DNA from: Zestosphaera sp.
Lineage (GTDB): Archaea; Thermoproteota; Thermoprotei_A; Sulfolobales; NBVN01
Reading direction: 5' to 3'
Assembly: GCA_038843015.1 (NCBI GenBank)
Contig: JAWBSH010000009.1
Coordinates: 1 to 64,000, forward strand
DNA: 64,000 bases
Positions 1 through 64,000 of this stretch are shown in pieces. A program made the position numbers and the translations under genes. Positions within the stretch are counted from its first letter, which is position 1. Each line of letters starts with the position of its first letter. The notes beneath the pieces are model-generated. The model did no database searches, was not told where the DNA came from, and saw nothing but the letters and a program-made list of their open reading frames with translations.

Positions 1-531
1 CGAGTAGTTACGGCTGTTTCATCATCAACTATAATAGAGGACTTGTTGCGTGAGTACGGCGTGGAGGTGGTGTGGGTTAGAGTGGGGAGTATAGTGATTG
101 CTAGAACTATGCAGAGCTTGGGCGCTATGGCTGGTTTTGAGGAGAACGGGGGCTTTATGTATGCACCACATCAAATGGTGAGAGATGGGGCTATGACTAC
201 GGCATTAATGCTTGAGTTATTAAGTGCTGAAGGCGTCTCACTCAGCGAGTTGCATGATAGGCTACCTAGAAGACACTTGATAAAGACTAAGGTGCCATTG
301 AGGGATAAGAGTCTAGTAAGCAACTTGGTAGAGAAGATTTTATTGAGTTATAGTGGCTACAGAAGCATAACTATAGATGGTGTGAAAATAATAGGACCTG
401 ATTTCTGGTTCTTAGTAAGACCTTCCGGGACAGAGCCTCTAGTCAGGATTTTCGTAGAGGCGAGTGATGAGAACAAAGCGAATGAAATTCTTAAGGACTT
501 GCTAGGAATTACTAGTGAGGTATTAAAATGA
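1..531 (+). CDS. Phosphoglucosamine/phosphomannomutase family, C-terminal part (5' end outside window)
   Basis: The reading frame is open from base 1, so this is the last 176 residues of a longer protein. It interconverts sugar 1- and 6-phosphates in the alpha-D-phosphohexomutase family. Seen: the sugar-binding loop EENGG followed by HQMVRDGAMT, and the C-terminal phosphate-binding loop RPSGTEPLVRIFVEA, both diagnostic of the family. The active-site serine and metal loop lie upstream of the window. Its stop overlaps the start of the next gene (ATGA), suggesting co-transcription. Glucosamine versus mannose or glucose specificity cannot be told from this fragment. Confidence 0.9.
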   Translation, partial: RVVTAVSSSTIIEDLLREYGVEVVWVRVGSIVIARTMQSLGAMAGFEENGGFMYAPHQMVRDGAMTTALMLELLSAEGVSLSELHDRLPRRHLIKTKVPLRDKSLVSNLVEKILLSYSGYRSITIDGVKIIGPDFWFLVRPSGTEPLVRIFVEASDENKANEILKDLLGITSEVLK

Positions 532-911
532 GGTTTCCGTTACTAAATCTGCTCGCGTGTCCAATGTGTAAGAATTTTCCGCTGAAACTCTACGTAATAG
601 AGAAAAAGACTTCACAGAAAGAATACGCTGTTGCTAGGCCTTTCTGTGATTACTACTGTGGTAAGCATGAGAAGTTAGTTAGTTCTTTAGACGTCAGCAA
701 GTTAGAATGTGAACTCTGTGTTAAGGAAGATATTGTGAGTGGAGTTCTCTTATGTGAGAAATGTAGTCGGTGGTACCCGATAATAAACGGGATTCCGTTT
801 ATGTATCCAGATAATAGGAGGTCACACCCAAGAGTCAAATCTAGGGAGGAAGAGTTCCTCAAAAAATACATGGATTTGCTCCCTAGCGAGATTCGCGAGA
901 AAATTAAGTAG
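528..911 (+). CDS. Trm112-like zinc-binding protein
   Basis: 127 residues. The N-terminus has LLACPMCKNFPLKL, and further on come CELC, LCEKCSRWYP and INGIPFMYP, the pattern of Trm112/UPF0434 proteins, which in archaea and eukaryotes are small activating partners of SAM methyltransferases acting on tRNA, rRNA and release factors. It is longer than minimal Trm112 proteins (about 60 residues) because of an insert carrying extra cysteines and a histidine between the paired cysteine knuckles. The ATG overlaps the stop of the mutase gene. The family call is good; the partner methyltransferase is inferred only. Confidence 0.75.
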   Translation: MRFPLLNLLACPMCKNFPLKLYVIEKKTSQKEYAVARPFCDYYCGKHEKLVSSLDVSKLECELCVKEDIVSGVLLCEKCSRWYPIINGIPFMYPDNRRSHPRVKSREEEFLKKYMDLLPSEIREKIK

Positions 912-920
912 TTGAGTTGC

Positions 921-1409
921 TCAGCGTCTGAACCTCCTCCTGCCTCTCGTAGTCCTAGCAGAAAATTCAGCTACTCTCTCCTCACTAAGTATCTTTTCCT
1001 TCAATTCGTCAACAGCCTTCAACAATTCGTTGAGTGTGCTTTCGTCTAATTTATTCTGTCCTAAGAATTCCTTGCCAGAACTCGTCAGCCTGAGCTTCCT
1101 CAACGCCGGCTCCGTTTCTACTAGCCCTAAATAAAGAAGTAATCGAATATCTTCACTTAACTCTTTACTACTGGGTATTTGATCTACTAACACGAAAGAA
1201 TACTTAAACTTAGCATTCTTTTCTTTGATTAACGCGTATATTAGGCTGTTTAAGCTCCTCTCAGATATTACCTGGAGGTGGTCTATTATAGTGAGGAGCT
1301 TCAGCTTGTCAGGGTCTTTTTTAACGGCGTCTAATGTTGCCACAGGTCTAGCGATTATTCTTAACTCCTTAGACGTCGTGCTTGAGGTTTGCTGAGGCTT
1401 TTGCGGCAT
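921..1409 (-). CDS. Conserved hypothetical protein, probable winged-helix fold
   Basis: 162 residues, no function recognised. The middle has alternating helices and a short beta-like segment ending in LVETEPALRKLRLTSSGKEFL, which resembles the wing of a winged-helix domain. The C-terminus is basic (RTTRGRRRFRR), suggesting nucleic-acid contact. It is convergent with the Trm112-like gene (9 bp apart) and divergent from tip49, so it may share the promoter region 1410-1490. The DNA-binding role is inferred from shape and charge only. Confidence 0.6.
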   Translation of the reverse strand: MPQKPQQTSSTTSKELRIIARPVATLDAVKKDPDKLKLLTIIDHLQVISERSLNSLIYALIKEKNAKFKYSFVLVDQIPSSKELSEDIRLLLYLGLVETEPALRKLRLTSSGKEFLGQNKLDESTLNELLKAVDELKEKILSEERVAEFSARTTRGRRRFRR

Positions 1410-1490
1410 CTTGTATGCCCCTAAATGAAGTTAATCTAGCACTAATAAATCAGATTAGACCCTTATTATATTATTATTGGGGGTCAGAAA

Positions 1491-2855
1491 ATGAGTGAGA
1501 TTAGAGAAATAAAGAGTACTAGATCTGAGATAGTCTTGAGTCTCCACAGTCACATAAGGGGTCTTGGGCTGGACTCTAACATGGAGCCCAAGCCCGTGGC
1601 GGGGGGCTTAGTAGGGCAGATTGAAGCGAGAAAAGCTGCTGGTGTGGTGGTTGATCTTATAAGACAGGGTAAGATGACTGGTAAGGGAATCTTATTTGTT
1701 GGTCCTCCGGGCACCGGGAAGACCGCGCTTGCTGTGGCTATAGCTAGGGAGCTAGGCGAGGATACCCCGTTCGTTGCTATAGATGGTGCCGAGATTTACT
1801 CTGCCGAGATAAAGAAGACTGAGGTGCTCATGCGGGCTGTACGTAAAGCTATAGGTGTCAAGGTTAGGGAGCTCAGGAAAGTTTATGAGGGTGTAGTTAA
1901 GAATATAAAGATAGGATTCGTGAAGCATCCGTTTAACCCGTATGCCAGAATACCTGGTGAAGCTAGAATAACTCTTGAGACAAAAGATGACTCAATAACT
2001 ATATCGGTAGGTGAGGAAATAACTAGTCAGTTAGTTCAGCTCAGGATCAAGAGAGGAGACCACATATGGATAGATGCGGAGACAGGCATAGTACACAAGG
2101 TAGGTCGCGTGAAGGGGGTTGAGGAAGCTAAGTACTATGATATAGACTCAACGCGTATTGAAGAAGAAATGCCTTCAGGACCTGTGAAGAGAGATAAAGA
2201 GATAGTGCGTGTATTCACGTTTAACGACCTCGACCTATATGTTGCTAGCCAGAGATTCTCTATAACTTCTTTATTCGGAGTTGAACTAGAGAAAGAAATC
2301 GATGAAGACGTGAGGAAATCAGTCAATTCTATGGTTAAGAAGTGGCTTGAGGAGGGTAAGGGTGAGATAGTGCCCGGCGTCCTCTTCATAGATGACGCAC
2401 ACCTTCTAGACCTCGAGGCATTCTCTTTCTTAACTAAGGTTTTAGAGTCTGAGTTCTCGCCGATACTGATACTAGCTACTAACAGAGGAGTTACTAGGAT
2501 AAGAGGGACTGACATTGAAGCACCCCACGGCATACCTCTAGACTTACTAGACAGACTGCTGATAATTCCTGTGAAACCGTACACTAGAGAAGAAATAAAG
2601 CAGATAATACTTATAAGAGCAGAGGAAGAGGAAGTCCAGCTAAGTAAGGAGGGTCTTGAGCGCTTAGCAGATATAGGCGCCAATCATAGCCTCAGGTACG
2701 CTGTCCAGCTACTCAGACCTGCTTATATAATAGCCGAGCGCAGAAAACACCAAGAGATAACACCTGAAGACATAGAGGAGGCATCAAAACTCTTCATAGA
2801 CACTAAGCAGAGTGTGAAGTTGATAAAACAGTTTGAAGAACAATTCATGAAGTAG
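1491..2855 (+). CDS. TIP49 (RuvB-like AAA+ ATPase)
   Basis: 454 residues, the usual TIP49/Pontin-Reptin length. Walker A GPPGTGKT is at residues 71-78, followed by the family's long OB-fold insertion. The Walker B region reads LFIDDAH near residue 300, sensor 1 is LATNRG and the arginine-finger segment is DLLDRL. Eukaryotic homologues assemble snoRNPs and chromatin complexes; the archaeal role is unclear. Odd: the second acidic residue of Walker B, normally glutamate (DE), is aspartate here. The ATG is preceded by a GGGGG tract. The gene ends 11 bp inside the convergent gene at 2845. Confidence 0.92.
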   Translation: MSEIREIKSTRSEIVLSLHSHIRGLGLDSNMEPKPVAGGLVGQIEARKAAGVVVDLIRQGKMTGKGILFVGPPGTGKTALAVAIARELGEDTPFVAIDGAEIYSAEIKKTEVLMRAVRKAIGVKVRELRKVYEGVVKNIKIGFVKHPFNPYARIPGEARITLETKDDSITISVGEEITSQLVQLRIKRGDHIWIDAETGIVHKVGRVKGVEEAKYYDIDSTRIEEEMPSGPVKRDKEIVRVFTFNDLDLYVASQRFSITSLFGVELEKEIDEDVRKSVNSMVKKWLEEGKGEIVPGVLFIDDAHLLDLEAFSFLTKVLESEFSPILILATNRGVTRIRGTDIEAPHGIPLDLLDRLLIIPVKPYTREEIKQIILIRAEEEEVQLSKEGLERLADIGANHSLRYAVQLLRPAYIIAERRKHQEITPEDIEEASKLFIDTKQSVKLIKQFEEQFMK

Positions 2856-3177
2856 CAGCCGTTTCTTCCTCATCCTCTAGGTAAGTTAACAAAACCGGGT
2901 TATCTATTTCTACCACCTCACCTTTCCCTGATTCCTCGCCCTCGCTCACAAGTAAAGTAATTATTAAGTAGCTACCGATCTTGGACGCCTTGACTTTCTT
3001 GACCTTCATTTTAGTGAAGTTATCTAATTCATATCCTCCTAAACTATTTCGTAATTCGTTAACGTCATACTCTCGTCTTAAGCGTCCGCGGATTTTCGCG
3101 GCTACGTACTTGTCATAGCCCGTAATAGAGACTAATACTAGAATTAGAGTAGCCATCATCAAGAACAGGTCTAACAT
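2845..3177 (-). CDS. Small membrane-anchored hypothetical protein
   Basis: 110 residues. The N-terminal 20 residues form one hydrophobic segment (LFLMMATLILVLVSITGY), followed by a basic stretch (KIRGRLRR) and a soluble acidic C-terminus. This fits a single-pass protein with its C-terminal domain in the cytoplasm. No family recognised. It overlaps the end of tip49 by 11 bp in convergent orientation and is divergent from trm1. Confidence 0.55.
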   Translation of the reverse strand: MLDLFLMMATLILVLVSITGYDKYVAAKIRGRLRREYDVNELRNSLGGYELDNFTKMKVKKVKASKIGSYLIITLLVSEGEESGKGEVVEIDNPVLLTYLEDEEETAATS

Positions 3178-3263
3178 TACTCCCCCAACAATACCTCTAC
3201 CTGCTTAATTGATTTTTAAGATATCAACCTAATTCTTCTTTAAGGAAATAATGAAGGAGGCTG

Positions 3264-4481
3264 GTGAGGAATCCTTGCTTGGTTGGTGTTTCTGAAATGA
3301 CAGAAGATTACGTAGTTATCGAGGAGGGTAAGGCGAGAATTAAGGTGCCAAACCCTCTCAAGTACTTAAGACCTGATATGGTGTATGAACCTGCATGGGC
3401 GCCAGTCTTCTATAACCCAGCCCAGACACTGAATAGAGACGTTTCAGTTCTTGTGTTAAGTGCTTTACTCAGAACACAGGATTTTGAGAGACCTGTTAGA
3501 GTGGCCGACCCATTTTCAGGCACTGGTGTAAGAGCAGTGAGATACGCTGTTGAAGTGCCCGGTGTTGATGAAGTTTACGCTAACGATTTAGACCCTAAAG
3601 CTTTTGAGTTGATCAAGGAAAATGTTCGCATGAATAAAGTTCAGGATAGGGTGAGAGTCTTTAGAGGAGATGCTAACGCCATCCTCTACATGCTGAAGTC
3701 TTTAGGGTATTCTTTCGTCTTCGTAGACATAGACCCTTACGGGACTCCAGCACCATACGTTGATGCAGGTGTCTGGACCACCAGAAATAGTGGTGTTTTA
3801 GCTATTACAGCAACAGATACAGCCCCCCTAAGCGGGTCTAGACATTTAGCAGGGTCTAGAAGATATGACGTCAAACTACTCCCTAGCGACGTCGGTATTG
3901 AGGTCGGGCTACGTGTTTTATTAGGTTTCATAGCTAGGAGAGGAGCTACACATGACAGAGCGATAACGCCGTTACTCTCCTTCTACTCAGGCCACTACTA
4001 CAGGGTATTCGTGAAAGTTTCTAGAGGAGCTATTAAAGCTAACGAAGTTCTTTCTAACCAGATACATTACCTCATGATATGTGATAAGTGTGGATTCAGA
4101 ACATTTACTGATAAAGTGAGGGAAGAAATATGCTCCTTTTGTGGAAGCCCCGCAAAACTTATAGGACCTTTATGGGGAGGAGAACTATCTAATAACTCAT
4201 TCCTTAAAATTCTCAAGGACTTGTTAAGCGAGTTTAGCTACCTACAGACACGTAATAAGATAGCAAAGCTATTAGAACTCCTTGAAAACGAGATAACGGA
4301 ATTACCTGCTTACAACCTCATCACCTTGGCTAAATTCTTAAAAACTAACATACCGCCAGTCAAGACTGTCCTGGATTGTTTGAGGAGGGCAGGATTCAAG
4401 GCTAGCAGAACTCACCTAGCACCACAATATATTAGAACGAATGCCGATCAAGAAGCCTTACTGAAATGTGTGTCTGGCTAA
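3264..4481 (+). CDS. trm1: tRNA (guanine26-N2)-dimethyltransferase Trm1
   Basis: Up to 405 residues. It dimethylates G26 of tRNA with SAM. Seen: EGKARIKVPNP and VFYNPAQTLNRDVS at the N-terminus, the SAM-binding loop VADPFSGTGVRAVRYA, the catalytic motif VDIDPYGTPAPYVDAG, and a C-terminal zinc site CDKCGF...CSFCGS. Two starts are possible: GTG at 3264, with GGAGG only 3 bp upstream, or ATG at 3297; either keeps the whole catalytic core. It stands alone between a divergent and a convergent gene. Confidence 0.95.
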   Translation: MRNPCLVGVSEMTEDYVVIEEGKARIKVPNPLKYLRPDMVYEPAWAPVFYNPAQTLNRDVSVLVLSALLRTQDFERPVRVADPFSGTGVRAVRYAVEVPGVDEVYANDLDPKAFELIKENVRMNKVQDRVRVFRGDANAILYMLKSLGYSFVFVDIDPYGTPAPYVDAGVWTTRNSGVLAITATDTAPLSGSRHLAGSRRYDVKLLPSDVGIEVGLRVLLGFIARRGATHDRAITPLLSFYSGHYYRVFVKVSRGAIKANEVLSNQIHYLMICDKCGFRTFTDKVREEICSFCGSPAKLIGPLWGGELSNNSFLKILKDLLSEFSYLQTRNKIAKLLELLENEITELPAYNLITLAKFLKTNIPPVKTVLDCLRRAGFKASRTHLAPQYIRTNADQEALLKCVSG

Positions 4482-4658
4482 GTACTCAGCAGAAGAGTGT
4501 TTTAATAAGCGATAAAGGGAAGGACCCACTATACTGTAGCAAATTTGGAGGGCGTTAGTCCGGGCTATGGTGGTGTATGATGTGCGGGAATTAAGATATT
4601 GATGCGTGAATATACCCACGTCAAACTTGTAAATTCTTGGAGTAGGATGTAGTTCACG

Positions 4659-6050
4659 TCAGGTCTGTACTGCTTTGAATTCTTGTCTATGATTAATTAG
4701 AGACCTTACTATCGTCGCTAATATCAGCAAATTCCTAGTTATTGCTAGCCACTGTGTTGGTGAGTCTATGGTCCATGGATTAAATCCTGTCTTTATTGGT
4801 ATGATTCTCGATACTGCTGACCTGAGGGTTGAGTCTTCAAAGAATGCTACTATTAGAAAGAAGTTTGTTGTGTCTGCGACCACATATTTAAGCAGTTCTT
4901 TCTTGCCGAGCGTTAAGATAGCGATTGGCGAGATCATCAACATCATCTGAGGCGTGAATACGTAGTTTAGTGTTACTATAGACCCTACTGAAGCATAAGC
5001 CAGCGGAATCAGGTCTCTTGTTCCCTTGAGTGTCTGGATAGCTATTAGTGTTAGTGCTGTTAGCCCTGAGGCCATGAAGAAGTACTTGTGCAACGGGCTG
5101 AAAATATCCTGGACTAGTAGCGCGTAAACACAGTTCTCACAATACCAGCTCGCGTGATGATTTATGAAAGCGAAGAACCCCTCAACCGACACAACATACG
5201 TTAAGATGAAGGGTACTAGTCCTCCTACCAAGAAAGAAGTAAGGTATGATGCCAAGTTTCTTGCTGGTTGCTCATTTCTCACAACATTCTTCAGTAGGTG
5301 TGCAGTAAGGGGTATTAAGAGTCCTCCAGTCAGTATCTTACTAGCTACGGAAAGCCCTAGTAAGAATCCGGAAGCCTTGTAACTCTTTTTCAGAAAATAA
5401 TATAGGGAACTTACTGCAAGACCAGCAGCTATCAAGTCCCAGTTGTAGGTAGTGTATAGTATTGTCGAGGGAAGAACTAGGAAGAGGATAGCCCTCCATG
5501 TGCCCAAATCACGTGAAGAAGCGATTTTCTTAATATAATATAGACATAAAGCCATGAAAGAAAATAGTATTAGTGACTGAAGCACGTAGTTTACAGACGA
5601 GGAAGTGCTGAAGAACTGGTCAGTAGTTACGGCTAGCTTGTCTGAAATAACAAAGGAAGTGCAAGTAGTTAAGAACCAGAAGAAGCCTACTACTGGCGGA
5701 TACTCAAACCTGTAGTCTACGTAAGGGACAGGACACAAGCTGGTTCTACTTACTAAGTCTTCGAAAGACTTTGGTTTGAGCCAGTATCTAACTATTTGCT
5801 CTTGATTATTGATTAATCCGGAAGAGAACCTGACTGAGAACACTCCATAAACTATATCACTATATTTTAACCCAGTCAAACCCAGGAAAGTCTGTGTAAA
5901 TGGTGCGTGAAGCAAGAAAGAAATAACAAAGACAGCATAGAGAATAAGGAAAGGGTTCGCTAAGGGCCTGAGTCTCTTAGAGATGTGGAATAACAGAACA
6001 ATAGCTAGAGACGCGAGAATCAACACAAACAAAATAAGGGACTCACTCAA
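4659..6050 (-). CDS. Polytopic membrane protein, GT-C / DUF2029-like glycosyltransferase
   Basis: 463 residues with about ten hydrophobic segments. The first extracellular loop carries DYRFEYPPVVG, the pattern of GT87/DUF2029-type mannosyltransferases that use polyprenyl-phosphate sugar donors. Later segments such as YNWDLIAAGLA and KILTGGLLIPL match the same fold class. It probably glycosylates lipids or surface proteins at the outer face of the membrane; donor and acceptor are unknown. Monocistronic as far as can be seen. The 177 bp gap to trm1 holds no gene I can support. Confidence 0.65.
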   Translation of the reverse strand: MSESLILFVLILASLAIVLLFHISKRLRPLANPFLILYAVFVISFLLHAPFTQTFLGLTGLKYSDIVYGVFSVRFSSGLINNQEQIVRYWLKPKSFEDLVSRTSLCPVPYVDYRFEYPPVVGFFWFLTTCTSFVISDKLAVTTDQFFSTSSSVNYVLQSLILFSFMALCLYYIKKIASSRDLGTWRAILFLVLPSTILYTTYNWDLIAAGLAVSSLYYFLKKSYKASGFLLGLSVASKILTGGLLIPLTAHLLKNVVRNEQPARNLASYLTSFLVGGLVPFILTYVVSVEGFFAFINHHASWYCENCVYALLVQDIFSPLHKYFFMASGLTALTLIAIQTLKGTRDLIPLAYASVGSIVTLNYVFTPQMMLMISPIAILTLGKKELLKYVVADTTNFFLIVAFFEDSTLRSAVSRIIPIKTGFNPWTIDSPTQWLAITRNLLILATIVRSLINHRQEFKAVQT

Positions 6051-6250
6051 CCCTTACCCAACCTCGCGAGCCTACATAATAGATGGCGCTAGCAATTAAT
6101 ATTTTCAACATGCTCGAGGTTTAGCTGTTCAAGAGCTATTTACAAGCTTTCTAAAGAGTATACCGCATTACTTAATCGTGAAAATATGTTTATGAGCAAT
6201 AGGTTCTAGAGAGCCTAAATGATTAAAGGTTTTCTTGACTATATAATTCG

Positions 6251-6775
6251 GTGAATTTAGTGCTTGAATTAAGTGATGTGCTGATATGTGCGGAGAGATT
6301 TGAGGGGCTGGTTGCGAGATTTTATAGTGAGCTGAGTAAGAAGGTTGAGGACGAGTTCTTAAGCACGGTTTTTAAATGGGTTTCCGTAGAAAGTCTTAAT
6401 CACGCAGAGTTAATGTCGAGTATACTCAAATTCCTAAATCTGCATTATGTAGAAGTTGATTGTTCTGCAGTTGTCGGGGAGCCTTGGGTTACTGTTATGG
6501 AATTATTTGAGAAGATAGTGAAAACCGATAAGGCTGATTCAAGAGTTGTTAGCGAGTTATTAGCTGGCATGAAAATCTTGGAGAAGTTTGTCGGTGAGGA
6601 GACTTACGGAAAGTTACTTTATCCACTTATAAAGAAGCTAATCATTGAAGCAAGTGAAAAGTCGAGAGATTTGAGGAGGATAGAGATATTATCTACTATA
6701 GTAGATGAGCTCATAGAAGAGGAGAAGTATCATGAGAAGCTAGCTGACTTGATTAGCGACTTACTTAAAGAATAA
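6251..6775 (+). CDS. Ferritin-like / rubrerythrin-fold helical protein
   Basis: 174 residues, nearly all helical. AERFEGLVARFYSEL, VESLNHAELMSSIL and a C-terminal EEEKYHEKLADLI give the E...ExxH-type spacing of a ferritin-like four-helix bundle that could hold a di-iron site. No catalytic role is assigned; iron handling or peroxide reduction is a family-level inference. The start is uncertain: a TATA-like ctatataattc lies only about 10 bp before the GTG at 6251, so a GTG nine codons later (6278) may be the true start. Confidence 0.6.
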   Translation: MNLVLELSDVLICAERFEGLVARFYSELSKKVEDEFLSTVFKWVSVESLNHAELMSSILKFLNLHYVEVDCSAVVGEPWVTVMELFEKIVKTDKADSRVVSELLAGMKILEKFVGEETYGKLLYPLIKKLIIEASEKSRDLRRIEILSTIVDELIEEEKYHEKLADLISDLLKE

Positions 6776-6782
6776 GAGGGTT

Positions 6783-7178
6783 TTAGTGACAGGAGGCATT
6801 TCTCATTAAGGCTTCTTCTATTGCGTTTATTCTCGTGCTAGAAGCTTCTACTGGTTGCTCGTCACAGTACCTAATTATTTGATCTCTGTTCTTGAGTAGT
6901 ACTCTTGTTAAATCCTCACTACCTTGTAGAGCAGCAAGGATCTCATAAATCCAGTTCTCGTTTGGGAATGAAACTATGAGGATTAAGTGTAGGTTGCTGA
7001 ACTCGTTTACTAGCCTTATGTAAAGCTGAGGATTTATATCAATAATTTTTTCTGGTTCTTCTTCTATCGAACGTATAACGGCATTAATTGCTTGCGCAGT
7101 GCCTGGAAACTTGCTCGAGATAACGTGTGAGATTCTTCTTGAGATGCACGTGAGGAGCTCACTCATGTTACTACCCAA
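6783..7178 (-). CDS. Hypothetical protein
   Basis: 131 residues, mostly helical, no recognised domain; cysteines lie near both ends. It is convergent with the ferritin-like gene, 8 bp apart. Start is either of two nearby ATGs (residue 1 or 5). Codon use looks like its neighbours, so it is probably a real gene, but no function can be given. Confidence 0.5.
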   Translation of the reverse strand: MGSNMSELLTCISRRISHVISSKFPGTAQAINAVIRSIEEEPEKIIDINPQLYIRLVNEFSNLHLILIVSFPNENWIYEILAALQGSEDLTRVLLKNRDQIIRYCDEQPVEASSTRINAIEEALMRNASCH

Positions 7179-7266
7179 AAATTCTTCTCTAAGAACAGCA
7201 TTACTTAAAAAGTCGTTCCTTAAGAAGTGATAGGGAGTAATTTTTAACTACATCTTTTAAAAATGC

Positions 7267-7755
7267 TTGGGTGGTGTTTTATTGCCGAGTAAAGTTGAGG
7301 ATTACCCAAAGCACATAGCTCAAAACAGCGATAAAAGCTCTAAAATCAACTTCGAGGTTGTTCATATATGGACGTATAAGTATCTGTTGATGAGAATAAC
7401 TGAGATTGGAGAAGAGCACGGTATCAGAGTGGAGTTTGTCAGCGAAGAGAATACATCCACTATCTGCCCACTATGTATAGTGAAGAACCAAGACCACAGA
7501 AGAGTATACAGAGGATTATTCAAGTGCTACAAACACAGCAAAGTATTCAACGCAGACCTAGTTGGAGCATACAATATTCTATTCAAAACAAAAACCATAC
7601 CCCCGAGCCCCACTCTACACGGGGTAGGGGTAACGCGCCTGAGACCGAGCGCAGAGCTAAACCCGGCGATAGCCGGGAATGTAGCTCCAAACCTCCCCGA
7701 AACCCTCGCCCTTCAGGGCGGGGAGGAGGTCAGAATATTGGGAGATACTATCTAG
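7267..7755 (+). pseudogene. Truncated tnpB (IS200/IS605 family), C-terminal third with right end
   Basis: Only the C-terminal part of an RNA-guided TnpB nuclease remains: FEVVHIWTYKYLL, then VEFVSEENTSTICPLC carrying the RuvC-II glutamate and half of the zinc finger, then GLFKCYKHSKVFNADLVGAYNIL with the RuvC-III aspartate. The RuvC-I half and DNA-binding domain are gone, so it cannot be a working nuclease. From about 7600 the frame runs through the GC-rich right end (reRNA/omegaRNA region) that stops at the conserved GGTCAG near 7733; the stop codon lies in flanking DNA at 7753. Homology to the decayed copy at 55524-56200 begins near 7290. Confidence 0.8.
7600..7733 (+). ncRNA. Right end / reRNA-like region of truncated tnpB element
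   Basis: GC-rich tail of the tnpB remnant containing several short stems (CCCGGC..GCCGGG near 7661-7677 and the CGCCCTTCAGGGCG hairpin near 7707-7720) and ending in GGGGAGGAGGTCAG. In functional TnpB systems this segment is processed into the guide RNA scaffold, with the guide coming from the sequence just past the boundary. Related ends occur at 10698, 13758, 15838, 28443 and 55524. Whether it is still transcribed is unknown. Confidence 0.55.
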
Positions 7756-8158
7756 GTAATTAGGGTTTTAAGTCTATTTAATTCGTCTATCAAGACATCT
7801 ATGTCTTCCCTGCTATTGTAGATGTGGGTAGATACTCTGATTCCTGAGGCTCCTCTATAAGATACTACCACACCTCTCTTGCTGAGTTCCTCAACTAACT
7901 TGAGTTCTCTATTCTTGTTCAGTCCGGTCTTGACTAAAGTTATGCCCGACAATGCCTCTGGTCATCGCTGAGGCCGTAAATCGCGTAGCCCTCACTACTT
8001 AGCTTCTTGTGCAAGTACTTCTTAACACGCATTATGTGATTCTCGATATTCTCGATACCTAAATTATTTATGAGGTGTGTTGCTTCATACAAAGAAGCAA
8101 TCAGCATGTAAGGTCTTCCACCACCGTTTCTCGGTAGATGGCTGTTCATAGTTTTCAT
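7752..8158 (-). pseudogene. Class V aminotransferase, frameshifted C-terminal remnant
   Basis: Two adjacent minus-strand frames (7940-8158, then 7752-7952) together read as the C-terminal domain of a class V PLP aminotransferase (cysteine desulfurase fold): GRPYMLIASLYEATHLINNLG... followed after a frameshift near 7945 by VEELSKRGVVVSYRGASGIRVSTHIYNSREDIDVLIDEL. The PLP-lysine domain is absent; the 5' side is replaced at about 8165 by mobile-element debris. Decayed and non-functional. Confidence 0.7.
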
Positions 8159-8164
8159 GCTCTT

Positions 8165-8480
8165 TTATATCTAGCCTCCCGGCCATCTACTTCTCAACGG
8201 CTTCCTTCTTCCCCCGCCCCGCCTGCGGGAGTGTGTCTCCAGCGGTTGCCCGTGGTTCACCCGGCTCCCTGCAGTGAAGCAGGGTGCACCTAGAGTCCCT
8301 CTCGCCAAGCTCATCGAGTTCATCCCTACATCAAGACCATCATCTACGTAAAGACTTATAAGCATGAGCACCGCTTCGTAATAGAGAAGTACGGCTTAGA
8401 CAGGCACACAACATCAGCATACCTCATAACACTCAAATACCTCCAGAACGAAGACCACGAACAATCACAAAGCACATAAA
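8165..8480. mobile_element. Mobile-element debris, GC-rich end plus coding remnant
   Basis: Bases 8180-8300 are far richer in G+C than their surroundings and hold a hairpin (CCCTGC..GCAGGG near 8261-8282). On the minus strand this stretch gives a proline/glycine/arginine-rich reading like the tails of transposase genes. The following 8303-8479 plus-strand frame reads IIYVKTYKHEHRFVIEKYGL... and ends in TAA, like the end of a real protein now without a start. I read this as an old insertion that cut the aminotransferase gene; element family not identified. Confidence 0.4.
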
Positions 8481-8757
8481 CAACACAAGAAAATAACAAA
8501 AAGAAAACAGCCCCTTTCTATTCTCGTTCAATCCGCTGGCAACATCCCTAAAATATGAGAGCAGTAGTTGGTCACGTCATCGTTAAGACATCATTATGTA
8601 GTTCCAGACAGTTATAGACCGGAAAGTCTATTAATCACCGTAAAGTACTTAGTAAACGAGTGTCTCTACTGATGACTTAAGCAAAATAAAATCTTACGCA
8701 CGAGGGCCATCTTTTTGTTACGATTGTTTGTTTTCAAATGGGTAAAGCTTATAAGTT

Positions 8758-10413
8758 TTGAAAGCTCCTATATACACGGGTACTCAACTCTTGATAAAGA
8801 GGATTAAGTCAATACTTAGCGAACCACATATCTATCTGTCGATCATTTTAGCAACTCTAGTAATTGGTTCTGTATCTATCTCGTCATCCATTACTAGCAC
8901 TGTCCACAGCGGTCTTGGCTTGTACGTTAACCTTAACCTTTATGAGATCGATACTGAGAATCACAGAGTTGTTGATATAACAGAAGTACTAGAAAGACAG
9001 AATATCTCCATGTATGTCGAGGTTAACGCCATTGCCCCGCCTCGCTTCGAGGGGGATGTGGTAACTCTACATTGGTCTTACTCTAGAGCTTCTAGAAAAT
9101 TCTTTATTCCACTCAAGAACTGGATAGCAGTAGCTAGGGATTGGGTCTCAACAATCGAATCTAGGGGAGGTGATGTGAGAAATACATATTCCGGGTTAAT
9201 CTTAAGAATTATAATATTTAATGAAGCTTCTCGTGAAGTCTTTTTCCAGTTCTACGACTCTATCTCCTATATCCCCTACGAGATAGCTAGTGGGAAGTCG
9301 TTAGCTATAACAATCCATGCGATAAGGAACTCCGCAAAGGCATCATATTTAGAAACAAGCTACGTCCAAAATCTAGTGAGAGTAGGTTTTCACGTAGTTG
9401 AGACCAATGCAAGTTACTCGCCCTATACCATCATTAGGGTTCCAGTCTTGAGAGTTACGCCAGAAAATCTCACTTCACAACTCCCTAGTAGTTACTTCAA
9501 GAACGTTAACGGTAAACTCTATGTTAAGACTCCGATCATGATAGTGCGCAACGACCTTAATGAAAACAACACTAGCGGCACTATAGGTATGAGTATAAAT
9601 ATTGGTGTGGGAACTGCTAGAACAGGTGTTTACCCAACCTTCACTGTAGGAGTAGACATATTTAGCAAGATAAACAACGGGATAGTGCCTTCTGTAACTT
9701 TATGGAAGGGCTCTGGATTCACGTGGGGCGGGACTTCATATTATTTCGGGTATAACCACATAGTTCCTCCTAACACTGCTCGATGGATTTGGGTCTGGGC
9801 TAGACCAGTATATACAGTGTATAACACCTATAATTGTGGTCCATTCAATTGTGTTCCGTGGTATGATGAGGTTGAGGCCATTATTGCGGACATATTAACT
9901 GAGGGGTCTACGATTCTTGGAGGGAGTGAGAGTGGACTCCCTCACCAATCACTAATAAATATGTTATTTAACGGGACTACACTAAAGCGTCTCATTATTC
10001 CGGGCACTCACTTAAGTAATGGAGACCTAGAACCGGGCGAGTATGTCGCCTTAGAACAAATATTCAACTACTACGACACATGTGATGCCGACTTCGAAGT
10101 AGGTATACCGGTCGGGGCTATAACAGCTCTCGCGTGCGGCGCGCTCGGTACTCCTGTAGCAGGAGCTGCTTGCTCAGCATTCTTGTCAAGATTTGGAGTC
10201 TCATTATCAATGGAAGGGGGCTCAGCATTTGTTACAGGCAATCTAGTTAATCAAGGCGATATACCAGAAATTCCTAATGACCATAACGTTCTTGAGTTAA
10301 TTGACGTAGCTTTTAGTAAATTTAGGTATAAGGTAGACCCACCGTGGTGGTGCTGGTGGTGTTCTCCGTGCTATTACAACGTGACAATCGGGATATACTT
10401 CAGTTGCAAGTAG
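8758..10413 (+). CDS. Membrane-anchored secreted protein, unknown family, copy 1
   Basis: About 540-551 residues. One N-terminal membrane segment (YLSIILATLVIGSVSIS) is followed by a large beta-rich extracellular part with many N-glycosylation sequons. Landmarks shared with the gene at 36846 are GSGFTWGG, YYFGYN, RWIWVWARP, CDADFEVGIPVGA leading into a Gly/Ala-rich hydrophobic stretch, and a C-terminal CYYNVTIGIYF. The C-terminus here also has WWCWWCSPC. Start: TTG at 8758, or TTG at 8791, which suits the TATA (gcttataag) at 8747-8755 better. No function recognised; surface, antimicrobial or virus-derived roles are all possible. Confidence 0.8.
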   Translation: MKAPIYTGTQLLIKRIKSILSEPHIYLSIILATLVIGSVSISSSITSTVHSGLGLYVNLNLYEIDTENHRVVDITEVLERQNISMYVEVNAIAPPRFEGDVVTLHWSYSRASRKFFIPLKNWIAVARDWVSTIESRGGDVRNTYSGLILRIIIFNEASREVFFQFYDSISYIPYEIASGKSLAITIHAIRNSAKASYLETSYVQNLVRVGFHVVETNASYSPYTIIRVPVLRVTPENLTSQLPSSYFKNVNGKLYVKTPIMIVRNDLNENNTSGTIGMSINIGVGTARTGVYPTFTVGVDIFSKINNGIVPSVTLWKGSGFTWGGTSYYFGYNHIVPPNTARWIWVWARPVYTVYNTYNCGPFNCVPWYDEVEAIIADILTEGSTILGGSESGLPHQSLINMLFNGTTLKRLIIPGTHLSNGDLEPGEYVALEQIFNYYDTCDADFEVGIPVGAITALACGALGTPVAGAACSAFLSRFGVSLSMEGGSAFVTGNLVNQGDIPEIPNDHNVLELIDVAFSKFRYKVDPPWWCWWCSPCYYNVTIGIYFSCK

Positions 10414-10697
10414 TAAATGGTACTACAACTACCCTATTCATAGAAGTAATGAAATTTAGTGTGTTCTGCTCTTAACAAAAACTGACTCATATTTAATGCT
10501 TCTATATCTTTCGGAACTAATATTGCCAAGGTTTAGGATTAAGTTTAAGATATTATGAGCGTCTATGTTTGTTTTAATGATAGGTGTCTCACTCGCTATG
10601 AAGTTGCTGTTTTGAGTGCTTTGAAGGTTCTGCTTTCAGCAAGGATTCTGTGAATGGTGTGTAGAGCGCGTGTATTAAGAACTTTACGTGTCTAAAA
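10414..10697. other. Gene-free stretch after secreted protein
   Basis: AT-rich; no open frame worth calling. A short plus-strand frame near 10596-10655 reads YEVAVLSALKVLLSARIL before a stop and might be another gene scrap, but it is too short to assign. Confidence 0.4.
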
Positions 10698-10728
10698 GCC
10701 TCGTCCTTTAGGGAGGGGAGGAGGTTAG
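10698..10728 (+). repeat. Solo IS605-type right end
   Basis: CCTCGTCCTTTAGGGAGG followed by GGAGGAGGTTAG matches the terminal hairpin and boundary of the tnpB copy at 7700-7733. No tnpB coding sequence precedes it. Fossil insertion or non-autonomous end. Confidence 0.55.
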
Positions 10729-10764
10729 TTGCTCGGTCCGGTTGAGGGTGAGGTTGAATCAGCT

Positions 10765-11046
10765 CTAGTGAATACTTATATGCGCTTTCCTTAACTCAAA
10801 ATACTTTGCTAGAACGTTAATCTCGTCTTCTCCTAAGAACTTGCTAAGCACTATCCTGATTACTATCCCGCTACCGTAAATCCCAGGGCTCCCCTCAAAG
10901 AAATACGTCAAGTCATTACCCTTCTTATGAATCATGTCATTAATATCCATAATTATTCTTTCAGCAACCCACTGAGTAGGAATCCCGGCAATCACTATCT
11001 CCTTCTTATCCCTAAAAATCTGCACAAACACCCCCATTACTACCAA
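10765..11046 (-). CDS. Small hypothetical protein
   Basis: 93 residues, probable start at the third methionine-like position (MGVFVQIFRDKKE). Alternating beta and helix segments (VIAGIPTQWVAERIIMDINDMI, GSGIVIRIVLSKFLGEDEINVL) suggest a small alpha/beta fold. No family recognised. It lies between a solo transposon end and a large inverted repeat, so it may be accessory DNA. Confidence 0.45.
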   Translation of the reverse strand: MVVMGVFVQIFRDKKEIVIAGIPTQWVAERIIMDINDMIHKKGNDLTYFFEGSPGIYGSGIVIRIVLSKFLGEDEINVLAKYFELRKAHISIH

Positions 11047-11204
11047 CCATATAATAAAACAAAACAGAAATTAATATAACTAAGAAGAAAAACTCAACCT
11101 ACATCAAGAAACGCCCCTTAATACGAGCCACATAAAACTAACACCGCTAATTAATAAGGATAATACCCCCTATCACTAAAACATGTAGAGGAAGATAAAA
11201 ATCA

Positions 11205-11460
11205 ACACCCCCACCCCTCTGTTTCCACTGGAGAAAACAAATAACTTAGAAATTCTTTTTTACTAAAATTTATGATCTCTATATATAGATCATCATACAA
11301 AATTATCTATAAATATGCAGTGATAGTATTGAGTTCAAATAATTTTATCAACATATTTTATGCAATTTTTGTATGATGATCTCTTTATATAGAATAATTT
11401 TAAATTAATTTTATTCTAATTATTTTAGTAGTTTCCAGTGGAAACAGAGGGGTGGGGGTT
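11205..11460. repeat. Nested inverted repeat, about 256 bp
   Basis: The outer arms are a 26 bp perfect inverted repeat (within 11206-11233 and 11432-11459, core CCACCCCTCTGTTTCCACTG and its complement). Inner arms AGATCATCATACAAAA (about 11287-11302) and TTTTGTATGATGATCT (about 11367-11382) pair as well. The AT-rich arms between them also roughly match, leaving a loop of about 60 nt. Contains no gene. It could fold into one long hairpin; MITE-like element, virus-derived palindrome or hairpin RNA are the options. Confidence 0.7.
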
Positions 11461-11470
11461 TCTAGTTTTG

Positions 11471-11749
11471 TTATGGTGGTTGTGGGTTTAGGTATTTTTG
11501 CTTGAAGGCTTTCTCTAGGTCTATTGAGAGTAGGTTGGCTAGCGATGCTAGCCATGCTAGCACGTCTGCTATTTCTTCTTCTTGTGCTTTCTTGTTTTGG
11601 TTTAGTATTGATTCTGCTAGTTCGCCTATTTCTTCTATAAGCCACGTGAATGTTGCGTATAGGCCTCTCTCGCGGTCTCTTTGTAAGTAATGCTTACTCA
11701 TTAATTCTTGTATTTCTTTTAAGGTTATTTCTTGACGCATTTTCATCAC
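11471..11749 (-). CDS. MazG-like nucleotide pyrophosphohydrolase
   Basis: 92 residues, a single MazG domain. The metal-binding motifs EEIGELAE and EEEIADVLAWLASLANLL are clear. Enzymes of this family hydrolyse NTPs or dNTPs to the monophosphate and pyrophosphate, often to clean non-canonical nucleotides. The true start may be the ATG at 11740. It is divergent from the Sec61-beta gene and begins next to the inverted repeat at 11205-11460. Confidence 0.85.
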   Translation of the reverse strand: MMKMRQEITLKEIQELMSKHYLQRDRERGLYATFTWLIEEIGELAESILNQNKKAQEEEIADVLAWLASLANLLSIDLEKAFKQKYLNPQPP

Positions 11750-11812
11750 TTTTCATGTGTTTTTTGTTTAAGGTTTATATTTAGTTTAGTATTATTTGTG
11801 TTGGTGTTGGGG

Positions 11813-11989
11813 GTGTCAAGCAAGAAAAAGAAGAGGACTTCCATGATGTCTGGTGCTGGGTTAGTTAGGTTCTTTGAGGAAGTTGAGGCTAAAGTAAGTA
11901 TTTCTCCATACCAGTTAATCTTTATTGCTATATTATTTGCTGTGGCTGTGTTGGTGCTTGGTTACTTAGCACCAGTTCTTGTTCCTTAG
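11813..11989 (+). CDS. Preprotein translocase subunit Sec61-beta (SecG)
   Basis: 58 residues from GTG at 11813, which follows TTGGGG and lies 35 bp below a TATA (tttatattta, 11773-11782). The sequence KKKKRTSMMSGAGLVRFFEEVEAKVSISPYQLIFIAILFAV shows the conserved SGAGL/RFF motif and one C-terminal membrane helix, typical of the archaeal beta subunit of the SecYE translocon. An upstream open frame in phase is ignored because its residues are unlike the family. Confidence 0.9.
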   Translation: MSSKKKKRTSMMSGAGLVRFFEEVEAKVSISPYQLIFIAILFAVAVLVLGYLAPVLVP

Positions 11990-12119
11990 AGGAATTGAGA
12001 TCGTGTTTGAAAGTGGGAAAAAGTGGGATGGAAAGGAAACAGTGGGGTTACGCAGACTGCTCTCATATAAAATACTATAAAACTCCTCACCAATATCGTC
12101 ATGAGTTGAGTGATGAGAA

Positions 12120-12875
12120 ATGAGTAATACCTCCGAAAAAAGCGAGAGTCTCAACAAGAAGGTCTTTTACGGCAGAGTTAACTTAGAGAGCACTTATCTG
12201 GAATTCGAGGATATTAAGATAGTATTACACGAATACGGGGGTTTACTAAAGTACTCACGTGAGGGAAGGTCCCGCGTAGAGAAATACGTCGCGTACTCAC
12301 CGGACACGTACCTCTTAATAAATCCTGTAGAGCCCGTCAACCTCCCCAAACCTCTAACAAACTTCATCTTACTAGAGTTTACTGAACCAGTTGTCATAGC
12401 ACCCTCATCAACTGTGAAGACGTACTCTACATTCCCTATCGAGATAGGGGTTTTCATAATTAACGGGAAGAACTCAGAAATCTTAGATATCTTTAGTTTA
12501 ACTAAGCAGAAGTACACGTTGTATGGGACGCCTAGAAGCGGTGTCGTGTGCAGGTACTGGCAGACTAGAGTCTCCACTGAATTACCTGAAACAGACTTAC
12601 TTAGAGAGGGGGTTTTAAAACTCCAGATATCTAATAATTCTGAGTACTGGGTAACTATAAACAATCTAGTATTGAGCGTAAATGGCATGACAATATACTA
12701 TGACGATAAACACGTCTCAACCTCAGCTCAAGTACTCGTCTTCTCGCAAGCACTTGCCGAGACTTCCTTCACGGACGAGCCCTTAAGAGAGGGGATGAGT
12801 AAATCTTTAACTATAAGAGGACAGAAGCGCCTACCAATAATTAAAGAGAGATTCGTTATGGAGTGGGGTCTGTGA
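12120..12875 (+). CDS. DUF432 family protein
   Basis: 251 residues, beta-rich, no membrane segment. I recognise it as DUF432, an archaeal family commonly found next to MscS genes; its function is unknown. Features include PDTYLLINPVEPVNLPK and an aromatic/cysteine segment CRYWQTRV. The ATG follows GATGAGAA. Its stop overlaps the MscS start (TGATG), so the two are made from one transcript and DUF432 may be a cytoplasmic partner of the channel. Confidence 0.75.
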   Translation: MSNTSEKSESLNKKVFYGRVNLESTYLEFEDIKIVLHEYGGLLKYSREGRSRVEKYVAYSPDTYLLINPVEPVNLPKPLTNFILLEFTEPVVIAPSSTVKTYSTFPIEIGVFIINGKNSEILDIFSLTKQKYTLYGTPRSGVVCRYWQTRVSTELPETDLLREGVLKLQISNNSEYWVTINNLVLSVNGMTIYYDDKHVSTSAQVLVFSQALAETSFTDEPLREGMSKSLTIRGQKRLPIIKERFVMEWGL

Positions 12876-13705
12876 TGAGCTTAATAGATACTGTTATTTA
12901 TGGTGACGTAACCCTACGAAATATCTTGGTATTCCTGATTTTAATGACTGTAACAGTTGTTTTAGCTAAGTTAATTACCATGGCTCTCAAGAGAGCACTC
13001 ATAGATAAGATAAAGAGAAATTTGCTCGACATGATATTGAAAATCATCTACTACACTATAATAATCGTTGTCTTCATAGGCTCAACCCCACTACTAGGTA
13101 TCAACTTGTCTGGACTTCTTCTAGCAGGAGGTATTACAGGAATAATAATAGGGTTCGCTCTCCAGAACGTAGTAGCTAACTTAGTCTCAGGCATCTTCCT
13201 AGCCATAGAAAGACCTGTGAGAATAGGTGACGGCATCTCACTAGGTAGCGTGACTGGAGTAGTTGAAGACGTGAATATCTTCTCCACCATAATAAGGACT
13301 TACGACGGGTTGTTCGTCAGAGTACCTAACTCAGCAGTCTTCACATCAAACATAACTAACTACACAGCACATGTTGCCAGGAGGTTTGAGTACGTCATAG
13401 GCATAAGTTACGGGGATGATGCGAAGAAAGCCATAGAAGTAATCAAGAAAGTAATTGAAGAACACCCACTAGCACTCAAGAGACCCGAACCTCAAGTCTT
13501 CGTTGATAACTTAGGCGAGAGTTCAGTCAACATAATAATTCGTGTGTGGGCGCCATCACAAGAATGGTACACGGTGAAAATGGACCTATTATGGGAAATA
13601 AAAAGAAAACTTGAAGAAAACGGCATAAGCATACCTTTCCCACAAAGAGTAGTCTGGTTTGCTAATAACCTTCGACTAGAAAATAAAAATACAGACAAGA
13701 CATGA
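12875..13705 (+). CDS. Mechanosensitive channel MscS family
   Basis: 276 residues from ATG 12875 (a GTG at 12863 is also in frame). Three N-terminal membrane helices; the pore-lining third helix is glycine/alanine-rich (GLLLAGGITGIIIGFALQNV), followed by the beta domain signature ERPVRIGDGISLG and VRVPNSAVFTSNITNY, then the alpha/beta domain. It releases solutes on hypo-osmotic shock. Translationally coupled to DUF432. Confidence 0.93.
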   Translation: MSLIDTVIYGDVTLRNILVFLILMTVTVVLAKLITMALKRALIDKIKRNLLDMILKIIYYTIIIVVFIGSTPLLGINLSGLLLAGGITGIIIGFALQNVVANLVSGIFLAIERPVRIGDGISLGSVTGVVEDVNIFSTIIRTYDGLFVRVPNSAVFTSNITNYTAHVARRFEYVIGISYGDDAKKAIEVIKKVIEEHPLALKRPEPQVFVDNLGESSVNIIIRVWAPSQEWYTVKMDLLWEIKRKLEENGISIPFPQRVVWFANNLRLENKNTDKT

Positions 13706-13748
13706 GCACGTTGTCCCGACCTTAAGAAGTCTCCTACTACCAACCATG

Positions 13749-14480
13749 TCACGCATTCAGACCTTCTCCCCCATCCTGAAGAGCAGGGGGAAGTGGATCT
13801 AAAGCTTTTATGAGAGATTCAGTCATTTCTTTAATTATTTTACTAGGTTCCTGAGCTTTCATGACGGCTGAAGCTACTAGAACACCCTGCGTTCCTAGTC
13901 TTATTGCTGCCTTAACGTCATCTCCTGTTGTTATGCCTGCTCCGGTAAGTATGAGAACCTCTTTATTTAATTCTCTAACCTTGTTAACAGTTCCTGTCAC
14001 TACCTCAGGCTTAGCTTTAGAAACGGGTATTCCCGTACCTATTAGTTCAGGAGGCTCTATAGCAAGCATATGAGGACTTAAGACAGATATAGCTGCCGCT
14101 ACTTCAGGAGTGTCAGCACATACTAGTGTCTCCAAGCCTAGCTTGCGAGCCTTACCCAAGATAAAGCTTATCTCATCTATCCTAAGTCTCTTCTCACTAT
14201 GATTAATCATGATTCCAGCAGCCCCAGCTTCCTTAATCATCTCAGCTGTTACGTGCCCCGTATACGCACCCTCATCAACAGGATCTACGTGTTGGGCAAA
14301 AACGCTACTAAACGATACTGCACTAGCTATTCTTACTATCTCCGTAGCTGGCGGCAACAAAACAACCCTTACTAAACCGCTATATTCTCTAGCTACTGAG
14401 TCTGCTTCCTTAGCTATACTTAAGGCTCTCGACCCGTAGGAAGTCTTATAGCTCTTAAAGTTTATAGCTAAAACATACAT
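13749..14480 (-). CDS. tpiA: Triosephosphate isomerase (archaeal type)
   Basis: 243 residues, slightly longer than the usual roughly 225-230 of archaeal TIM. Catalytic residues are visible: NFKSY (Lys), NHSEKR (His) and AIEPPELIGTG (Glu), then the phosphate loops TGAGITTGDD and GVLVASAV. It interconverts DHAP and GAP in glycolysis/gluconeogenesis, next to the FBP aldolase/phosphatase gene. Odd: the last about 14 residues (LPPALQDGGEGLNA) are encoded by an IS605-type right-end sequence (13758-13790), so the natural stop has been replaced. Confidence 0.93.
   Translation of the reverse strand: MYVLAINFKSYKTSYGSRALSIAKEADSVAREYSGLVRVVLLPPATEIVRIASAVSFSSVFAQHVDPVDEGAYTGHVTAEMIKEAGAAGIMINHSEKRLRIDEISFILGKARKLGLETLVCADTPEVAAAISVLSPHMLAIEPPELIGTGIPVSKAKPEVVTGTVNKVRELNKEVLILTGAGITTGDDVKAAIRLGTQGVLVASAVMKAQEPSKIIKEMTESLIKALDPLPPALQDGGEGLNA
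13758..13790 (-). repeat. IS605-type right end inside 3' end of tpiA
   Basis: On the minus strand CCCCCTGCTCTTCAGGATGG is followed by GGGAGAAGGTCTGAATG, matching the tnpB right end at 7700-7735 position by position with a few changes. It lies wholly within the tpiA reading frame and supplies its C-terminal residues. Confidence 0.5.
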
Positions 14481-14530
14481 TCACTCCACACCCATACTCC
14501 AGCGTCTTACCTTGCACCGAAGCTACCTAC

Positions 14531-15700
14531 TTAATCCTCGCCTTCCTTCCCAGTCAAGAGCGACGTAGTTACTTTAGGCTTCTTTACCTCATATACCTTC
14601 TCCACAAAGAATCTGTCTTTAAGTTTCTCAAGTACTGAAGGTAGCGTAGTATACTCCATCTCTTCAGGACCCAGCCTGTGAGGCATGAAAGGTCCGTGTC
14701 TCCTCATGTAATCAGCTATCTGCTGCGCAATTCTGCGCGACTCATCAAACGCTACGTCATCGAATAAGTCAGCCGGACCTACTAACTTCCCGTTCTTGAC
14801 TTGAAAACCGAGTGCTAAGACACGCGGTGGACCGTCAAATCTCGTGCACTTAGCGTGCCTCTGCGAGACAGGCATTAACGGGCCGTGATGAGAGCCTCTC
14901 ATCCACCCAGCAACTAAGTGCGGGAATGCGAAAGGCTCTAGCACCTCACCAACTGCAGGGAAACCTGACTGAGCTCTAACTATGGCTACTGGGTCATCCT
15001 TACCGACGTACCTACCAGCCATTAAACTCAACCTCTCTACACTGACTACGGCAGCAATCTCGTTATCAGGCTTCCTGTAAACTCTCCTCACTATGAATCT
15101 GCCCGGAGTCCCTATGAGTGCCAAAATATCGTAAGATTCTTCAGGGGCTGAGAGTACTACTGCCTTATTCTCGAAAACATCAAAGATCTCGAATTTAAAA
15201 CCTTCATGTATCTTAGGGTCAATAACCAAACCAGCAGTATTGAAGGGGTCGGCAAAAACCCTATATATGGGTAAGTTGAAGGCGCCCGGCTCTGTCTTAT
15301 CAGCCATAAACACAACTATAGGTTCAGAAGGTCTCTCAACAAACTCCATCTCAGCAACTCCCGGTCCCAATCCCCTCACGTTACCCGAGAAAGCCTCGGA
15401 AAGTAAGTCTTGCCCAGCAGCGTACAGACCCAAATCTCTAGCAACGTTAGCAGCCTCCTTAAACGCGCTCCAAGCCAACTCATGTATTTCCGGCGCGTCA
15501 ACTCCCCTCCTATGAGTCATTATGAGCTGGAGGTCATCACCGACATTAGTCACGTAGAAATCAATTATCAAACCCTTAAACTTAGCCTCCGCTAAAACTT
15601 TAGTCGCCACAGCAAGAGTCTCCGGATGAACTATATGGTGACCAGCGAGAGAACCTATGTCAGCCTTAATTACTGAAATAGTAGTCTTCTCTTGCGACAT
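14531..15700 (-). CDS. Fructose-1,6-bisphosphate aldolase/phosphatase
   Basis: 389 residues from ATG 15700. This bifunctional enzyme condenses triose phosphates to FBP and then dephosphorylates it, giving one-way gluconeogenesis. Seen: the N-terminal metal motif KADIGSLAGHH, the central LSEAFSGNVRGLGPGVAEMEF, the Tyr/Lys pair in AGRYVGKDDP that serves the Schiff-base aldolase step, and HHGPLMPVSQRHAKCTRFDGPPR. It is divergent from nothing on its 5' side and lies about 50 bp upstream of tpiA on the same strand, so the two may be co-transcribed. Confidence 0.95.
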   Translation of the reverse strand: MSQEKTTISVIKADIGSLAGHHIVHPETLAVATKVLAEAKFKGLIIDFYVTNVGDDLQLIMTHRRGVDAPEIHELAWSAFKEAANVARDLGLYAAGQDLLSEAFSGNVRGLGPGVAEMEFVERPSEPIVVFMADKTEPGAFNLPIYRVFADPFNTAGLVIDPKIHEGFKFEIFDVFENKAVVLSAPEESYDILALIGTPGRFIVRRVYRKPDNEIAAVVSVERLSLMAGRYVGKDDPVAIVRAQSGFPAVGEVLEPFAFPHLVAGWMRGSHHGPLMPVSQRHAKCTRFDGPPRVLALGFQVKNGKLVGPADLFDDVAFDESRRIAQQIADYMRRHGPFMPHRLGPEEMEYTTLPSVLEKLKDRFFVEKVYEVKKPKVTTSLLTGKEGED

Positions 15701-15837
15701 ATCTAAACACCTCATATACTATACTCAAAACGAAGTTATAAGTTGTTGAGTCAAGAAACAATCCCCACCCATTTGCTATTCAGAATGTTGTGCAAATTCC
15801 GAGAGACCTCAATGAAGAGCTATTACAACTGAAAGCC

Positions 15838-15865
15838 ACACCCTAAAGGGCGAGGAGGAGGTTAG
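15838..15865 (+). repeat. Solo IS605-type right end
   Basis: CACCCTAAAGGGCGAGG followed by AGGAGGTTAG; hairpin CCCTAAAGGG plus the conserved boundary. Short, in the 260 bp gap between fbp and reverse gyrase, with no coding remnant. Confidence 0.5.
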
Positions 15866-15959
15866 AGAGTCTCAACTCACTCTATAACTCATCGACCTAA
15901 ACTCTACGCACCAAGCCTAAACAATGTAACTAATAAACTATCCGGTGTTTAGTAAGTAG

Positions 15960-18900
15960 TTAGGTAAGCACTTCACCGTACTCGACACCTGTCTTAAAAG
16001 TTTCTTGAACAGTCCTTAGAACAACAACGTCGGTCAGCAAATACGTTAAAGCAGTGCTCAAAGGTATTCTGCCTGACTTAACCCCCTCTACCAACGATTC
16101 TAGGTGTCTAGTAAACTCCACGTTAGTCAAGATATTAAATCTCTCCTGAATATACTTAAGTACTTCAATACCTGTCTTAGTAGGTATTAAGTATTGTCTC
16201 TTCTTTGAGAGTATTAGGTAGCCATGCCTTAAATTATTTTCTATAGCTTTAGCGTAGGTACTCGGCCTACCTATTCTGTGTTCTTTCATCATCTTTATGA
16301 TGTCTGCTGACGTGGGTAGTGGGATTCTAGAAGCGCTGATCACTTCTATTTTAGTCGGGATGTATCTTACAATCCCAGCTAAGTCATCATAAGTTCGTAC
16401 TGGGTAAATCTTAGTAAATCCTTCTTTGAGGATCTTGAGTGGAACCTCAAGCTCTACTTGCTTATCACCTAAGTATACTCTGACCTTGCCGTAGAGCATT
16501 GTAGAAGGTTTTAGTTGGCTAGCTATAAAACGCCTGAATATCATTTGATATACCCTCTTATGAAGGTAGGTTAGGTTACTCACGAGAACATCCTCTTCCT
16601 CAATGATATCAACAGGCTTAGTAGGTCTTATACACTCATGTGTTCCTTCAGCACCCCACGCCCTCGGAGTAAAAAGCTCTAAAACACCTGACTTCTCCAC
16701 ATACTCTCTAGCAATACTTATCCCTAGACTAGAAACGTGTGTGCTATCAGTTCTGTGATAAGTTATGTAGCCGGACTCAAAAAGGTCTTGAGCCACCCTC
16801 ATAGCGTGCGTTGGCGGGAGCCTCAATTCTCTGGCAGCATCAGCTAGTAGAGTGTCCGTAGTGTAAGGTGGCGGGGGGCTTACCTCCCTCTCGTAAGTCT
16901 CTATTACGTGAATAACCACGCCAGACCTGCTGACCTCCTCATGGAGCTTCACAGCTTCTTCACGATTATCTAGGAAGTAGTCTATTTTGAGGTTGTTAGG
17001 TAGATACGTTCTGAGTAGGTAGCCCCTGCTTCCCTCGTGTTCTAAGAACCTCTCAACAACCCACCTCAGAACAGGTGTCTGAACTCTTCCCCCACCCAAC
17101 CACCTCTTACCGAGGTCTTCCTGAAGTATCCTGCTTAACTCGAAGCCTACTAATCTATCATCAACTCTCCTAACGATCTGAGCACTAACTTTGAGTAAGT
17201 CAATATTTCTAGGGTTCTCTAACGCTTTAAGAACAGCTTGTTTAGTGATTTCATGAAACTCTATCCTGTAGATCCTTGAATTTACAGAGCTCAACACCAC
17301 GTGCAAATCATAAGCTATTTTCTCGCCTTCGTCGTCAGGGTCTGTAGCTATGTAGACCTCATCAACCTCCCTAGCTATTTTCTTAAGTGCTTCCAAGACC
17401 TTCCTACTATCTCTAAGTCTAATAGACCCGCACCTGGGACACTTCTGGAGCTCCTCAGTAAACTGATGCCCACAACTAGCACACCTCTTTATCGTAGTAT
17501 ATACTGGCGATACGTCAGAACCAGATAACAAGATGCCGTGCAACCCCTCATCATTGACTAAGTCTAGAACGTGACCCATGCTTGGCGCTATGGTAGCTAA
17601 GAAGATCTTGTCGTCGAAGGCTATAACAGTCTCGTAAGCTACGTAGCCCCCTATAAATCTCTTGCCAGGCGTGCCAAACATCCTAGCTATCGTCTTAGCT
17701 TTAGTAGGAGACTCGACCACGATCAACGCGGACCTAACCTTATCTAGGAGAAGCTCACCCCCAAGACCAGACCTGCTGAGTTGTTGCTTCTTAACAACTT
17801 CTGCTAAGTCAACATCACTTAACTTGACTGGTGTGTAGCTAGGTAACACATAACGCAGTTTCCTTTGGAAGATCTTGAGCAGGTCTTCGTCTTCGTAAAG
17901 AACTATAGACAAGCCTAAAGTCATGTGACCGCCGTAAAGCCTGCTACTACGTCCTGAAGCCTGGAGGTATGTCATGACATCAGGTATTAAAACAGTTACC
18001 TTCTCTTTCTCATCTCTTCTGATAACGAAAGAACTCAAGACTACCTTGCCGGAATTCTTGGAGAGAGCTTCGTCGATAGAGTCTCTTAATCTGTCTCTAG
18101 CTTTAAGCACTTCTACGCTTAAGTCTTTTAAGAAGCCTTCTAATTGTACGACGCCTCGTAAACCCTGAGTAAGCACTTTAAGAGCGCCGGGTCTTAGCGA
18201 CAACACCTTGTTTATTAACTGCTTATCTTCTTCTCGCTGGACATACCCGTAAGAAGGTAACTCTTTAATCAACTTAATCAGAGTTAGTGGATTAAGTAGA
18301 GTTGAGTCTAGATCTAGCTTAAACTTAGGTATCCCGTAAAAAACAGTATTGTATACGTGGAGAGGCTCGTCAAGACCTCTAGTGAGTATACCATAATAAC
18401 TAGAAACACCTACTAAGACATCAACTTTATTCTCTCTTAACTTGTCTATTGCTCTCCTACTACCAGCTATTAAAGCTCTCACACCAGAGTTGGTGAGGTG
18501 CGTAGCTACTTCTCTCGCTTTCTCTAGACCCATGTCTTTACTCACGAATAGTAAGGTTCCCCTATGTAGTTTCTTAATCAGCTCTTCTACTCTCACACTC
18601 GCTAAAGGCTCAACTACTTCTACAATATTTCTCAGATAATCAGTTATAGAACCTACCTCAAAACCTAGCAACTCACGCAAAACTTTTACTCTCTCTCCCC
18701 TACCTCTCCCGGTTGCGCTAGCTATTAGTACCTGACCTACATTCATGTAGTTAAGACTCTTACCAAGACTTAATTCTAACTCATCAATGTTCTTAAGTAT
18801 CTCGTTGATTTTTTCTGAGTTTCCGCTATATTTGTAATAGAGTAGCTCTCTCTTAGCTGAGACAAGCTTCTGAACTATCTTGATAGACTCCTCGGAGACT

Positions 18901-19463
18901 CCCACCAAATTAAGCATGGTATTCAATAGAGATGAAGACTTAAGCAACGCGTCGAAGTCATCAATTACTGCTAGATAGTACCTGAAATTCTCAAATAACT
19001 TCTTGTTCCTGTGTAGGAACGTGTGTGTGATTACGTCGACTCTCTCCTCTGAAGAGACTCCGCTAGATTTAATCGCTTCAGAATCACGTATCTCAATACC
19101 TCCTGGATTGAGGTCCTTAAGAACTCTCAAGACTTGATTAGCTAAGTACTTAGTCGGTACTACGTATATTACGGGTCTACTCTTAGAAGCCGTATAGAGA
19201 GAGTAGACCTGAAGTAACGTGGACTTACCTACTCCTGTAGGAGCTATCAAAGCGAAAGACTCTCCTGACAAGATCCTTTTAGTCCAAGTCTTCTGAATAC
19301 TCCACAAGACTTTCCCGCCAGTAACGGTAGAGAAAAACTCGGTGAACCTACTTAACTCCTCTCTCAAGAGCTCCATATGTATTGAGTCATGACCTGAATT
19401 GAGTCTCGAGAACATTAAAGACTTCATTAACGTTAACTCAGACATGACAGTACTTAACATCAT
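15960..19463 (-). CDS. rgy: Reverse gyrase
   Basis: 1167 residues. It introduces positive supercoils using an N-terminal SF2 helicase-like module fused to a type IA topoisomerase. Walker A APTGVGKS at residues 74-81; Walker B region VIDDFDAL; Toprim start IVVESPTKAKTIARMFG near residue 578; zinc finger CASCGHQF...CPRCGS near 660; catalytic tyrosine in GYITYHRTDSTH near 900. The N-terminal zinc finger found in many reverse gyrases is missing: the first 45 residues contain no cysteine. Start: ATG 19463 or 19460, about 30 bp below TTTTTAAGG, consistent with a leaderless mRNA. Marks the host as a hyperthermophile. Confidence 0.96.
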   Translation of the reverse strand: MMLSTVMSELTLMKSLMFSRLNSGHDSIHMELLREELSRFTEFFSTVTGGKVLWSIQKTWTKRILSGESFALIAPTGVGKSTLLQVYSLYTASKSRPVIYVVPTKYLANQVLRVLKDLNPGGIEIRDSEAIKSSGVSSEERVDVITHTFLHRNKKLFENFRYYLAVIDDFDALLKSSSLLNTMLNLVGVSEESIKIVQKLVSAKRELLYYKYSGNSEKINEILKNIDELELSLGKSLNYMNVGQVLIASATGRGRGERVKVLRELLGFEVGSITDYLRNIVEVVEPLASVRVEELIKKLHRGTLLFVSKDMGLEKAREVATHLTNSGVRALIAGSRRAIDKLRENKVDVLVGVSSYYGILTRGLDEPLHVYNTVFYGIPKFKLDLDSTLLNPLTLIKLIKELPSYGYVQREEDKQLINKVLSLRPGALKVLTQGLRGVVQLEGFLKDLSVEVLKARDRLRDSIDEALSKNSGKVVLSSFVIRRDEKEKVTVLIPDVMTYLQASGRSSRLYGGHMTLGLSIVLYEDEDLLKIFQRKLRYVLPSYTPVKLSDVDLAEVVKKQQLSRSGLGGELLLDKVRSALIVVESPTKAKTIARMFGTPGKRFIGGYVAYETVIAFDDKIFLATIAPSMGHVLDLVNDEGLHGILLSGSDVSPVYTTIKRCASCGHQFTEELQKCPRCGSIRLRDSRKVLEALKKIAREVDEVYIATDPDDEGEKIAYDLHVVLSSVNSRIYRIEFHEITKQAVLKALENPRNIDLLKVSAQIVRRVDDRLVGFELSRILQEDLGKRWLGGGRVQTPVLRWVVERFLEHEGSRGYLLRTYLPNNLKIDYFLDNREEAVKLHEEVSRSGVVIHVIETYEREVSPPPPYTTDTLLADAARELRLPPTHAMRVAQDLFESGYITYHRTDSTHVSSLGISIAREYVEKSGVLELFTPRAWGAEGTHECIRPTKPVDIIEEEDVLVSNLTYLHKRVYQMIFRRFIASQLKPSTMLYGKVRVYLGDKQVELEVPLKILKEGFTKIYPVRTYDDLAGIVRYIPTKIEVISASRIPLPTSADIIKMMKEHRIGRPSTYAKAIENNLRHGYLILSKKRQYLIPTKTGIEVLKYIQERFNILTNVEFTRHLESLVEGVKSGRIPLSTALTYLLTDVVVLRTVQETFKTGVEYGEVLT

Positions 19464-19536
19464 TTAGCCTGTTAATATTCTTCATATCCTGAATAACCTT
19501 AAAAACATGGAGTCATAATAATTAGGTAGGGCAGAA

Positions 19537-21072
19537 TTGAGAACCCTCAGTAGTGACGAGGTGAGGGCAGCAGACATAAACTCAGTCTTCTGGGGCGTTA
19601 GCACGAGACTTCTCATGGAGAACGCGGGAGCAAGTATTGCGAGAGTGATTAAAGATTTAACTAGTAGTAAGCCGTGCAGAGTAGCCGTAGTCGCTGGTAG
19701 CGGCGGCAAGGCAGGAGATTCTTTCGTGGCGGCAAGACACCTAGCAGGAGAAGATTATGAGGTGCACGTTTACTTAGTCTCAAAAATCATAAGGCATGAG
19801 GACGCTAAAGAGAACCTAGAGATACTTAAGAATCAACATAACGTCTTAATTCACGACTATAAGGCTGGCATGCTCCTAGACTATGACGTGGTAGTTGACG
19901 GGCTTTTAGGGATAGGCGTGAGGGGAGCACCTAAGGATATCTATGCTGACGCAATAAAAACAATAAATAACTCTAGGGGAATTAAAGTAGCTATAGACGT
20001 GCCCTCAGGACTTGACCCAGACACGGGAGAAGCACCTGGAGACGTTGTTAGAGCTGATGTTACGATCACTTTAGTAGCTCCTAAGCCGGGTCTTCTTAAA
20101 GCGCCTGACGTAGTCGGCAAGCTAGTAGTAGCGAACATAGGTTTGCCACCTAACGCGTTAAGAGCCGTGGGCCCGGGTGACGTGGAGGTCTGGTTTAAGA
20201 AGAAAGACTTGAGAGCTAAGAAGGGCGATGGAGGCAGGATCCTAGTCATCACAGGTTCTAAGGAGTTCGTAGGTGCCCCGTGGTTGACCGCCTTAGGTGC
20301 TTGGGTTGCCGGCGCTGACCTAGTTTACCTGGCAGCACCAGAGTATGTGCTTAAGTCTAGATTCTCGCCTGAGGTGATAGGTCTGCCTCTTGAGGGCGAC
20401 TACCTAACTGAAGACTCTCTTAAAGACGTCATGGGGATAATGAAGAAGGCCGACGTAATAGTCTCAGGCCCTGGTTTAGGCGTTAGAGAAGAGACTAGGA
20501 GATTTGTTAAGGCCTTACTGACTACAGCACGCGAGATTAGAAAACCTATAGTCTTAGATGCTGACGCTCTAAAACTGGCCAGCAAAGAGGACCTCACCGG
20601 AGTTGAGGTTCTTATGACTCCGCACTTAGGTGAAGCAGCCATACTCATCGGGGTTGAACCTAGTCACCTAATCTCAGAGGACACTCTAGAGACTAGGATT
20701 AGCGTAGCTAAGGATATAGTAGAGCGCTATAGAGCAACCCTAATTCTGAAGGGCTATGTAGACGTAATAATGTCGCCTGACGGCAACTTCAAGATACGTA
20801 CTGGCATAGGCCACCAAGACATGAGTTGTGGGGGGACAGGCGACGTGTTAACAGGTCTAGCAGCTACATCACTTGCGAGAGCTAAAGACCCGTTTAGAGC
20901 AGCGTCTATAGCTGCCTTTGTCAATGCCGTTGCTGGCGAGCTGGCTTATTTAATTGATGGCAAGTCTTCGCCGATGAACATACTCAAATACATACCTCAG
21001 GTTCTTAAAGAGCCTCTAAAAACTGCCTTAAAAGTGAGGGAGTTGAGGAGTAGCTCAGATAATGTGAGGTGA
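19537..21072 (+). CDS. nnr: Bifunctional NAD(P)H-hydrate epimerase/dehydratase
   Basis: 511 residues, two fused domains: N-terminal YjeF_N epimerase (LMENAGASIARVI, AVVAGSGGKAGDSFVAARHL) and C-terminal ADP/ATP-dependent dehydratase (GGRILVITGSKEFVGAP, SGPGLG, VLDADALKLA, CGGTGDVLTGLAA). It repairs hydrated NAD(P)H, which forms readily at high temperature. TTG start, divergent from reverse gyrase; 6 bp before pyrG, so the two form an operon. Confidence 0.95.
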   Translation: MRTLSSDEVRAADINSVFWGVSTRLLMENAGASIARVIKDLTSSKPCRVAVVAGSGGKAGDSFVAARHLAGEDYEVHVYLVSKIIRHEDAKENLEILKNQHNVLIHDYKAGMLLDYDVVVDGLLGIGVRGAPKDIYADAIKTINNSRGIKVAIDVPSGLDPDTGEAPGDVVRADVTITLVAPKPGLLKAPDVVGKLVVANIGLPPNALRAVGPGDVEVWFKKKDLRAKKGDGGRILVITGSKEFVGAPWLTALGAWVAGADLVYLAAPEYVLKSRFSPEVIGLPLEGDYLTEDSLKDVMGIMKKADVIVSGPGLGVREETRRFVKALLTTAREIRKPIVLDADALKLASKEDLTGVEVLMTPHLGEAAILIGVEPSHLISEDTLETRISVAKDIVERYRATLILKGYVDVIMSPDGNFKIRTGIGHQDMSCGGTGDVLTGLAATSLARAKDPFRAASIAAFVNAVAGELAYLIDGKSSPMNILKYIPQVLKEPLKTALKVRELRSSSDNVR

Positions 21073-21078
21073 GCTCGC

Positions 21079-22677
21079 GTGAGTAAGTATGTCTTCGTGA
21101 CTGGCGGAGTTCTCTCGGGTCTAGGTAAGGGAGTTACAGCAGCTTCCATAGCTCTGCTGATTAAGTCTATGGGTTACTCAGTTACAGCGATTAAGATAGA
21201 CCCCTACGTTAACGTGGACGCAGGTACTATGAATCCTTACATGCATGGTGAGGTTTTCGTGACTGAAGACGGGGGCGAGACAGACTTAGATATAGGGCAT
21301 TACGAGAGATTCTTGGACATGAACCTGTCTAAAGACAATAACATCACTACCGGCAAGATATACAGTATAGTAATCGAGAAGGAGAGAAGAGGGGACTTCC
21401 TAGGTCAGACTGTCCAGATAATCCCTCACGTCACTGACGAAATAAAACGCCAGGTAGAGCTCGTTGCTAGGAAGTATAGTAGTGACGTAACTGTAGTGGA
21501 GATCGGGGGGACTGTAGGAGACATAGAGGGTCTTCCCTTCCTTGAGGCAGCGAGGCAGTTAAGGCTTGAGAGAGGTTCTGAGAATGTTCTCTTCACGCAC
21601 GTAGTCTTAGTTCCTAGACTATCTACTTTAGGAGAGCTTAAGACAAAGCCTGCTCAGCATAGCATGCAGGAGCTACGTAGGATAGGTATTCAGCCCGACA
21701 TACTAGTTGCTAGGTCTTCTATTCCCCTGACTGACGAGGCTCGAAGGAAGCTATCTCTATTCGGTAACTTACCACCGTCACATATATTCAGTAATCCTGA
21801 CGTAGACGTAATTTATGAGGTTCCTTTGAGGCTTCACGCTCAGGGACTAACTAAGGTTTTGTCTGAGAAGCTAAAGCTTAACTACGTAGAGCCTGACTTA
21901 AGTCTTTGGGCAGAGTACGTAGAGAAGTTCAGAAACCCTAAACATAAGGTTAGGGTAGCTATGGTTGGTAAGTACACAAAGCTAACAGACAGCTACCTAA
22001 GTATTATTGAGGCACTAAAGCATTCAGGAGCCCTGCTCAGGACAAGACCTGAGTTTATTTGGGTTGAGGCTACAGACGTGGAGAAAGGAGTTCTCAATAT
22101 TCGAGATATCGTGAGTTCGGTTGAAGGGGCAGTAATACTACCTGGATTTGGTGAGAGAGGGGTTGAAGGGAAGATCAACGCAATAAGAGTTCTTAGAGAG
22201 GCTGAAGTGCCTGTATTAGGGATATGTTTCGGACTTCAATTAATGGTTGTTGAATTTGCTAGGAATGTCCTTGGTCTGGCTAACGCACACACCACTGAAG
22301 TAGACCCTAATACGCCACACCCTGTAGTAGACTTACTTAGTTCCCAGAAAGGAAATATAGTCAAAGGCGGTACTATGAGGCTGGGCTCTACCGAAGTTAG
22401 GTTAGTTTCAGGCACGCTCGCTTGGAAGATTTACAACGGTTCAGAGACCGTGAGAGAGAGACACAGGCACAGATACCAAATAAACCCGGCTTACCTACGC
22501 GCGTTCGAGGAAAACGGCTTCGTAGTGAGTGGGTTTAGTTCTGAAGGATTTCCTGAGATAATGGAGTTGAGAAATTATAGATTCTACTTTGGTGTTCAAT
22601 ACCACCCAGAATTTAAGAGCAGACCGTTAAGACCTTCACCTGTTTTCACAGCATTCATTAACGCGTTATTAACTTAA
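21079..22677 (+). CDS. pyrG: CTP synthase
   Basis: 532 residues, full length. The synthetase domain starts with [20 protein letters not shown] and has [21 protein letters not shown]; the glutaminase domain has the nucleophile loop GICFGLQL and the closing His/Glu in YHPEFKSRP. Makes CTP from UTP, ATP and glutamine. GTG start 6 bp after nnr. Confidence 0.97.
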
Positions 22678-22860
22678 CTGTCATCATAAGTGATCATATT
22701 GTTTTCGTGGTCTTAGCATTAGTCTTGCGTCCCCTACGCTACTCTCGTGTTTATTTAGTGTCTAAGAAGTCATGTCATGACCTCACTGTAAAGTCTATAA
22801 AGTGTTTAAACATAGTAGTGCTTATTTTTTCTGATAGGTTTTTATGTAGGGTCTAGCTCA

Positions 22861-24756
22861 ATGAGTTTTAAGTCGATTGTGAGCATGAGTAGTGGTAAGT
22901 ACTTGCTATTAGGTAATGAGGCGATAGCTCGAGGCGCTTTAGAGGGTGGTTTAGGGTTTGCCGCTGCTTACCCAGGCACCCCATCATCAGAGATTCTTGA
23001 GTCTCTAATCTCGGTGAAAGATATAGTCGGTATTTACGCTGAGTGGAGTGTGAACGAGAAAGTAGCTTTTGAGGCAGCTTACGGCGCTTCTTTAGCAGGT
23101 GTTAATGCGTTGACTGCTATGAAGCATGTGGGCATGAACGTTGCTGCAGATCCCCTAATGAGTTCTGCTTATACAGGTGTTGAGGGTGCTCTAGTGGTGG
23201 TTACGGCCGACGACCCTAGCATGCATAGTAGTCAGAACGAGCAAGACAACAGGTGGTATGGTGTTCACGCATACATACCTGTCTTCGAGCCTTTTGACGT
23301 CGATGAAGCAAAGAAAATGACTAAATATGCTTTCGAGTTTAGCAAGAAGTTTAAGCATCCAGTGATACTACGCACTACTACGAGAGTGAGTCATAGTAGG
23401 GGGGTTGTAGAGTTAGAACCTATACCAGAGGTAAGGGTTAAGGGGAAGTTTAATAAAGAAGATAGGTTTGTCGTCATGCCCGCTAACGCTAGGAAAAACA
23501 AGATTAAGCTACTCGAGAGATGGAACGCGATTTCCGAGGTCGTGAATGAGCTCCCGTTTAACAGGATTGAGGGTGACGGGAAAGCGCTGATCATAGCTTC
23601 AGGCAGTGCCTACGGTTACGTGAGGGAAGCACTCGATTACTTCAAGATTAAGGATAGAGTTAGAGTTCTCAAAATAGGAACTCCGGTGCCGTTACCTAAG
23701 AAGCTACTCATAGAAGCTGCTGAGGAAGTCGATAAGATACTAGTTGTTGAAGAGCTTGACCCACTAGTCGAGACGAGCGTTAAGTCAGTACTCTATGACT
23801 CAAGAATTGAAGCAGAAGTAACGGGTAAAGACTTAGTAGGTTATGAGTTCGAGTTAAATCACTTGAGGGTTAGGAGAGCTATAGCTAAATTCTTAGGTCT
23901 TGATTACTCAATACCTCAAGCACCTGGTCAGCCCATAATCAGCGTGCCAACTAGGATACCTACATTATGTCCGGGATGCCCGTACAGGCCGATATTCTTC
24001 GAGTTGAGGAGGCTGGTTAATCAAGAGAAAATACCTTATATTGCTTCGGGAGACATAGGGTGCTACTCGCTAGGATATAACCCGCCCTACAAAATGCAAG
24101 ACGTAATGATTGAAATGGGAAGCAGTATAGGGGTTGGATACGGCCTCAGCATAACTACAGATGATAACGTGATAGCTATAATAGGTGACTCCACATTCTA
24201 TCACGCAGGCTTACCGCCACTCATAAACGCAGTATGGCATAAGAAGCCGCTAACTATTATAGTATTAGATAATGAAGTAACCGCGATGACGGGTCACCAA
24301 CCAGCCCCATCAAGTAAGGACGGTGGGGAAGCACACTACATACCTATAGAGAACGTGGTTTCAGGACTTGGTATTAGGTTTGTCGAAGTCATAGACCCTT
24401 ACGACATCAAGACTGTCAGAGAGGTTGTTAAGAAGGCTCTGAATTACGTTAGGGAACATAAAGAGCCGGCAGTCATAGTTGCTAGAAGGAGGTGTGCGTT
24501 AGAAGTTGTTAGAGACCTTAGGAGAGCTGGTGTCGAGATAGTTCCCTACGTAGTCTTAGAAGATAAGTGTGTTGGTTGCGGTATATGTTATGATTGGTTT
24601 GTCTGTCCAGCAATAATGCCTGGGAGTGATAGAAAGGCGTGGATAGACCCAGAACTTTGTGTTGGTTGTGGTGCGTGTGCTCAGGTATGTCCTACGAAAG
24701 CTATAGTTCCCCTGAAAGAGTACAATAGAGAAGAGGTTGAGAAGTTCTGGAGGTGA
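22861..24756 (+). CDS. iorA: Indolepyruvate:ferredoxin oxidoreductase, alpha subunit
   Basis: 631 residues. Oxidises aryl-pyruvates from aromatic amino acids to aryl-acetyl-CoA, reducing ferredoxin. Seen: the pyrimidine-domain start GNEAIARGALEGGLGFAAAYPGTPSSE, the TPP-binding motif GDSTFYHAGLPPLINA...DNEVTAMTG, and two C-terminal ferredoxin sites (CVGCGICYDWFVCP, CVGCGACAQVCP); the first is atypical with wide spacing, as usual in IorA. Stop overlaps iorB by 4 bp. Confidence 0.95.
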   Translation: MSFKSIVSMSSGKYLLLGNEAIARGALEGGLGFAAAYPGTPSSEILESLISVKDIVGIYAEWSVNEKVAFEAAYGASLAGVNALTAMKHVGMNVAADPLMSSAYTGVEGALVVVTADDPSMHSSQNEQDNRWYGVHAYIPVFEPFDVDEAKKMTKYAFEFSKKFKHPVILRTTTRVSHSRGVVELEPIPEVRVKGKFNKEDRFVVMPANARKNKIKLLERWNAISEVVNELPFNRIEGDGKALIIASGSAYGYVREALDYFKIKDRVRVLKIGTPVPLPKKLLIEAAEEVDKILVVEELDPLVETSVKSVLYDSRIEAEVTGKDLVGYEFELNHLRVRRAIAKFLGLDYSIPQAPGQPIISVPTRIPTLCPGCPYRPIFFELRRLVNQEKIPYIASGDIGCYSLGYNPPYKMQDVMIEMGSSIGVGYGLSITTDDNVIAIIGDSTFYHAGLPPLINAVWHKKPLTIIVLDNEVTAMTGHQPAPSSKDGGEAHYIPIENVVSGLGIRFVEVIDPYDIKTVREVVKKALNYVREHKEPAVIVARRRCALEVVRDLRRAGVEIVPYVVLEDKCVGCGICYDWFVCPAIMPGSDRKAWIDPELCVGCGACAQVCPTKAIVPLKEYNREEVEKFWR

Positions 24757-25385
24757 GTATAGTGCTCAACATCCTTATCTCAGGAGTTGGTGGTCAGGGA
24801 CTGCTAACCTTATCTAGGGTGTTAGGTCAGGCAGCACTCAATGAAGGTCTTAAAGTAATAATATCAGAGACTCATGGGATGAGTCAGAGAGGAGGTTCCG
24901 TAACAGTCTTCTTAAGGATAGGAGATTCTGTCATGGCTCCTCTGCCGCCTGAAGACGACATACGCCTACACATGTCAATGGAGCTTATTGAGGCTACCAG
25001 ATATTCCTACCTCCATAACCCGAATACGGTATTAGTAGTTAACGATAAGATCATCAGACCCTCAGTACCTGGCGTGAAGGTTCCTTCAAAAGAAGAATTA
25101 ATTAATGCTATAAAGAAAACAACCTCGCACTTCTACCTAGTTAGTGCTTCAGACACATCATTAAAACTTGGTAGTACCATAGGAGCTAACGTAGTCATGT
25201 TAGGGTTCGTGACTTACCTCTTAGAGAAAGCAGCAATAGTAACTAAAAACTCTGTATTAAATGAAGTACTTAAGCTAGGAGCTAGAGAAATCAACACTAG
25301 ACTCTTTGAAGCAGGGTATCAGGAAGCCTTAACCAAAGTAGGTAAAGAGACTATAGAGTCGTTAAAAGCAAGCAAACACATCTAG
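24753..25385 (+). CDS. iorB: Indolepyruvate:ferredoxin oxidoreductase, beta subunit
   Basis: 210 residues, the gamma-type domain of the oxoacid:ferredoxin oxidoreductase family: GVGGQGLLTLSRVLGQAA and ETHGMSQRGGSV are conserved. Partner of iorA, translationally coupled through GTGA (a GTG at 24762 is an alternative start). Confidence 0.95.
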   Translation: MSIVLNILISGVGGQGLLTLSRVLGQAALNEGLKVIISETHGMSQRGGSVTVFLRIGDSVMAPLPPEDDIRLHMSMELIEATRYSYLHNPNTVLVVNDKIIRPSVPGVKVPSKEELINAIKKTTSHFYLVSASDTSLKLGSTIGANVVMLGFVTYLLEKAAIVTKNSVLNEVLKLGAREINTRLFEAGYQEALTKVGKETIESLKASKHI

Positions 25386-25439
25386 CTTCACATCAAATCC
25401 CAATTCTCTAATCATTATTTTTCAGTGACATGAGCTTTT

Positions 25440-25500
25440 AATAACATGATGAACCTTGTAAGGTCTGATTAAATGATGTTGACCAGGCTTCTGAAAATAG
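25440..25500 (+). ncRNA. C/D box sRNA (2'-O-methylation guide)
   Basis: Canonical layout: C box ATGATGA (25446-25452), 12 nt, D' box CTGA (25465-25468), 4 nt, C' box ATGATGT (25473-25479), 11 nt, D box CTGA (25491-25494). Spacings match archaeal dual-guide sRNAs. The D guide TGACCAGGCTT would pair with AAGCCTGGTCA, a D-loop sequence typical of tRNA-Leu; the D' guide ACCTTGTAAGGT is itself palindromic and its target is not identified. Works with Nop5, fibrillarin (both in this window) and L7Ae. Confidence 0.7.
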
Positions 25501-25763
25501 ATAATTTGTGTCTGACTTTCTTCTTACCCTAGTAAGTCATCAATTACTAGCGACCTCCTTAAAGGTCTTCAGTACTTCAGTGAATAGTTGATGCGGGAGA
25601 ATCAAAGTTACGTATAAAGTACGTCCATTAAGAGTATTGGAAAGTGGTTGAGGGACGCACTTACAGGCTCTTCTAATAGACTTTATAGTGAATATTAGTA
25701 CTTGATAGTAGTGTTCACGGCAGTGAGGGCTAATCTTCTTAGACTATGCAAGCTGAGAAAGTT
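25501..25763. other. Gene-free stretch between sRNA and P-type ATPase
   Basis: No supported gene, tRNA or repeat seen. Both flanking protein genes point into it (convergent), so it is mainly 3' flanking DNA. Confidence 0.4.
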
Positions 25764-28097
25764 TTATATGTGACCAAACAATTTGTATACCGCTATCTTA
25801 GCAATATCAGTGACTAGCAGTGTTACTATAGTAGTATAAGTCAGCGCTAATGCTATAACATGCGGGTATAGTGGAGGTATTATTATGCCTTTCCACACAA
25901 GTATTGTTGCGACTATGCTGTCAACTACTATAGTTAGCAACACGTACTTGCTTAGCTTCGAGCTCCAGAATGCCTTAGTTTCTCTAAAGTTCACTATGTT
26001 TAGAAGTCCTGAGATGAGGAGTACGTAGAACATGAAACTCTGTAGTTGTGGGTACGGTAGGTTAATGAGATTCGCTATAAATAACGCTATAAATAGCTCT
26101 ACAAGTTTCACGACGCCGAGCAGAGTTGATATTGCTGTAAGCTTCCTAATATTCCACTTCTCCGGTCTCTTGCTTGGTCTCAGTACGTCAATACTTATGG
26201 ATAAGGTTACAAAGTCGTAGAGAAAAAGCATTAATATCATGTGTGTTGGGGTTAATACCGGAAGTCCGAGAAGTAGCGTTGATATAGCCACAAAATACAC
26301 TATGCTGAATGTCTTAACGATCTTGTTTATGGTCCAGACAACTATCTTCCTATAAGTCATTCTCCCAAGTCTTATAATGTCAGTAATCTCTCTTAGCCCC
26401 GGAGACGTGAGCACTACCGAAGCAACAGATTTTGCTACGTCAGTGGCCCCGCTCACAGCTATGCCTAGGTCTGCCTTCTTAAGTGCTGGTGTATCATTTA
26501 CTCCGTCGCCTGTCATACCAACTATATGCCCTCTCTTCTGTAGAGTCTCTACAATATAGTATTTGTCCTCAGGCACTACTTCCGCGAACACTTCGGTCTC
26601 CTCAATATTACTGGCTAACTGTTCTTTTGGAACCTCTCTAACGCTAACGGCCTTCTCACCTATATTAACCTTGTTCGCTATAGCTTTAGCTATATGTATG
26701 TTATCTCCCGTAATCATTTTTGGAGTCACACCAAGGCTCCTTATAACATCTATAAACTGCTTGGAGTCTTCGCGGGGTCTGTCATATAATCCCAATAATC
26801 CAATAATCTCAACAGAGTTTTGCTGAGTCTCTACTGCTATGGCTAGTGGTCTAAGCCCCTCTCTACCGAGCTCTATGACGGTCTTTTCAAGGTTTTCTAT
26901 ATTGCTGTTAGTAGCTATCTGGAGGAGCGCCTGAGGCGCACCCTTAATAACCCTAATCCTTCGCTCATGAATCTGAGCAAGTGCTTCACTTCTCTTTGTT
27001 TCTGGCGTAAATGGCTTAAATTCTAGGATATTCGCTACACTTACGTCAATGTTCATCTCTTTAGCTTTCTCTCTAATAGCGTTATCTATAGGGTCTTTCG
27101 TCACTTCTTCAGATGCTAGTACCGCGTACAGCACCACATCTTCTTCGCTGTACCTACTATCTAATGGAATTACTTTATCTACTACTATTCTGTTCTCTGT
27201 TATCGTGCCTGTTTTATCTAAGCATATAATATCCATCATAGAGGCGGCCTCTACTGCTTCAAGCCTCCTAACAATTACACCGTTCTTTGCAAGCTCAACA
27301 CTCCCTAAAGCGAGAGTTATGGTAGTCATGGCTGGCAAAGCTATAGGTATTGAGGCTAGCAACAACGTTAGAGCGAAGGGTAAGAGCTCTAAAATGTTAA
27401 GCCCTGCCAAAATGAGTTTAACTACGACTAAGATTATGAATAGAGAGTCTACTAAGAGAAGCCACTTAGTTATGCTGTTAGTTATCTCCTCTATTAAGAG
27501 TCTAGGCTTCGCTATCTGAACTAGCTCGACAGTTTTTCCAAAGCGCGTCTTCACACCAGTCGCAACAATCTTGATAATAGCCTCTCCCCTGACAACTGCA
27601 GTTCCAGCATAAATGTTATCGTTAACGCCTTTTCCTACAGGCATGGATTCCCCAGTCAATGCGGATTCATCAACAGTTACAGAACCCTCTAAAATAACAC
27701 CGTCGGCAGGCACGACATCACCCATAGAGACCTTCACAACATCATCTGGAACAATATATTCAGCTGCAACGTTAACCCACTTACCATCTCTCAGAGCCTT
27801 CACAGTCACTTTTAATTTTGATCTAAGTACCTCAATAGCCTTACTAGCCCTATATCCGTGAATAACGCCTACAACAGCATTCACAAGAAGCAACGACACC
27901 ATTATAGTGAAGTCTATATATTTCCCCAAAATAAAAGATATCGCAGCTGCCACTTCTATAGTGTAAGGCGTTAACCCCGTAAACTTCTTTAAGAAAGCCG
28001 CTATTACGCTCTCCTTCTTTTCAGGTACTTTATTAAGACCATAAACTTTCAGTCTCTCAGCAACATCCCTACTAGTTAAACCTACATACCTGCTCAT
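25764..28097 (-). CDS. P-type (P3A) plasma-membrane H+-ATPase
   Basis: 777 residues. Actuator motif TGES near residue 148, phosphorylation motif DKTGTIT near 295, hinge MTGDGVNDTPALKKADLGIAV, and about ten membrane segments arranged 2+2+6. The short N-terminus starting LTSRDVAERLKVYGLNKVPEK and the lack of a heavy-metal-binding domain place it in the proton-pumping P3A group. Exports H+ with ATP. TATA-like TTTATTTATACTTTATTAG lies upstream at 28137-28155. Confidence 0.9.
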   Translation of the reverse strand: MSRYVGLTSRDVAERLKVYGLNKVPEKKESVIAAFLKKFTGLTPYTIEVAAAISFILGKYIDFTIMVSLLLVNAVVGVIHGYRASKAIEVLRSKLKVTVKALRDGKWVNVAAEYIVPDDVVKVSMGDVVPADGVILEGSVTVDESALTGESMPVGKGVNDNIYAGTAVVRGEAIIKIVATGVKTRFGKTVELVQIAKPRLLIEEITNSITKWLLLVDSLFIILVVVKLILAGLNILELLPFALTLLLASIPIALPAMTTITLALGSVELAKNGVIVRRLEAVEAASMMDIICLDKTGTITENRIVVDKVIPLDSRYSEEDVVLYAVLASEEVTKDPIDNAIREKAKEMNIDVSVANILEFKPFTPETKRSEALAQIHERRIRVIKGAPQALLQIATNSNIENLEKTVIELGREGLRPLAIAVETQQNSVEIIGLLGLYDRPREDSKQFIDVIRSLGVTPKMITGDNIHIAKAIANKVNIGEKAVSVREVPKEQLASNIEETEVFAEVVPEDKYYIVETLQKRGHIVGMTGDGVNDTPALKKADLGIAVSGATDVAKSVASVVLTSPGLREITDIIRLGRMTYRKIVVWTINKIVKTFSIVYFVAISTLLLGLPVLTPTHMILMLFLYDFVTLSISIDVLRPSKRPEKWNIRKLTAISTLLGVVKLVELFIALFIANLINLPYPQLQSFMFYVLLISGLLNIVNFRETKAFWSSKLSKYVLLTIVVDSIVATILVWKGIIIPPLYPHVIALALTYTTIVTLLVTDIAKIAVYKLFGHI

Positions 28098-28287
28098 TTA
28101 GTGCATCATCTGCCCTGTTAATTCGATAATTACTAAATTTATTTATACTTTATTAGATACAGCTTCGTTATCAATTAAGAAGCAAATACGGGGAATCTTT
28201 AATAGTGTTTGTGCTGCTCGGGCTTCTTTAGCTACTGACATGCCCTCATGAAGAGCTAGACCTGCTCGTTAGGAGTGTAAGTATTGA

Positions 28288-28389
28288 TGCGGGGGGTGGG
28301 ATTCGAACCCACGCAGGCCTACGCCATCGGGGCTCCCACCATGTTCGGACCTGAGCCCGACCCCTTTGACCTGGCTCGGGCACCCCCGC
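28288..28389 (-). tRNA. tRNA-Leu(CAG) with 17 nt intron
   Basis: Acceptor GCGGGGG (28389-28383) pairs with CCCCCGC (28295-28289); T-arm GTGGGTTCGAATCCCAC. The anticodon stem TCGGG/CCCGA frames loop CTCAGGC after removal of an intron of about 17 nt (28349-28333) at the canonical 37/38 site. The long variable arm TGGCGTAGGCCTGC makes it a type II tRNA, so Leu. Mature length 85, no encoded CCA. TATA cttataaag at 28412-28422 (minus strand) sits about 28 bp upstream. Confidence 0.92.
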
Positions 28390-28442
28390 CAATAATGATA
28401 TTTAATTTAGTGCTTTATAAGTTGGGTTCTGCCACACCTCAT

Positions 28443-28515
28443 CTGACCTCCTCCCCGCCCTAAAGGGCGAAGAGCTACATTCTCGGTTCTCGCCGGGCAC
28501 AGCTCTGCGCCCGGT
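28443..28515 (-). repeat. IS605-type right end with longer reRNA-like tail
   Basis: The minus strand reads CGCAGAGCTGTGCCCGG... GAATGTAGCTC then CGCCCTTTAGGGCG and GGGAGGAGGTCAG, matching about 70 bp of the right end at 7650-7733, although the segment between GTAGCTC and the final hairpin is shorter. No coding remnant. It sits just downstream of gatE. Confidence 0.6.
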
Positions 28516-28534
28516 AACTACGAATTCACGAGCA

Positions 28535-30448
28535 CTAGATACCGAGTGCTTCTCTGAGTCTGTTCTTTACGGTCTCTGCAACTATTTTTCCGTCGATTCT
28601 GCCCCTAACCTTCTTCATTACTTCACCCATCACTATATTGAAAGCTTTCTCTCTCTTCGTTAACAAGGTTTCTTTAAGGTCTTCTATGACTTCATCCACT
28701 AGTTTTTCTAACTCGCTGACTCTTATTCCTGTATACTTCTTTATGAGTTCTTCCAGGCTGGCTTCCCCTCTCTTGAGTGAATATTCTCTTAACACTTCTG
28801 GTATTGCGTCCTTGCTCAAAACGTTCTCGCTCACCTTACTTAAGATAGTCTTCAAGACTTGCTCATCTATTATACTCACGTCAAGTCCTTCTGACTTAAG
28901 ACTCTTTAAGTGTATCATTAGTGTCGTAGCTATTATGTGGGGCTGAACTTTATCACCTAGCTCCTCAACTAGGTTTAGGTACGTGTGGATTAGCGGGTCC
29001 CTGATTAGTTGTTCTGCAAGAGTTTTCGTTAGTTTATGATCTCTTATCAACCTCGCTAACAATTCTTCAGGTGTAGGTGGCTTAAGACGTTCAGCTTCTT
29101 CAAGTAATTCTTGGGTAACTGGGATAGGCTTAATATCTGTTTCTGGATACATCCTCATCGCTCCTGGCTGTGGCCTCATATACTTGGTGGTGCCGTCAGG
29201 GTTTGCAGCACGCGTTTCTTTAGGTATACCTACTAGAGCGTATCGGGCACGATCCACGACTGCTTTAAGAGCCCTCTCAGCAGAGTCTGCATCACTAATG
29301 ACCAGGACGTACGCGTCCTTCTCTTTATCTAGCGAGAGAAGACTGAAGACCGCATCTCTTTCCTCTTCTGAAATTCCGTAAGACGGCAACTCATCACTGT
29401 GTATTATTCCTCCTACACCACCCCAAGCTTTAGCGTAGTCAGAGAGTTCTGTGCCGAATCTTCTCCCAGGCATTAACTCCTTCTTTAATAATCCGCCAAA
29501 ACCCTTCAGGGGAGTTGCATAAATCTTAAGACCCTTACTCAACGAAGAAGAAACTAGTTTACTCCTAGTGTTGGAGAAGACGTTAGTCACGTCAACTATC
29601 AAGTAAGTCAAGTCATTCTCGCAAACTCCCCTCTTAATTAACTCTTCTCTTATCTCAAGTAGCTTTAGTTGTCTGGAAACCTCGTATTCTATAACCTTAG
29701 GTATTAACTCGAGTTTTCCAACACCCTTTACTTCCGTCTTGACACCCCCTTCTACAGATATGTTGAGGTCTTGCCTTATAGTGCCTATCCCTCTCTTGAC
29801 TTTACCGCTCAACCTCAGCAACAACCCTATCTTGAAAGCAACTCTCATAGCTTGCTCAGGATTCTTTATGTCAGGACCTGTCGCTATCTCGATGAGGGGT
29901 ATTCCAAGCCTGTCTAAATTATACTTGACGTAACCCCTTCCCTCATCAACTTTCCTTGCGGCGTCTTCTTCAAGACATATAGTCTGTATCCTTATCAGTC
30001 CCTCCTCATCTATTAAGTAACCCCCCACAGCAACTATAGCTGTTCTCTGAAATCCCGTAGTGTTTGAGCCGTCAACGACTATTTTCCTCATGACTTCTAT
30101 CTCGTCAACCGGAGTAGAGTTCAGGGCTTTAGCTATAGCTAGAGTTATTAAGACTGCTTCTCTATTTAGTTCGTGAGGAGGCTCTTCATCCAGTTCTACT
30201 AAGCACGCATGACCTTCAGGCACTTCATATATTATGCTTCTTCCCCTCATGATTTCATACTGAGCCGCAGGATCTACTTCTCCAACCTCACTCTTAGCAA
30301 CTCTTAAGAACCTCCTTACTTCCCTTCTTGAGACCTCCTCACTAGCTAGCTCGGCAGGACATGAACAGAAAAGCTTCTCTCTAGTAGCTAGTTGCTGGTG
30401 TATCTCAATACCTACTCTCAGACCTACTGAAGAGTAATCAATACTCAT
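28535..30448 (-). CDS. gatE: Glutamyl-tRNA(Gln) amidotransferase subunit E
   Basis: 637 residues from ATG 30448, the expected size. Transamidates Glu-tRNA(Gln) using ammonia from GatD, the archaeal route to Gln-tRNA. Seen: GVRVGIEIHQQL-like start (GLRVGIEIHQQLATREKLFCSCP, interrupted here for length), EVMRKIVVDGSNTTGFQRT, and the C-terminal YqeY-like tail. An earlier in-frame start at 30496 would overlap gatD more and is less likely. Start overlaps the gatD stop by 11 bp. Confidence 0.96.
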   Translation of the reverse strand: MSIDYSSVGLRVGIEIHQQLATREKLFCSCPAELASEEVSRREVRRFLRVAKSEVGEVDPAAQYEIMRGRSIIYEVPEGHACLVELDEEPPHELNREAVLITLAIAKALNSTPVDEIEVMRKIVVDGSNTTGFQRTAIVAVGGYLIDEEGLIRIQTICLEEDAARKVDEGRGYVKYNLDRLGIPLIEIATGPDIKNPEQAMRVAFKIGLLLRLSGKVKRGIGTIRQDLNISVEGGVKTEVKGVGKLELIPKVIEYEVSRQLKLLEIREELIKRGVCENDLTYLIVDVTNVFSNTRSKLVSSSLSKGLKIYATPLKGFGGLLKKELMPGRRFGTELSDYAKAWGGVGGIIHSDELPSYGISEEERDAVFSLLSLDKEKDAYVLVISDADSAERALKAVVDRARYALVGIPKETRAANPDGTTKYMRPQPGAMRMYPETDIKPIPVTQELLEEAERLKPPTPEELLARLIRDHKLTKTLAEQLIRDPLIHTYLNLVEELGDKVQPHIIATTLMIHLKSLKSEGLDVSIIDEQVLKTILSKVSENVLSKDAIPEVLREYSLKRGEASLEELIKKYTGIRVSELEKLVDEVIEDLKETLLTKREKAFNIVMGEVMKKVRGRIDGKIVAETVKNRLREALGI

Positions 30449-31754
30449 GAGTCCACACCGGGAAGAGCGAGTCTTTATGTACTGGATTATACTCATACGC
30501 TAAATTCTTGTGGAAGAGTTCAACATATTCTCTCCTATCAAGGCCGGGGTAATTACCAAGCATCCAAGACAGCTTCACATAAGCGGTCTCGCTCAAGATA
30601 TCGTGTCCGGGTATGGCACCAGCTTTAAGGAGCTTCCTGCCAGTACTGTAGACGTTCATGTTAACCCTACCGAATATAGTCTGCGTTGTTATGACTGTAA
30701 GCACCTCTTCCTCAGTAGCTCTAGCTATGCTGTCTACGCACACATTCCTTACATGCCCTAATCCAGTCCCCTCAATAACCACAGCCTTGTAACCCTTGTC
30801 AACGAAGAAATCAATAATGTCGCAATCCATGCCTGGGTAGAACTTCAGTAACGCCACCTTATCACTGAACTTACTCATGACCTGAAAGTCTTCTCTCTTG
30901 CTCCTAGCAATGAATCTTTGGTTGATTAACTTGAACTTCGCGCCCGGGAAGTCTATCCTAGCTAAGGGCATATCATTAACTGATTGAAACGCATCTCTCC
31001 TACTCGAATGCATCTTCCTAACCTTAACTCCCCTGTGAGCTAAGACGTAATCATCTGAGATGCTTCCGTGCATACACACTACCACCTCACCGAATGGTGC
31101 TTCCTTAAAGACCGCTAAAGAAGCTCTCATGTTGAGGGCCGAGTCTGAGCTAGGTCTATCACTACTCCTTTGAGAACCGACCAAAACAACCGGTATAGGA
31201 AGGTGCCTCAAAGCAAAAGCTAGTGCTGAGGCCGTGTAAGTCATTGTGTCGGTACCGTGAGCTATGAGAACCCCGTCAACACCTGACTCAATCAGCTTCC
31301 CCACCTCACTGCCTAGCTCAGTCCAGTACGCAGGAGTTAAGTCCTCACTAAATAGTCTGCTGTACTCTATCACAGCAAGCTCTGACGTGTAGTCAATAAA
31401 CTCGGGAACTGCCTCAAGAAGCTCAGTAGCTGTTATTGCCGGCCTCACAGCCCCCGTCTCGTAATCAACTTTACTTACGATAGTTCCGCCAGTACTCAAG
31501 AAAGTAAGTTTAAGACTGCCACTACCTCTAACAACACTGCGGGAGAGTTCCTGCTCATGAAATCTCACAACACCTTTTCTCACAACTTCTACCTCAGCAT
31601 CGCTTACGTCAACACCGACGTTATACCCATTATCTAGCTTAATCACTAAGATCTTGTCAGAACTAAACTCACTCTTAGGTAAGACTACACCCTCATAAAC
31701 TAGAGAACCCTTCTTAATCCTTACTCTATCTCCTACGCTCACGTATGAAGCCAA
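30438..31754 (-). CDS. gatD: Glutamyl-tRNA(Gln) amidotransferase subunit D
   Basis: 438 residues. An N-terminal beta domain (VGDRVRIKKGSLVYEGVVLP) precedes an L-asparaginase-like core with STGGTIVSKVDY and LIAHGTDTMTYTASAL carrying the two catalytic threonines. Hydrolyses glutamine to supply ammonia to GatE. Located between rps30e and gatE on the same strand; the three may be one transcript. Confidence 0.96.
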   Translation of the reverse strand: MASYVSVGDRVRIKKGSLVYEGVVLPKSEFSSDKILVIKLDNGYNVGVDVSDAEVEVVRKGVVRFHEQELSRSVVRGSGSLKLTFLSTGGTIVSKVDYETGAVRPAITATELLEAVPEFIDYTSELAVIEYSRLFSEDLTPAYWTELGSEVGKLIESGVDGVLIAHGTDTMTYTASALAFALRHLPIPVVLVGSQRSSDRPSSDSALNMRASLAVFKEAPFGEVVVCMHGSISDDYVLAHRGVKVRKMHSSRRDAFQSVNDMPLARIDFPGAKFKLINQRFIARSKREDFQVMSKFSDKVALLKFYPGMDCDIIDFFVDKGYKAVVIEGTGLGHVRNVCVDSIARATEEEVLTVITTQTIFGRVNMNVYSTGRKLLKAGAIPGHDILSETAYVKLSWMLGNYPGLDRREYVELFHKNLAYEYNPVHKDSLFPVWTHEY

Positions 31755-31812
31755 GCCAACACCTCAATTAAAGAACTTTATAAAAGTAATTATTCCTTTA
31801 GCTAACACGAAA

Positions 31813-32016
31813 TTAAGTAGAGACCTTCTCCTTTCTAGGCACTGAAGAAGGAGGCACTACAGTAGGTACTGGAAGTCCAGCTTCTTTCCTCTTCCTAATC
31901 CAGTACTCACGCCTGTTCCTCTGCTTCGGCGGGAGATTCCTCTTAGGTCTCTTCTCTATTTTAGGGGTTTGACTCCTGACTTTACCAGCCTTAGTCATCG
32001 AGCCGTGTGTAGGCAT
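31813..32016 (-). CDS. Ribosomal protein S30e
   Basis: 67 residues from ATG 32016 (an ATG five codons upstream at 32031 is also possible, but GAGG lies just before 32016). PTHGSMTKAGKVRSQTPKI and RNRREYWIRKRKEAGLP are diagnostic; the protein is very basic. Component of the small subunit in archaea and eukaryotes. Confidence 0.93.
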   Translation of the reverse strand: MPTHGSMTKAGKVRSQTPKIEKRPKRNLPPKQRNRREYWIRKRKEAGLPVPTVVPPSSVPRKEKVST

Positions 32017-32031
32017 GTCCTCAACCCGCAT

Positions 32032-32299
32032 TAAAATGCTCTCAGAGAATTATAAGCTTTTATATCGAGAGACATACCAACATTTAACAGGTTAGTTATC
32101 TTAGCAGTCGCGATACTACTGTCAAGAACTCTTAAGAGTTTTATACGATGTCAAGAGGAAATCAGGTGACTTAATGACTGCTAGAATAGACAGAAGTAAT
32201 GATTTAGTGTTATATTTGTTGCAGTATCTCGTGACGCGTGCGTAAGAAGAGGAGAAATAAGTGAAGCGACAATTAGCAAAGCGTGTCTAGAGGGTTGAC
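32032..32299. other. Gene-free promoter region
   Basis: Upstream region of rps30e (TATA-like ttataagctttta at 32050-32062 read on the minus strand). The rest has no supported gene. A TATA-like tgttatattt near 32209 faces the structured region at 32300 but is about 90 bp away. Confidence 0.35.
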
Positions 32300-32545
32300 A
32301 ACTGTTTCGGTGCGTTGGGTTTATAATGGTTTTGTAGGGTTTTATGTTGGTGTTTGGGTGAGTCTGGGTGGCGAGGGGGCGGTGCCCCGAGCCACCCAGG
32401 GACCAAGCTAAGATGTGAGTCCCGTGCCGTCGGGCTTGAAGAGTGCTTATGACCCCCGCGTAAAGTAGCTAGCAACCAAGATGAACCGCGGCAAGATGCA
32501 CAACCCATCCTAGAAAGCCTACAAAACCTAGGACAGGAAACGGTT
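32300..32545. ncRNA. Candidate structured RNA, about 246 nt, unidentified
   Basis: GC-rich island between AT-rich flanks. The ends pair: AACTGTTTC (32300-32308) with GAAACGGTT (32537-32545), nine pairs with one G-U. Just inside, GGTTTTGTAGG (32328-32338) pairs perfectly with CCTACAAAACC (32518-32528). A hairpin CTGGGTGGC...GCCACCCAG (32364-32372/32391-32399) is capped by GGGGC-GGT-GCCCC. Further stems at 32421-32434 and CCGCG/CGCGG (32456-32460/32487-32491). I find neither the SRP helix 8 nor RNase P core motifs. Strand unknown; a transposon origin is the main alternative. Confidence 0.45.
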
Positions 32546-32620
32546 AATTCTTGACGGTAGTATTGAGGAGGCCGGTGCTTATTTTACGTCTTGGGCGCTG
32601 AACACCGCGTTTAGTTCTCA

Positions 32621-32630
32621 TATATAAATT
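32621..32630 (+). promoter_or_regulatory. TATA box of nop5-flpA operon
   Basis: TATATAAATT. Transcription would begin near 32652, so the in-frame GTG at 32658 or 32661 would start a nearly leaderless mRNA. This is why I prefer it to the TTG at 32649. Confidence 0.55.
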
Positions 32631-32657
32631 TTCGCAAGTTATTTTTATTTGGTGCTA

Positions 32658-33902
32658 GTGGTGAGGGTAGTAGCTCTTGATACGTTTATTGGGTCTTTAA
32701 TAGCTGACGCTGAAGGTAATATAGTCGTGAAACGCTTAGTTAGTAAGACTAACGTGAATGAGTTAGCTGAGCGTGTTTTGAGACTAGATAGCGGTGAGGC
32801 GACTGAAGAGTTTGTTAGTAGTATTGAGGAGTTGGTTAGGATGTATGGTGATGATATTGAGGTAGTAGTTCCTGATGAAGATCATGCTAGAGTAGTCTCT
32901 TCACTAAAGCTGAAAGCGCTTGTAGAGCCAGATAATAGCGTTCTCCGCAGGCTACGCGATTCTTTAGTCTCGACGGTAATTAGTGAAGGTATTGTGAGGT
33001 CTGAGGATGAGTGGGTATCGTTTCTAAATCAGGTGATGCTTCAGGTCACGAGGATTAAACTCAGGAGCTTTGCTGCTAAGAGAGACTTACTAGCTATTCA
33101 GGCTATTAGGTCTATAGACGACATAGACAAGACTATAAACTTGTTCGCGTCTAGGATGCGTGAGTGGTACAGCGTTCACTTCCCTGAGCTAGACGACTTA
33201 ATAGAAGATCACAAAATGTATGCTACGGTAGTTTACGAGTTCGGTAGTAGGGAAGAGATGTCTCTTGAGAAGCTGAGGAAGTTAGGTTTTAGCGAGAGTA
33301 GAGCCGCTAAAATCTATGAGGCCTCGAAAAAGAGTATGGGTGCTGACTTATCAGAAGTAGATGTTGAGAGGATAAGAGATTTTGTAGGCACTATATTGAA
33401 CTTATATGAATTGAGAGATAAGCTTTCAGAATACTTGAGTCAGGTCATGAAGGAGGTAGCCCCGAACATAACGGAGCTCGTGGGACCCACCTTAGGAGCT
33501 AGACTATTATCACTCGCAGGGAGTCTTGAAGACTTAGCTAAGATGCCTGCAAGCACTATACAAGTCTTGGGAGCTGAGAAAGCGCTATTTAGAGCTTTAA
33601 GAACTGGTGGGAGACCTCCGAAACATGGTGTGTTGTTCCAGCATCCCGAAATACACACAGCGCCTAAGTGGCAGAGGGGTAAGATCGCGAGAGCCGTCGC
33701 TACTAAGCTAGCTATAGCGGCTAAGGCCGACTACTTTACTGGCAGGTTTATAGCGGATAAGCTTAAGAAAGACCTGCAAGAGAGGATTGCGGAAATTAAG
33801 GAGCTGTACGCTAAGCCGCCTGCTAAGCCAGTACCTGAGAAAGTTAAAGGGCCTGAAAGACCTCCGTTTAGGAAGGGTAAAAGAGGGAGAGGCGGGAGGT
33901 GA
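32658..33902 (+). CDS. Nop5 (Nop56/58-like) C/D sRNP core protein
   Basis: About 414 residues. Bridges L7Ae and fibrillarin on C/D box sRNAs. The conserved Nop domain is visible: VAPNITELVGPTLGARLL, LAKMPASTIQVLGAEKALF and KHGVLFQHPEI, preceded by a long coiled-coil and followed by a Lys/Arg/Gly-rich tail (FRKGKRGRGGR). It is 6 bp upstream of fibrillarin, the usual archaeal pairing. Confidence 0.95.
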   Translation: MVRVVALDTFIGSLIADAEGNIVVKRLVSKTNVNELAERVLRLDSGEATEEFVSSIEELVRMYGDDIEVVVPDEDHARVVSSLKLKALVEPDNSVLRRLRDSLVSTVISEGIVRSEDEWVSFLNQVMLQVTRIKLRSFAAKRDLLAIQAIRSIDDIDKTINLFASRMREWYSVHFPELDDLIEDHKMYATVVYEFGSREEMSLEKLRKLGFSESRAAKIYEASKKSMGADLSEVDVERIRDFVGTILNLYELRDKLSEYLSQVMKEVAPNITELVGPTLGARLLSLAGSLEDLAKMPASTIQVLGAEKALFRALRTGGRPPKHGVLFQHPEIHTAPKWQRGKIARAVATKLAIAAKADYFTGRFIADKLKKDLQERIAEIKELYAKPPAKPVPEKVKGPERPPFRKGKRGRGGR

Positions 33903-33908
33903 TGAGAG

Positions 33909-34613
33909 ATGATCGAAGTCACCAGTATTAAGCCTCACGAGAAATATGGCGGTGTATACTTGGTCGAGCTAGAGGACGGCAGTATTAAGTTAGCCACCAA
34001 GAACATAGCTCCGGGCAAGAGAGTCTACGGCGAGAGACTCTACACGTATGAAGGTGTAGAGTATAGAGAGTGGAACCCCTACAGAAGTAAGCTGGCAGGG
34101 GCTCTGCTGAAGGGCATAGAAGGACTATTCATAAGTAGAGACGTTAAGGTTCTCTACTTAGGTGCTGGGTCAGGGACTACTCCAAGTCACGTATCAGACC
34201 TGGTTGGTGAGAAAGGTGTTGTGTACGCTGTAGAATTCGCGCCTAGAGTGATAAGAGACTTGTTGAGAGTCTGTGAAGACCGCAAGAACATAATTCCTCT
34301 ACTGAGTGATGCGCGCTTCCCGCAGAAATATTCTCACATAGTGCCTTTAGTTGACGTGTTATACGCGGATATAGCTCAACCAGAGCAAGCAGCTATCGTA
34401 AACATAAACGCTAAGTACTTCCTGAGAGAGGGTGGCTACCTCTACCTAGCTATAAAGTCTAGAAGTATTGACGTAACTAAAGAGCCTGACGAGATCTATA
34501 AGCGAGAAATAGACACGCTAACTCGCGGAGGCTTTGAGATAGTTGATGTAGTTCATCTAGACCCGTTCGATAAGGACCACGCCATGGTCTTAGCCAGGTA
34601 TGGAAAGAGTTAA
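33909..34613 (+). CDS. flpA: Fibrillarin-like rRNA/tRNA 2'-O-methyltransferase
   Basis: 234 residues, the methylating subunit of C/D sRNPs. SAM-binding motif VLYLGAGSGTTPSHVSD, then VYAVEFAPRVIRDLL, DVLYADIAQPEQA and LAIKSRSIDVT. Acts with Nop5 (directly upstream), L7Ae and guide sRNAs such as those at 25440 and 62725. Confidence 0.97.
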   Translation: MIEVTSIKPHEKYGGVYLVELEDGSIKLATKNIAPGKRVYGERLYTYEGVEYREWNPYRSKLAGALLKGIEGLFISRDVKVLYLGAGSGTTPSHVSDLVGEKGVVYAVEFAPRVIRDLLRVCEDRKNIIPLLSDARFPQKYSHIVPLVDVLYADIAQPEQAAIVNINAKYFLREGGYLYLAIKSRSIDVTKEPDEIYKREIDTLTRGGFEIVDVVHLDPFDKDHAMVLARYGKS

Positions 34614-34674
34614 CACGTTCGTTTTTGGCAGAGAGTAAATAAATACTTATATTACGGTATTACCTAAATTATTA

Positions 34675-35646
34675 TTGATGATGATGGAGTCTAGGGCGAG
34701 AAGTAAGGAGGTGCTTAAGAGACTCTACGAGGGAGTCAATAACGTATTGAATAGAGTTAGTTTTAGGTATGAAGTCATTAATTTCCCTATCAAGTATCGA
34801 GAGAGGTCTATAGATATAGTCGCTAATAGCAGAGAACACGGGACCCTCATAATCAGAGTTAAAGACTTAATGCACGTAAATAAGAATGAAGCTCAAGACT
34901 TAATTAAGTCTTCCCTAGCATTGGATGCCATACCTTTCGTAGTCTCAGAAGCTCCAGAAGTTTACGAGAATATAGTGATTGAGAGAGAGGGAGTCTACTT
35001 GGTTAACTTGAAGACCTTCCAAAACATGTACTCGGGTGGAGAAGACTTGATAGCCTTATATAAGAGAGGAGAGTTGTTCGTTAGAGTTGATAGTGAGGTC
35101 TTCTCTAAGAAGAGGACGGAACTAAAACACACTCTGACGTCGCTCTCGTCATTATTAAACATATCTAGGAAGACCCTAGAAACTTACGAGAAGAGAGGAG
35201 GTAACATAACTATAGAGACGGCAGAGAAACTAGCCTCAGTACTTGGTGAGAAAGTCGTGAAGTCTATATCTGTGCAAGACTTGAGAGAAGAGTTTGTTAG
35301 TAGGGCTTTTAGAGAACAGCAAGGACTTGTCAGCAGTAGTGCAGTACACATAAAAAACAACATTAAGAAGTTGTTCGATGTGGATGAAAGCAAGATCTAC
35401 GAGATAAGGCGATCAGCACCAGACTACATAATCAAAGATAAGGAAACCCTCATAACGGTGGATGTGACGAGATCTCGCGGCTATAGTATGAGAGAGATAC
35501 TCATAAAGACTGGCGAATGCGTTAAGTTCTCTAAGATTACGGAAACCGGGGTCAGAATAGTCACGGATGACGCTGAGAAAGCTAAGATAATAAGAGATAG
35601 CTTCTCAGCTATTGAGAAGAAAGACCTGGAAGTAATTAAGGTTTAA
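34675..35646 (+). CDS. Archaeal HTH (XRE-type) regulator with N-terminal nuclease-like domain
   Basis: 323 residues. The N-terminal half is alpha/beta with DIVANS and LIIRVKDL resembling a restriction-endonuclease-like fold. A central helix-turn-helix LLNISRKTLETYEKRGGNITIETAEKLASVLG matches archaeal putative HTH regulators of this length, followed by a C-terminal alpha/beta repeat (VHIKNNIKKLF...TLITVDVTR). Target unknown. It begins a run with THEP1 (5 bp gap) and the TFE-beta-like gene. Confidence 0.75.
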   Translation: MMMMESRARSKEVLKRLYEGVNNVLNRVSFRYEVINFPIKYRERSIDIVANSREHGTLIIRVKDLMHVNKNEAQDLIKSSLALDAIPFVVSEAPEVYENIVIEREGVYLVNLKTFQNMYSGGEDLIALYKRGELFVRVDSEVFSKKRTELKHTLTSLSSLLNISRKTLETYEKRGGNITIETAEKLASVLGEKVVKSISVQDLREEFVSRAFREQQGLVSSSAVHIKNNIKKLFDVDESKIYEIRRSAPDYIIKDKETLITVDVTRSRGYSMREILIKTGECVKFSKITETGVRIVTDDAEKAKIIRDSFSAIEKKDLEVIKV

Positions 35647-35651
35647 GGTAT

Positions 35652-36179
35652 ATGAAGTTCTTTATTAGTGGTCCTCCAGGCGTTGGTAAAACTACCGTAT
35701 TTCTTAGAGTTATTGAGTTGCTAAAGAATGACGGTTTGAAGATAGGTGGTTTTATCTGTCCTGAGGTTCGGAGAGGTGGTCAGAGAGTAGGCTTCAAAAT
35801 AATTGACTTAATGAGTGGTGATGAGGGTTGGTTAGCCAAAATATGTGATAGTGGGGGGCCACGTGTCGGGAGATACTGTGTTGATGTTGAGGATGCAGTA
35901 ACTATAGGAGTCAACGCGATCGAGAAAGCTCTAGAGAATGCTGAGTTGATAGCTATAGATGAAATAGGTCCTATGGAATTATCAGTACCTCAACTTAAGT
36001 CAGCTATCTACTACGTCTTAAAAAGTAATAAAATTCTACTAGCCGTCATCCACTGGAAGTTAAAAGAGAGCTTACTTAAACTAGTAAGTAATCAGTGGGA
36101 ATTATTTCCTGTGTCGGTCTCAAACAGAGACCGGATTCATGAGACTCTATACTTTAAGATACGGGCTTCACTATATTAG
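35652..36179 (+). CDS. THEP1-family nucleoside triphosphatase
   Basis: 175 residues. Walker A SGPPGVGKTTVFLRV at the N-terminus, GGFICPEVRRGGQRVGFKIIDL, and Walker B IAIDEIGPMEL: the signature of the THEP1/NTPase family, which hydrolyses NTPs broadly. Physiological role unresolved. Probably co-transcribed with the HTH gene upstream. Confidence 0.92.
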   Translation: MKFFISGPPGVGKTTVFLRVIELLKNDGLKIGGFICPEVRRGGQRVGFKIIDLMSGDEGWLAKICDSGGPRVGRYCVDVEDAVTIGVNAIEKALENAELIAIDEIGPMELSVPQLKSAIYYVLKSNKILLAVIHWKLKESLLKLVSNQWELFPVSVSNRDRIHETLYFKIRASLY

Positions 36180-36215
36180 CTTTCAAACCAGATAATATTA
36201 TGGTATGGGGGAACG

Positions 36216-36590
36216 GTGTCACTGATGAAGATAGAGCTGGAACGCCGCATACTCGAGATAGTTAAGCAGCGAAGTAAGAGTGGTGTTATTCAGAGTGAGT
36301 TATGGTCTCTTCTAGGAGTTGATAATAGAGAAGGCTCGCGAGCAGTCCTTAGCTTAGTTCGTAAAGGGTTGATAAGAAGAGAACAAATACTCTATAAAGG
36401 CAGAAAAACATACGTGCTCAAGTACGTACCAGAGAAGCTAGAAGAGATAAATTTCAAGATTAGTTTAAATCCTGTCATTAGATTACCGTGCTTCACGTGT
36501 AAAGAATTATATAGATGCGGTACTGGAGGCTTCTTCAATCCATACAAGTGTAATCTGCTAACTCATTTCTTACAGAGCTCTTCCACATGA
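36216..36590 (+). CDS. TFE-beta / Rpc34-like winged-helix protein with Cys cluster
   Basis: About 121-124 residues (GTG 36216 or ATG 36225). An N-terminal winged helix (IVKQRSKSGVIQSELWSLLG...VLSLVRKGLIRREQ) is followed by CFTCKELYRCGTGG...C, four cysteines spaced CX2C-X5-C-X10-C. Crenarchaeal TFE-beta, homologous to Pol III subunit RPC34/39, has exactly this pairing of a winged helix with a 4Fe-4S domain and helps open promoters with TFE-alpha. Identification rests on this architecture; a generic winged-helix Fe-S protein is the alternative. Confidence 0.75.
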   Translation: MSLMKIELERRILEIVKQRSKSGVIQSELWSLLGVDNREGSRAVLSLVRKGLIRREQILYKGRKTYVLKYVPEKLEEINFKISLNPVIRLPCFTCKELYRCGTGGFFNPYKCNLLTHFLQSSST

Positions 36591-36845
36591 TTGATTTAAC
36601 TGAGAACTTCCCTGAGTGAGGTCCACATACACTAACCGACTTTACTCTCTAGTATCGAGAATCAGTTTCCACCGACTTCCTTCCCACCCTAAGAGACTAG
36701 GCTTTCAGTAGTAAATATAGTGCTTACGTAGTTATTGGTTAGCTGAGCCTATACTCAATAATCACTCCATACTATTGAGGAGATTGGTTGAGTTCCAGGC
36801 AATTAAACCTCATATTTTTAACCTTCCAGCGTCTCTGACTCTCTT
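36591..36845. other. AT-rich upstream region of secreted protein copy 2
   Basis: No gene seen. TATA-like catatttttaacc near 36811-36824 is placed to drive the gene at 36846. Confidence 0.4.
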
Positions 36846-38591
36846 ATGTTTAAATTTTCTAATTTGTATTATAATACAGTAAAATTTATATTTTCTTTCA
36901 AGAGAATGAATTCGGCGGATGAGTACGTGAAGCCTGATGCAACTGTTAAGAGAGTTTTAAGAATATTTACTGTTAGAAATCTAGGTGTTCTAGCACTTAT
37001 TACTCTTTTGCTGGCAGGTTCTGCTCTGACAGCTTACTATGTTGTGATGAATAGTGAGAATGCAGGTCCTGGAATTCTACTTACTATAAACCTCTACGAT
37101 ATAAGTGTTGAAGAGAAGAAATTAGTGGATGTGACTTCAAAGATACTTAAAAATCCTGATGTACTTATGTATTTGGAGATTAACGCTATAACTCCTTCAA
37201 GTCTCGAATCTGAGGAAGCTGCATTAACGATGACTAAAATTACTGCAAAACCTAAGAAGACAGTATTCATTCGTTTAGATAAGCTACTTGAAATCTCGAG
37301 AGAGTGGATTTCTATATATAGTTTGAGAGAAGGAAATCCTGAAGAGACGTACTCAGGATTAATAATTAGGTTGTTCATCTATAACGGTAGTTCTGGCGAC
37401 ATACTGTTTGAAGCATACGACTCCATAACCTACAAACCAGTAGAAATAACGCGAGAAAAATCAATAAGAGTCACAATGAGTTTAGTAAGAGATTCACTAA
37501 AGCCTATTAAGCTCTACGTAGAACACGCCATTGTTAGGCAGTATGAGGTCTTACTCTTACAAGCAAGTATTGAGGAGTTCGGTAAGGGAATAGAGCCTTC
37601 AGGACGCTGCGGGATTTGGTGGATAGAACGAGAACTAGTGACGCTAATTGGCCCGGCGAACCTAACTACTCAATTACCGAGTGACTACTTCAACAATCCC
37701 AATGGGGTCTTGTACGTGAAAACGCCAGTACTGATAGTAAGCAATCCTCTCTCGCTAAGCGGTGTGGTCGGCGCAAGTATTAACATAGGTATAAGTCAAG
37801 GAAATGTAGGAGTTTACCCAACTCTCACGAGCGGGGCAATACTTAACTCAACAGCAAGCGGTCTCATTCCAAACGTGAAGTTATGGAGAGGTAGTGGCTT
37901 CACGTGGGGCGGGTCCACATACTACTTCGGCTACAATGCGGTAGTAGAGCCACTCCAGAGTAAGTGGATATGGATATGGACTAGACCTATGTTCGCTATA
38001 TACAAAGTTTATAGAGTCACATGCACTGGTAGAGGTAGTGAGTTAATTCGTGTGTATATTAGAGACGACGCAGAAAGTGCAATCTATGACGTACTAACTA
38101 GCGGGCTTCAAATAGTGGGAGGCATGAATGACGGGTTACCTCATGACAACTTAATGCGGATGTTCTTTAACGGAACTGAGTTAATAAATCCAAAAATTCC
38201 GAACACGATGCTAGCGGACGGAATACTGCAACCGAGGGAATACATGGCTTTTGAGCTGATCTTCCCGTATTTTGACGTTTGCGAAAGTGATTTTGAAGTA
38301 GGTATTCCAGTCGGGGCGGCGGCAGCACTAGCTGTGTGTATAGGGCTTGGCTACGGTCCTAACACACCAGCATGCCTGGCTGCTATAAAATTCTCTTCAG
38401 CATTTCAGGTCTCCATATCAGCACAGGGACCTTCAATACGTATTAGTGGTAACATAGTCAATCACGGAATGTATGATGGAAGAGGCTACAACGTATCCGA
38501 GGTTGTATACATGTCTATTAGCCAGTATCAATACAAAAGCAATACCTGCTACTACAACGTCCCTGCTGGAATATACTTTAGGCTTGAATAA
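36846..38591 (+). CDS. Membrane-anchored secreted protein, unknown family, copy 2
   Basis: 581 residues (ATG at 36906 is a likely alternative, giving about 561). One membrane helix (LGVLALITLLLAGSALTAYY) follows a basic cytoplasmic tail. The rest parallels the gene at 8758: GILLTINLYDISVEE, GSGFTWGGSTYYFGYN, SKWIWIWTRPMFAIYKVY, CESDFEVGIPVGAAAALAV with a hydrophobic Gly/Ala segment, and a C-terminal CYYNVPAGIYF. It lacks the WWCWWC cluster of copy 1. Two divergent copies 26 kb apart indicate an old duplication. Function unknown. Confidence 0.82.
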   Translation: MFKFSNLYYNTVKFIFSFKRMNSADEYVKPDATVKRVLRIFTVRNLGVLALITLLLAGSALTAYYVVMNSENAGPGILLTINLYDISVEEKKLVDVTSKILKNPDVLMYLEINAITPSSLESEEAALTMTKITAKPKKTVFIRLDKLLEISREWISIYSLREGNPEETYSGLIIRLFIYNGSSGDILFEAYDSITYKPVEITREKSIRVTMSLVRDSLKPIKLYVEHAIVRQYEVLLLQASIEEFGKGIEPSGRCGIWWIERELVTLIGPANLTTQLPSDYFNNPNGVLYVKTPVLIVSNPLSLSGVVGASINIGISQGNVGVYPTLTSGAILNSTASGLIPNVKLWRGSGFTWGGSTYYFGYNAVVEPLQSKWIWIWTRPMFAIYKVYRVTCTGRGSELIRVYIRDDAESAIYDVLTSGLQIVGGMNDGLPHDNLMRMFFNGTELINPKIPNTMLADGILQPREYMAFELIFPYFDVCESDFEVGIPVGAAAALAVCIGLGYGPNTPACLAAIKFSSAFQVSISAQGPSIRISGNIVNHGMYDGRGYNVSEVVYMSISQYQYKSNTCYYNVPAGIYFRLE

Positions 38592-38723
38592 CGTTAGCAG
38601 ATAAAACACGTAAGACCTAGACTTTTAGTCTCCGCCTTAAGAAACTTACAGAATCCTTGGGTCGGGAAACGGTTTCTCAGAAATTACTTATAAGACTCGT
38701 GTTCTTAGTGTATTGGTGGTTGT

Positions 38724-39038
38724 GTGGGGAGGAGGAGTAGGAAGAAGTATAAGGTGTTTAGGCCTCCGCAGAGGACTTTGCCGAAGATTTTTCAATGTCC
38801 TGCATGCGGTTCAATGACTATAATAGTAGATGTTGAGACGTACGTCAACGACGCTGGTGAGGAGAAGAAGAAAGCTTTAATTAGGTGTATGAATCCAGCG
38901 TGTGGGTTGAGAGCCGAGTTAATAGAGTTGCCTTCTATCTTTGAGGCTGTTGACGCGTATTCTAGGTTCTTAGAACTCTTTGGTAGTGATAAGATGAAGA
39001 CTTGGTTTGAGAAGGGGGAGTCTAGTGAGTGGACGTAG
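38724..39038 (+). CDS. Elf1-like zinc-ribbon protein
   Basis: 104 residues. A basic start (GRRSRKKYKVFRPPQRTLPKIF) precedes a zinc ribbon FQCPACG...RCMNPACG and an acidic C-terminus, the layout of archaeal homologues of the eukaryotic transcription elongation factor Elf1. GTG start below a TATA (ttacttataag, about 38685-38695). Overlaps the GGGPS gene by 14 bp. Confidence 0.8.
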   Translation: MGRRSRKKYKVFRPPQRTLPKIFQCPACGSMTIIVDVETYVNDAGEEKKKALIRCMNPACGLRAELIELPSIFEAVDAYSRFLELFGSDKMKTWFEKGESSEWT

Positions 39039-39777
39039 GTTCTGGGTTGACTCGTATCTCAGAAATAAGCTTAACTCGGGAGAGAAGATACACTTTACTC
39101 TACTAGATCCTGACAAAATAAGTGACTCGAGTAAGGTTGATAAGATAGCTGAGACGACAGTCTCTGAAGGTACTGACGCGTTCTTGATAGGCGGCTCGAT
39201 AGGAGTCTCGGAAAGAGACGTAGATGAGGTAGTAGTTAGCTTGAAGAAGTGGGGGTTGCCAGTAATACTGTTTCCAGGTAACGTCTCAGGAATCTCGAAG
39301 CATGCTGACGCCATACTCTTCATGTCACTCTTAAACTCAGACGACCCCTACTTCATCATAGGAGCTCAAGTACTTGGGGCGCCGCTCGTAGCTAAGTACG
39401 AGCTGGAAGTCCTCCCTACAGGATACGTGATAGTCGGGTACGGAGGCGCAGCGGGTTACGTTGGGAGAGCGAGACCAGTCCCCTACGACAAGCCAGAACT
39501 TGGTGTGGCATACGTCTTGGCAGCTAGGTTCTTAGGTATGAAGTACGTGTATCTGGAAGCAGGTTCAGGAGCTCCAGAACCTATACCACCCAAGTTCTTG
39601 AGGAAAGCTTCAGCGGTTAAGGGAGACTCCGTGCTGATAGTTGGTGGTGGAATAAGGACCTACGAACACGCTAAAGAAGCTATTAATTCGGGTGCTGATA
39701 TAGTAGTGACTGGCACCGCAATAGAAGAGAATGCCGAGAAAGCCAGAGAAATCATAAGAGCTGTTAAGAAGAAATAG
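39025..39777 (+). CDS. Geranylgeranylglyceryl phosphate synthase
   Basis: 250 residues from GTG 39025, chosen because GGGGGAG lies 4 bp upstream. Makes the first ether bond of archaeal membrane lipids from G1P and GGPP. TIM-barrel motifs: HFTLLDPDK, DAFLIGGSIGV, ILFPGNVSGISKHADAILF, YLEAGSGAPEPI, VGGGIRTYEHA, DIVVTGTAIEEN. Translated from within the end of the Elf1-like gene. Confidence 0.96.
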   Translation: MSGRRFWVDSYLRNKLNSGEKIHFTLLDPDKISDSSKVDKIAETTVSEGTDAFLIGGSIGVSERDVDEVVVSLKKWGLPVILFPGNVSGISKHADAILFMSLLNSDDPYFIIGAQVLGAPLVAKYELEVLPTGYVIVGYGGAAGYVGRARPVPYDKPELGVAYVLAARFLGMKYVYLEAGSGAPEPIPPKFLRKASAVKGDSVLIVGGGIRTYEHAKEAINSGADIVVTGTAIEENAEKAREIIRAVKKK

Positions 39778-39789
39778 TGTTTTCATACA

Positions 39790-41319
39790 TTAAATTATTC
39801 TGAGAGAGATTATTACTCCGTACTTCCTCTCAATATTTGCTAATCTTCTCTTCAGCTTTCTCGTTGACCTAGCTTCTTCTTTAGGTACTACCACCGTGAC
39901 TATACTGCCGTCAAAAGTTATCTCGGCTGAGGGGAGAAGCGATAATATTGCTTTCCTAACTATAGCCTCGAAGTCACCCCCTACCGCCTGCTTGACTGGA
40001 ACTACGACAGTTTGCTCGCCGAAGGTATACATCTCGTACTCGAGTTGCCCACTTAAGAAGTCTCTAACTTCAACTACAGGTCTTGCGAGGTCTGCTTCCT
40101 TAAGACCTGTCGGCAACTTAACACTCATGCTGACATCATATACCTTACGCACCTCACCCTCCTCTAGGAAAAGCACTGTATCAATGACTGAAGGTATCAT
40201 ACCTAAATCTATCCTCCCGATGAACCTCTGTAATGCGTCAATAGGTGATGTTGCGTGGATCACTCCGATCATGCCTATCCCGGCGAGCCTTAAATCAACA
40301 TATAGCTTGAAATCGTTATCCGTCCGCAACTCATCAAATACTGTGTAGTCGGGTCTCGAGAGGAGAAGTATGTCGTGAAGTTCATCAGAAGTAGCGTACG
40401 TTTTAGAATATTGAGTGACTTCAGGAGGTAGGTGCATGTCTCTAGGAGACTCAATAGTCTTGACGACCTTGTTCTTCCTTCTGTAGTAGTCCGCGAGAGC
40501 TTGAGCGAATGTGGTCTTACCCATCCCCGGAGCACCAGCTATTAATATGCCCTCGGCCTTCTCCTCAAGTCTCTTCATGAGTTTTTCTGGGAGGACGTAG
40601 TCTTCCAGCTTAGGCCTCACAAGAGGCTTTACCGCAGTTATTTCCCACCCATCACTCATCGGAGGTCTCGCTATTATTATTCTGTATTGATTCAACTGTA
40701 TTATTATTGAGTTAGGTCTCTCGATCTCTATAATGGCTTCAGGGTCTGTGCGAGCCACTTCAAGAATCTCATCAGCTATTGCTTCTATTTCTTCTCTACT
40801 TAATGGGTTCTCTGAGAGCTGAACGAGTCTCCACTTACCAGGTCTTCCCTGCTTGGCGTAGGGGGGTGCTCCTTCCTTCAAATGTACGGACATAGTCTTC
40901 TCGTCAAAGAACTTCTCAAGCGTTATCAAGCGACTTCTAGGCGGCTCCACGTAAAAAACTTTCACTCCGAGAGCCTCGCTAGCTAGTTGCTGAGTCTTTG
41001 ATGAAGTTATTAAAGTTGCGCCAGTCTCTAGAGCATACCACCTAACTAGAGCGTCTATATCTTCAGCTCTCCTACTGCTGGAGAGGACCTCGACTGGTAT
41101 CCCCCTAGAACTACATGCTATTCTAACAAACCTCATTTCATCAAGTCCTAGTATGCCGAGCGACCTATTACTCTTAGCTAGAGACTCGAAATAATCTATG
41201 AGTTCCCTGAGAATGACTAGAGTGCCTCTAATCTTGCCCTCTACTACAATCATTTTAAGTACTCCGTTAGTTATTACGCTAGCGTCAGGCACGTAAGTCT
41301 CTACCCCAACTTCTCTCAC
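39790..41319 (-). CDS. PIN-domain ATPase (PilT/VirB11-like with KH-type tail)
   Basis: About 509 residues from GTG 41319; earlier starts at 41328 and 41337 would lie on or above the TATA CTTAAATATTTG (about 41332-41343). An N-terminal PIN nuclease-like domain (VPDASVITNG, ALVRWYALETGATLITSS) precedes a secretion-type ATPase with Walker A AGAPGMGKTTFA, DYTVFDELRTD and GVIHATSPIDAL, and a basic C-terminus resembling a KH RNA-binding domain. Archaeal members of this family are conserved but uncharacterised; RNA processing is inferred from the PIN and KH parts. Confidence 0.88.
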   Translation of the reverse strand: MREVGVETYVPDASVITNGVLKMIVVEGKIRGTLVILRELIDYFESLAKSNRSLGILGLDEMRFVRIACSSRGIPVEVLSSSRRAEDIDALVRWYALETGATLITSSKTQQLASEALGVKVFYVEPPRSRLITLEKFFDEKTMSVHLKEGAPPYAKQGRPGKWRLVQLSENPLSREEIEAIADEILEVARTDPEAIIEIERPNSIIIQLNQYRIIIARPPMSDGWEITAVKPLVRPKLEDYVLPEKLMKRLEEKAEGILIAGAPGMGKTTFAQALADYYRRKNKVVKTIESPRDMHLPPEVTQYSKTYATSDELHDILLLSRPDYTVFDELRTDNDFKLYVDLRLAGIGMIGVIHATSPIDALQRFIGRIDLGMIPSVIDTVLFLEEGEVRKVYDVSMSVKLPTGLKEADLARPVVEVRDFLSGQLEYEMYTFGEQTVVVPVKQAVGGDFEAIVRKAILSLLPSAEITFDGSIVTVVVPKEEARSTRKLKRRLANIERKYGVIISLRII

Positions 41320-41379
41320 ACCACACACCCATCTCAAATATTTAAGATAAGAACAATTATAACGCTATCTCAGAGGACA

Positions 41380-41545
41380 TCACCCATTCGCGGTCTAGGA
41401 CCTCTCGCGAAGCACTAACCTCTCTCGTCACGAACAGGTTCTAGAGGGTTTGGGGGCGTGCTCCCCTTGCGAGTTTAGTCTCACGCCAGGTCTTGGAGAC
41501 TCTCTTCTTGTCCTGTACAGGTCTCAGAGCTGTAGTTTCTGAGTA
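41380..41545. other. Hairpin-rich intergenic region, possible structured RNA
   Basis: The 330 bp between the PIN-ATPase and the ATP synthase operon contains no gene but several perfect stems: TTCGCG/CGCGAA (41387-41392/41406-41411) enclosing GGTC-TAG-GACC, GGCGTG/CACGCC (41455-41460/41482-41487), CCTGTACAGG (about 41512-41521) and CTCAGA/TCTGAG (41523-41528/41538-41543). It is more G+C-rich than its surroundings. No known RNA family recognised. Confidence 0.3.
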
Positions 41546-41624
41546 TATTCGTGAGTTCGTCTCTCAAGAATTTTGAGGCGGGTTTTCTATAGTGATGTGG
41601 TTAGTGAGGTGTTCAACCATGGTA

Positions 41625-41639
41625 ACACATAATTAATAA
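41625..41639 (+). promoter_or_regulatory. Promoter of ATP synthase operon
   Basis: TATA-like cacataattaataag. Predicted start of transcription near 41659; AGGGG just before the atpH ATG at 41670 can serve as a ribosome binding site. Confidence 0.45.
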
Positions 41640-41669
41640 GGTGTCGTATGGTGTTTTTTAGGGGTTTGA

Positions 41670-41969
41670 ATGTCAATCAGTGAGATAGAGGAAGAGGCTA
41701 GGAAGATAGTTGAGGAGGCCGGGAAGAAAGCAGAGGAAATCTTGAGTAAGGCTAGGAGGGAGGCTGCGGAACTCAAGTCAAGGTCTTTAGTAGGTCTTCT
41801 CGGACCTGAAGAGAAAGAGAAGATTGTGAGAGAGTTTGAGTTAAGGATTAAGGATATCGAGTTGAGAGCAGAGGAACGAAGGCAGGCAATTCTAAAGTCT
41901 TTTGCTGAGAAGAAGAAGGACTTAGTTAAAGAGATAGTTGATTTAGTCATGGGTTTAAGGGAGTTATGA
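41670..41969 (+). CDS. atpH: A-type ATP synthase subunit H
   Basis: 99 residues, a continuous charged coiled-coil (EIEEEARKIVEEAGKKAEEIL...) typical of the peripheral-stalk subunit that pairs with subunit E. First gene of a nine-gene operon H-I-K-E-C-F-A-B-D; stop overlaps atpI by 4 bp. Confidence 0.88.
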   Translation: MSISEIEEEARKIVEEAGKKAEEILSKARREAAELKSRSLVGLLGPEEKEKIVREFELRIKDIELRAEERRQAILKSFAEKKKDLVKEIVDLVMGLREL

Positions 41970-43999
41970 TGGCACTCATAGTGTCTACTCCTGAGAGACT
42001 CCACTACGTCAGGTTGCTAATCCCTAAAGACTTGAGTAGTAAGGCCACTAACGTACTTCAAAGTTTAGGTGTTATTCACGTAGAGACTTCAGGAGAGTTA
42101 AGTGAGGAAGACAGAGAGAAGCTCAGGATCTATGCTGAGAAGGTACGGTCTTTCTCAAGTCTAGTAGATACTGTCGAGAACTACTATAAGTTCACTATAG
42201 TAGACCTCAAAAAAGAAGTTAGTCTTGAGGATTTAGATAGGACGGTAGATGAGCTCTACCTCAAACTGAGTAAGGTACATCAAGAAATCGAGAACTTAGT
42301 TAATAATAAGAAGAAACTAACTGATGAGATCAGTGAGTGTCTAAAACAAATTAAGGTATTGGAGATAATCAAGCGTGAAGTCGGTGAGGACCTGAAAGTT
42401 TTCGAGCTTTCGTTTACTGGGGAAGCGCTCTTCTCTGTTGTGGCGTTAGGTAAGTCTCAAGACATGGAGCCGCTTATTACCTCAATACCTAAAGACGTAA
42501 TATTCAAGTTTGGCCTAGTAGAGGACGAGATGATAATTTTTGTAGTTGGCGTTTCTAGCGCTTGGAAAGAAGTTCAGGAGTTGCTTAGTAGGGCTAGAGC
42601 AGAAATTATAGTATTTCCTAAGCAAGACATCACGATATCTAACTACTTAAACTACTTGAGCAAACACGTAGAAGAACTTAGAGCTACTTTAGCAAAGATA
42701 GACCAAGAACTAGAGAAAATCTTGAGAGATAACCTAGAGTTACTCGCCCTAGCTAAGGTAATCAACGACATAGTTAAGTCTAAACTTGATTTCCTCCTCA
42801 GTGCCGCTAGCGGGGAGTACTTGTTAGCCATAGAAGGGTGGGTTCCAGAAGAGTCTATCAAGGCGGTAGAAAACAAGCTAAGCAGTGAAATAAGTACTTA
42901 TTTAATAGTTAAGGTTTCGTCAGACAAGAAGCCTCCCTCGAAATTAAGGAATCCAAGACCGCTCAAGCCTTTCGAACTCTTAACAAAGTTTTACGGCTTG
43001 CCATCACCTGGTGAGTGGGACCCTACCCCGATCCTCACATACTCTTTCTTAGTATTTTTTGGGTTGATGATGGCTGACGCTGTCTACGGCTTAGTACTTC
43101 TTCTGCTAGTTAAGTATGTCTTGGATAAGAGCGGGTTCGTAGATAATCCCTACTCACCCGGCTACTCTTCATTAAAGAAGATGTTGCTAACGTTGAGTAT
43201 CTCGGCCACAGTCTTCGGCGTGTTATCAAACACTTTCGCAGGATACTCAGTAGGTTTAGAAAGAGGACGTATTGTGTTGGTCGTTGCTAGTAACGGGGGC
43301 GGTGGGCTAATTAACGTGCCAACTCTAATTAATTTAGCAGACCCCATGTTTTTCCTAGTTTTAGCGCTAGTTATCGGCCTTATACACATAAACATAGGAC
43401 ATGTTCTCTCAGTTGTTGTAGGTTTTAAAGCGAGAGATTTAGGTAGAGTCTTGAGTGGGGTCGGCTTAATAATCTCAGAGATTTTCGGCATACCATATGT
43501 TTTGCATGAATTCCTCCACTACGAGTTGTTGCCCTTGAGTGGAGAAGCATATACTTATATTCTTTACGCATCACTAATCGGAGTATTAGTAATGATAGTA
43601 GGGACTGTCAAATCTTTAGGTGGTGTGGGCCTCTTCATGTGGATATTCAACATCACTGGCTTGTTAGGAGACGTCCTATCGTATTCTAGACTAGCTGGGT
43701 TAGGTATAGCTACTTACGTAATGGCTGTCAACTTCAATAAGCTATCTTTCAGCATCTACGAATATTTCTCGAGGTTAGCGCCTGTCGTAGGTGCTGTCTT
43801 GGGCTTGGTGGTGATGCTGGCTGTCGCAGTATTCATGAATATGTTCAACCTGGTTTTCGGAGCTATAGGAGGCTTTGTCCATTCTATGAGGTTGTGCTTC
43901 GTTGAATTCCTTCCTAAGTGGTATGACGGAAACGGGAGGGAATTCATGCCATTTACTTTGAAGATAGAAAAACACGTTACTTTAGGTAAGATCAGATAG
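41966..43999 (+). CDS. atpI: A-type ATP synthase subunit I (a)
   Basis: 677 residues. The N-terminal half is soluble with coiled-coils (KVHQEIENLVNNKKKLTDEI); from about residue 350 on there are seven or so membrane helices that form the ion half-channels against the c ring. The essential arginine of the last helices lies in GDVLSYSRLAGLGIATYVM. ATGATGG start overlaps atpH. Confidence 0.95.
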   Translation: MMALIVSTPERLHYVRLLIPKDLSSKATNVLQSLGVIHVETSGELSEEDREKLRIYAEKVRSFSSLVDTVENYYKFTIVDLKKEVSLEDLDRTVDELYLKLSKVHQEIENLVNNKKKLTDEISECLKQIKVLEIIKREVGEDLKVFELSFTGEALFSVVALGKSQDMEPLITSIPKDVIFKFGLVEDEMIIFVVGVSSAWKEVQELLSRARAEIIVFPKQDITISNYLNYLSKHVEELRATLAKIDQELEKILRDNLELLALAKVINDIVKSKLDFLLSAASGEYLLAIEGWVPEESIKAVENKLSSEISTYLIVKVSSDKKPPSKLRNPRPLKPFELLTKFYGLPSPGEWDPTPILTYSFLVFFGLMMADAVYGLVLLLLVKYVLDKSGFVDNPYSPGYSSLKKMLLTLSISATVFGVLSNTFAGYSVGLERGRIVLVVASNGGGGLINVPTLINLADPMFFLVLALVIGLIHINIGHVLSVVVGFKARDLGRVLSGVGLIISEIFGIPYVLHEFLHYELLPLSGEAYTYILYASLIGVLVMIVGTVKSLGGVGLFMWIFNITGLLGDVLSYSRLAGLGIATYVMAVNFNKLSFSIYEYFSRLAPVVGAVLGLVVMLAVAVFMNMFNLVFGAIGGFVHSMRLCFVEFLPKWYDGNGREFMPFTLKIEKHVTLGKIR

Positions 44000-44147
44000 T
44001 TCAGCCCTAGATCCTGCAAGCTTTAGTGAACTATCGTGAATAGAGTTTCACTTATTTAAGGCGGGCCAACTCTGTTGAGTCGTAGTGAGTCAAATTTTTG
44101 TGTGCAAAGCTTAAAAACTTTTTATAAAATTTAACGAGGTGTGTGTA

Positions 44148-44627
44148 GTGTCTTTGAGTCCTCAAGCTGTAGCGTCTCTCGGGCTTGCTCTAGGGGTTGT
44201 AGGAGGTGTTATAGGGTCTTCAGTAGGTATAGGTAGAGCTGCTTCAGCAGGACTTTCCGTCATATCTGAGGATCCAGGCAGTTTTAAGCAAGTACTCATA
44301 CTCTCTTCTTTGCCCATGACTCAGACATTCTATGGGTTCATATTCGCTTTGCTAGGACTTACTTCTGTTCTACCAGGGATTCCTGAAGTGACTTGGCTTA
44401 AGGCAGGCGCGTTCTTAGGTATAGGAGCTTTCGTCATGGTTGCAGAGTTATTCTCGGCGTGGTATCAAGGTGTGATATGTATGTCTGGTATTATTGAGTT
44501 GCCTAAAGCCGGTGGCAGGATGCTAGTCCCGTCACTAATACTTGCTGCTTATGTTGAAATGCTCGGCATATTAGGAATGGTCCTCGGATACCTACTAACG
44601 ACGTTAGTTGCTGGCTTACCAATCTAA
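44148..44627 (+). CDS. atpK: A-type ATP synthase subunit K (c ring)
   Basis: 159 residues from GTG 44148, preceded by GAGGTG (a GTG at 44139 overlaps that ribosome site). Two fused hairpins make four membrane helices, twice the length of bacterial c. The second hairpin has the ion-binding glutamate (LAAYVEMLGIL); the first has glutamine (LPMTQTFYGF). With one carboxylate per four helices the ring would carry fewer ions per turn, as in V-type c subunits. Confidence 0.93.
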   Translation: MSLSPQAVASLGLALGVVGGVIGSSVGIGRAASAGLSVISEDPGSFKQVLILSSLPMTQTFYGFIFALLGLTSVLPGIPEVTWLKAGAFLGIGAFVMVAELFSAWYQGVICMSGIIELPKAGGRMLVPSLILAAYVEMLGILGMVLGYLLTTLVAGLPI

Positions 44628-44654
44628 GACTCTCCTACTAGCGAGGATGAAGAC

Positions 44655-45251
44655 ATGAGCTTAGAAGCGTTACGCGCAGAAATCCTGAAGAAAGCCAGAG
44701 CCAAAGCAGACGCCATAATAAAGAGTGCTGAAGAAGAAGCTAAGAAGATACTAGATGAAGCTATGAAAGAGTATTCGAGGAAGTATGAGTTAGCAAGAGA
44801 AGCTGAGTTGAGGGAATTAAGAGACGAACTCTCAAAGAAACTGAGTGAGAAAAACTTAGAAGTAAGCACGAGACTTCTGAACTTGAAGAATGAGCTAATC
44901 AAAGAATTAAGAGAGGAAATCTTAAGCAAGATAAGAGAGATGAGTGACGCGGAGAGAAAAAAATCTCTTAAGAAATTAATTACTGAGTGTCTTAACGAGC
45001 TACACGTAGCACAGAAGATAAATGTGTGCGTTGTTGAGAAAGATATTCCGTTAATTAAGGACGTGTTAAGGGAACTAGGTATTGAAGACAGGGTTAAAGA
45101 GATAAAGATTCTTTCTCCAGAAAGTGTGGGTGGTGTGTTGGTAGAGTCGGAAGACGGGTCTTTAGGTCTAGACAACACCTACGTTACTAGACTTGAAAGA
45201 CTACTCTCTCTCGTTTATAAGAAATTAAACGACGAGGTTTTCGGAGGTTAG
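44655..45251 (+). CDS. atpE: A-type ATP synthase subunit E
   Basis: 198 residues. The long N-terminal helix (RAKADAIIKSAEEEAKKILDEA) pairs with subunit H to form the peripheral stalk; the globular C-terminus with ESVGGVLVESEDGSLGLDNTY binds the top of the A3B3 head. ATG 27 bp after atpK. Confidence 0.94.
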   Translation: MSLEALRAEILKKARAKADAIIKSAEEEAKKILDEAMKEYSRKYELAREAELRELRDELSKKLSEKNLEVSTRLLNLKNELIKELREEILSKIREMSDAERKKSLKKLITECLNELHVAQKINVCVVEKDIPLIKDVLRELGIEDRVKEIKILSPESVGGVLVESEDGSLGLDNTYVTRLERLLSLVYKKLNDEVFGG

Positions 45252-45255
45252 TTTA

Positions 45256-46230
45256 GTGACCGTTACAGTGAATGACGAGGTCTTCTTTAATCATATCAAG
45301 ATACGTTCTCATAAAACTATACATCCAGAGAATATGAAGAGAATAAACGAATTAATTACTTACACATTCCCTGGCTTGTTATCTGCCCTGCAGGAATTCG
45401 AGATTAGCTCTTGTCTCAGTAGTGAGCTGAGGAGTGGCTTATCCTTATCTCGCGTAACAATATACTCTAAATTACTGAAGTGTTGGGAGAGCGATTTAAG
45501 GAATATGATACACTTAATCAAGCCTTCTAAGGAGGTGGTAGGTGTGGTGGACCTCTACATGAGCAAGTATGTAATCAATGACTTAATAGGCGTTGTAAGT
45601 ACTGGGTTAAGAGAAACCACGTACTTAGATATGCACGTAGCTGAATCTCTTAAGGCCGCTAAAGACGTGAGTGAAGTTGTTTCGGTAATGAGTAAGAAAG
45701 GTTTTATGAGTGAGGTGATATCCTCAGTTTTCAGCGAGTATAGGAAGCTGAAAATTAGTGAGTTAAACTTTAGCGAGCTTTACACGAGATTAAGTGAGTC
45801 TTACTTCAGAAGTCTCAGGAATTCTCTAATAAAGCTAAATGTCTCTTCTTACGGACTTAGATGTGTGGAGTTTCTTAGAGAGTTTGAGAGAGTTAAGTAT
45901 CTTTTAAGGAAGGCTTTATTAGAAGGAGGAGATTTAAGAGTTGCTGCGGCAGTATTGACGCAGAAACAGAAAGAAGCTGTATTCAGAGCCTCTAAGAACA
46001 CACACGACTTCGAATACGTGCTGTCTATCCTGCCAACACATTTTTGTCATAGCACGCTTAAGTCACTTCCAGTCTCTGTCGACACCTTACTCGACTACTT
46101 CCTCCTCAAAGAGGTTGAGTTTTCTCTTCTTTCTTACGTGGTATTTCTAATTAATTCTGGGTACTCACCAGATTTAATTAAGGATGAGGTGGGGAGGTGG
46201 TTAAGACTTTATGAGTCGATTACCGAGTAA
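45256..46230 (+). CDS. atpC: A-type ATP synthase subunit C
   Basis: 324 residues, all-helical. It couples the central stalk to the c ring (homologue of V-ATPase subunit d). Sequence is divergent, as normal for the subunit; the assignment rests on size, helical content, the end LKEVEFSLLSYVVFLINSGYSPD and position between E and F. Overlaps atpF by 20 bp. Confidence 0.85.
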   Translation: MTVTVNDEVFFNHIKIRSHKTIHPENMKRINELITYTFPGLLSALQEFEISSCLSSELRSGLSLSRVTIYSKLLKCWESDLRNMIHLIKPSKEVVGVVDLYMSKYVINDLIGVVSTGLRETTYLDMHVAESLKAAKDVSEVVSVMSKKGFMSEVISSVFSEYRKLKISELNFSELYTRLSESYFRSLRNSLIKLNVSSYGLRCVEFLREFERVKYLLRKALLEGGDLRVAAAVLTQKQKEAVFRASKNTHDFEYVLSILPTHFCHSTLKSLPVSVDTLLDYFLLKEVEFSLLSYVVFLINSGYSPDLIKDEVGRWLRLYESITE

Positions 46231-46564
46231 GAAAGACGTAGTAGTTGTTGGTGACTTAAGCTTCATTAACGGTTTTAAGTTAGCTGGTGTTAGGAGGTTT
46301 GTCGAGGTTTCTGATGCTGAAGACATTACTGAGCTTAAGAAGAGGTTGGGTGAGTCGCTAGCGAGACTGTATGAGGACCCTTCTGTTGGTGTTGTAATAA
46401 TACAGTATAGGTTTAGAGATTTAGTAGCTGATAAGGTGCAGAAGGTGAGGGAGGAGCCTCTAGTAGTGTTCGTACCCAGTTCTAAGGAAGTTTCTAAGAT
46501 AGACGTAAGAGAATATTACTTACGTATGATCAAGTCTTATTTAGGTATTAGCATTGAGGTGTGA
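46211..46564 (+). CDS. atpF: A-type ATP synthase subunit F
   Basis: 117 residues, CheY-like fold: VVVGDLSFINGFKLAGVRRFVEV, then PSVGVVIIQYRFRDLVADKVQ and PLVVFVPS. Central-stalk subunit that contacts D. Stop abuts atpA directly. Confidence 0.92.
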   Translation: MSRLPSKKDVVVVGDLSFINGFKLAGVRRFVEVSDAEDITELKKRLGESLARLYEDPSVGVVIIQYRFRDLVADKVQKVREEPLVVFVPSSKEVSKIDVREYYLRMIKSYLGISIEV

Positions 46565-48346
46565 GTGTTGATTAAAGGCAAGATACTGAGAGTCTCAGGC
46601 CCCTTGATAGTGGCTGAGGGTATGGAGGGCTCAATGGTTTATGAGGTAGTCTTAGTAGGTGAAGAGAGACTCATAGGTGAGGTAATTGGGTTGCAAGGCG
46701 ATAGAGCCTTCATACAAGTCTACGAGGATACCTCGGGGTTGCGTGTTGGCGAGCCCGTAGAAGGTACTGGAGGGCTACTCTCATCAGAACTAGGTCCTGG
46801 ACTTATAGGGAAAGTATATGACGGGCTTCAGAGACCCTTATCAGTTATTGGCGAGCTTTACGGCGCTTTCGTGAGCAGGGGAGTTAAATTACCTGCTTTA
46901 CCTAGAGACGTTAAGTGGTTTTTCAGGAAATCAGACATTAAAGTGGGTGACAAGGTAGAGGGGGGTACTATATTAGGGTATGTTCAAGAGACTCCAATAC
47001 TACAACACAAAATTATGGTTCCTCCAGGACTTTCAGGTGTGTTGAAGGAGTTAGCTCCAGACGGTGACTACACAGTCGAAGAAACTATAGCTGTTATTGA
47101 CGTTGGTGGGGGGAGAAAAGAGGAAGTAAAGTTGATGAGTAAGTGGCCTATACGTAAGCCAAGACCTTACAAAGCCAGACTAGAACCTGTTGAACCACTC
47201 ATAACCGGGACTAGAGTACTAGACCTGATGTTCCCAGTAGCAAAAGGAGGTAAGGCAGCAGTGCCCGGAGGATTTGGGAGCGGCAAGACAGTACTTATGC
47301 ATACCTTGACTAAATGGAGTAGAACTCAAGTTAATATATTCGTGGGGTGTGGTGAGAGAGGTAATGAGATGGCTGACGCACTACATAGCTTCAGGAAACT
47401 CAGTGATCCAGCATCAGGCAGGCCTCTCTCAGAGAAAGCTGTGTTCATAGCTAACACTTCTAACATGCCCGTAGCCGCTAGAGAGACTAGCGTCTTTTTA
47501 GGGGTGACTATTGGCGAGTATTTCAGGGATATGGGGTATGACGTACTCATGGTAGCTGACTCGACTTCTAGGTGGGCTGAGGCAATGAGAGAAATAAGTG
47601 CGAGACTTGAAGAAATGCCTGGAGATGAGGGGTTCCCCGCCTACCTAGGTTCGCGACTCGCGGAATTTTACGAGAGGTCTGGCAGAGTAGTTACTCTAGG
47701 TAATCCGAGCAGAGTAGGATCTCTAACTATCTTAGGGGCTGTGTCTCCCCCAGGAGCAGACTTCAGCGAGCCAGTCACTACCAACACGCTCAGATACATT
47801 GGTGCTCTATTAGCTCTTGATGTGTCGCTAGCTAACAGGAGGCACTTCCCAGCAATTAACTGGTTACTTAGTTACTCTCAGTACGTGGAGACTGTTGCTA
47901 GGTGGTGGGAACGCGATTTCAAGAACTGGCTGAAATTACGTTATGAGGCTTTGAAGATACTTCAGAGAGAGTCTGAGTTGATGGAGTTAGTTAGGTTGGT
48001 AGGTCCTGAAGCTCTTCCAGACCCTGATAAGTTGCTTCTAGATGTGGCTAAGATGATTAGAGAAGACTTCCTGCAGCAAAGTGCTTACCACCCGATAGAC
48101 GCCTACAGCTCGCCTGAGAAGACTGTCCTTATGCTAGATGTCATCATTAAGTTCTATGAGGAAGCATCGAAAGCTTTAAGTGAGGGGGTGCCCCTCAGCA
48201 AGATCAGGGAAGCCCCTGTAATCTCACGCATAGCTAGAATGAAGGAAGTACGTAATGAAGAATTCAGGAAAGTCTACGAAGACTTAATCAAAAACATAAA
48301 CGATTATTTCGGGAAACTCCGAGTAGGTGGGTCAAGTGGTTCTTAG
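46565..48346 (+). CDS. atpA: A-type ATP synthase catalytic subunit A
   Basis: 593 residues. The P-loop GGFGSGKTV is near residue 236, preceded by the non-homologous insertion typical of A/V-type A subunits ([17 protein letters not shown]). Catalytic GERGNEM and [27 protein letters not shown] follow. Makes ATP from the proton gradient together with B. Confidence 0.98.
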
Positions 48347-49769
48347 CTTAAGTGTTAAAGAAGTTAGGAGAGCGTTAAGTGCTAGGGGGTCTCTACTACT
48401 CGTTAAGTCTGTTGAGGGAATTAAATATGGTGAGGTAGTTGAGGTAGTCTTGCCTAACGGCGAGTCTAGAGTAGGTCAAGTCATAGACGTAGGTAAAGAC
48501 ATAAGCGTCATTCAAGTCTTTGGTGGCGTTAGCGAGATAAACGTAGACTTAATCAGAGTTAGGTTTAAGGGAGAGACTTTAAAGATTCCCGTGTCTCTAG
48601 ATATGTTCGGAAGAATATTCGACGGTCTAGGAAACCCGATTGACGGCGGACCTAAAATAATTCCTGAAGACTGGCTAGACATTAACGGAGCCCCACTAAA
48701 TCCTGCCATGAGAGAACCGCCGTCAGAATTCATAGAGACTGGTATTTCTGCTATAGACGCTCTCTTCTCTATAGTGAGGGGTCAGAAACTACCGATATTC
48801 AGCGGGGCTGGATTACCACATAATAGGATAGCTGCTCAGATAGTGAGGCAGGCTACTGTGAGAGGTAAAGAAGAGAGATTTGCTGTAATTTTTGCGGCTA
48901 TAGGGGTGACTTACGAGGAAGCATACTTCTTCATAGAATCACTTAAGAAAGCTAAAAACATAGAGAATGTGATTTCATTCATAAATACTGCCTCGTCACC
49001 AGTGATAGAGAGGATAGCAGTTCCTAGGGTAGCTCTCACGACAGCAGAGTTTCTTGCCTGGAAACACGACATACATGTCCTAGTAATAATGAGTGACATG
49101 ACAAACTATGCTGAAGCACTACGTGAGCTCTCGGCTGCCAGAGAAGAAGTTCCTGGAAGGAGGGGATACCCAGGCTACATGTACACAGACTTAGCAACAA
49201 TATACGAGAGAGCAGGTAAAGTAACTGGCAAGAAAGGATCTGTTACTCAAATGCCTATACTGACGATGCCTGACGACGACATAACTCACCCAATACCTGA
49301 CTTAACAGGCTATATAACTGAGGGTCAGATAGTTCTTTCGAGAGATATGTTTAGGAAGGGCTTATACCCACCTGTTGACGTCTTGCTGTCTCTTTCTAGA
49401 CTAATGAAAGATGGTATAGGGCCGGGAAAGACTAGGGAAGACCACTATCAAGTCTTCATGCAGATGATAGCTGCTTACACGGAGGGTCAGTACTTGAGGG
49501 AGCTCTCAGCTATAATAGGGGCTGAGTCTCTTAGTGAGAGAGATAGGAAATATCTAAACTTTGCTGACTTATTTGAGAGGAAGTTTATTAATCAAGGAGA
49601 GAACGAACGAAGAGATATTGAGACAACGCTTGACTTAGGCTGGGAGGTTCTCTCAGTCCTGCCGGAAGAAGAGTTGAAGTTAATAAGTATTGAGAACATA
49701 CGAAAATATCATCCGAAATACAGGTCTTCGGTGGGAGCTAGTGTCACAACAGATGCTCAGGCTGGCTAG
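48327..49769 (+). CDS. atpB: A-type ATP synthase regulatory subunit B
   Basis: 480 residues (GTG 48327; GTG 48336 possible). Lacks a P-loop ([16 protein letters not shown] at that place), as expected of the non-catalytic B subunit. Conserved [35 protein letters not shown] (shortened motif [16 protein letters not shown]). Overlaps both atpA (20 bp) and atpD (17 bp). Confidence 0.98.
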
Positions 49770-50376
49770 ACCTACCAAGATAGAGTTCATAAGACTCAGG
49801 CGTAGGCTAGCGACTGCTAGAAGGCTTCACCGAGTGCTTAGAGACAGGTTGCTAATCTTAACTCAAGAGTTGGTAGCTCTGTATAGGGAGGTAGTAGAGC
49901 ACAGGCTGAGAGTTCATGAGGAGATAGTGAGGTGTGAGAGAGAGTTAATAAGGGCTTCATCGTATGTGGCACCCTGGACTTTCGAGGAATTCTCGAATGT
50001 TAAGATAGCGTCCTTCAATGTTGTCGTTGGTTCGAGAATAGTTGCTGGAGTTAAGCTACCATTACTTGAGCATGAAATTGTTGAGGGTCGTTATGACCCG
50101 TCAGCATACCCCGTCACGCTTAAGGAGGTGAGCGAGTGCTACGAGGACGTAATAAAAAGAATAATTAGGTTAGCTGAAGCGGAAATATCCTTACTTGAGG
50201 TAGGTAAGGAAGTCCAGAAAGTCAAGAGGAAAGTCAACGCTTTAGAAAACCTTATAATACCAAGACTTAGAGCTACCATAAAATACCTGAGAATGAAGTT
50301 TGAAGAAAGAGAAAGAGAAGACAAGATTAGGAGGAAACGTATCAAGCAAGTCTTATCACGTAAAGCACGTATATAA
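49753..50376 (+). CDS. atpD: A-type ATP synthase subunit D
   Basis: 207 residues from ATG 49753, the first start that gives the family N-terminus [19 protein letters not shown]. Two long helices form the rotor shaft (C-terminal [20 protein letters not shown] is diagnostic). Ends the ATP synthase operon; the following gene is only about 50 bp away and may be read through. Confidence 0.95.
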
Positions 50377-50422
50377 GTTTTGTTGCGACATAGATGTTCG
50401 GTGAGGATCTTCATAGAGTCTT

Positions 50423-50878
50423 GTGAGGTCTTCATACATGGGTGAGGACAAAACTCTTGAGTACTTGCTGGAGAGAGAGTTGAGAGTTGTGAACAGTTAT
50501 GTGGCGGCAAAAAGAAAGACACTTACAGAACTCTTAAAAGAAGACTACCCACACATCCTCACTCTGAGTGGCGATATACATATGTTTCGTAAATCTGAGT
50601 TGATGCTCGCTAAAGAAGTTATAGGAGAAGATGCTGAGAGACTCATGTTGCCAATATACATAGAGCTAATCCCGGCGCAAACAGTCACTACGGGCGTCAT
50701 AAGAGAAGAAGTAGCTACTAAGCTAATTTCTACTCTCTTAGGAATTCACCACACTACCCCACTCTACGTCTATCCAGTTCAGCTAGCAGAGTTGAGGAGA
50801 AAAATAGGAACTCTGATTCAGTACGTTGTCAGTCCTGAAGTTTTGAAGGAAATCAGAGATTACGAGGAGGTCTGGTAA
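50423..50878 (+). CDS. UPF0216 (DUF61) family protein
   Basis: 146-151 residues (GTG 50423 or ATG 50438). I recognise the archaeal UPF0216/DUF61 pattern: RELRVVNSYVAAKRKTLTELL, HMFRKSELMLAKEV and LPIYIELIP. Function unknown. Directly follows the ATP synthase genes on the same strand, which may be coincidence. Confidence 0.75.
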   Translation: MRSSYMGEDKTLEYLLERELRVVNSYVAAKRKTLTELLKEDYPHILTLSGDIHMFRKSELMLAKEVIGEDAERLMLPIYIELIPAQTVTTGVIREEVATKLISTLLGIHHTTPLYVYPVQLAELRRKIGTLIQYVVSPEVLKEIRDYEEVW

Positions 50879-50909
50879 TCCGGCTGGAGAAGAAACCAGC
50901 ACCTAAAGC

Positions 50910-51326
50910 TTACTCTCTGGTTGGTCGAGATTTTATTATAGCGTACGTTATTGAGGACTTAGGTATTATTAATCCTTTATCGCCCGCCCTCACACCTACC
51001 TCGTACTTAGATATCTTAGACAATACTCCTGAAATGACAGACCCGTCAATTAGGTGGAGTTCTAGCTCAACACCTATTAACTCAGCGTCAATTACTGTGT
51101 CATTTAGTTGCTCAGTGCTAAAACCGTGGAGGTCTGAAGGCTCTACAGTAGCTGTTAAGATGGCGTGCCTGAAGAGAACATATACTTTATCATTTGATAT
51201 TACCCCTATCTCATACCTGGAAACTTCATCGACAACTCCTCTGATAGGTTCTGGAGCTCCAAGAACTCTGAACTCTACCTCTCTCCCATTAAATCTCGCG
51301 TCAATTATGTTTTCTCTCAGCGGCAT
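50910..51326 (-). CDS. Tandem Sm/Hfq-like domain protein
   Basis: 138 residues made of two repeats. Repeat 1: IDARFNGREVEF...IRGVVDEVSRYEIGV...DKVYVLFRHAI. Repeat 2: IDAELIGVELEL...ISGVLSKISKYEVGV...DKGLIIPKSSI. Each has the beta-strand pattern of an Sm fold, and repeat 1 ends in FRHAI, close to the KHAI Sm2 motif of bacterial Hfq that binds U-rich RNA. Repeat 2 has lost that motif. A fused pair could build a trimer resembling a six-lobed Hfq ring. RNA binding is inferred. Confidence 0.65.
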   Translation of the reverse strand: MPLRENIIDARFNGREVEFRVLGAPEPIRGVVDEVSRYEIGVISNDKVYVLFRHAILTATVEPSDLHGFSTEQLNDTVIDAELIGVELELHLIDGSVISGVLSKISKYEVGVRAGDKGLIIPKSSITYAIIKSRPTRE

Positions 51327-51360
51327 TCAAACACCTTAGCATTTATTCTTAGCAAAGTTT

Positions 51361-52794
51361 TTAAGTATGTTGAAGCTCTATGTAGGGATATTCCTTCATA
51401 ACGAAGTTGGTAAGCCAAGTCATGAAGTCTTTATCTTTCTTAAGGTCTTCAGGGATATCAGTAAATTCACTGATGATGCTTAAGAAGGTTAAATCTTTAG
51501 CTGAGAGTTCCTTACTACTAAGAGAGCTTAGCAATTCCTGAACACTCTTGTATTTCCTCTTAGTTATTACTTTGGGGGAGCCGTCTCTCGCTACCCACAC
51601 AGCTAAGGTTTTGCCTGAAGAGCTGTGTTTCGTTATAAAATTTAAGAGACCCTTACTAACTTTAGGAGGTCCTACTCTGACCTCATATGAGGGTAAGTCA
51701 CCTCTGCTAGCTAAGTCTAAAGCTATGAAGGCCTGGTCTAGCTCGTTACTCCAGAAGTCATAATCTATTACGTAAAATCCGTAATTCTCTAACAAACTAG
51801 CCAATCTCTTACCGACTCTCTTGAGTTCTCCCCATAAAACGTCTGGAGGCAGATTTCTAGGGACTAAATACCTAAGTAGTAGGACTCTCCTCTCACTCTC
51901 GTCAAGAAACTTAATCAACTCACTATGCGGCTTTACTCGCGGTTCATAGAAAAACATTTTTCTCGAGGGCTTTGCGAGGAACGTGTTAGAAGCTATTATG
52001 GCTATCTTTAAAGCCCTGTCAGAAACTGCGGATGCGGCGTTTCTCCTAGGGTCGACAGGGTCTGGTACTATCAAGACATCATCTCTAAACAATTTTCTGA
52101 GTTCTCTTGGAGTTAGGTGCTCTCGTAGTAGCTTATCATCAATTATTACTACCTCACCCTCGCGCCACCCGCTCACAGCTTTAAGAGCTTCAATGAATGA
52201 CTCGTACTTTATCACAATTAATTCAGTGAGGTATCCTGAAAATCCCTCAACCTTTACTTCAGCCCCGTAAATACCCATGCTTTTCAAGAACTTCTTTAGT
52301 AGCCTTACTTCATCTCTCGTGTACTCGTTTAGTCTAGAATTCACGTATCTGGTGTGGAATGGGGTTCTATCTACGGCAGTCGTTATCTCTTTGGGGTCTT
52401 TAGCCCAGTAAGCCGGCACCACGTCGATCTCGAAGTCTTCTACTCGTAGCGTTACGTATGGGTGTGAAGCGTACTTAAGCTGAAGCGGATACTTACATAA
52501 CTTGCTCTTCAGTAACTGCTTTATGATATTCTCCTCAATCCACTCATTATTTAAGTCTTCTTTTCTTACAAGTATGAATACATCAAGGTCTATGTCGCCC
52601 CTAATTGAGGTTCCCTTAGCGAAAGACCCTTCTAAAGAAACTGTGAAGTCGTAGCTTATGTTTAGAGAAGACTCTATTGATTCTCTTATCTCCTTGAATA
52701 AGTCGAAACCCTTCCTTATTTCCTCTTCTGTTGGTCTAAGTTCTTTCTTGACTTCCTCAAGTAGCTCGCGTAAGTCTTCACTCAACTTAACCAT
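51361..52794 (-). CDS. cca: CCA-adding enzyme (archaeal class I tRNA nucleotidyltransferase)
   Basis: 477 residues. The nucleotidyltransferase motif GSFAKGTSIRGDIDLDVFI is near residues 50-68 and the third carboxylate is in FEIDVVPAYW. C-terminal parts KVEGFSGYLTELIVIKY and VPDPVDPRRNAASAVS are typical of class I enzymes. Adds CCA to tRNA 3' ends, needed here because tRNA-Leu and tRNA-Thr in this window lack an encoded CCA. Overlaps thpR by 8 bp; the two share a transcript. Confidence 0.96.
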   Translation of the reverse strand: MVKLSEDLRELLEEVKKELRPTEEEIRKGFDLFKEIRESIESSLNISYDFTVSLEGSFAKGTSIRGDIDLDVFILVRKEDLNNEWIEENIIKQLLKSKLCKYPLQLKYASHPYVTLRVEDFEIDVVPAYWAKDPKEITTAVDRTPFHTRYVNSRLNEYTRDEVRLLKKFLKSMGIYGAEVKVEGFSGYLTELIVIKYESFIEALKAVSGWREGEVVIIDDKLLREHLTPRELRKLFRDDVLIVPDPVDPRRNAASAVSDRALKIAIIASNTFLAKPSRKMFFYEPRVKPHSELIKFLDESERRVLLLRYLVPRNLPPDVLWGELKRVGKRLASLLENYGFYVIDYDFWSNELDQAFIALDLASRGDLPSYEVRVGPPKVSKGLLNFITKHSSSGKTLAVWVARDGSPKVITKRKYKSVQELLSSLSSKELSAKDLTFLSIISEFTDIPEDLKKDKDFMTWLTNFVMKEYPYIELQHT

Positions 52795-53356
52795 CCTTTA
52801 AATCGACTACGGTGATGTCCGTGTATACAGGACCCTCAGGTCTCAAAATACTCTTCTTTAGTTTTACCTTACTTACTTGAGTAAGCCCGAACAGCGTATT
52901 CTCATAAGTTGAGACAACGTTTTTCAGGCACACATTGTCGTAAGAGCCCTTCACCCTACCTACAGTTATGTGAGGTACGAATTCCTCTCTGTCAGGTTCT
53001 GCATAACGTCTTAAACACTCTTCTAGTCTGTTTCTTATAGCTCTTAATTTGTCGAAGCCCTCAGTAATTCCTACCCACAACACTCTAGGCCTGCTTACGG
53101 AGGGGAACGCACCAACACCCTCAATCCTTACCTGAAACTTGGTGAATTCGTTAGCGCGTGACACACACTCACTTATTTGTGGAACGTAACTGTCAGGAAC
53201 CTCACCAATAAATCTCAGAGTCAAATGTATGTTCTCGTCCTCAACCCCCTTAATTCCCTTTCCTTTAGAGCAAGACACGATAGCGTCTCTAAACCTAGTC
53301 ACGTTCCTCAAAACATCGCTATTCTCTATCTCGACAGCTACGAAGAGTCTTACCAA
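52787..53356 (-). CDS. thpR: RNA 2',3'-cyclic phosphodiesterase (2H family, ThpR)
   Basis: 189 residues from TTG 53356 (TTG 53365 also possible). The two HxT motifs of the 2H phosphoesterase fold are present: HLTLRFIG and HITVGRVK. Opens 2',3'-cyclic phosphate ends, as arise in tRNA splicing. The frame stays open upstream through tRNA-Pro, but that part only reads the tRNA backwards. The start lies about 32 bp from the palindromic TATA at 53383-53394. Confidence 0.92.
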   Translation of the reverse strand: MVRLFVAVEIENSDVLRNVTRFRDAIVSCSKGKGIKGVEDENIHLTLRFIGEVPDSYVPQISECVSRANEFTKFQVRIEGVGAFPSVSRPRVLWVGITEGFDKLRAIRNRLEECLRRYAEPDREEFVPHITVGRVKGSYDNVCLKNVVSTYENTLFGLTQVSKVKLKKSILRPEGPVYTDITVVDLKDG

Positions 53357-53382
53357 GACTCTCAACCAAATTTTGATCAGGC

Positions 53383-53394
53383 TTAAATATTTAA
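53383..53394. promoter_or_regulatory. Palindromic TATA box shared by thpR and tRNA-Pro
   Basis: TTAAATATTTAA is a perfect palindrome. Its centre lies about 32 bp from the thpR start and 36 bp from the tRNA-Pro 5' end, the right distance for transcription in both directions. No second TATA is seen for either gene. Confidence 0.55.
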
Positions 53395-53424
53395 AAGATA
53401 ACTTAAACAGAAATCTTTGGTGTA

Positions 53425-53529
53425 GGGGCCGTCGTCTAGCTTGGATAGGATGCCAGCCTGGGGAAGCCTCCCCGATGGGTACCTCCGGATCGCTGGTGGT
53501 CCGGGGTTCAAATCCCCGCGGCCCCACCA
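53425..53529 (+). tRNA. tRNA-Pro(GGG) with 27 nt intron, CCA encoded
   Basis: Acceptor GGGGCCG (53425-53431) pairs with CGGCCCC (53519-53525); discriminator A 53526, CCA 53527-53529. Anticodon stem CCAGC/GCTGG with loop CTGGGGC after removing the intron 53464-53490 at site 37/38. T-arm CGGGGTTCAAATCCCCG. Mature length 75 before CCA. Confidence 0.93.
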
Positions 53530-53606
53530 AACAATTCGCGTCGGTCATCTCCTAAGGTTTAGTAAATAATCAGGAGAGAAAATAAGGGCTGAGACGCTTT
53601 CTTAAG

Positions 53607-53813
53607 TCAAGACCTAATACTGAAAAGAAACTTGTTTTTTCTAGGGTCAGGTACTTTCTCTATCTTACCTTCTTTAAGAAGTTTTGTTAAGACTCTTCTT
53701 AGTTCAATGTCTAGAAATTCTTCTTTCTTCTCCTCACGTAGATACTTACGTAAATCCTCGAAAGTAGCTGATTTAAGTTCTTTCAACGCGTTGATTACCG
53801 TCTCTTCAAGCAA
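53607..53813 (-). CDS. Small winged-helix protein
   Basis: 68 residues: ETVINALKELKSATFEDLRKYL and ELRRVLTKLLKEGKIEKVPD..NKFLFS read as a compact winged helix with a short wing. Starts 8 bp inside the end of the aminotransferase gene, so it is translated from the same mRNA. May regulate that gene or be a general DNA-binding protein. Confidence 0.6.
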   Translation of the reverse strand: MLEETVINALKELKSATFEDLRKYLREEKKEEFLDIELRRVLTKLLKEGKIEKVPDPRKNKFLFSIRS

Positions 53814-55185
53814 TACTGTGTTCCCTCATAACCTCCTTAAGGACTTCTTCCATTATGTTCATCGACCTCTCCATTATTTCTTGCGATATGACTAGGGGAG
53901 GTGCTATCCTTATAGCTGAGAACCCAGCACCTATCACTGCAACACCTTTCTTAAAACACTTGGTTAGGAAAGACTCTAATTCCTTCCTAGCGTACTCTTT
54001 AGTCTTTCTGTTCTTGACTAATTCTATCCCTATCATCAAACCTTTCCCTCTCACATCACCAACTATCTCGTACTGGTCCATCCATTCCTTAGCTCTCTTC
54101 AGCACGTAACTACCAACTTTCTCAGCGTTCTCAAGAAGCTTCTCACTCTCAATTATCTTTATGACTTCAGTGCCAGCTTTCAGAGCTACAGGGTTCCCCC
54201 CGAAAGTGCTTGCGTGAGACCCTGGTGGCAGACTCATCACTTCTTCTCTCCCACCCACTACACCTAACGGTATGCCCGAGGCTACCGCTTTAGCCATAGT
54301 TATTAAGTCTGGGTCTACACCCCAATTCTCTATCGCAAACCACTTGCCAGTCCTCCCAAACCCGCTCTGAACTTCGTCAGCGACTAGTAGTATCCCGTTG
54401 TCTCTCGTTAGCTTCCTTAGTTTGGGGAAGAAGTCATCAGGCGGTACTACGTAGCCTCCCTCACCCTGTATAGGCTCTATGAACACTGCAGCAACTTCTG
54501 CAGGGTCTACCATTCTTCTAAATATCCACTCTTCTATAAACCCTATTACCGCGTCACCGCATTCTTCAGGGTCTACGTGGAACGGGCACCTATACGGGTA
54601 TGGGTAGGGAACGTGGATTATTCCAGGAAGTAGTGGCTGGAAGCCTTTCCTCTGTGCTGGCTTGCTAGCTGTTAAAGACATTGCTCCGTGCGTTCTACCG
54701 TGAAAAGAGCCTATGAAAGCCATTATATACGGTCTCTTACCTCCGGCAATACCTTTACTGATCTTCATTGCGGCCTCAATAGCCTCAGCACCGCTGTTAC
54801 CGAAGAAGAATTTCTTCTTACCAGGAATGGGGAGTATCCTAGACAAGTTCTCAGAATACTCAACTACTTCCTCGTAGTAGAAGTCTGTGAGTGAATAATG
54901 TATTAGTTTCCTGACTTGTTCTTCAACAACCTTAACTATCCTAGGGTGACTATGCCCGACATTCATGACAGCAATACCTGAGTTGAGGTCAACGAATAAA
55001 TTACCGTCAAAATCCTCTATCACAACTCCGTACCCACTCTTAGCAACGAGAGGGTACCACCTAACAAAAGACTGCATTAGCAACTCATGATCTCTCTCGA
55101 TAATCTCCCTAGACTTAGGACCAGGCGGCTCTACAACTATTTTAGGCAGACTCTTAGGATCGTACCTGTCATAATAATAAAACAC
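53806..55185 (-). CDS. Class III PLP aminotransferase (ornithine/GABA aminotransferase group)
   Basis: 459 residues. GNSGAEAIEAAMKISKG, GSFHGRTHGAMSLT, EPIQGEGGYVVPP, LLVADEVQSGFGRTGKW and the PLP-lysine region ITMAKAVASGIPLGVVGG (near residue 296) are all present. The long N-terminus (PKIVVEPPGPKSREIIERD) matches archaeal ornithine aminotransferase and amino-acid racemase relatives, so the substrate cannot be fixed by sequence. TATA aatttttatac at about 55213-55225 (minus strand). Confidence 0.88.
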   Translation of the reverse strand: MFYYYDRYDPKSLPKIVVEPPGPKSREIIERDHELLMQSFVRWYPLVAKSGYGVVIEDFDGNLFVDLNSGIAVMNVGHSHPRIVKVVEEQVRKLIHYSLTDFYYEEVVEYSENLSRILPIPGKKKFFFGNSGAEAIEAAMKISKGIAGGKRPYIMAFIGSFHGRTHGAMSLTASKPAQRKGFQPLLPGIIHVPYPYPYRCPFHVDPEECGDAVIGFIEEWIFRRMVDPAEVAAVFIEPIQGEGGYVVPPDDFFPKLRKLTRDNGILLVADEVQSGFGRTGKWFAIENWGVDPDLITMAKAVASGIPLGVVGGREEVMSLPPGSHASTFGGNPVALKAGTEVIKIIESEKLLENAEKVGSYVLKRAKEWMDQYEIVGDVRGKGLMIGIELVKNRKTKEYARKELESFLTKCFKKGVAVIGAGFSAIRIAPPLVISQEIMERSMNIMEEVLKEVMREHSIA

Positions 55186-55523
55186 TATTTACTCACCAAT
55201 AGTATTACTCGCGCAAGTATAAAAATTTTACTAACGCATAAAACATTTTTATTGTTAAAAACTAAGCCCTTACAAGATTCGAACCCAACGACTCAACTCA
55301 CGAGACTCTCAGCCTTAGCTTGAAGTTTCATTTCCTTAAGATTATGTGATATTGAATCACGCAAGCTTTGCTTCCCTCACCTCTTATATCTTCTATGTTT
55401 TGTCGTATCTTTCTAGGAAACACTTTCTCGTGCCTAGTATGTTTCCTAGTTACGTTCTCAGACATTATGAATCTATTGCCTAAGAACTTAAGTAGCTATG
55501 AGGTACTTACGCACTACTAATAG
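55186..55523. other. Promoter region and gene-free stretch
   Basis: Holds the aminotransferase promoter. A tRNA T-loop-like GATTCGAACCC near 55277 has no matching stems around it. Nothing else supported. Confidence 0.35.
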
Positions 55524-56200
55524 CTGACCTCCTCCTTGTCCTGAAGAGCGAGGGTTCTGGAGAGGTTTAAGGCTACATCCCCAGGCTAGAGTTGAATTCA
55601 GTCCTGTGCTCGGTCTCGGGCGCTCTACCCTACACAGTGCGGGACTTAGTGGCTATAGTTTCTGTCTTGAGTAGGATATCATGTGCTTCTACTAGGTCTG
55701 CGTTGAATACTCTGTTGTGTTTGTAGCACTTCAGCAGGCCTCTATATACTCTATTGTGGTTTTGGTCTTTTTATTCTGTATGGTGAGCATGTTATGGACG
55801 TGTTCTCTTCACTAACGAGCTCAACCCCGATGCTGCACTCCTCGCATACCTCGGCAATTCTCCTCAGGAGGTATCCGTATGTTCAGACGTGAACTGCTTC
55901 GAAATTCACATTGAAGAACTTATCACAGTTTTGAGCTAGGTACCTCGGGTAGCTAACCAAAGCTTTTGAAATACCTCTTCAGTAAGCCACCCCACAGCGT
56001 TCTTCATAGCCTAATCAATATAGTTCTTTACTTCCCTTCTCCACTTCTTGTACATTTTCCTAAGCTTCCTAAATGCTTTCAACCCGTGCTGTTCAGCGTG
56101 GACTGGTAGTTTACTATCTTCTTCCTCCAGTAGAAGCTTAAGCTCTTCAACACGCTACCTGAAACTATTAGAGCTGAATCGTCTTCCACGTAAGGTTGTT
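55524..56200 (-). pseudogene. Decayed tnpB with right end
   Basis: The minus strand reads, with in-frame stops and frameshifts, as the C-terminal half or more of TnpB: FRKLRKMYKKWRREVKNYID(stop)AMKNAV.WLTEE, then TYGYLLRRIAEVCEE..IGVELVSEENTS, then RGLLKCYKHNRVFNADLVEAHDILLKT. The right end with CGCTCTTCAGGACAAGG and AGGAGGTCAG closes it at 55524. It matches the fragment at 7267 but preserves more of the N-terminal side. Clearly non-functional. Confidence 0.8.
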
Positions 56201-56475
56201 TATACCTATCTATCCGTCAAGTTGGAGTATTGAGGATGTGATAGGAGCTGTAGTGTTAGTATTGGGCTTAACAGGATTCCCTATGCCGATAGACTACGTA
56301 GATAGTCTTTCAACAATACCTCAAGACGTAAAACTACTAGTTTATAATCTTGTTAAATTACTGATCTCCGAAAGAGACCCACATCCAGCAGAACTCGTAA
56401 CGAAACTCATGAATCCGCAAGACCAATCATTTAAATCATGGCATGTCTATAAGTCATCAACCCTTTTAAGGCAAG

Positions 56476-56549
56476 AGCCGCCGGCGGGATTCGAACCCGC
56501 GACCCCCGGCTTACGAGGCCGGTGCTCTACCCGGCTGAGCTACGGCGGC
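56476..56549 (-). tRNA. tRNA-Thr(CGT)
   Basis: Acceptor GCCGCCG (56549-56543) pairs with CGGCGGC (56483-56477); D-arm GCTCAGCCGGGTAGAGC; anticodon stem CCGGC/GCCGG with loop CTCGTAA; T-arm GCGGGTTCGAATCCCGC. 74 nt, no intron, no encoded CCA. Confidence 0.95.
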
Positions 56550-56761
56550 TCACACTATGTATTTTAAGTGTTGAAGGCTTTTTAGTTTTTCTGCCTCTCT
56601 GTTTGTCTCTTCTTATTCTTTCTAAGTTACCACGGTCTAAGGACATTGTTTTTCCCTCCTAGAAAACCTGGGGAGTAAGCAACTCATAAAATTTATGATG
56701 CTTCACTAACATACGTCAGATTGTGATTTTCGGAAGTGCGGAGACTTAAAAGCTCCTGTCA

Positions 56762-56950
56762 GTGGAGCTGAGCGGCAGATACTCAGAAATGCTTTTCAGG
56801 CTTTATCTTAGTCACCTATCCTCATGCCTAGAGTGCTCGTTCATGGACGGGTGTGGGTTCACCTCAACCAGTGAAGCTGAGTGTTGGGAAAACATTCCTA
56901 ACTGCGCCCGCTGTCCATACATACATAAACTCTCTTATTGTCTGCTATGA
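56762..56950 (+). CDS. Small cysteine-rich protein
   Basis: 62 residues, GTG start after an acttaaaagc TATA-like box. Eight cysteines: CLECSFMDGC, AECW, NCARCPY and a last C near the end, forming CxxC knuckles that could bind zinc or an iron-sulfur cluster. Codon use looks coding. No family recognised; chance ORF cannot be excluded at this length. Confidence 0.45.
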   Translation: MELSGRYSEMLFRLYLSHLSSCLECSFMDGCGFTSTSEAECWENIPNCARCPYIHKLSYCLL

Positions 56951-57129
56951 AGTATTCACCCGTCTCCTCAATCTAAAGGGTTTTTAGTAGCAAATGCTCT
57001 TCACTTCCGTAGAGCTTGTGTTGTAAGAATCTTGATAATTGAGGTAGCATAGCTGTTGTTGGACTGTAGTAGCTGTATTATTTAACTGCGTTAATATATA
57101 ATTAAAATATCCTCTTATCTAAGTGCTTC

Positions 57130-57408
57130 ATGGGAGGGGGTGTGAGGGTACGAGTAACATTCCTTGGTAGAGCTAGTGATTTAGTTGAGGGCAGAAGAGT
57201 TTATGAAGTTGAGTTGAGCGAGGGCTCAACGCTTGCTGACCTCCTAAAAATTATTAGAGACAAGATTAGTAGGAGAGTTGGTGAGGGGATTCTTGAGGGG
57301 AGGCTCTTCCTATACATATCAGTCAACGGAGTTGGTGTACTTAACTTAAATCATGTTCTTAGAGACGGCGACAGCGTGACTTTCTTAACACCGGAGATGG
57401 GTGGTTGA
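57130..57408 (+). CDS. MoaD/ThiS/SAMP-like ubiquitin-fold protein
   Basis: 92 residues ending in Gly-Gly. VRVTFLGRASDLVEGRRVYEVEL...TLADLLKII and LNHVLRDGDSVTFLTPEMGG match beta-grasp sulfur carriers. The C-terminal GG would be adenylated and thiocarboxylated by an E1-like enzyme for molybdopterin or tRNA thiolation, or conjugated as an archaeal SAMP. No partner gene is nearby to choose between these. Confidence 0.85.
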   Translation: MGGGVRVRVTFLGRASDLVEGRRVYEVELSEGSTLADLLKIIRDKISRRVGEGILEGRLFLYISVNGVGVLNLNHVLRDGDSVTFLTPEMGG

Positions 57409-57439
57409 GTAAGCTGGTTTAGTCTTCTCTTACTACTCC

Positions 57440-57904
57440 TCACACTTCCACGACTTTCACAAGTCCAGCTACCTCTAGAAATAGAGCTAGTGTAGACTTA
57501 AGTAGCGTTAGAGAACCTTTCGAGTACCTGTGATTGCCTAAGACTAGGTAATCTGAAGTTACTGTGACTGGCACGTTACCTTCAGAGTCTAAGAGACCCA
57601 TCAAAACAAGCTTCTCATGCTTCCTTATTAACTCGACCAACTTGCTTAGAAACTCTCCGTCAACGTTTGCTAAATCTATTGATGCAGGATCAGCCTCAAG
57701 AACTTTACCTAGTCTTACATTACCTAGCTTCTCAGCGATGTCGCTAATCATAACGACCTCTTTCTCGCAAACCTCAATGAGGGGGATGCTCAAACACCAA
57801 TCCATCAAAGAAGAAACCTCCCTGACGATACCGTCAACGACTTCCCTACTCAACTTAGCTAATTTCAAATCAGTTAACTCGCTCTTAAGTAAATCTTTAA
57901 TCAT
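57440..57904 (-). CDS. Probable GINS complex subunit (Gins15/51-like)
   Basis: 154 residues: a helical N-terminus (LLKSELTDLKLAKLS...) and a small C-terminal domain DYLVLGNHRYSKGSL.TLLKSTLALFLEVAGLVKVV that resembles the GINS B domain (the 'YG/SKG' turn followed by a helix). It lies downstream of PCNA and primase PriS on the same strand, where archaeal GINS genes often occur. GINS links MCM to the replisome. Sequence similarity is weak, so context carries much of the call. Confidence 0.5.
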   Translation of the reverse strand: MIKDLLKSELTDLKLAKLSREVVDGIVREVSSLMDWCLSIPLIEVCEKEVVMISDIAEKLGNVRLGKVLEADPASIDLANVDGEFLSKLVELIRKHEKLVLMGLLDSEGNVPVTVTSDYLVLGNHRYSKGSLTLLKSTLALFLEVAGLVKVVEV

Positions 57905-57956
57905 TGAAGCTCCCGCTAAAATAAGCGACTACGAAAATAAAAGATTAGATTAGCGG

Positions 57957-58170
57957 GGTTCGGGCTTCATATTGGTTGATATTGACCCTTGGCTTCACAG
58001 ACCTCAAGCCTCCTTTCATTGGAGGCCTTATCATTGGTCTCTACCCTTTCAGGGTAACCCCGACCCACAGCTCGCCCTCATCGGGTTCATTGCTGTGGGG
58101 GAACCCCCACATCCTGGCTTTAGACGCCCCGCTCACTCGGGTCTTTACCACATACCCACATCGTGAGCGA
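57957..58170. other. GC-rich hairpin island, possible transposon end or structured RNA
   Basis: Stems seen: GCCTCC/GGAGGC (58008-58013/58021-58026), TACCCT/AGGGTA (58042-58047/58051-58056), CCCACAGC/GCTGTGGG (58064-58071/58092-58099), GTGGGGG/CCCCCAC (competing with the previous one), and GCTCAC/GTGAGC (58131-58136/58163-58168). Open in several frames but none looks like protein. Reading the minus strand it resembles the structured tails that follow tnpB genes, but no tnpB remnant adjoins it. Confidence 0.4.
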
Positions 58171-58301
58171 GCTCAACCCACAATAAAATAACTTACATCA
58201 ACCATTATAGACCTTCATAAAACCCAAAAACAGTTGCACTAGGCTAGAGTGTAAAGCGAGAAAGACTAGATTCTGTAAAGCTGAGTCACCACAGATTTGA
58301 G

Positions 58302-59321
58302 TTAGATGATTTCAGCTACGTCATTTAGTGCTAGGTAGACAGCAACCCACCCGGGAACGACGATGTTTCTCCCTCTAACTAGTTTTAAGGAGTAATCAAG
58401 TATTCTTAATTCCTCTCTAGACGAGTAGCGGGGCCTCACCACAATATCTTTCTTGAAGGGCGATAAGTGCGGGCCTACACTAAAACTCACTAGTTCTGAC
58501 TCGTTAGTTAGTAGAGTGACTTTTAAGCCTGTCTTGCCGTTCAGTGTATTAATTACTCTAGCGAGCTTAGTGAGGTCTGGAGTGACTAGCTCGTCTATCT
58601 CTACCTTAGCACTTACTAACGCTTCCTCGAAGCTTAAGGTCGGGTCTGTCTCCATCAGCTTAAGTGCTCTAGTGTAGAGTGAGGTGAACTTGATAGACTT
58701 TGTTTTTCTGCTTCTGATACCGGCTTTCTCCACTCTCTTCAGCTTAATGAAGTCTATTAATTCTCTTCTTTGTCTTGAATCCAGTCTTAACCAATCCTCC
58801 TCTCTTGGCCTGACTAGGGTGTGGAAGCCTCTGTGTCCTGTGAAGTACATCCTGATCTCGCTCATGCTGAAGCCGAAAAAGTACGTTAGTATATCAAGTA
58901 GTTTTAGCTGCTCTTGCTTACCGACCTCCACACATTCCCTGCTCACTACGGTTAGCGTGGCCTCAGGTATTAAGTGGTATTCCAGGGTTCTACACTCGGG
59001 TATATGATCAACGTCTATGTCAAAAAATAACTCAGCGAATATGTATCCTTTGTCTTCTATTTTCTGTGCTGCAGGGTCGCTATACAGAGCTACTGAGTAG
59101 TAAGAGTTCTTAGGCGTTTCTTTAACTAAGAAATTCTTAAACTCTATTACGTTCTGGAATGATAAGTGTCTGATGAAGTTGCCGTTAAGAGTCTGGAAAG
59201 CAAACTCCCTAAGTATTAAGTCTTCAGGTAGTAAGAAATCGTTTAGTGACTTATAGTAGTCTCTAAGTAGCTTCTGAAGCTGACTATAGTCGCTCTTCTC
59301 ACTCTGTCCTCGGCGCGACAT
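58302..59321 (-). CDS. priS: DNA primase small (catalytic) subunit
   Basis: 339 residues. The catalytic aspartates lie in FFDIDVDHIP (near residue 97) and the conserved phosphate-binding motif is MYFTGHRGFHTLVRP. The zinc-binding CRTLEYH...C region sits between. Synthesises RNA/DNA primers with PriL, which is not in this window. Starts 23 bp inside the end of the PCNA gene, so the two are co-translated. Confidence 0.95.
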   Translation of the reverse strand: MSRRGQSEKSDYSQLQKLLRDYYKSLNDFLLPEDLILREFAFQTLNGNFIRHLSFQNVIEFKNFLVKETPKNSYYSVALYSDPAAQKIEDKGYIFAELFFDIDVDHIPECRTLEYHLIPEATLTVVSRECVEVGKQEQLKLLDILTYFFGFSMSEIRMYFTGHRGFHTLVRPREEDWLRLDSRQRRELIDFIKLKRVEKAGIRSRKTKSIKFTSLYTRALKLMETDPTLSFEEALVSAKVEIDELVTPDLTKLARVINTLNGKTGLKVTLLTNESELVSFSVGPHLSPFKKDIVVRPRYSSREELRILDYSLKLVRGRNIVVPGWVAVYLALNDVAEII

Positions 59322-60069
59322 AGTAACTCAACTTGCTTCCCGAGAGGAACCTCAGCTCGAGACATATGGGCAGGTCGTTGTCTACCATGACGGCTACTTC
59401 ATCGCTTGATTTAATAGGTTTCTTCATGTATGATAAGTAGTCAATACTGTAGGATACTTCAAACCCTGGGTGCTTAACGTCAGCTTCTTTAAGAACTCCT
59501 TTCTCAAGACTCAATATCACTTCTGCCTCACCTAAGTCGCCGAGAGACTTCAGCACCAACGTAGACTCGTCGCCACTCACTCTGAGCACGTCACCAACTT
59601 TCTCGATGCTCGCTAGTGCTTCGTATAGTGTGTCGCCGCTCATCACGTACTTATTCGAGTACTCTAGTTCTAGGCTCGGGATCTCCTCGTGCGCGATCTC
59701 AAGCCTCAGAGGTATTTTGAATATCCTAGTCACTATGCCGTCAGAGAATTCTATTCTCATGCTGTCTTCTGAGAAAGACATTGAGAGCTTATCATTCCTC
59801 CCAGCACTCTTGAGTATCTTGCTTAAGTCTTCCATGCTTAAGTAGACGGTTTTCTCAGTCACTGGCTCGTAAGATTCGAAAGCTTCTTTAGGGATGTAGA
59901 ACTCTATCATAGCAGTTCTTGAGGGGTCTATAGCCCTAATATGGAGAGCGTCTGGCTTGAGCACGAAGACGCCTGTCTCGCTAAACTTACCCGTAGCTTC
60001 TATAACGTGAGACCACACTCTAGCATCAGGAGCCGTAAAACTCAAATCTAACACCAGAAATAATGACAT
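59299..60069 (-). CDS. pcn: Proliferating cell nuclear antigen (sliding clamp)
   Basis: 256 residues from ATG 60069 (GTG 60054 also fits the TATA-like ttttattt near 60083). FTAPDARVWSHVIEA, LHIRAIDPSRTAMIEFYIPKEAF, SDGIVTRIFKIPLRLE and the C-terminal LPICLELRFL..SKLSYYVAPR are typical. Crenarchaea usually encode three PCNA subunits forming a heterotrimer; which one this is cannot be told here. Divergent from csl4. Confidence 0.93.
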   Translation of the reverse strand: MSLFLVLDLSFTAPDARVWSHVIEATGKFSETGVFVLKPDALHIRAIDPSRTAMIEFYIPKEAFESYEPVTEKTVYLSMEDLSKILKSAGRNDKLSMSFSEDSMRIEFSDGIVTRIFKIPLRLEIAHEEIPSLELEYSNKYVMSGDTLYEALASIEKVGDVLRVSGDESTLVLKSLGDLGEAEVILSLEKGVLKEADVKHPGFEVSYSIDYLSYMKKPIKSSDEVAVMVDNDLPICLELRFLSGSKLSYYVAPRTE

Positions 60070-60115
60070 CACAAACAAATAAAAATTAGAATATGCATTA
60101 TGGTTAGGTGACGAG

Positions 60116-60691
60116 ATGAGGCTGGAAAACATAAGTAAGTTGAGGCTTGTTCCAGGAGATGAAGTCTGCGTTGTTGAGGAGTTCCTGCCCGGTAGAGGGA
60201 CATACGAGGTGGGGGGCAGAGTCAGGTCTGCAGTCATAGGTTATCCTATAACTAACCTAGACTTAAGAATAGTTGAAGTCAAGTGTGTCAACGACAAGAT
60301 TCACTTACCTGCTGTAGGTGTCTTAGTTTACGGCTTTGTTATTTCTATGAAGGAAGACTACGCGTTAGTCAAGATCTTCAGTGATTCTAAGTGTGTCAAG
60401 TACTCCACTCCCTTCACGGGGATTCTACACGCTTCTCAAGTGCATGAGAAGTACGTGAGGAGCGTCTATGACTTTGTTAAGCCTGGAGACGTGCTTAAAG
60501 CTCGAGTGATTTCAGAGAGCCCGCCCTACCACCTTAGTATTAGGGAGCGTCAGTTGGGTGTCATTACTGCGTACTGTAGTGTCTGCGGGGCTGAGCTAGT
60601 TAAGCAGGGCAACACGCTTGCGTGCCCTAACTGCAAGACTACTGAAGGAAGGAAGACATCCCCAGAATACGGGTCTCTCAAGTGTGTTTGA
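60116..60691 (+). CDS. csl4: Exosome subunit Csl4
   Basis: 191 residues: N-terminal LVPGDEVCVVEEFLPGRGTYE, a central S1 RNA-binding domain (DKIHLPAVGVLVYGFV...LKARVIS..PPYHLSIRERQLG) and a C-terminal zinc ribbon CSVCGAEL...CPNC. Cap subunit that guides RNA into the Rrp41/42 ring. First gene of a run with rpo11 and tfs. Confidence 0.95.
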   Translation: MRLENISKLRLVPGDEVCVVEEFLPGRGTYEVGGRVRSAVIGYPITNLDLRIVEVKCVNDKIHLPAVGVLVYGFVISMKEDYALVKIFSDSKCVKYSTPFTGILHASQVHEKYVRSVYDFVKPGDVLKARVISESPPYHLSIRERQLGVITAYCSVCGAELVKQGNTLACPNCKTTEGRKTSPEYGSLKCV

Positions 60692-60700
60692 GAGAATCAG

Positions 60701-60952
60701 GTGTTGAGGAAGAAGCGAGTTATGTGTCCTCACGCAGTCAAAATCTCGTTACCCTGTTCTTCTACGCAGGAGTGTCTGGAGCTTGCTGAAGCTCTAACTA
60801 GGATTAGGGGCTTAAGAGCTCCTCTAATTAAGCACAGAGTCAAGAAGACTTCCGTTGAGGTCACTATAGTAGGTAGCTCAACAGAGATTGCCTTGACTAA
60901 GAGACTGATAATTAAGACGTATGAGCAAGTTAAGAGAAAGACTAGCGGTTAG
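60701..60952 (+). CDS. Pcc1-like small protein (tentative)
   Basis: 83 residues with beta-alpha-beta-beta-alpha order: AVKISLPCSSTQECLELAEALT, then KKTSVEVTIVGSSTEIALTKRLIIKTYEQVKR. That order, size and position between csl4 and rpo11 suggest a relative of KEOPS subunit Pcc1, needed for tRNA t6A. The usual Pcc1 ending around an Asp-x-x-x-x-Arg-x-x-x-Asn/Ser motif is not clear, so this is a guess. Confidence 0.4.
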   Translation: MLRKKRVMCPHAVKISLPCSSTQECLELAEALTRIRGLRAPLIKHRVKKTSVEVTIVGSSTEIALTKRLIIKTYEQVKRKTSG

Positions 60953-61037
60953 GTAGTCTCCACGCTCGTAACTAGAACTTTCTAGAGTAAGACTTATTAG
61001 GTTTGCGTAGAGTGTGGTTTGTAGAGGGGTAGTGTGA

Positions 61038-61322
61038 GTGAATGTAAGAGTGCGCAAGTATGCTGATAAGGAGCTGGTTTTAGAGATTGAGGGAGAAGAC
61101 CATACTTTAGCTAACCTCCTAGCTAAGTCTGCTTTAAGTAATCCACACACGAAGTTAGCTACTTACGTCATCGAGCACCCCCTAGTAGGAGCCCCGGTCC
61201 TCAGGATAGTTACTGACGGGACCGACCCGCTCCAAGTTCTCAAGGAAGTAGTGAGTAGTGCTAGGGGGGAAGCTGAGCAAGTACTTAAAGCAGTTAGTAA
61301 GGCTTTAGGCACGGAAGAATAA
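61038..61322 (+). CDS. rpo11: RNA polymerase subunit Rpo11 (RpoL)
   Basis: 94 residues. LVLEIEGEDHTLANLLAKSALSN and YVIEHPLVGAPVLRIVTDG are the classic RpoL/Rpb11 motifs. Pairs with Rpo3 in polymerase assembly. GTG start. Confidence 0.97.
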   Translation: MNVRVRKYADKELVLEIEGEDHTLANLLAKSALSNPHTKLATYVIEHPLVGAPVLRIVTDGTDPLQVLKEVVSSARGEAEQVLKAVSKALGTEE

Positions 61323-61345
61323 CTATCCCCTATAAAGCTAACGGT

Positions 61346-61639
61346 GTGATATTGAAGAAAGAGACTAGAGTGTTAGTGTATGAGCTTGTTAAGTGTCGTG
61401 ACGGTAGAGAATATGTAGCTTACTTGATAATGAGGGGGGCTTTTTCGGTAGAGCATGCTGGCCTGCTTGAAGACGGCGTAGATTCTTTGACTAAGTTTAT
61501 TTCTGAGTCTAGTGTGGGTAGGAGTGTTCGGATCATTACGCATGTTGAGGAGATAGATAAGACAGGCTTGAGTAATTTGACAGAGTATAGTGAGTTTGCT
61601 AAGAAGTTTTTCATGGAAGTATATAAGCTGATATGTTGA
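61346..61639 (+). CDS. Conserved hypothetical protein
   Basis: 97 residues, GTG start, between rpo11 and tfs on the same strand. Alpha/beta pattern (RVLVYELVKCRDGREYVAYLIMRG; SVRIITHVEEIDKTGLSNL). No family recognised. Its position in a transcription gene run suggests, without proving, a link to RNA polymerase. Confidence 0.55.
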   Translation: MILKKETRVLVYELVKCRDGREYVAYLIMRGAFSVEHAGLLEDGVDSLTKFISESSVGRSVRIITHVEEIDKTGLSNLTEYSEFAKKFFMEVYKLIC

Positions 61640-61666
61640 ATAATCCTAATAGCTAGGGGTAAAACG

Positions 61667-62014
61667 ATGTCGTATTTTTGCCCTAAGTGCGGGTCTCTGA
61701 TGACTGCTAAGAAAGAAAGCGGTAAGACTGTGTTAGTATGTCCTAGGTGCGGCTACAGAAGAGAGCCCTCACAGCAAGACAAGAAATTACCGACGCTATC
61801 TAAGAAGATAACTCACAGCGAGAGAGAAAAGCTATACGTGATATCGTCAGAAGACAGTATGAAAACAATGCCTAGAGTTAAGGGCGTTAAGTGCCCTAAG
61901 TGCGGCAATGATGAGGCGTTCTACTACGTAATGCAGACTAGGAGAGCTGACGAACCACCCACAAGATTCTATAAGTGTACTAAGTGCGGGCATACCTGGA
62001 GAGAATACGAGTAG
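61667..62014 (+). CDS. Transcript cleavage factor TFS
   Basis: 115 residues, two zinc ribbons: N-terminal CPKCGSL...CPRCGY and C-terminal CPKCGN...CTKCGH. The catalytic Asp-Glu pair is in RRADEPPTRFYKC. Rescues backtracked RNA polymerase by stimulating cleavage, like TFIIS. Confidence 0.96.
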   Translation: MSYFCPKCGSLMTAKKESGKTVLVCPRCGYRREPSQQDKKLPTLSKKITHSEREKLYVISSEDSMKTMPRVKGVKCPKCGNDEAFYYVMQTRRADEPPTRFYKCTKCGHTWREYE

Positions 62015-62062
62015 CTAAACACTACGTAGTAAGAAGATGCTATTAATTTCACTTCTTGTCTG

Positions 62063-62719
62063 GTGCGTCAGATTATGAGAAGAGTATCTAAAAAATGGTT
62101 AGGTATGATTGTTTCCAGAGTGCCGGGCTTCAAGGCGCCTAAGGAGGAGCTAGAGCAGTACGTAACTCCTCCTGACATAGTTGCAGACTTGGTGTGGTCT
62201 GCTTTCATGTCTGGCGAGATTGAGGGTCGTGTCGTGCACGACTTAGGGTGTGGAACAGGCAGGCTAGCACTGGCCTCATCTATACTGAGCTCTAAGTATG
62301 TCGTGTGTAGTGATGTAGATGAGGACGCGCTTAGTATTGCTGGTGAGGTCTTAACGGCTGGTTCGCCGGCACCTCACGACCTAGTCTTGGCAGACTTGAG
62401 GAGAGCACCGCCTTTCCGGAGTAGTGATTGCGTAGTAGTGATGAATCCGCCTTTCGGTGTTAAGTCTAGGGGGGCAGACGTAGACTTTCTTAAGACGGCC
62501 TTAACCATCTGCAACACGGTATACTCAATTCATAAGTTGAGTGAGGGTTTTCACGACGTACTAGAAGAAATTATGAGAAGTCTTAATTCAAGGTATGAGT
62601 TTTTAAAAGTTGTTAAATTTCCTCTAAGAGCTTCGTTAAGCAAGCACAGAAAGAGAGTAATATTTGTCGACTCAGTAATTATTAGAGCGTCACGCAATAT
62701 AAAAGATTCCTTAACTTAA
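62063..62719 (+). CDS. METTL5-like SAM-dependent methyltransferase
   Basis: 218 residues. EELEQYVTPPDIVADLVW, SAM motif VVHDLGCGTGRLALASSIL, and catalytic VVMNPPFGVKSRGADVDFL. The NPPF motif means an adenine-N6 type enzyme; METTL5 relatives methylate A in small-subunit rRNA with Trm112 as partner, and a Trm112-like gene is at 528. Substrate inferred from family only. Confidence 0.85.
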   Translation: MRQIMRRVSKKWLGMIVSRVPGFKAPKEELEQYVTPPDIVADLVWSAFMSGEIEGRVVHDLGCGTGRLALASSILSSKYVVCSDVDEDALSIAGEVLTAGSPAPHDLVLADLRRAPPFRSSDCVVVMNPPFGVKSRGADVDFLKTALTICNTVYSIHKLSEGFHDVLEEIMRSLNSRYEFLKVVKFPLRASLSKHRKRVIFVDSVIIRASRNIKDSLT

Positions 62720-62724
62720 GTCTA

Positions 62725-62780
62725 GTAGATGATGTGTTTGCCGAGTACTGAGAGGTGATGTCGGGACAAAAACTGAGTCT
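62725..62780 (+). ncRNA. C/D box sRNA (2'-O-methylation guide)
   Basis: C box ATGATGT (62729-62735), 12 nt guide, D' box CTGA (62748-62751), 3 nt, C' box GTGATGT (62755-62761), 11 nt guide, D box CTGA (62773-62776). All spacings fit archaeal C/D sRNAs. The D' guide GTTTGCCGAGTA can pair with the widely conserved 23S rRNA segment containing ACTCGGCAAA; the D guide CGGGACAAAAA would target TTTTTGTCCCG, not placed. Lies between the METTL5-like gene and serS. Confidence 0.75.
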
Positions 62781-62840
62781 TTTCTTAAGCTTGTCTAGTA
62801 GCGCTCAGTATAAATCCTCTCTGCTTAAGCACTCATAGTT

Positions 62841-62850
62841 TTAAATTTAG
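62841..62850 (+). promoter_or_regulatory. TATA box of serS
   Basis: TTAAATTTAG centred about 26 bp before the GTG at 62871, as expected for a leaderless transcript. Confidence 0.45.
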
Positions 62851-62870
62851 CACATCAAATATTCTTTGTG

Positions 62871-64000
62871 GTGTTAGGGTTGGTCTGGTCTACTCTGAAG
62901 ATATTGCGCGAGAATCCTGACTTAATGAGGGAAGTACTGAGGAAGAGGTTTATGGATGTTTCCTTAGTTGATAAGTTTCTGGAGCTAGATAAGGAGTGGA
63001 GGAAGACACAGACAGAACTTAATAAGTTGAGGCACAAACACAACTTAATAAGTTCTAAAATCGCTAACCTGCCTCCTGGGGAGAGAGAAGCCGCGGTAGC
63101 TGAAGCTAAAGAGTTACTCAATAAGATATCTGAGATGGAGAAGAGGCTTGATGAGGTAGAGAAAGAAAGGAATTTAGTACTTGATAGGATGCCTTCACTA
63201 CTTCACGACTCCGTCCCTGTAGGTCCTGACGAAAGCTATAATGCTGTGGTGCGTGTCTGGGGTAAAGCCAAGGTTCAGCGAAAACACTTGAGTGACTTCC
63301 TTAACGAGACTGAAGGTAAGGGTGTTAGGATGGATTACGAGGTAGTTGATAAGGAGTTCGTAGGTCATGCTGACGTACTTGAGTACGTGCTCAGGCTCGG
63401 CGACACTATTAAGGCTGGGGAGGTTGCTGGATCTAGATTCTACTACTTGTTTGAGGATCTTGTGTGGCTTGATTTCGCTCTACTCTCTTACGCTATGGAC
63501 TACTTAACTAGTAAAGGCTTCGTCTTAGTTTTGCCTCCGTACATGCTTAGAGGTAAGTATATGGAGGCAGTAGAAGAATTTACAGCGTTTAAAGACGCTT
63601 TATACAAGATTGAGGATGAAGACTTATACCTCATAGCTACTGCTGAGCACCCCCTAGCAGCTCTGCACGCCGGTGAGATAATACCTGAGGACGAGCTACC
63701 TAAGCTGTACGTAGGTGTTAGTCCCTGCTTCAGGAAAGAAGCAGGTGCTGCCAGCAGAGACATTAAAGGGATCTTCAGAGTTCATCAGTTCCATAAAGTT
63801 GAGCAGTTTGCTTATACGATGCCTGAGCAGTCTTGGGACGTATTCAACCTCTTGATACAGAATGCTGAAGAACTCTATAAAGGTCTTGAAATACCTTACA
63901 GGGTAGTCAACATAGCTTCTGGAGAGCTTAACTTAAGGGCCGCTATGAAATACGACTTAGAAGCTTGGTACCCGGCTCAAGGCAAGTTCAGAGAGTTAGT
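62871..64000 (+). CDS. serS: Seryl-tRNA synthetase (3' end outside window)
   Basis: First about 376 residues of a standard (not methanogen-type) SerRS. GTG 62871 fits the TATA; TTG 62880 is an alternative. The N-terminal coiled-coil arm (LDKEWRKTQTELNKLRHKHN...) binds the long arm of tRNA-Ser; then FVLVLPPYMLRG (motif 1), ATAEHPLAALH, PCFRKEAGAASRDIKGIFRVHQF (motif 2, shortened to FRKEAGAAS..GIFRVHQF) and ASGELNLRAAMKYDLEAWYP. Charges tRNA-Ser. Motif 3 lies beyond the window. Confidence 0.96.
   Translation, partial: MLGLVWSTLKILRENPDLMREVLRKRFMDVSLVDKFLELDKEWRKTQTELNKLRHKHNLISSKIANLPPGEREAAVAEAKELLNKISEMEKRLDEVEKERNLVLDRMPSLLHDSVPVGPDESYNAVVRVWGKAKVQRKHLSDFLNETEGKGVRMDYEVVDKEFVGHADVLEYVLRLGDTIKAGEVAGSRFYYLFEDLVWLDFALLSYAMDYLTSKGFVLVLPPYMLRGKYMEAVEEFTAFKDALYKIEDEDLYLIATAEHPLAALHAGEIIPEDELPKLYVGVSPCFRKEAGAASRDIKGIFRVHQFHKVEQFAYTMPEQSWDVFNLLIQNAEELYKGLEIPYRVVNIASGELNLRAAMKYDLEAWYPAQGKFREL

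Follow-up and report, generated by a model that had tools for sequence, protein, structure and literature searches.

The window, i.e. the whole 64,000-nucleotide stretch of DNA analysed, contains a GC-rich segment that lies between two divergent genes, with nop5 downstream. Aligned copies of this segment delimit a unit that starts with GGGTT and CAACTGTTT and finishes with GGGAAACGG, the window equivalent being 32292-32543, and the following parts can be told apart:

32292-32543, plus strand: whole miniature IS607-type element, from GG to GG, 252 bp (comparison of copies; empty site rebuilt for sister copy G000:C3 by joining its flanks at GG; covariance-model match ending at 32543)
32292-32339, plus strand: left end (LE), with the terminal GG, the CAACTGTTT motif and the subterminal GGTTTTGTAGG motif (match to the LE of a complete element)
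32320-32327, plus strand: TTTATAAT, TATA-box-like, within the LE (sequence)
32364-32399, plus strand: 5' hairpin, perfect 9-bp stem with an inner G/C stem (sequence; several solo copies)
32408-32543, plus strand: reRNA/omegaRNA scaffold from the 3' end of tnpB, plus the right end (RE) (kinship to the tnpB C-terminus LDVSPVPLG...)
32417-32437, plus strand: scaffold helix P1, 32417-32422 with 32432-32437 (covariation)
32457-32490, plus strand: scaffold helix P2, 32457-32460 with 32487-32490, enclosing P3, 32468-32470 with 32474-32476 (covariation)
32504-32537, plus strand: right-end hairpin, including the end motif CCTACAAAACC at 32518-32528 (comparison of elements; covariation)
32544-32563, plus strand: host flank, putative guide part if the reRNA is transcribed (position past the RE; analogy)

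Ends, pairings and fold

Over 58 bp, the LE of the window unit shares 84% identity with that of the complete element G027:C2:341001, and an LE is found in most copies in the window's own genome. The full element and several copies likewise have the sequence TTTATAA in their LE, and judging by its letters the TATA-like TTTATAAT could drive transcription through the element. If a reRNA is transcribed, its guide would be read from 32544 onwards, by analogy with IS607 TnpB reRNAs (PMC10711439).

The three pairings on which the original prediction was built are all present, namely a 9-bp pairing of 32300-32308 (AACTGTTTC) with 32537-32545 (GAAACGGTT), made up of eight Watson-Crick pairs and one T.G, an 11-bp pairing in which 32328-32338 (GGTTTTGTAGG) is perfectly complementary to 32518-32528 (CCTACAAAACC), and a 9-bp hairpin formed by CTGGGTGGC (32364-32372) and GCCACCCAG (32391-32399) with an inner G/C stem. 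The pairs proposed as closing helices thus exist, but a single end-paired cellular RNA is not supported, and the pairs coincide with motifs common to both transposon ends. The LE and RE share short motifs at unequal spacing, with GGTTTTGTAGG in the LE, CCTACAAAACC in the RE and AAACCT repeated, and the outer 9-bp pairing consists of AACTGTTTC of the LE together with GAAACGG of the RE and two bases of host flank, 32544-32545. The complete element carries the GGTTTTGTAGG and CCTACAAAACC motifs too, at differing distances from its two ends, and such unequal distances are likewise known for the end motifs of IS607 (PMC6188088). Since the long-range closing pairs coincide with shared transposon-end motifs, they need no explanation at the RNA level.

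The plus strand of 32290-32555 folds with -97.8 kcal/mol (z = -2.6, none of 200 shuffles being as stable), and the fold of the minus strand is less remarkable (z = -1.6). The Rfam search suggested as a check was run: at gathering and relaxed thresholds nothing relevant was found at the candidate or at the related loci L055, L058, L063 and L066, and no family, e.g. SRP, RNase P, sotRNA or RAGATH-18, exceeded the gathering threshold at the candidate.

Some solo copies of the own genome and of genome G009 share the 5' hairpin at 32364-32399, with compensatory differences; in the other copy type it is reduced. In full-length tnpB, the coding sequence ahead of the scaffold lacks this hairpin, and a hairpin of similar plan stands in the equivalent place in SMN2 of virus SMV1. 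Judging from the sequences compared, loss of the interior of the known full element would not by itself account for this hairpin.

Copies and insertion sites

In the own genome, a DNA search with 351 bp around the candidate as query turned up 12 or more copies or pieces, spread over many contigs and several of them spanning nearly the entire unit, and the covariance-model matches there number at least 16. The unit is hence a dispersed multi-copy element without a transposase gene, i.e. a MITE or solo element. Multiple scattered copies next to transposase genes had been named beforehand as the observation that would speak against an RNA reading, and this is what the copies, together with a congener element carrying tnpA and tnpB, now provide. 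By DNA search, matches occur in 16 of the 31 genomes of the family, with miniature copies being numerous in G009; the scaffold covariance model has matches in 107 of the 197 genomes of the order at E <= 0.001, of which the weaker ones may be other TnpB guide RNAs with part of the scaffold in common. Searched against plasmid and phage DNA, the element gave zero matches, and Sulfolobus viruses match at the protein level only. At L011 (G000:C4:126687-126726) the right-end hairpin CCCGTCCTAGGAAAACCTACAAAAACCTAGGACGGG stands alone, the rest of the element being missing.

The sister copy at G000:C3:92.5 kb interrupts a different TnpB element within the guide-RNA end of the latter, and the flanks of the copy, when joined at a single GG, align to the C7 paralogue with no gap at the junction. 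Insertion at GG without target duplication was thus found for this one sister copy, and it fits IS607, since the GG-joined flanks match the uninterrupted paralogue and the IS607 pattern is a crossover between GG dinucleotides in which target duplication is absent (PMC6188088; PMC10711439). As to the window copy, the site upstream of nop5 holds a short spacer only and no element in G028 and G027, and the window insertion is therefore lineage-specific; the site holds other sequence in G026, and the contig of G029 ends within nop5. The spacer upstream of nop5 in the window is longer than that of the relatives outside the element too, and the borders of the window unit are drawn from the comparison of copies and from the GG junction of the sister copy. 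Elsewhere in the window, 28288-28389 on the minus strand is a tRNA gene of about 100 bases, probably intron-bearing.

Complete elements and the guide-RNA scaffold

A complete element with the same LE, tnpA, tnpB and the same RE is found in the congener G027 (C2:341001-342954, locus L058). Its TnpA is a 225-aa serine recombinase (NF033518 transpos_IS607, 4.3e-65), and its TnpB, a member of the RNA-guided nucleases related to Cas12, has 423 aa (guided_TnpB, 2.5e-33). A second tnpA-tnpB pair with the RE of the miniature family occurs in G002 (L067; NF033518 3.6e-63). An IS607 serine recombinase is thus encoded by a related complete element with the same ends, and because the G027 element matches, the window unit can be described as LE, tnpB 3' end and RE minus the protein genes: the latter are absent, and both transposon ends and the TnpB guide-RNA scaffold are retained. 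When translated, the 3' half of the window unit furthermore matches the C-terminus of an 'IS605 ORFB family protein' of STSV2 (72% over 36 residues) and, more weakly, MITE-SMN2 of virus SMV1.

In the own assembly, which is about 96% complete, no TnpB of the miniature's subfamily was found beyond C-terminal scraps within copies, and no cognate TnpA was found either. Contig C7 of the own genome does hold an intact IS607 element, with a 46%-identical TnpA, an LE similar to that of the miniature (CAACTGTTT...AGGTTTATAAGGGTT) and a different guide-RNA end. Direct derivation of the miniature from TnpB genes or pieces of its own genome was ruled out, since the 3' ends differ, and a TnpB scan across named genomes returned only three MAG loci, labelled Thermoproteota archaeon.

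Several TnpB-related loci show features of their own. At 642-1328 on the minus strand of L067 (G002:C104), a LAGLIDADG-type ORF (Pfam 2.5e-9) splits the tnpB of an IS607-type element in the vicinity of the zinc-finger region; this RNA-guided nuclease gene may harbour an intron or intein. L064 1622-2932 (G027:C1:552.6-553.9 kb) shares its LE and RE with the miniature family and encloses an antisense 401-aa ORF, the similarity of which to TnpB is marginal (E 0.007); a different GC-rich structured stretch at the 5' end of this ORF (L064 2790-2900) has six matches in the own genome, one of them adjoining the partial copy L009. Positions 7384-7578 of the window, plus strand, hold a piece of another tnpB (Cas12f1-like_TNB, 1.3e-11), followed by its own GC-rich end.

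The scaffold at 32408-32543 has four helices, and covariance model R1 scores 126 bits on it, the window copy being part of the training set. Among 27 solo copies, 95.2% of cells are paired as compared to 88.8% in shuffles and double-sided changes are seen at 12 of the 21 pairs; none of 500 shuffles reaches any of five measures, and the signal collapses when the partners are slid. The clearest helix is P1, in which 97% of cells are paired and five of six pairs show double-sided changes, the variants by lineage being GAGCCC/GGGCTC, GGGGCG/CGCCCC and GTCCCC/GGGGAC. The rows underlying this covariation share descent and part of it was fixed while the region was coding, and because the sequences share ancestry with tnpB-linked copies it shows the fold of the family and not selection on the solo copies. 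The proposed covariation check is in other words borne out for the scaffold helices but not for the own-genome copies alone, where pairing is not above shuffles (p about 0.27); the 13 solo copies of G009 display a slight pairing excess (p 0.004, a value inflated by relatedness). In the window copy P1 and P2 are whole, while P3 and the RE hairpin have each lost one pair. Origin from the 3' end of tnpB and a conserved fold together identify the scaffold as a TnpB reRNA.

The unit resembles IS607-family insertion sequences, which consist of a serine recombinase tnpA plus tnpB, in its GG-bounded ends, the absence of target duplication, the short motifs at both ends and the tnpB guide RNA at the right end, but differs from them by having no protein genes and an extra 5' hairpin. 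SMN1 and SMN2 of Sulfolobus (MITE-SMN2 in SMV1) are likewise about 250 bp in length and of low coding content, and share GATGTGAGCCCCGTGCCGTTGGGCTCGAAGG, the P1 motif of the scaffold, as well as a 5' hairpin similar in plan, whereas the right part of SMN2 differs and an IS200-type transposase has been proposed as its mover. TnpB reRNA/omegaRNA families, such as the RAGATH-18-derived IS607 reRNA and the haloarchaeal sotRNAs RF02656/RF02657, also have a scaffold at the tnpB 3' end and a guide from the flank, but the scaffold of the miniature family, unlike the RAGATH-18 IS607 type, overlaps the coding end of tnpB, and in contrast to the known families it has zero Rfam matches.

Identity, alternatives and history of the element

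We conclude that 32292-32543 on the plus strand is a non-autonomous IS607-type element of 252 bp and as such derives from a mobile element rather than being a cellular RNA in its own right, and we hold it to be very probable that the GC-rich fold belongs to an archaeal IS607-family transposon reduced to miniature size and stripped of its protein genes. Of the two readings offered originally, the end of a mobile element is supported by the scattered copies and the relative with tnpA and tnpB, while a new functional RNA is not, beyond the covarying TnpB reRNA scaffold.

It is rather unlikely that the solo copies are functional guide RNAs, whose transcript from the LE promoter would arm TnpB in trans, cut element-free alleles and retain the miniature copies. 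Such a function would be consistent with the TATA-like box of the LE, the intact P1 and P2 of the window copy, the high copy number and slight pairing excess in G009, and the fact that archaeal TnpB omegaRNAs are known and expressed (PMC12558985), but the cognate TnpB was not found in the own genome, the own copies show zero pairing excess and the G009 value is inflated by relatedness. A miniature element of the IS200/IS605 type, depending on a Y1 transposase, is very improbable: viral relatives are annotated as IS605 OrfB, the RE has a hairpin, and of the known miniature elements of TnpB transposons, SMN1 and SMN2, the latter is attributed to IS200 mobilisation (PMC3839810), but complete elements with the same ends encode an IS607 serine recombinase and not a Y1 transposase, and the sister insertion has a GG core, and on these two grounds an IS200/IS605 origin was rejected. 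Least tenable is a new end-paired, GC-rich cellular RNA gene that would be conserved in front of nop5/fibrillarin and might regulate it, since the stable fold, the GC island, the zero Rfam matches and the divergent-gene spacer with nop5 downstream are outweighed by the copy number and the complete element, which largely refute it, by the match to transposon ends and the tnpB 3' end, and by the facts that the nop5-upstream spacer of relatives is without the element, which rules out a conserved nop5 regulator, and that nop5 retains a TATA-like box of its own on the downstream side of the element.

The miniature IS607 derivative would have been moved in trans by an IS607 serine recombinase, either a cognate one that has been lost or the TnpA of 46% identity resident in the genome. 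From the TATA-like box in its LE, the 5' hairpin, the scaffold and the flanking guide may be transcribed, and the resulting solo reRNA might be usable by TnpB in trans. In its own genome the window copy is most probably no more than a passive relic, because no cognate TnpB is seen in the nearly complete assembly and two scaffold pairs are broken. It is distinctly doubtful that the miniature elements serve as solo genes dedicated to guide RNA, which with an LE promoter, a 5' hairpin of their own, a TnpB scaffold and a new guide per insertion site would depend on borrowed TnpA to move and on borrowed TnpB to be retained; if this were true, they would constitute a guide-RNA-only selfish element spreading through thermophilic archaea.

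Miniature elements of TnpB transposons and archaeal TnpB guide RNAs are already known, and what is new is a family unlisted in Rfam and the explicit link to IS607. An apparent new RNA gene thereby becomes a mobile-element derivative, the outcome being a covariance model of archaeal TnpB guide RNAs that are linked to IS607 and form a family missing from Rfam, and with so many solo copies one can ask whether TnpB guide RNAs persist and work without an adjacent nuclease gene.
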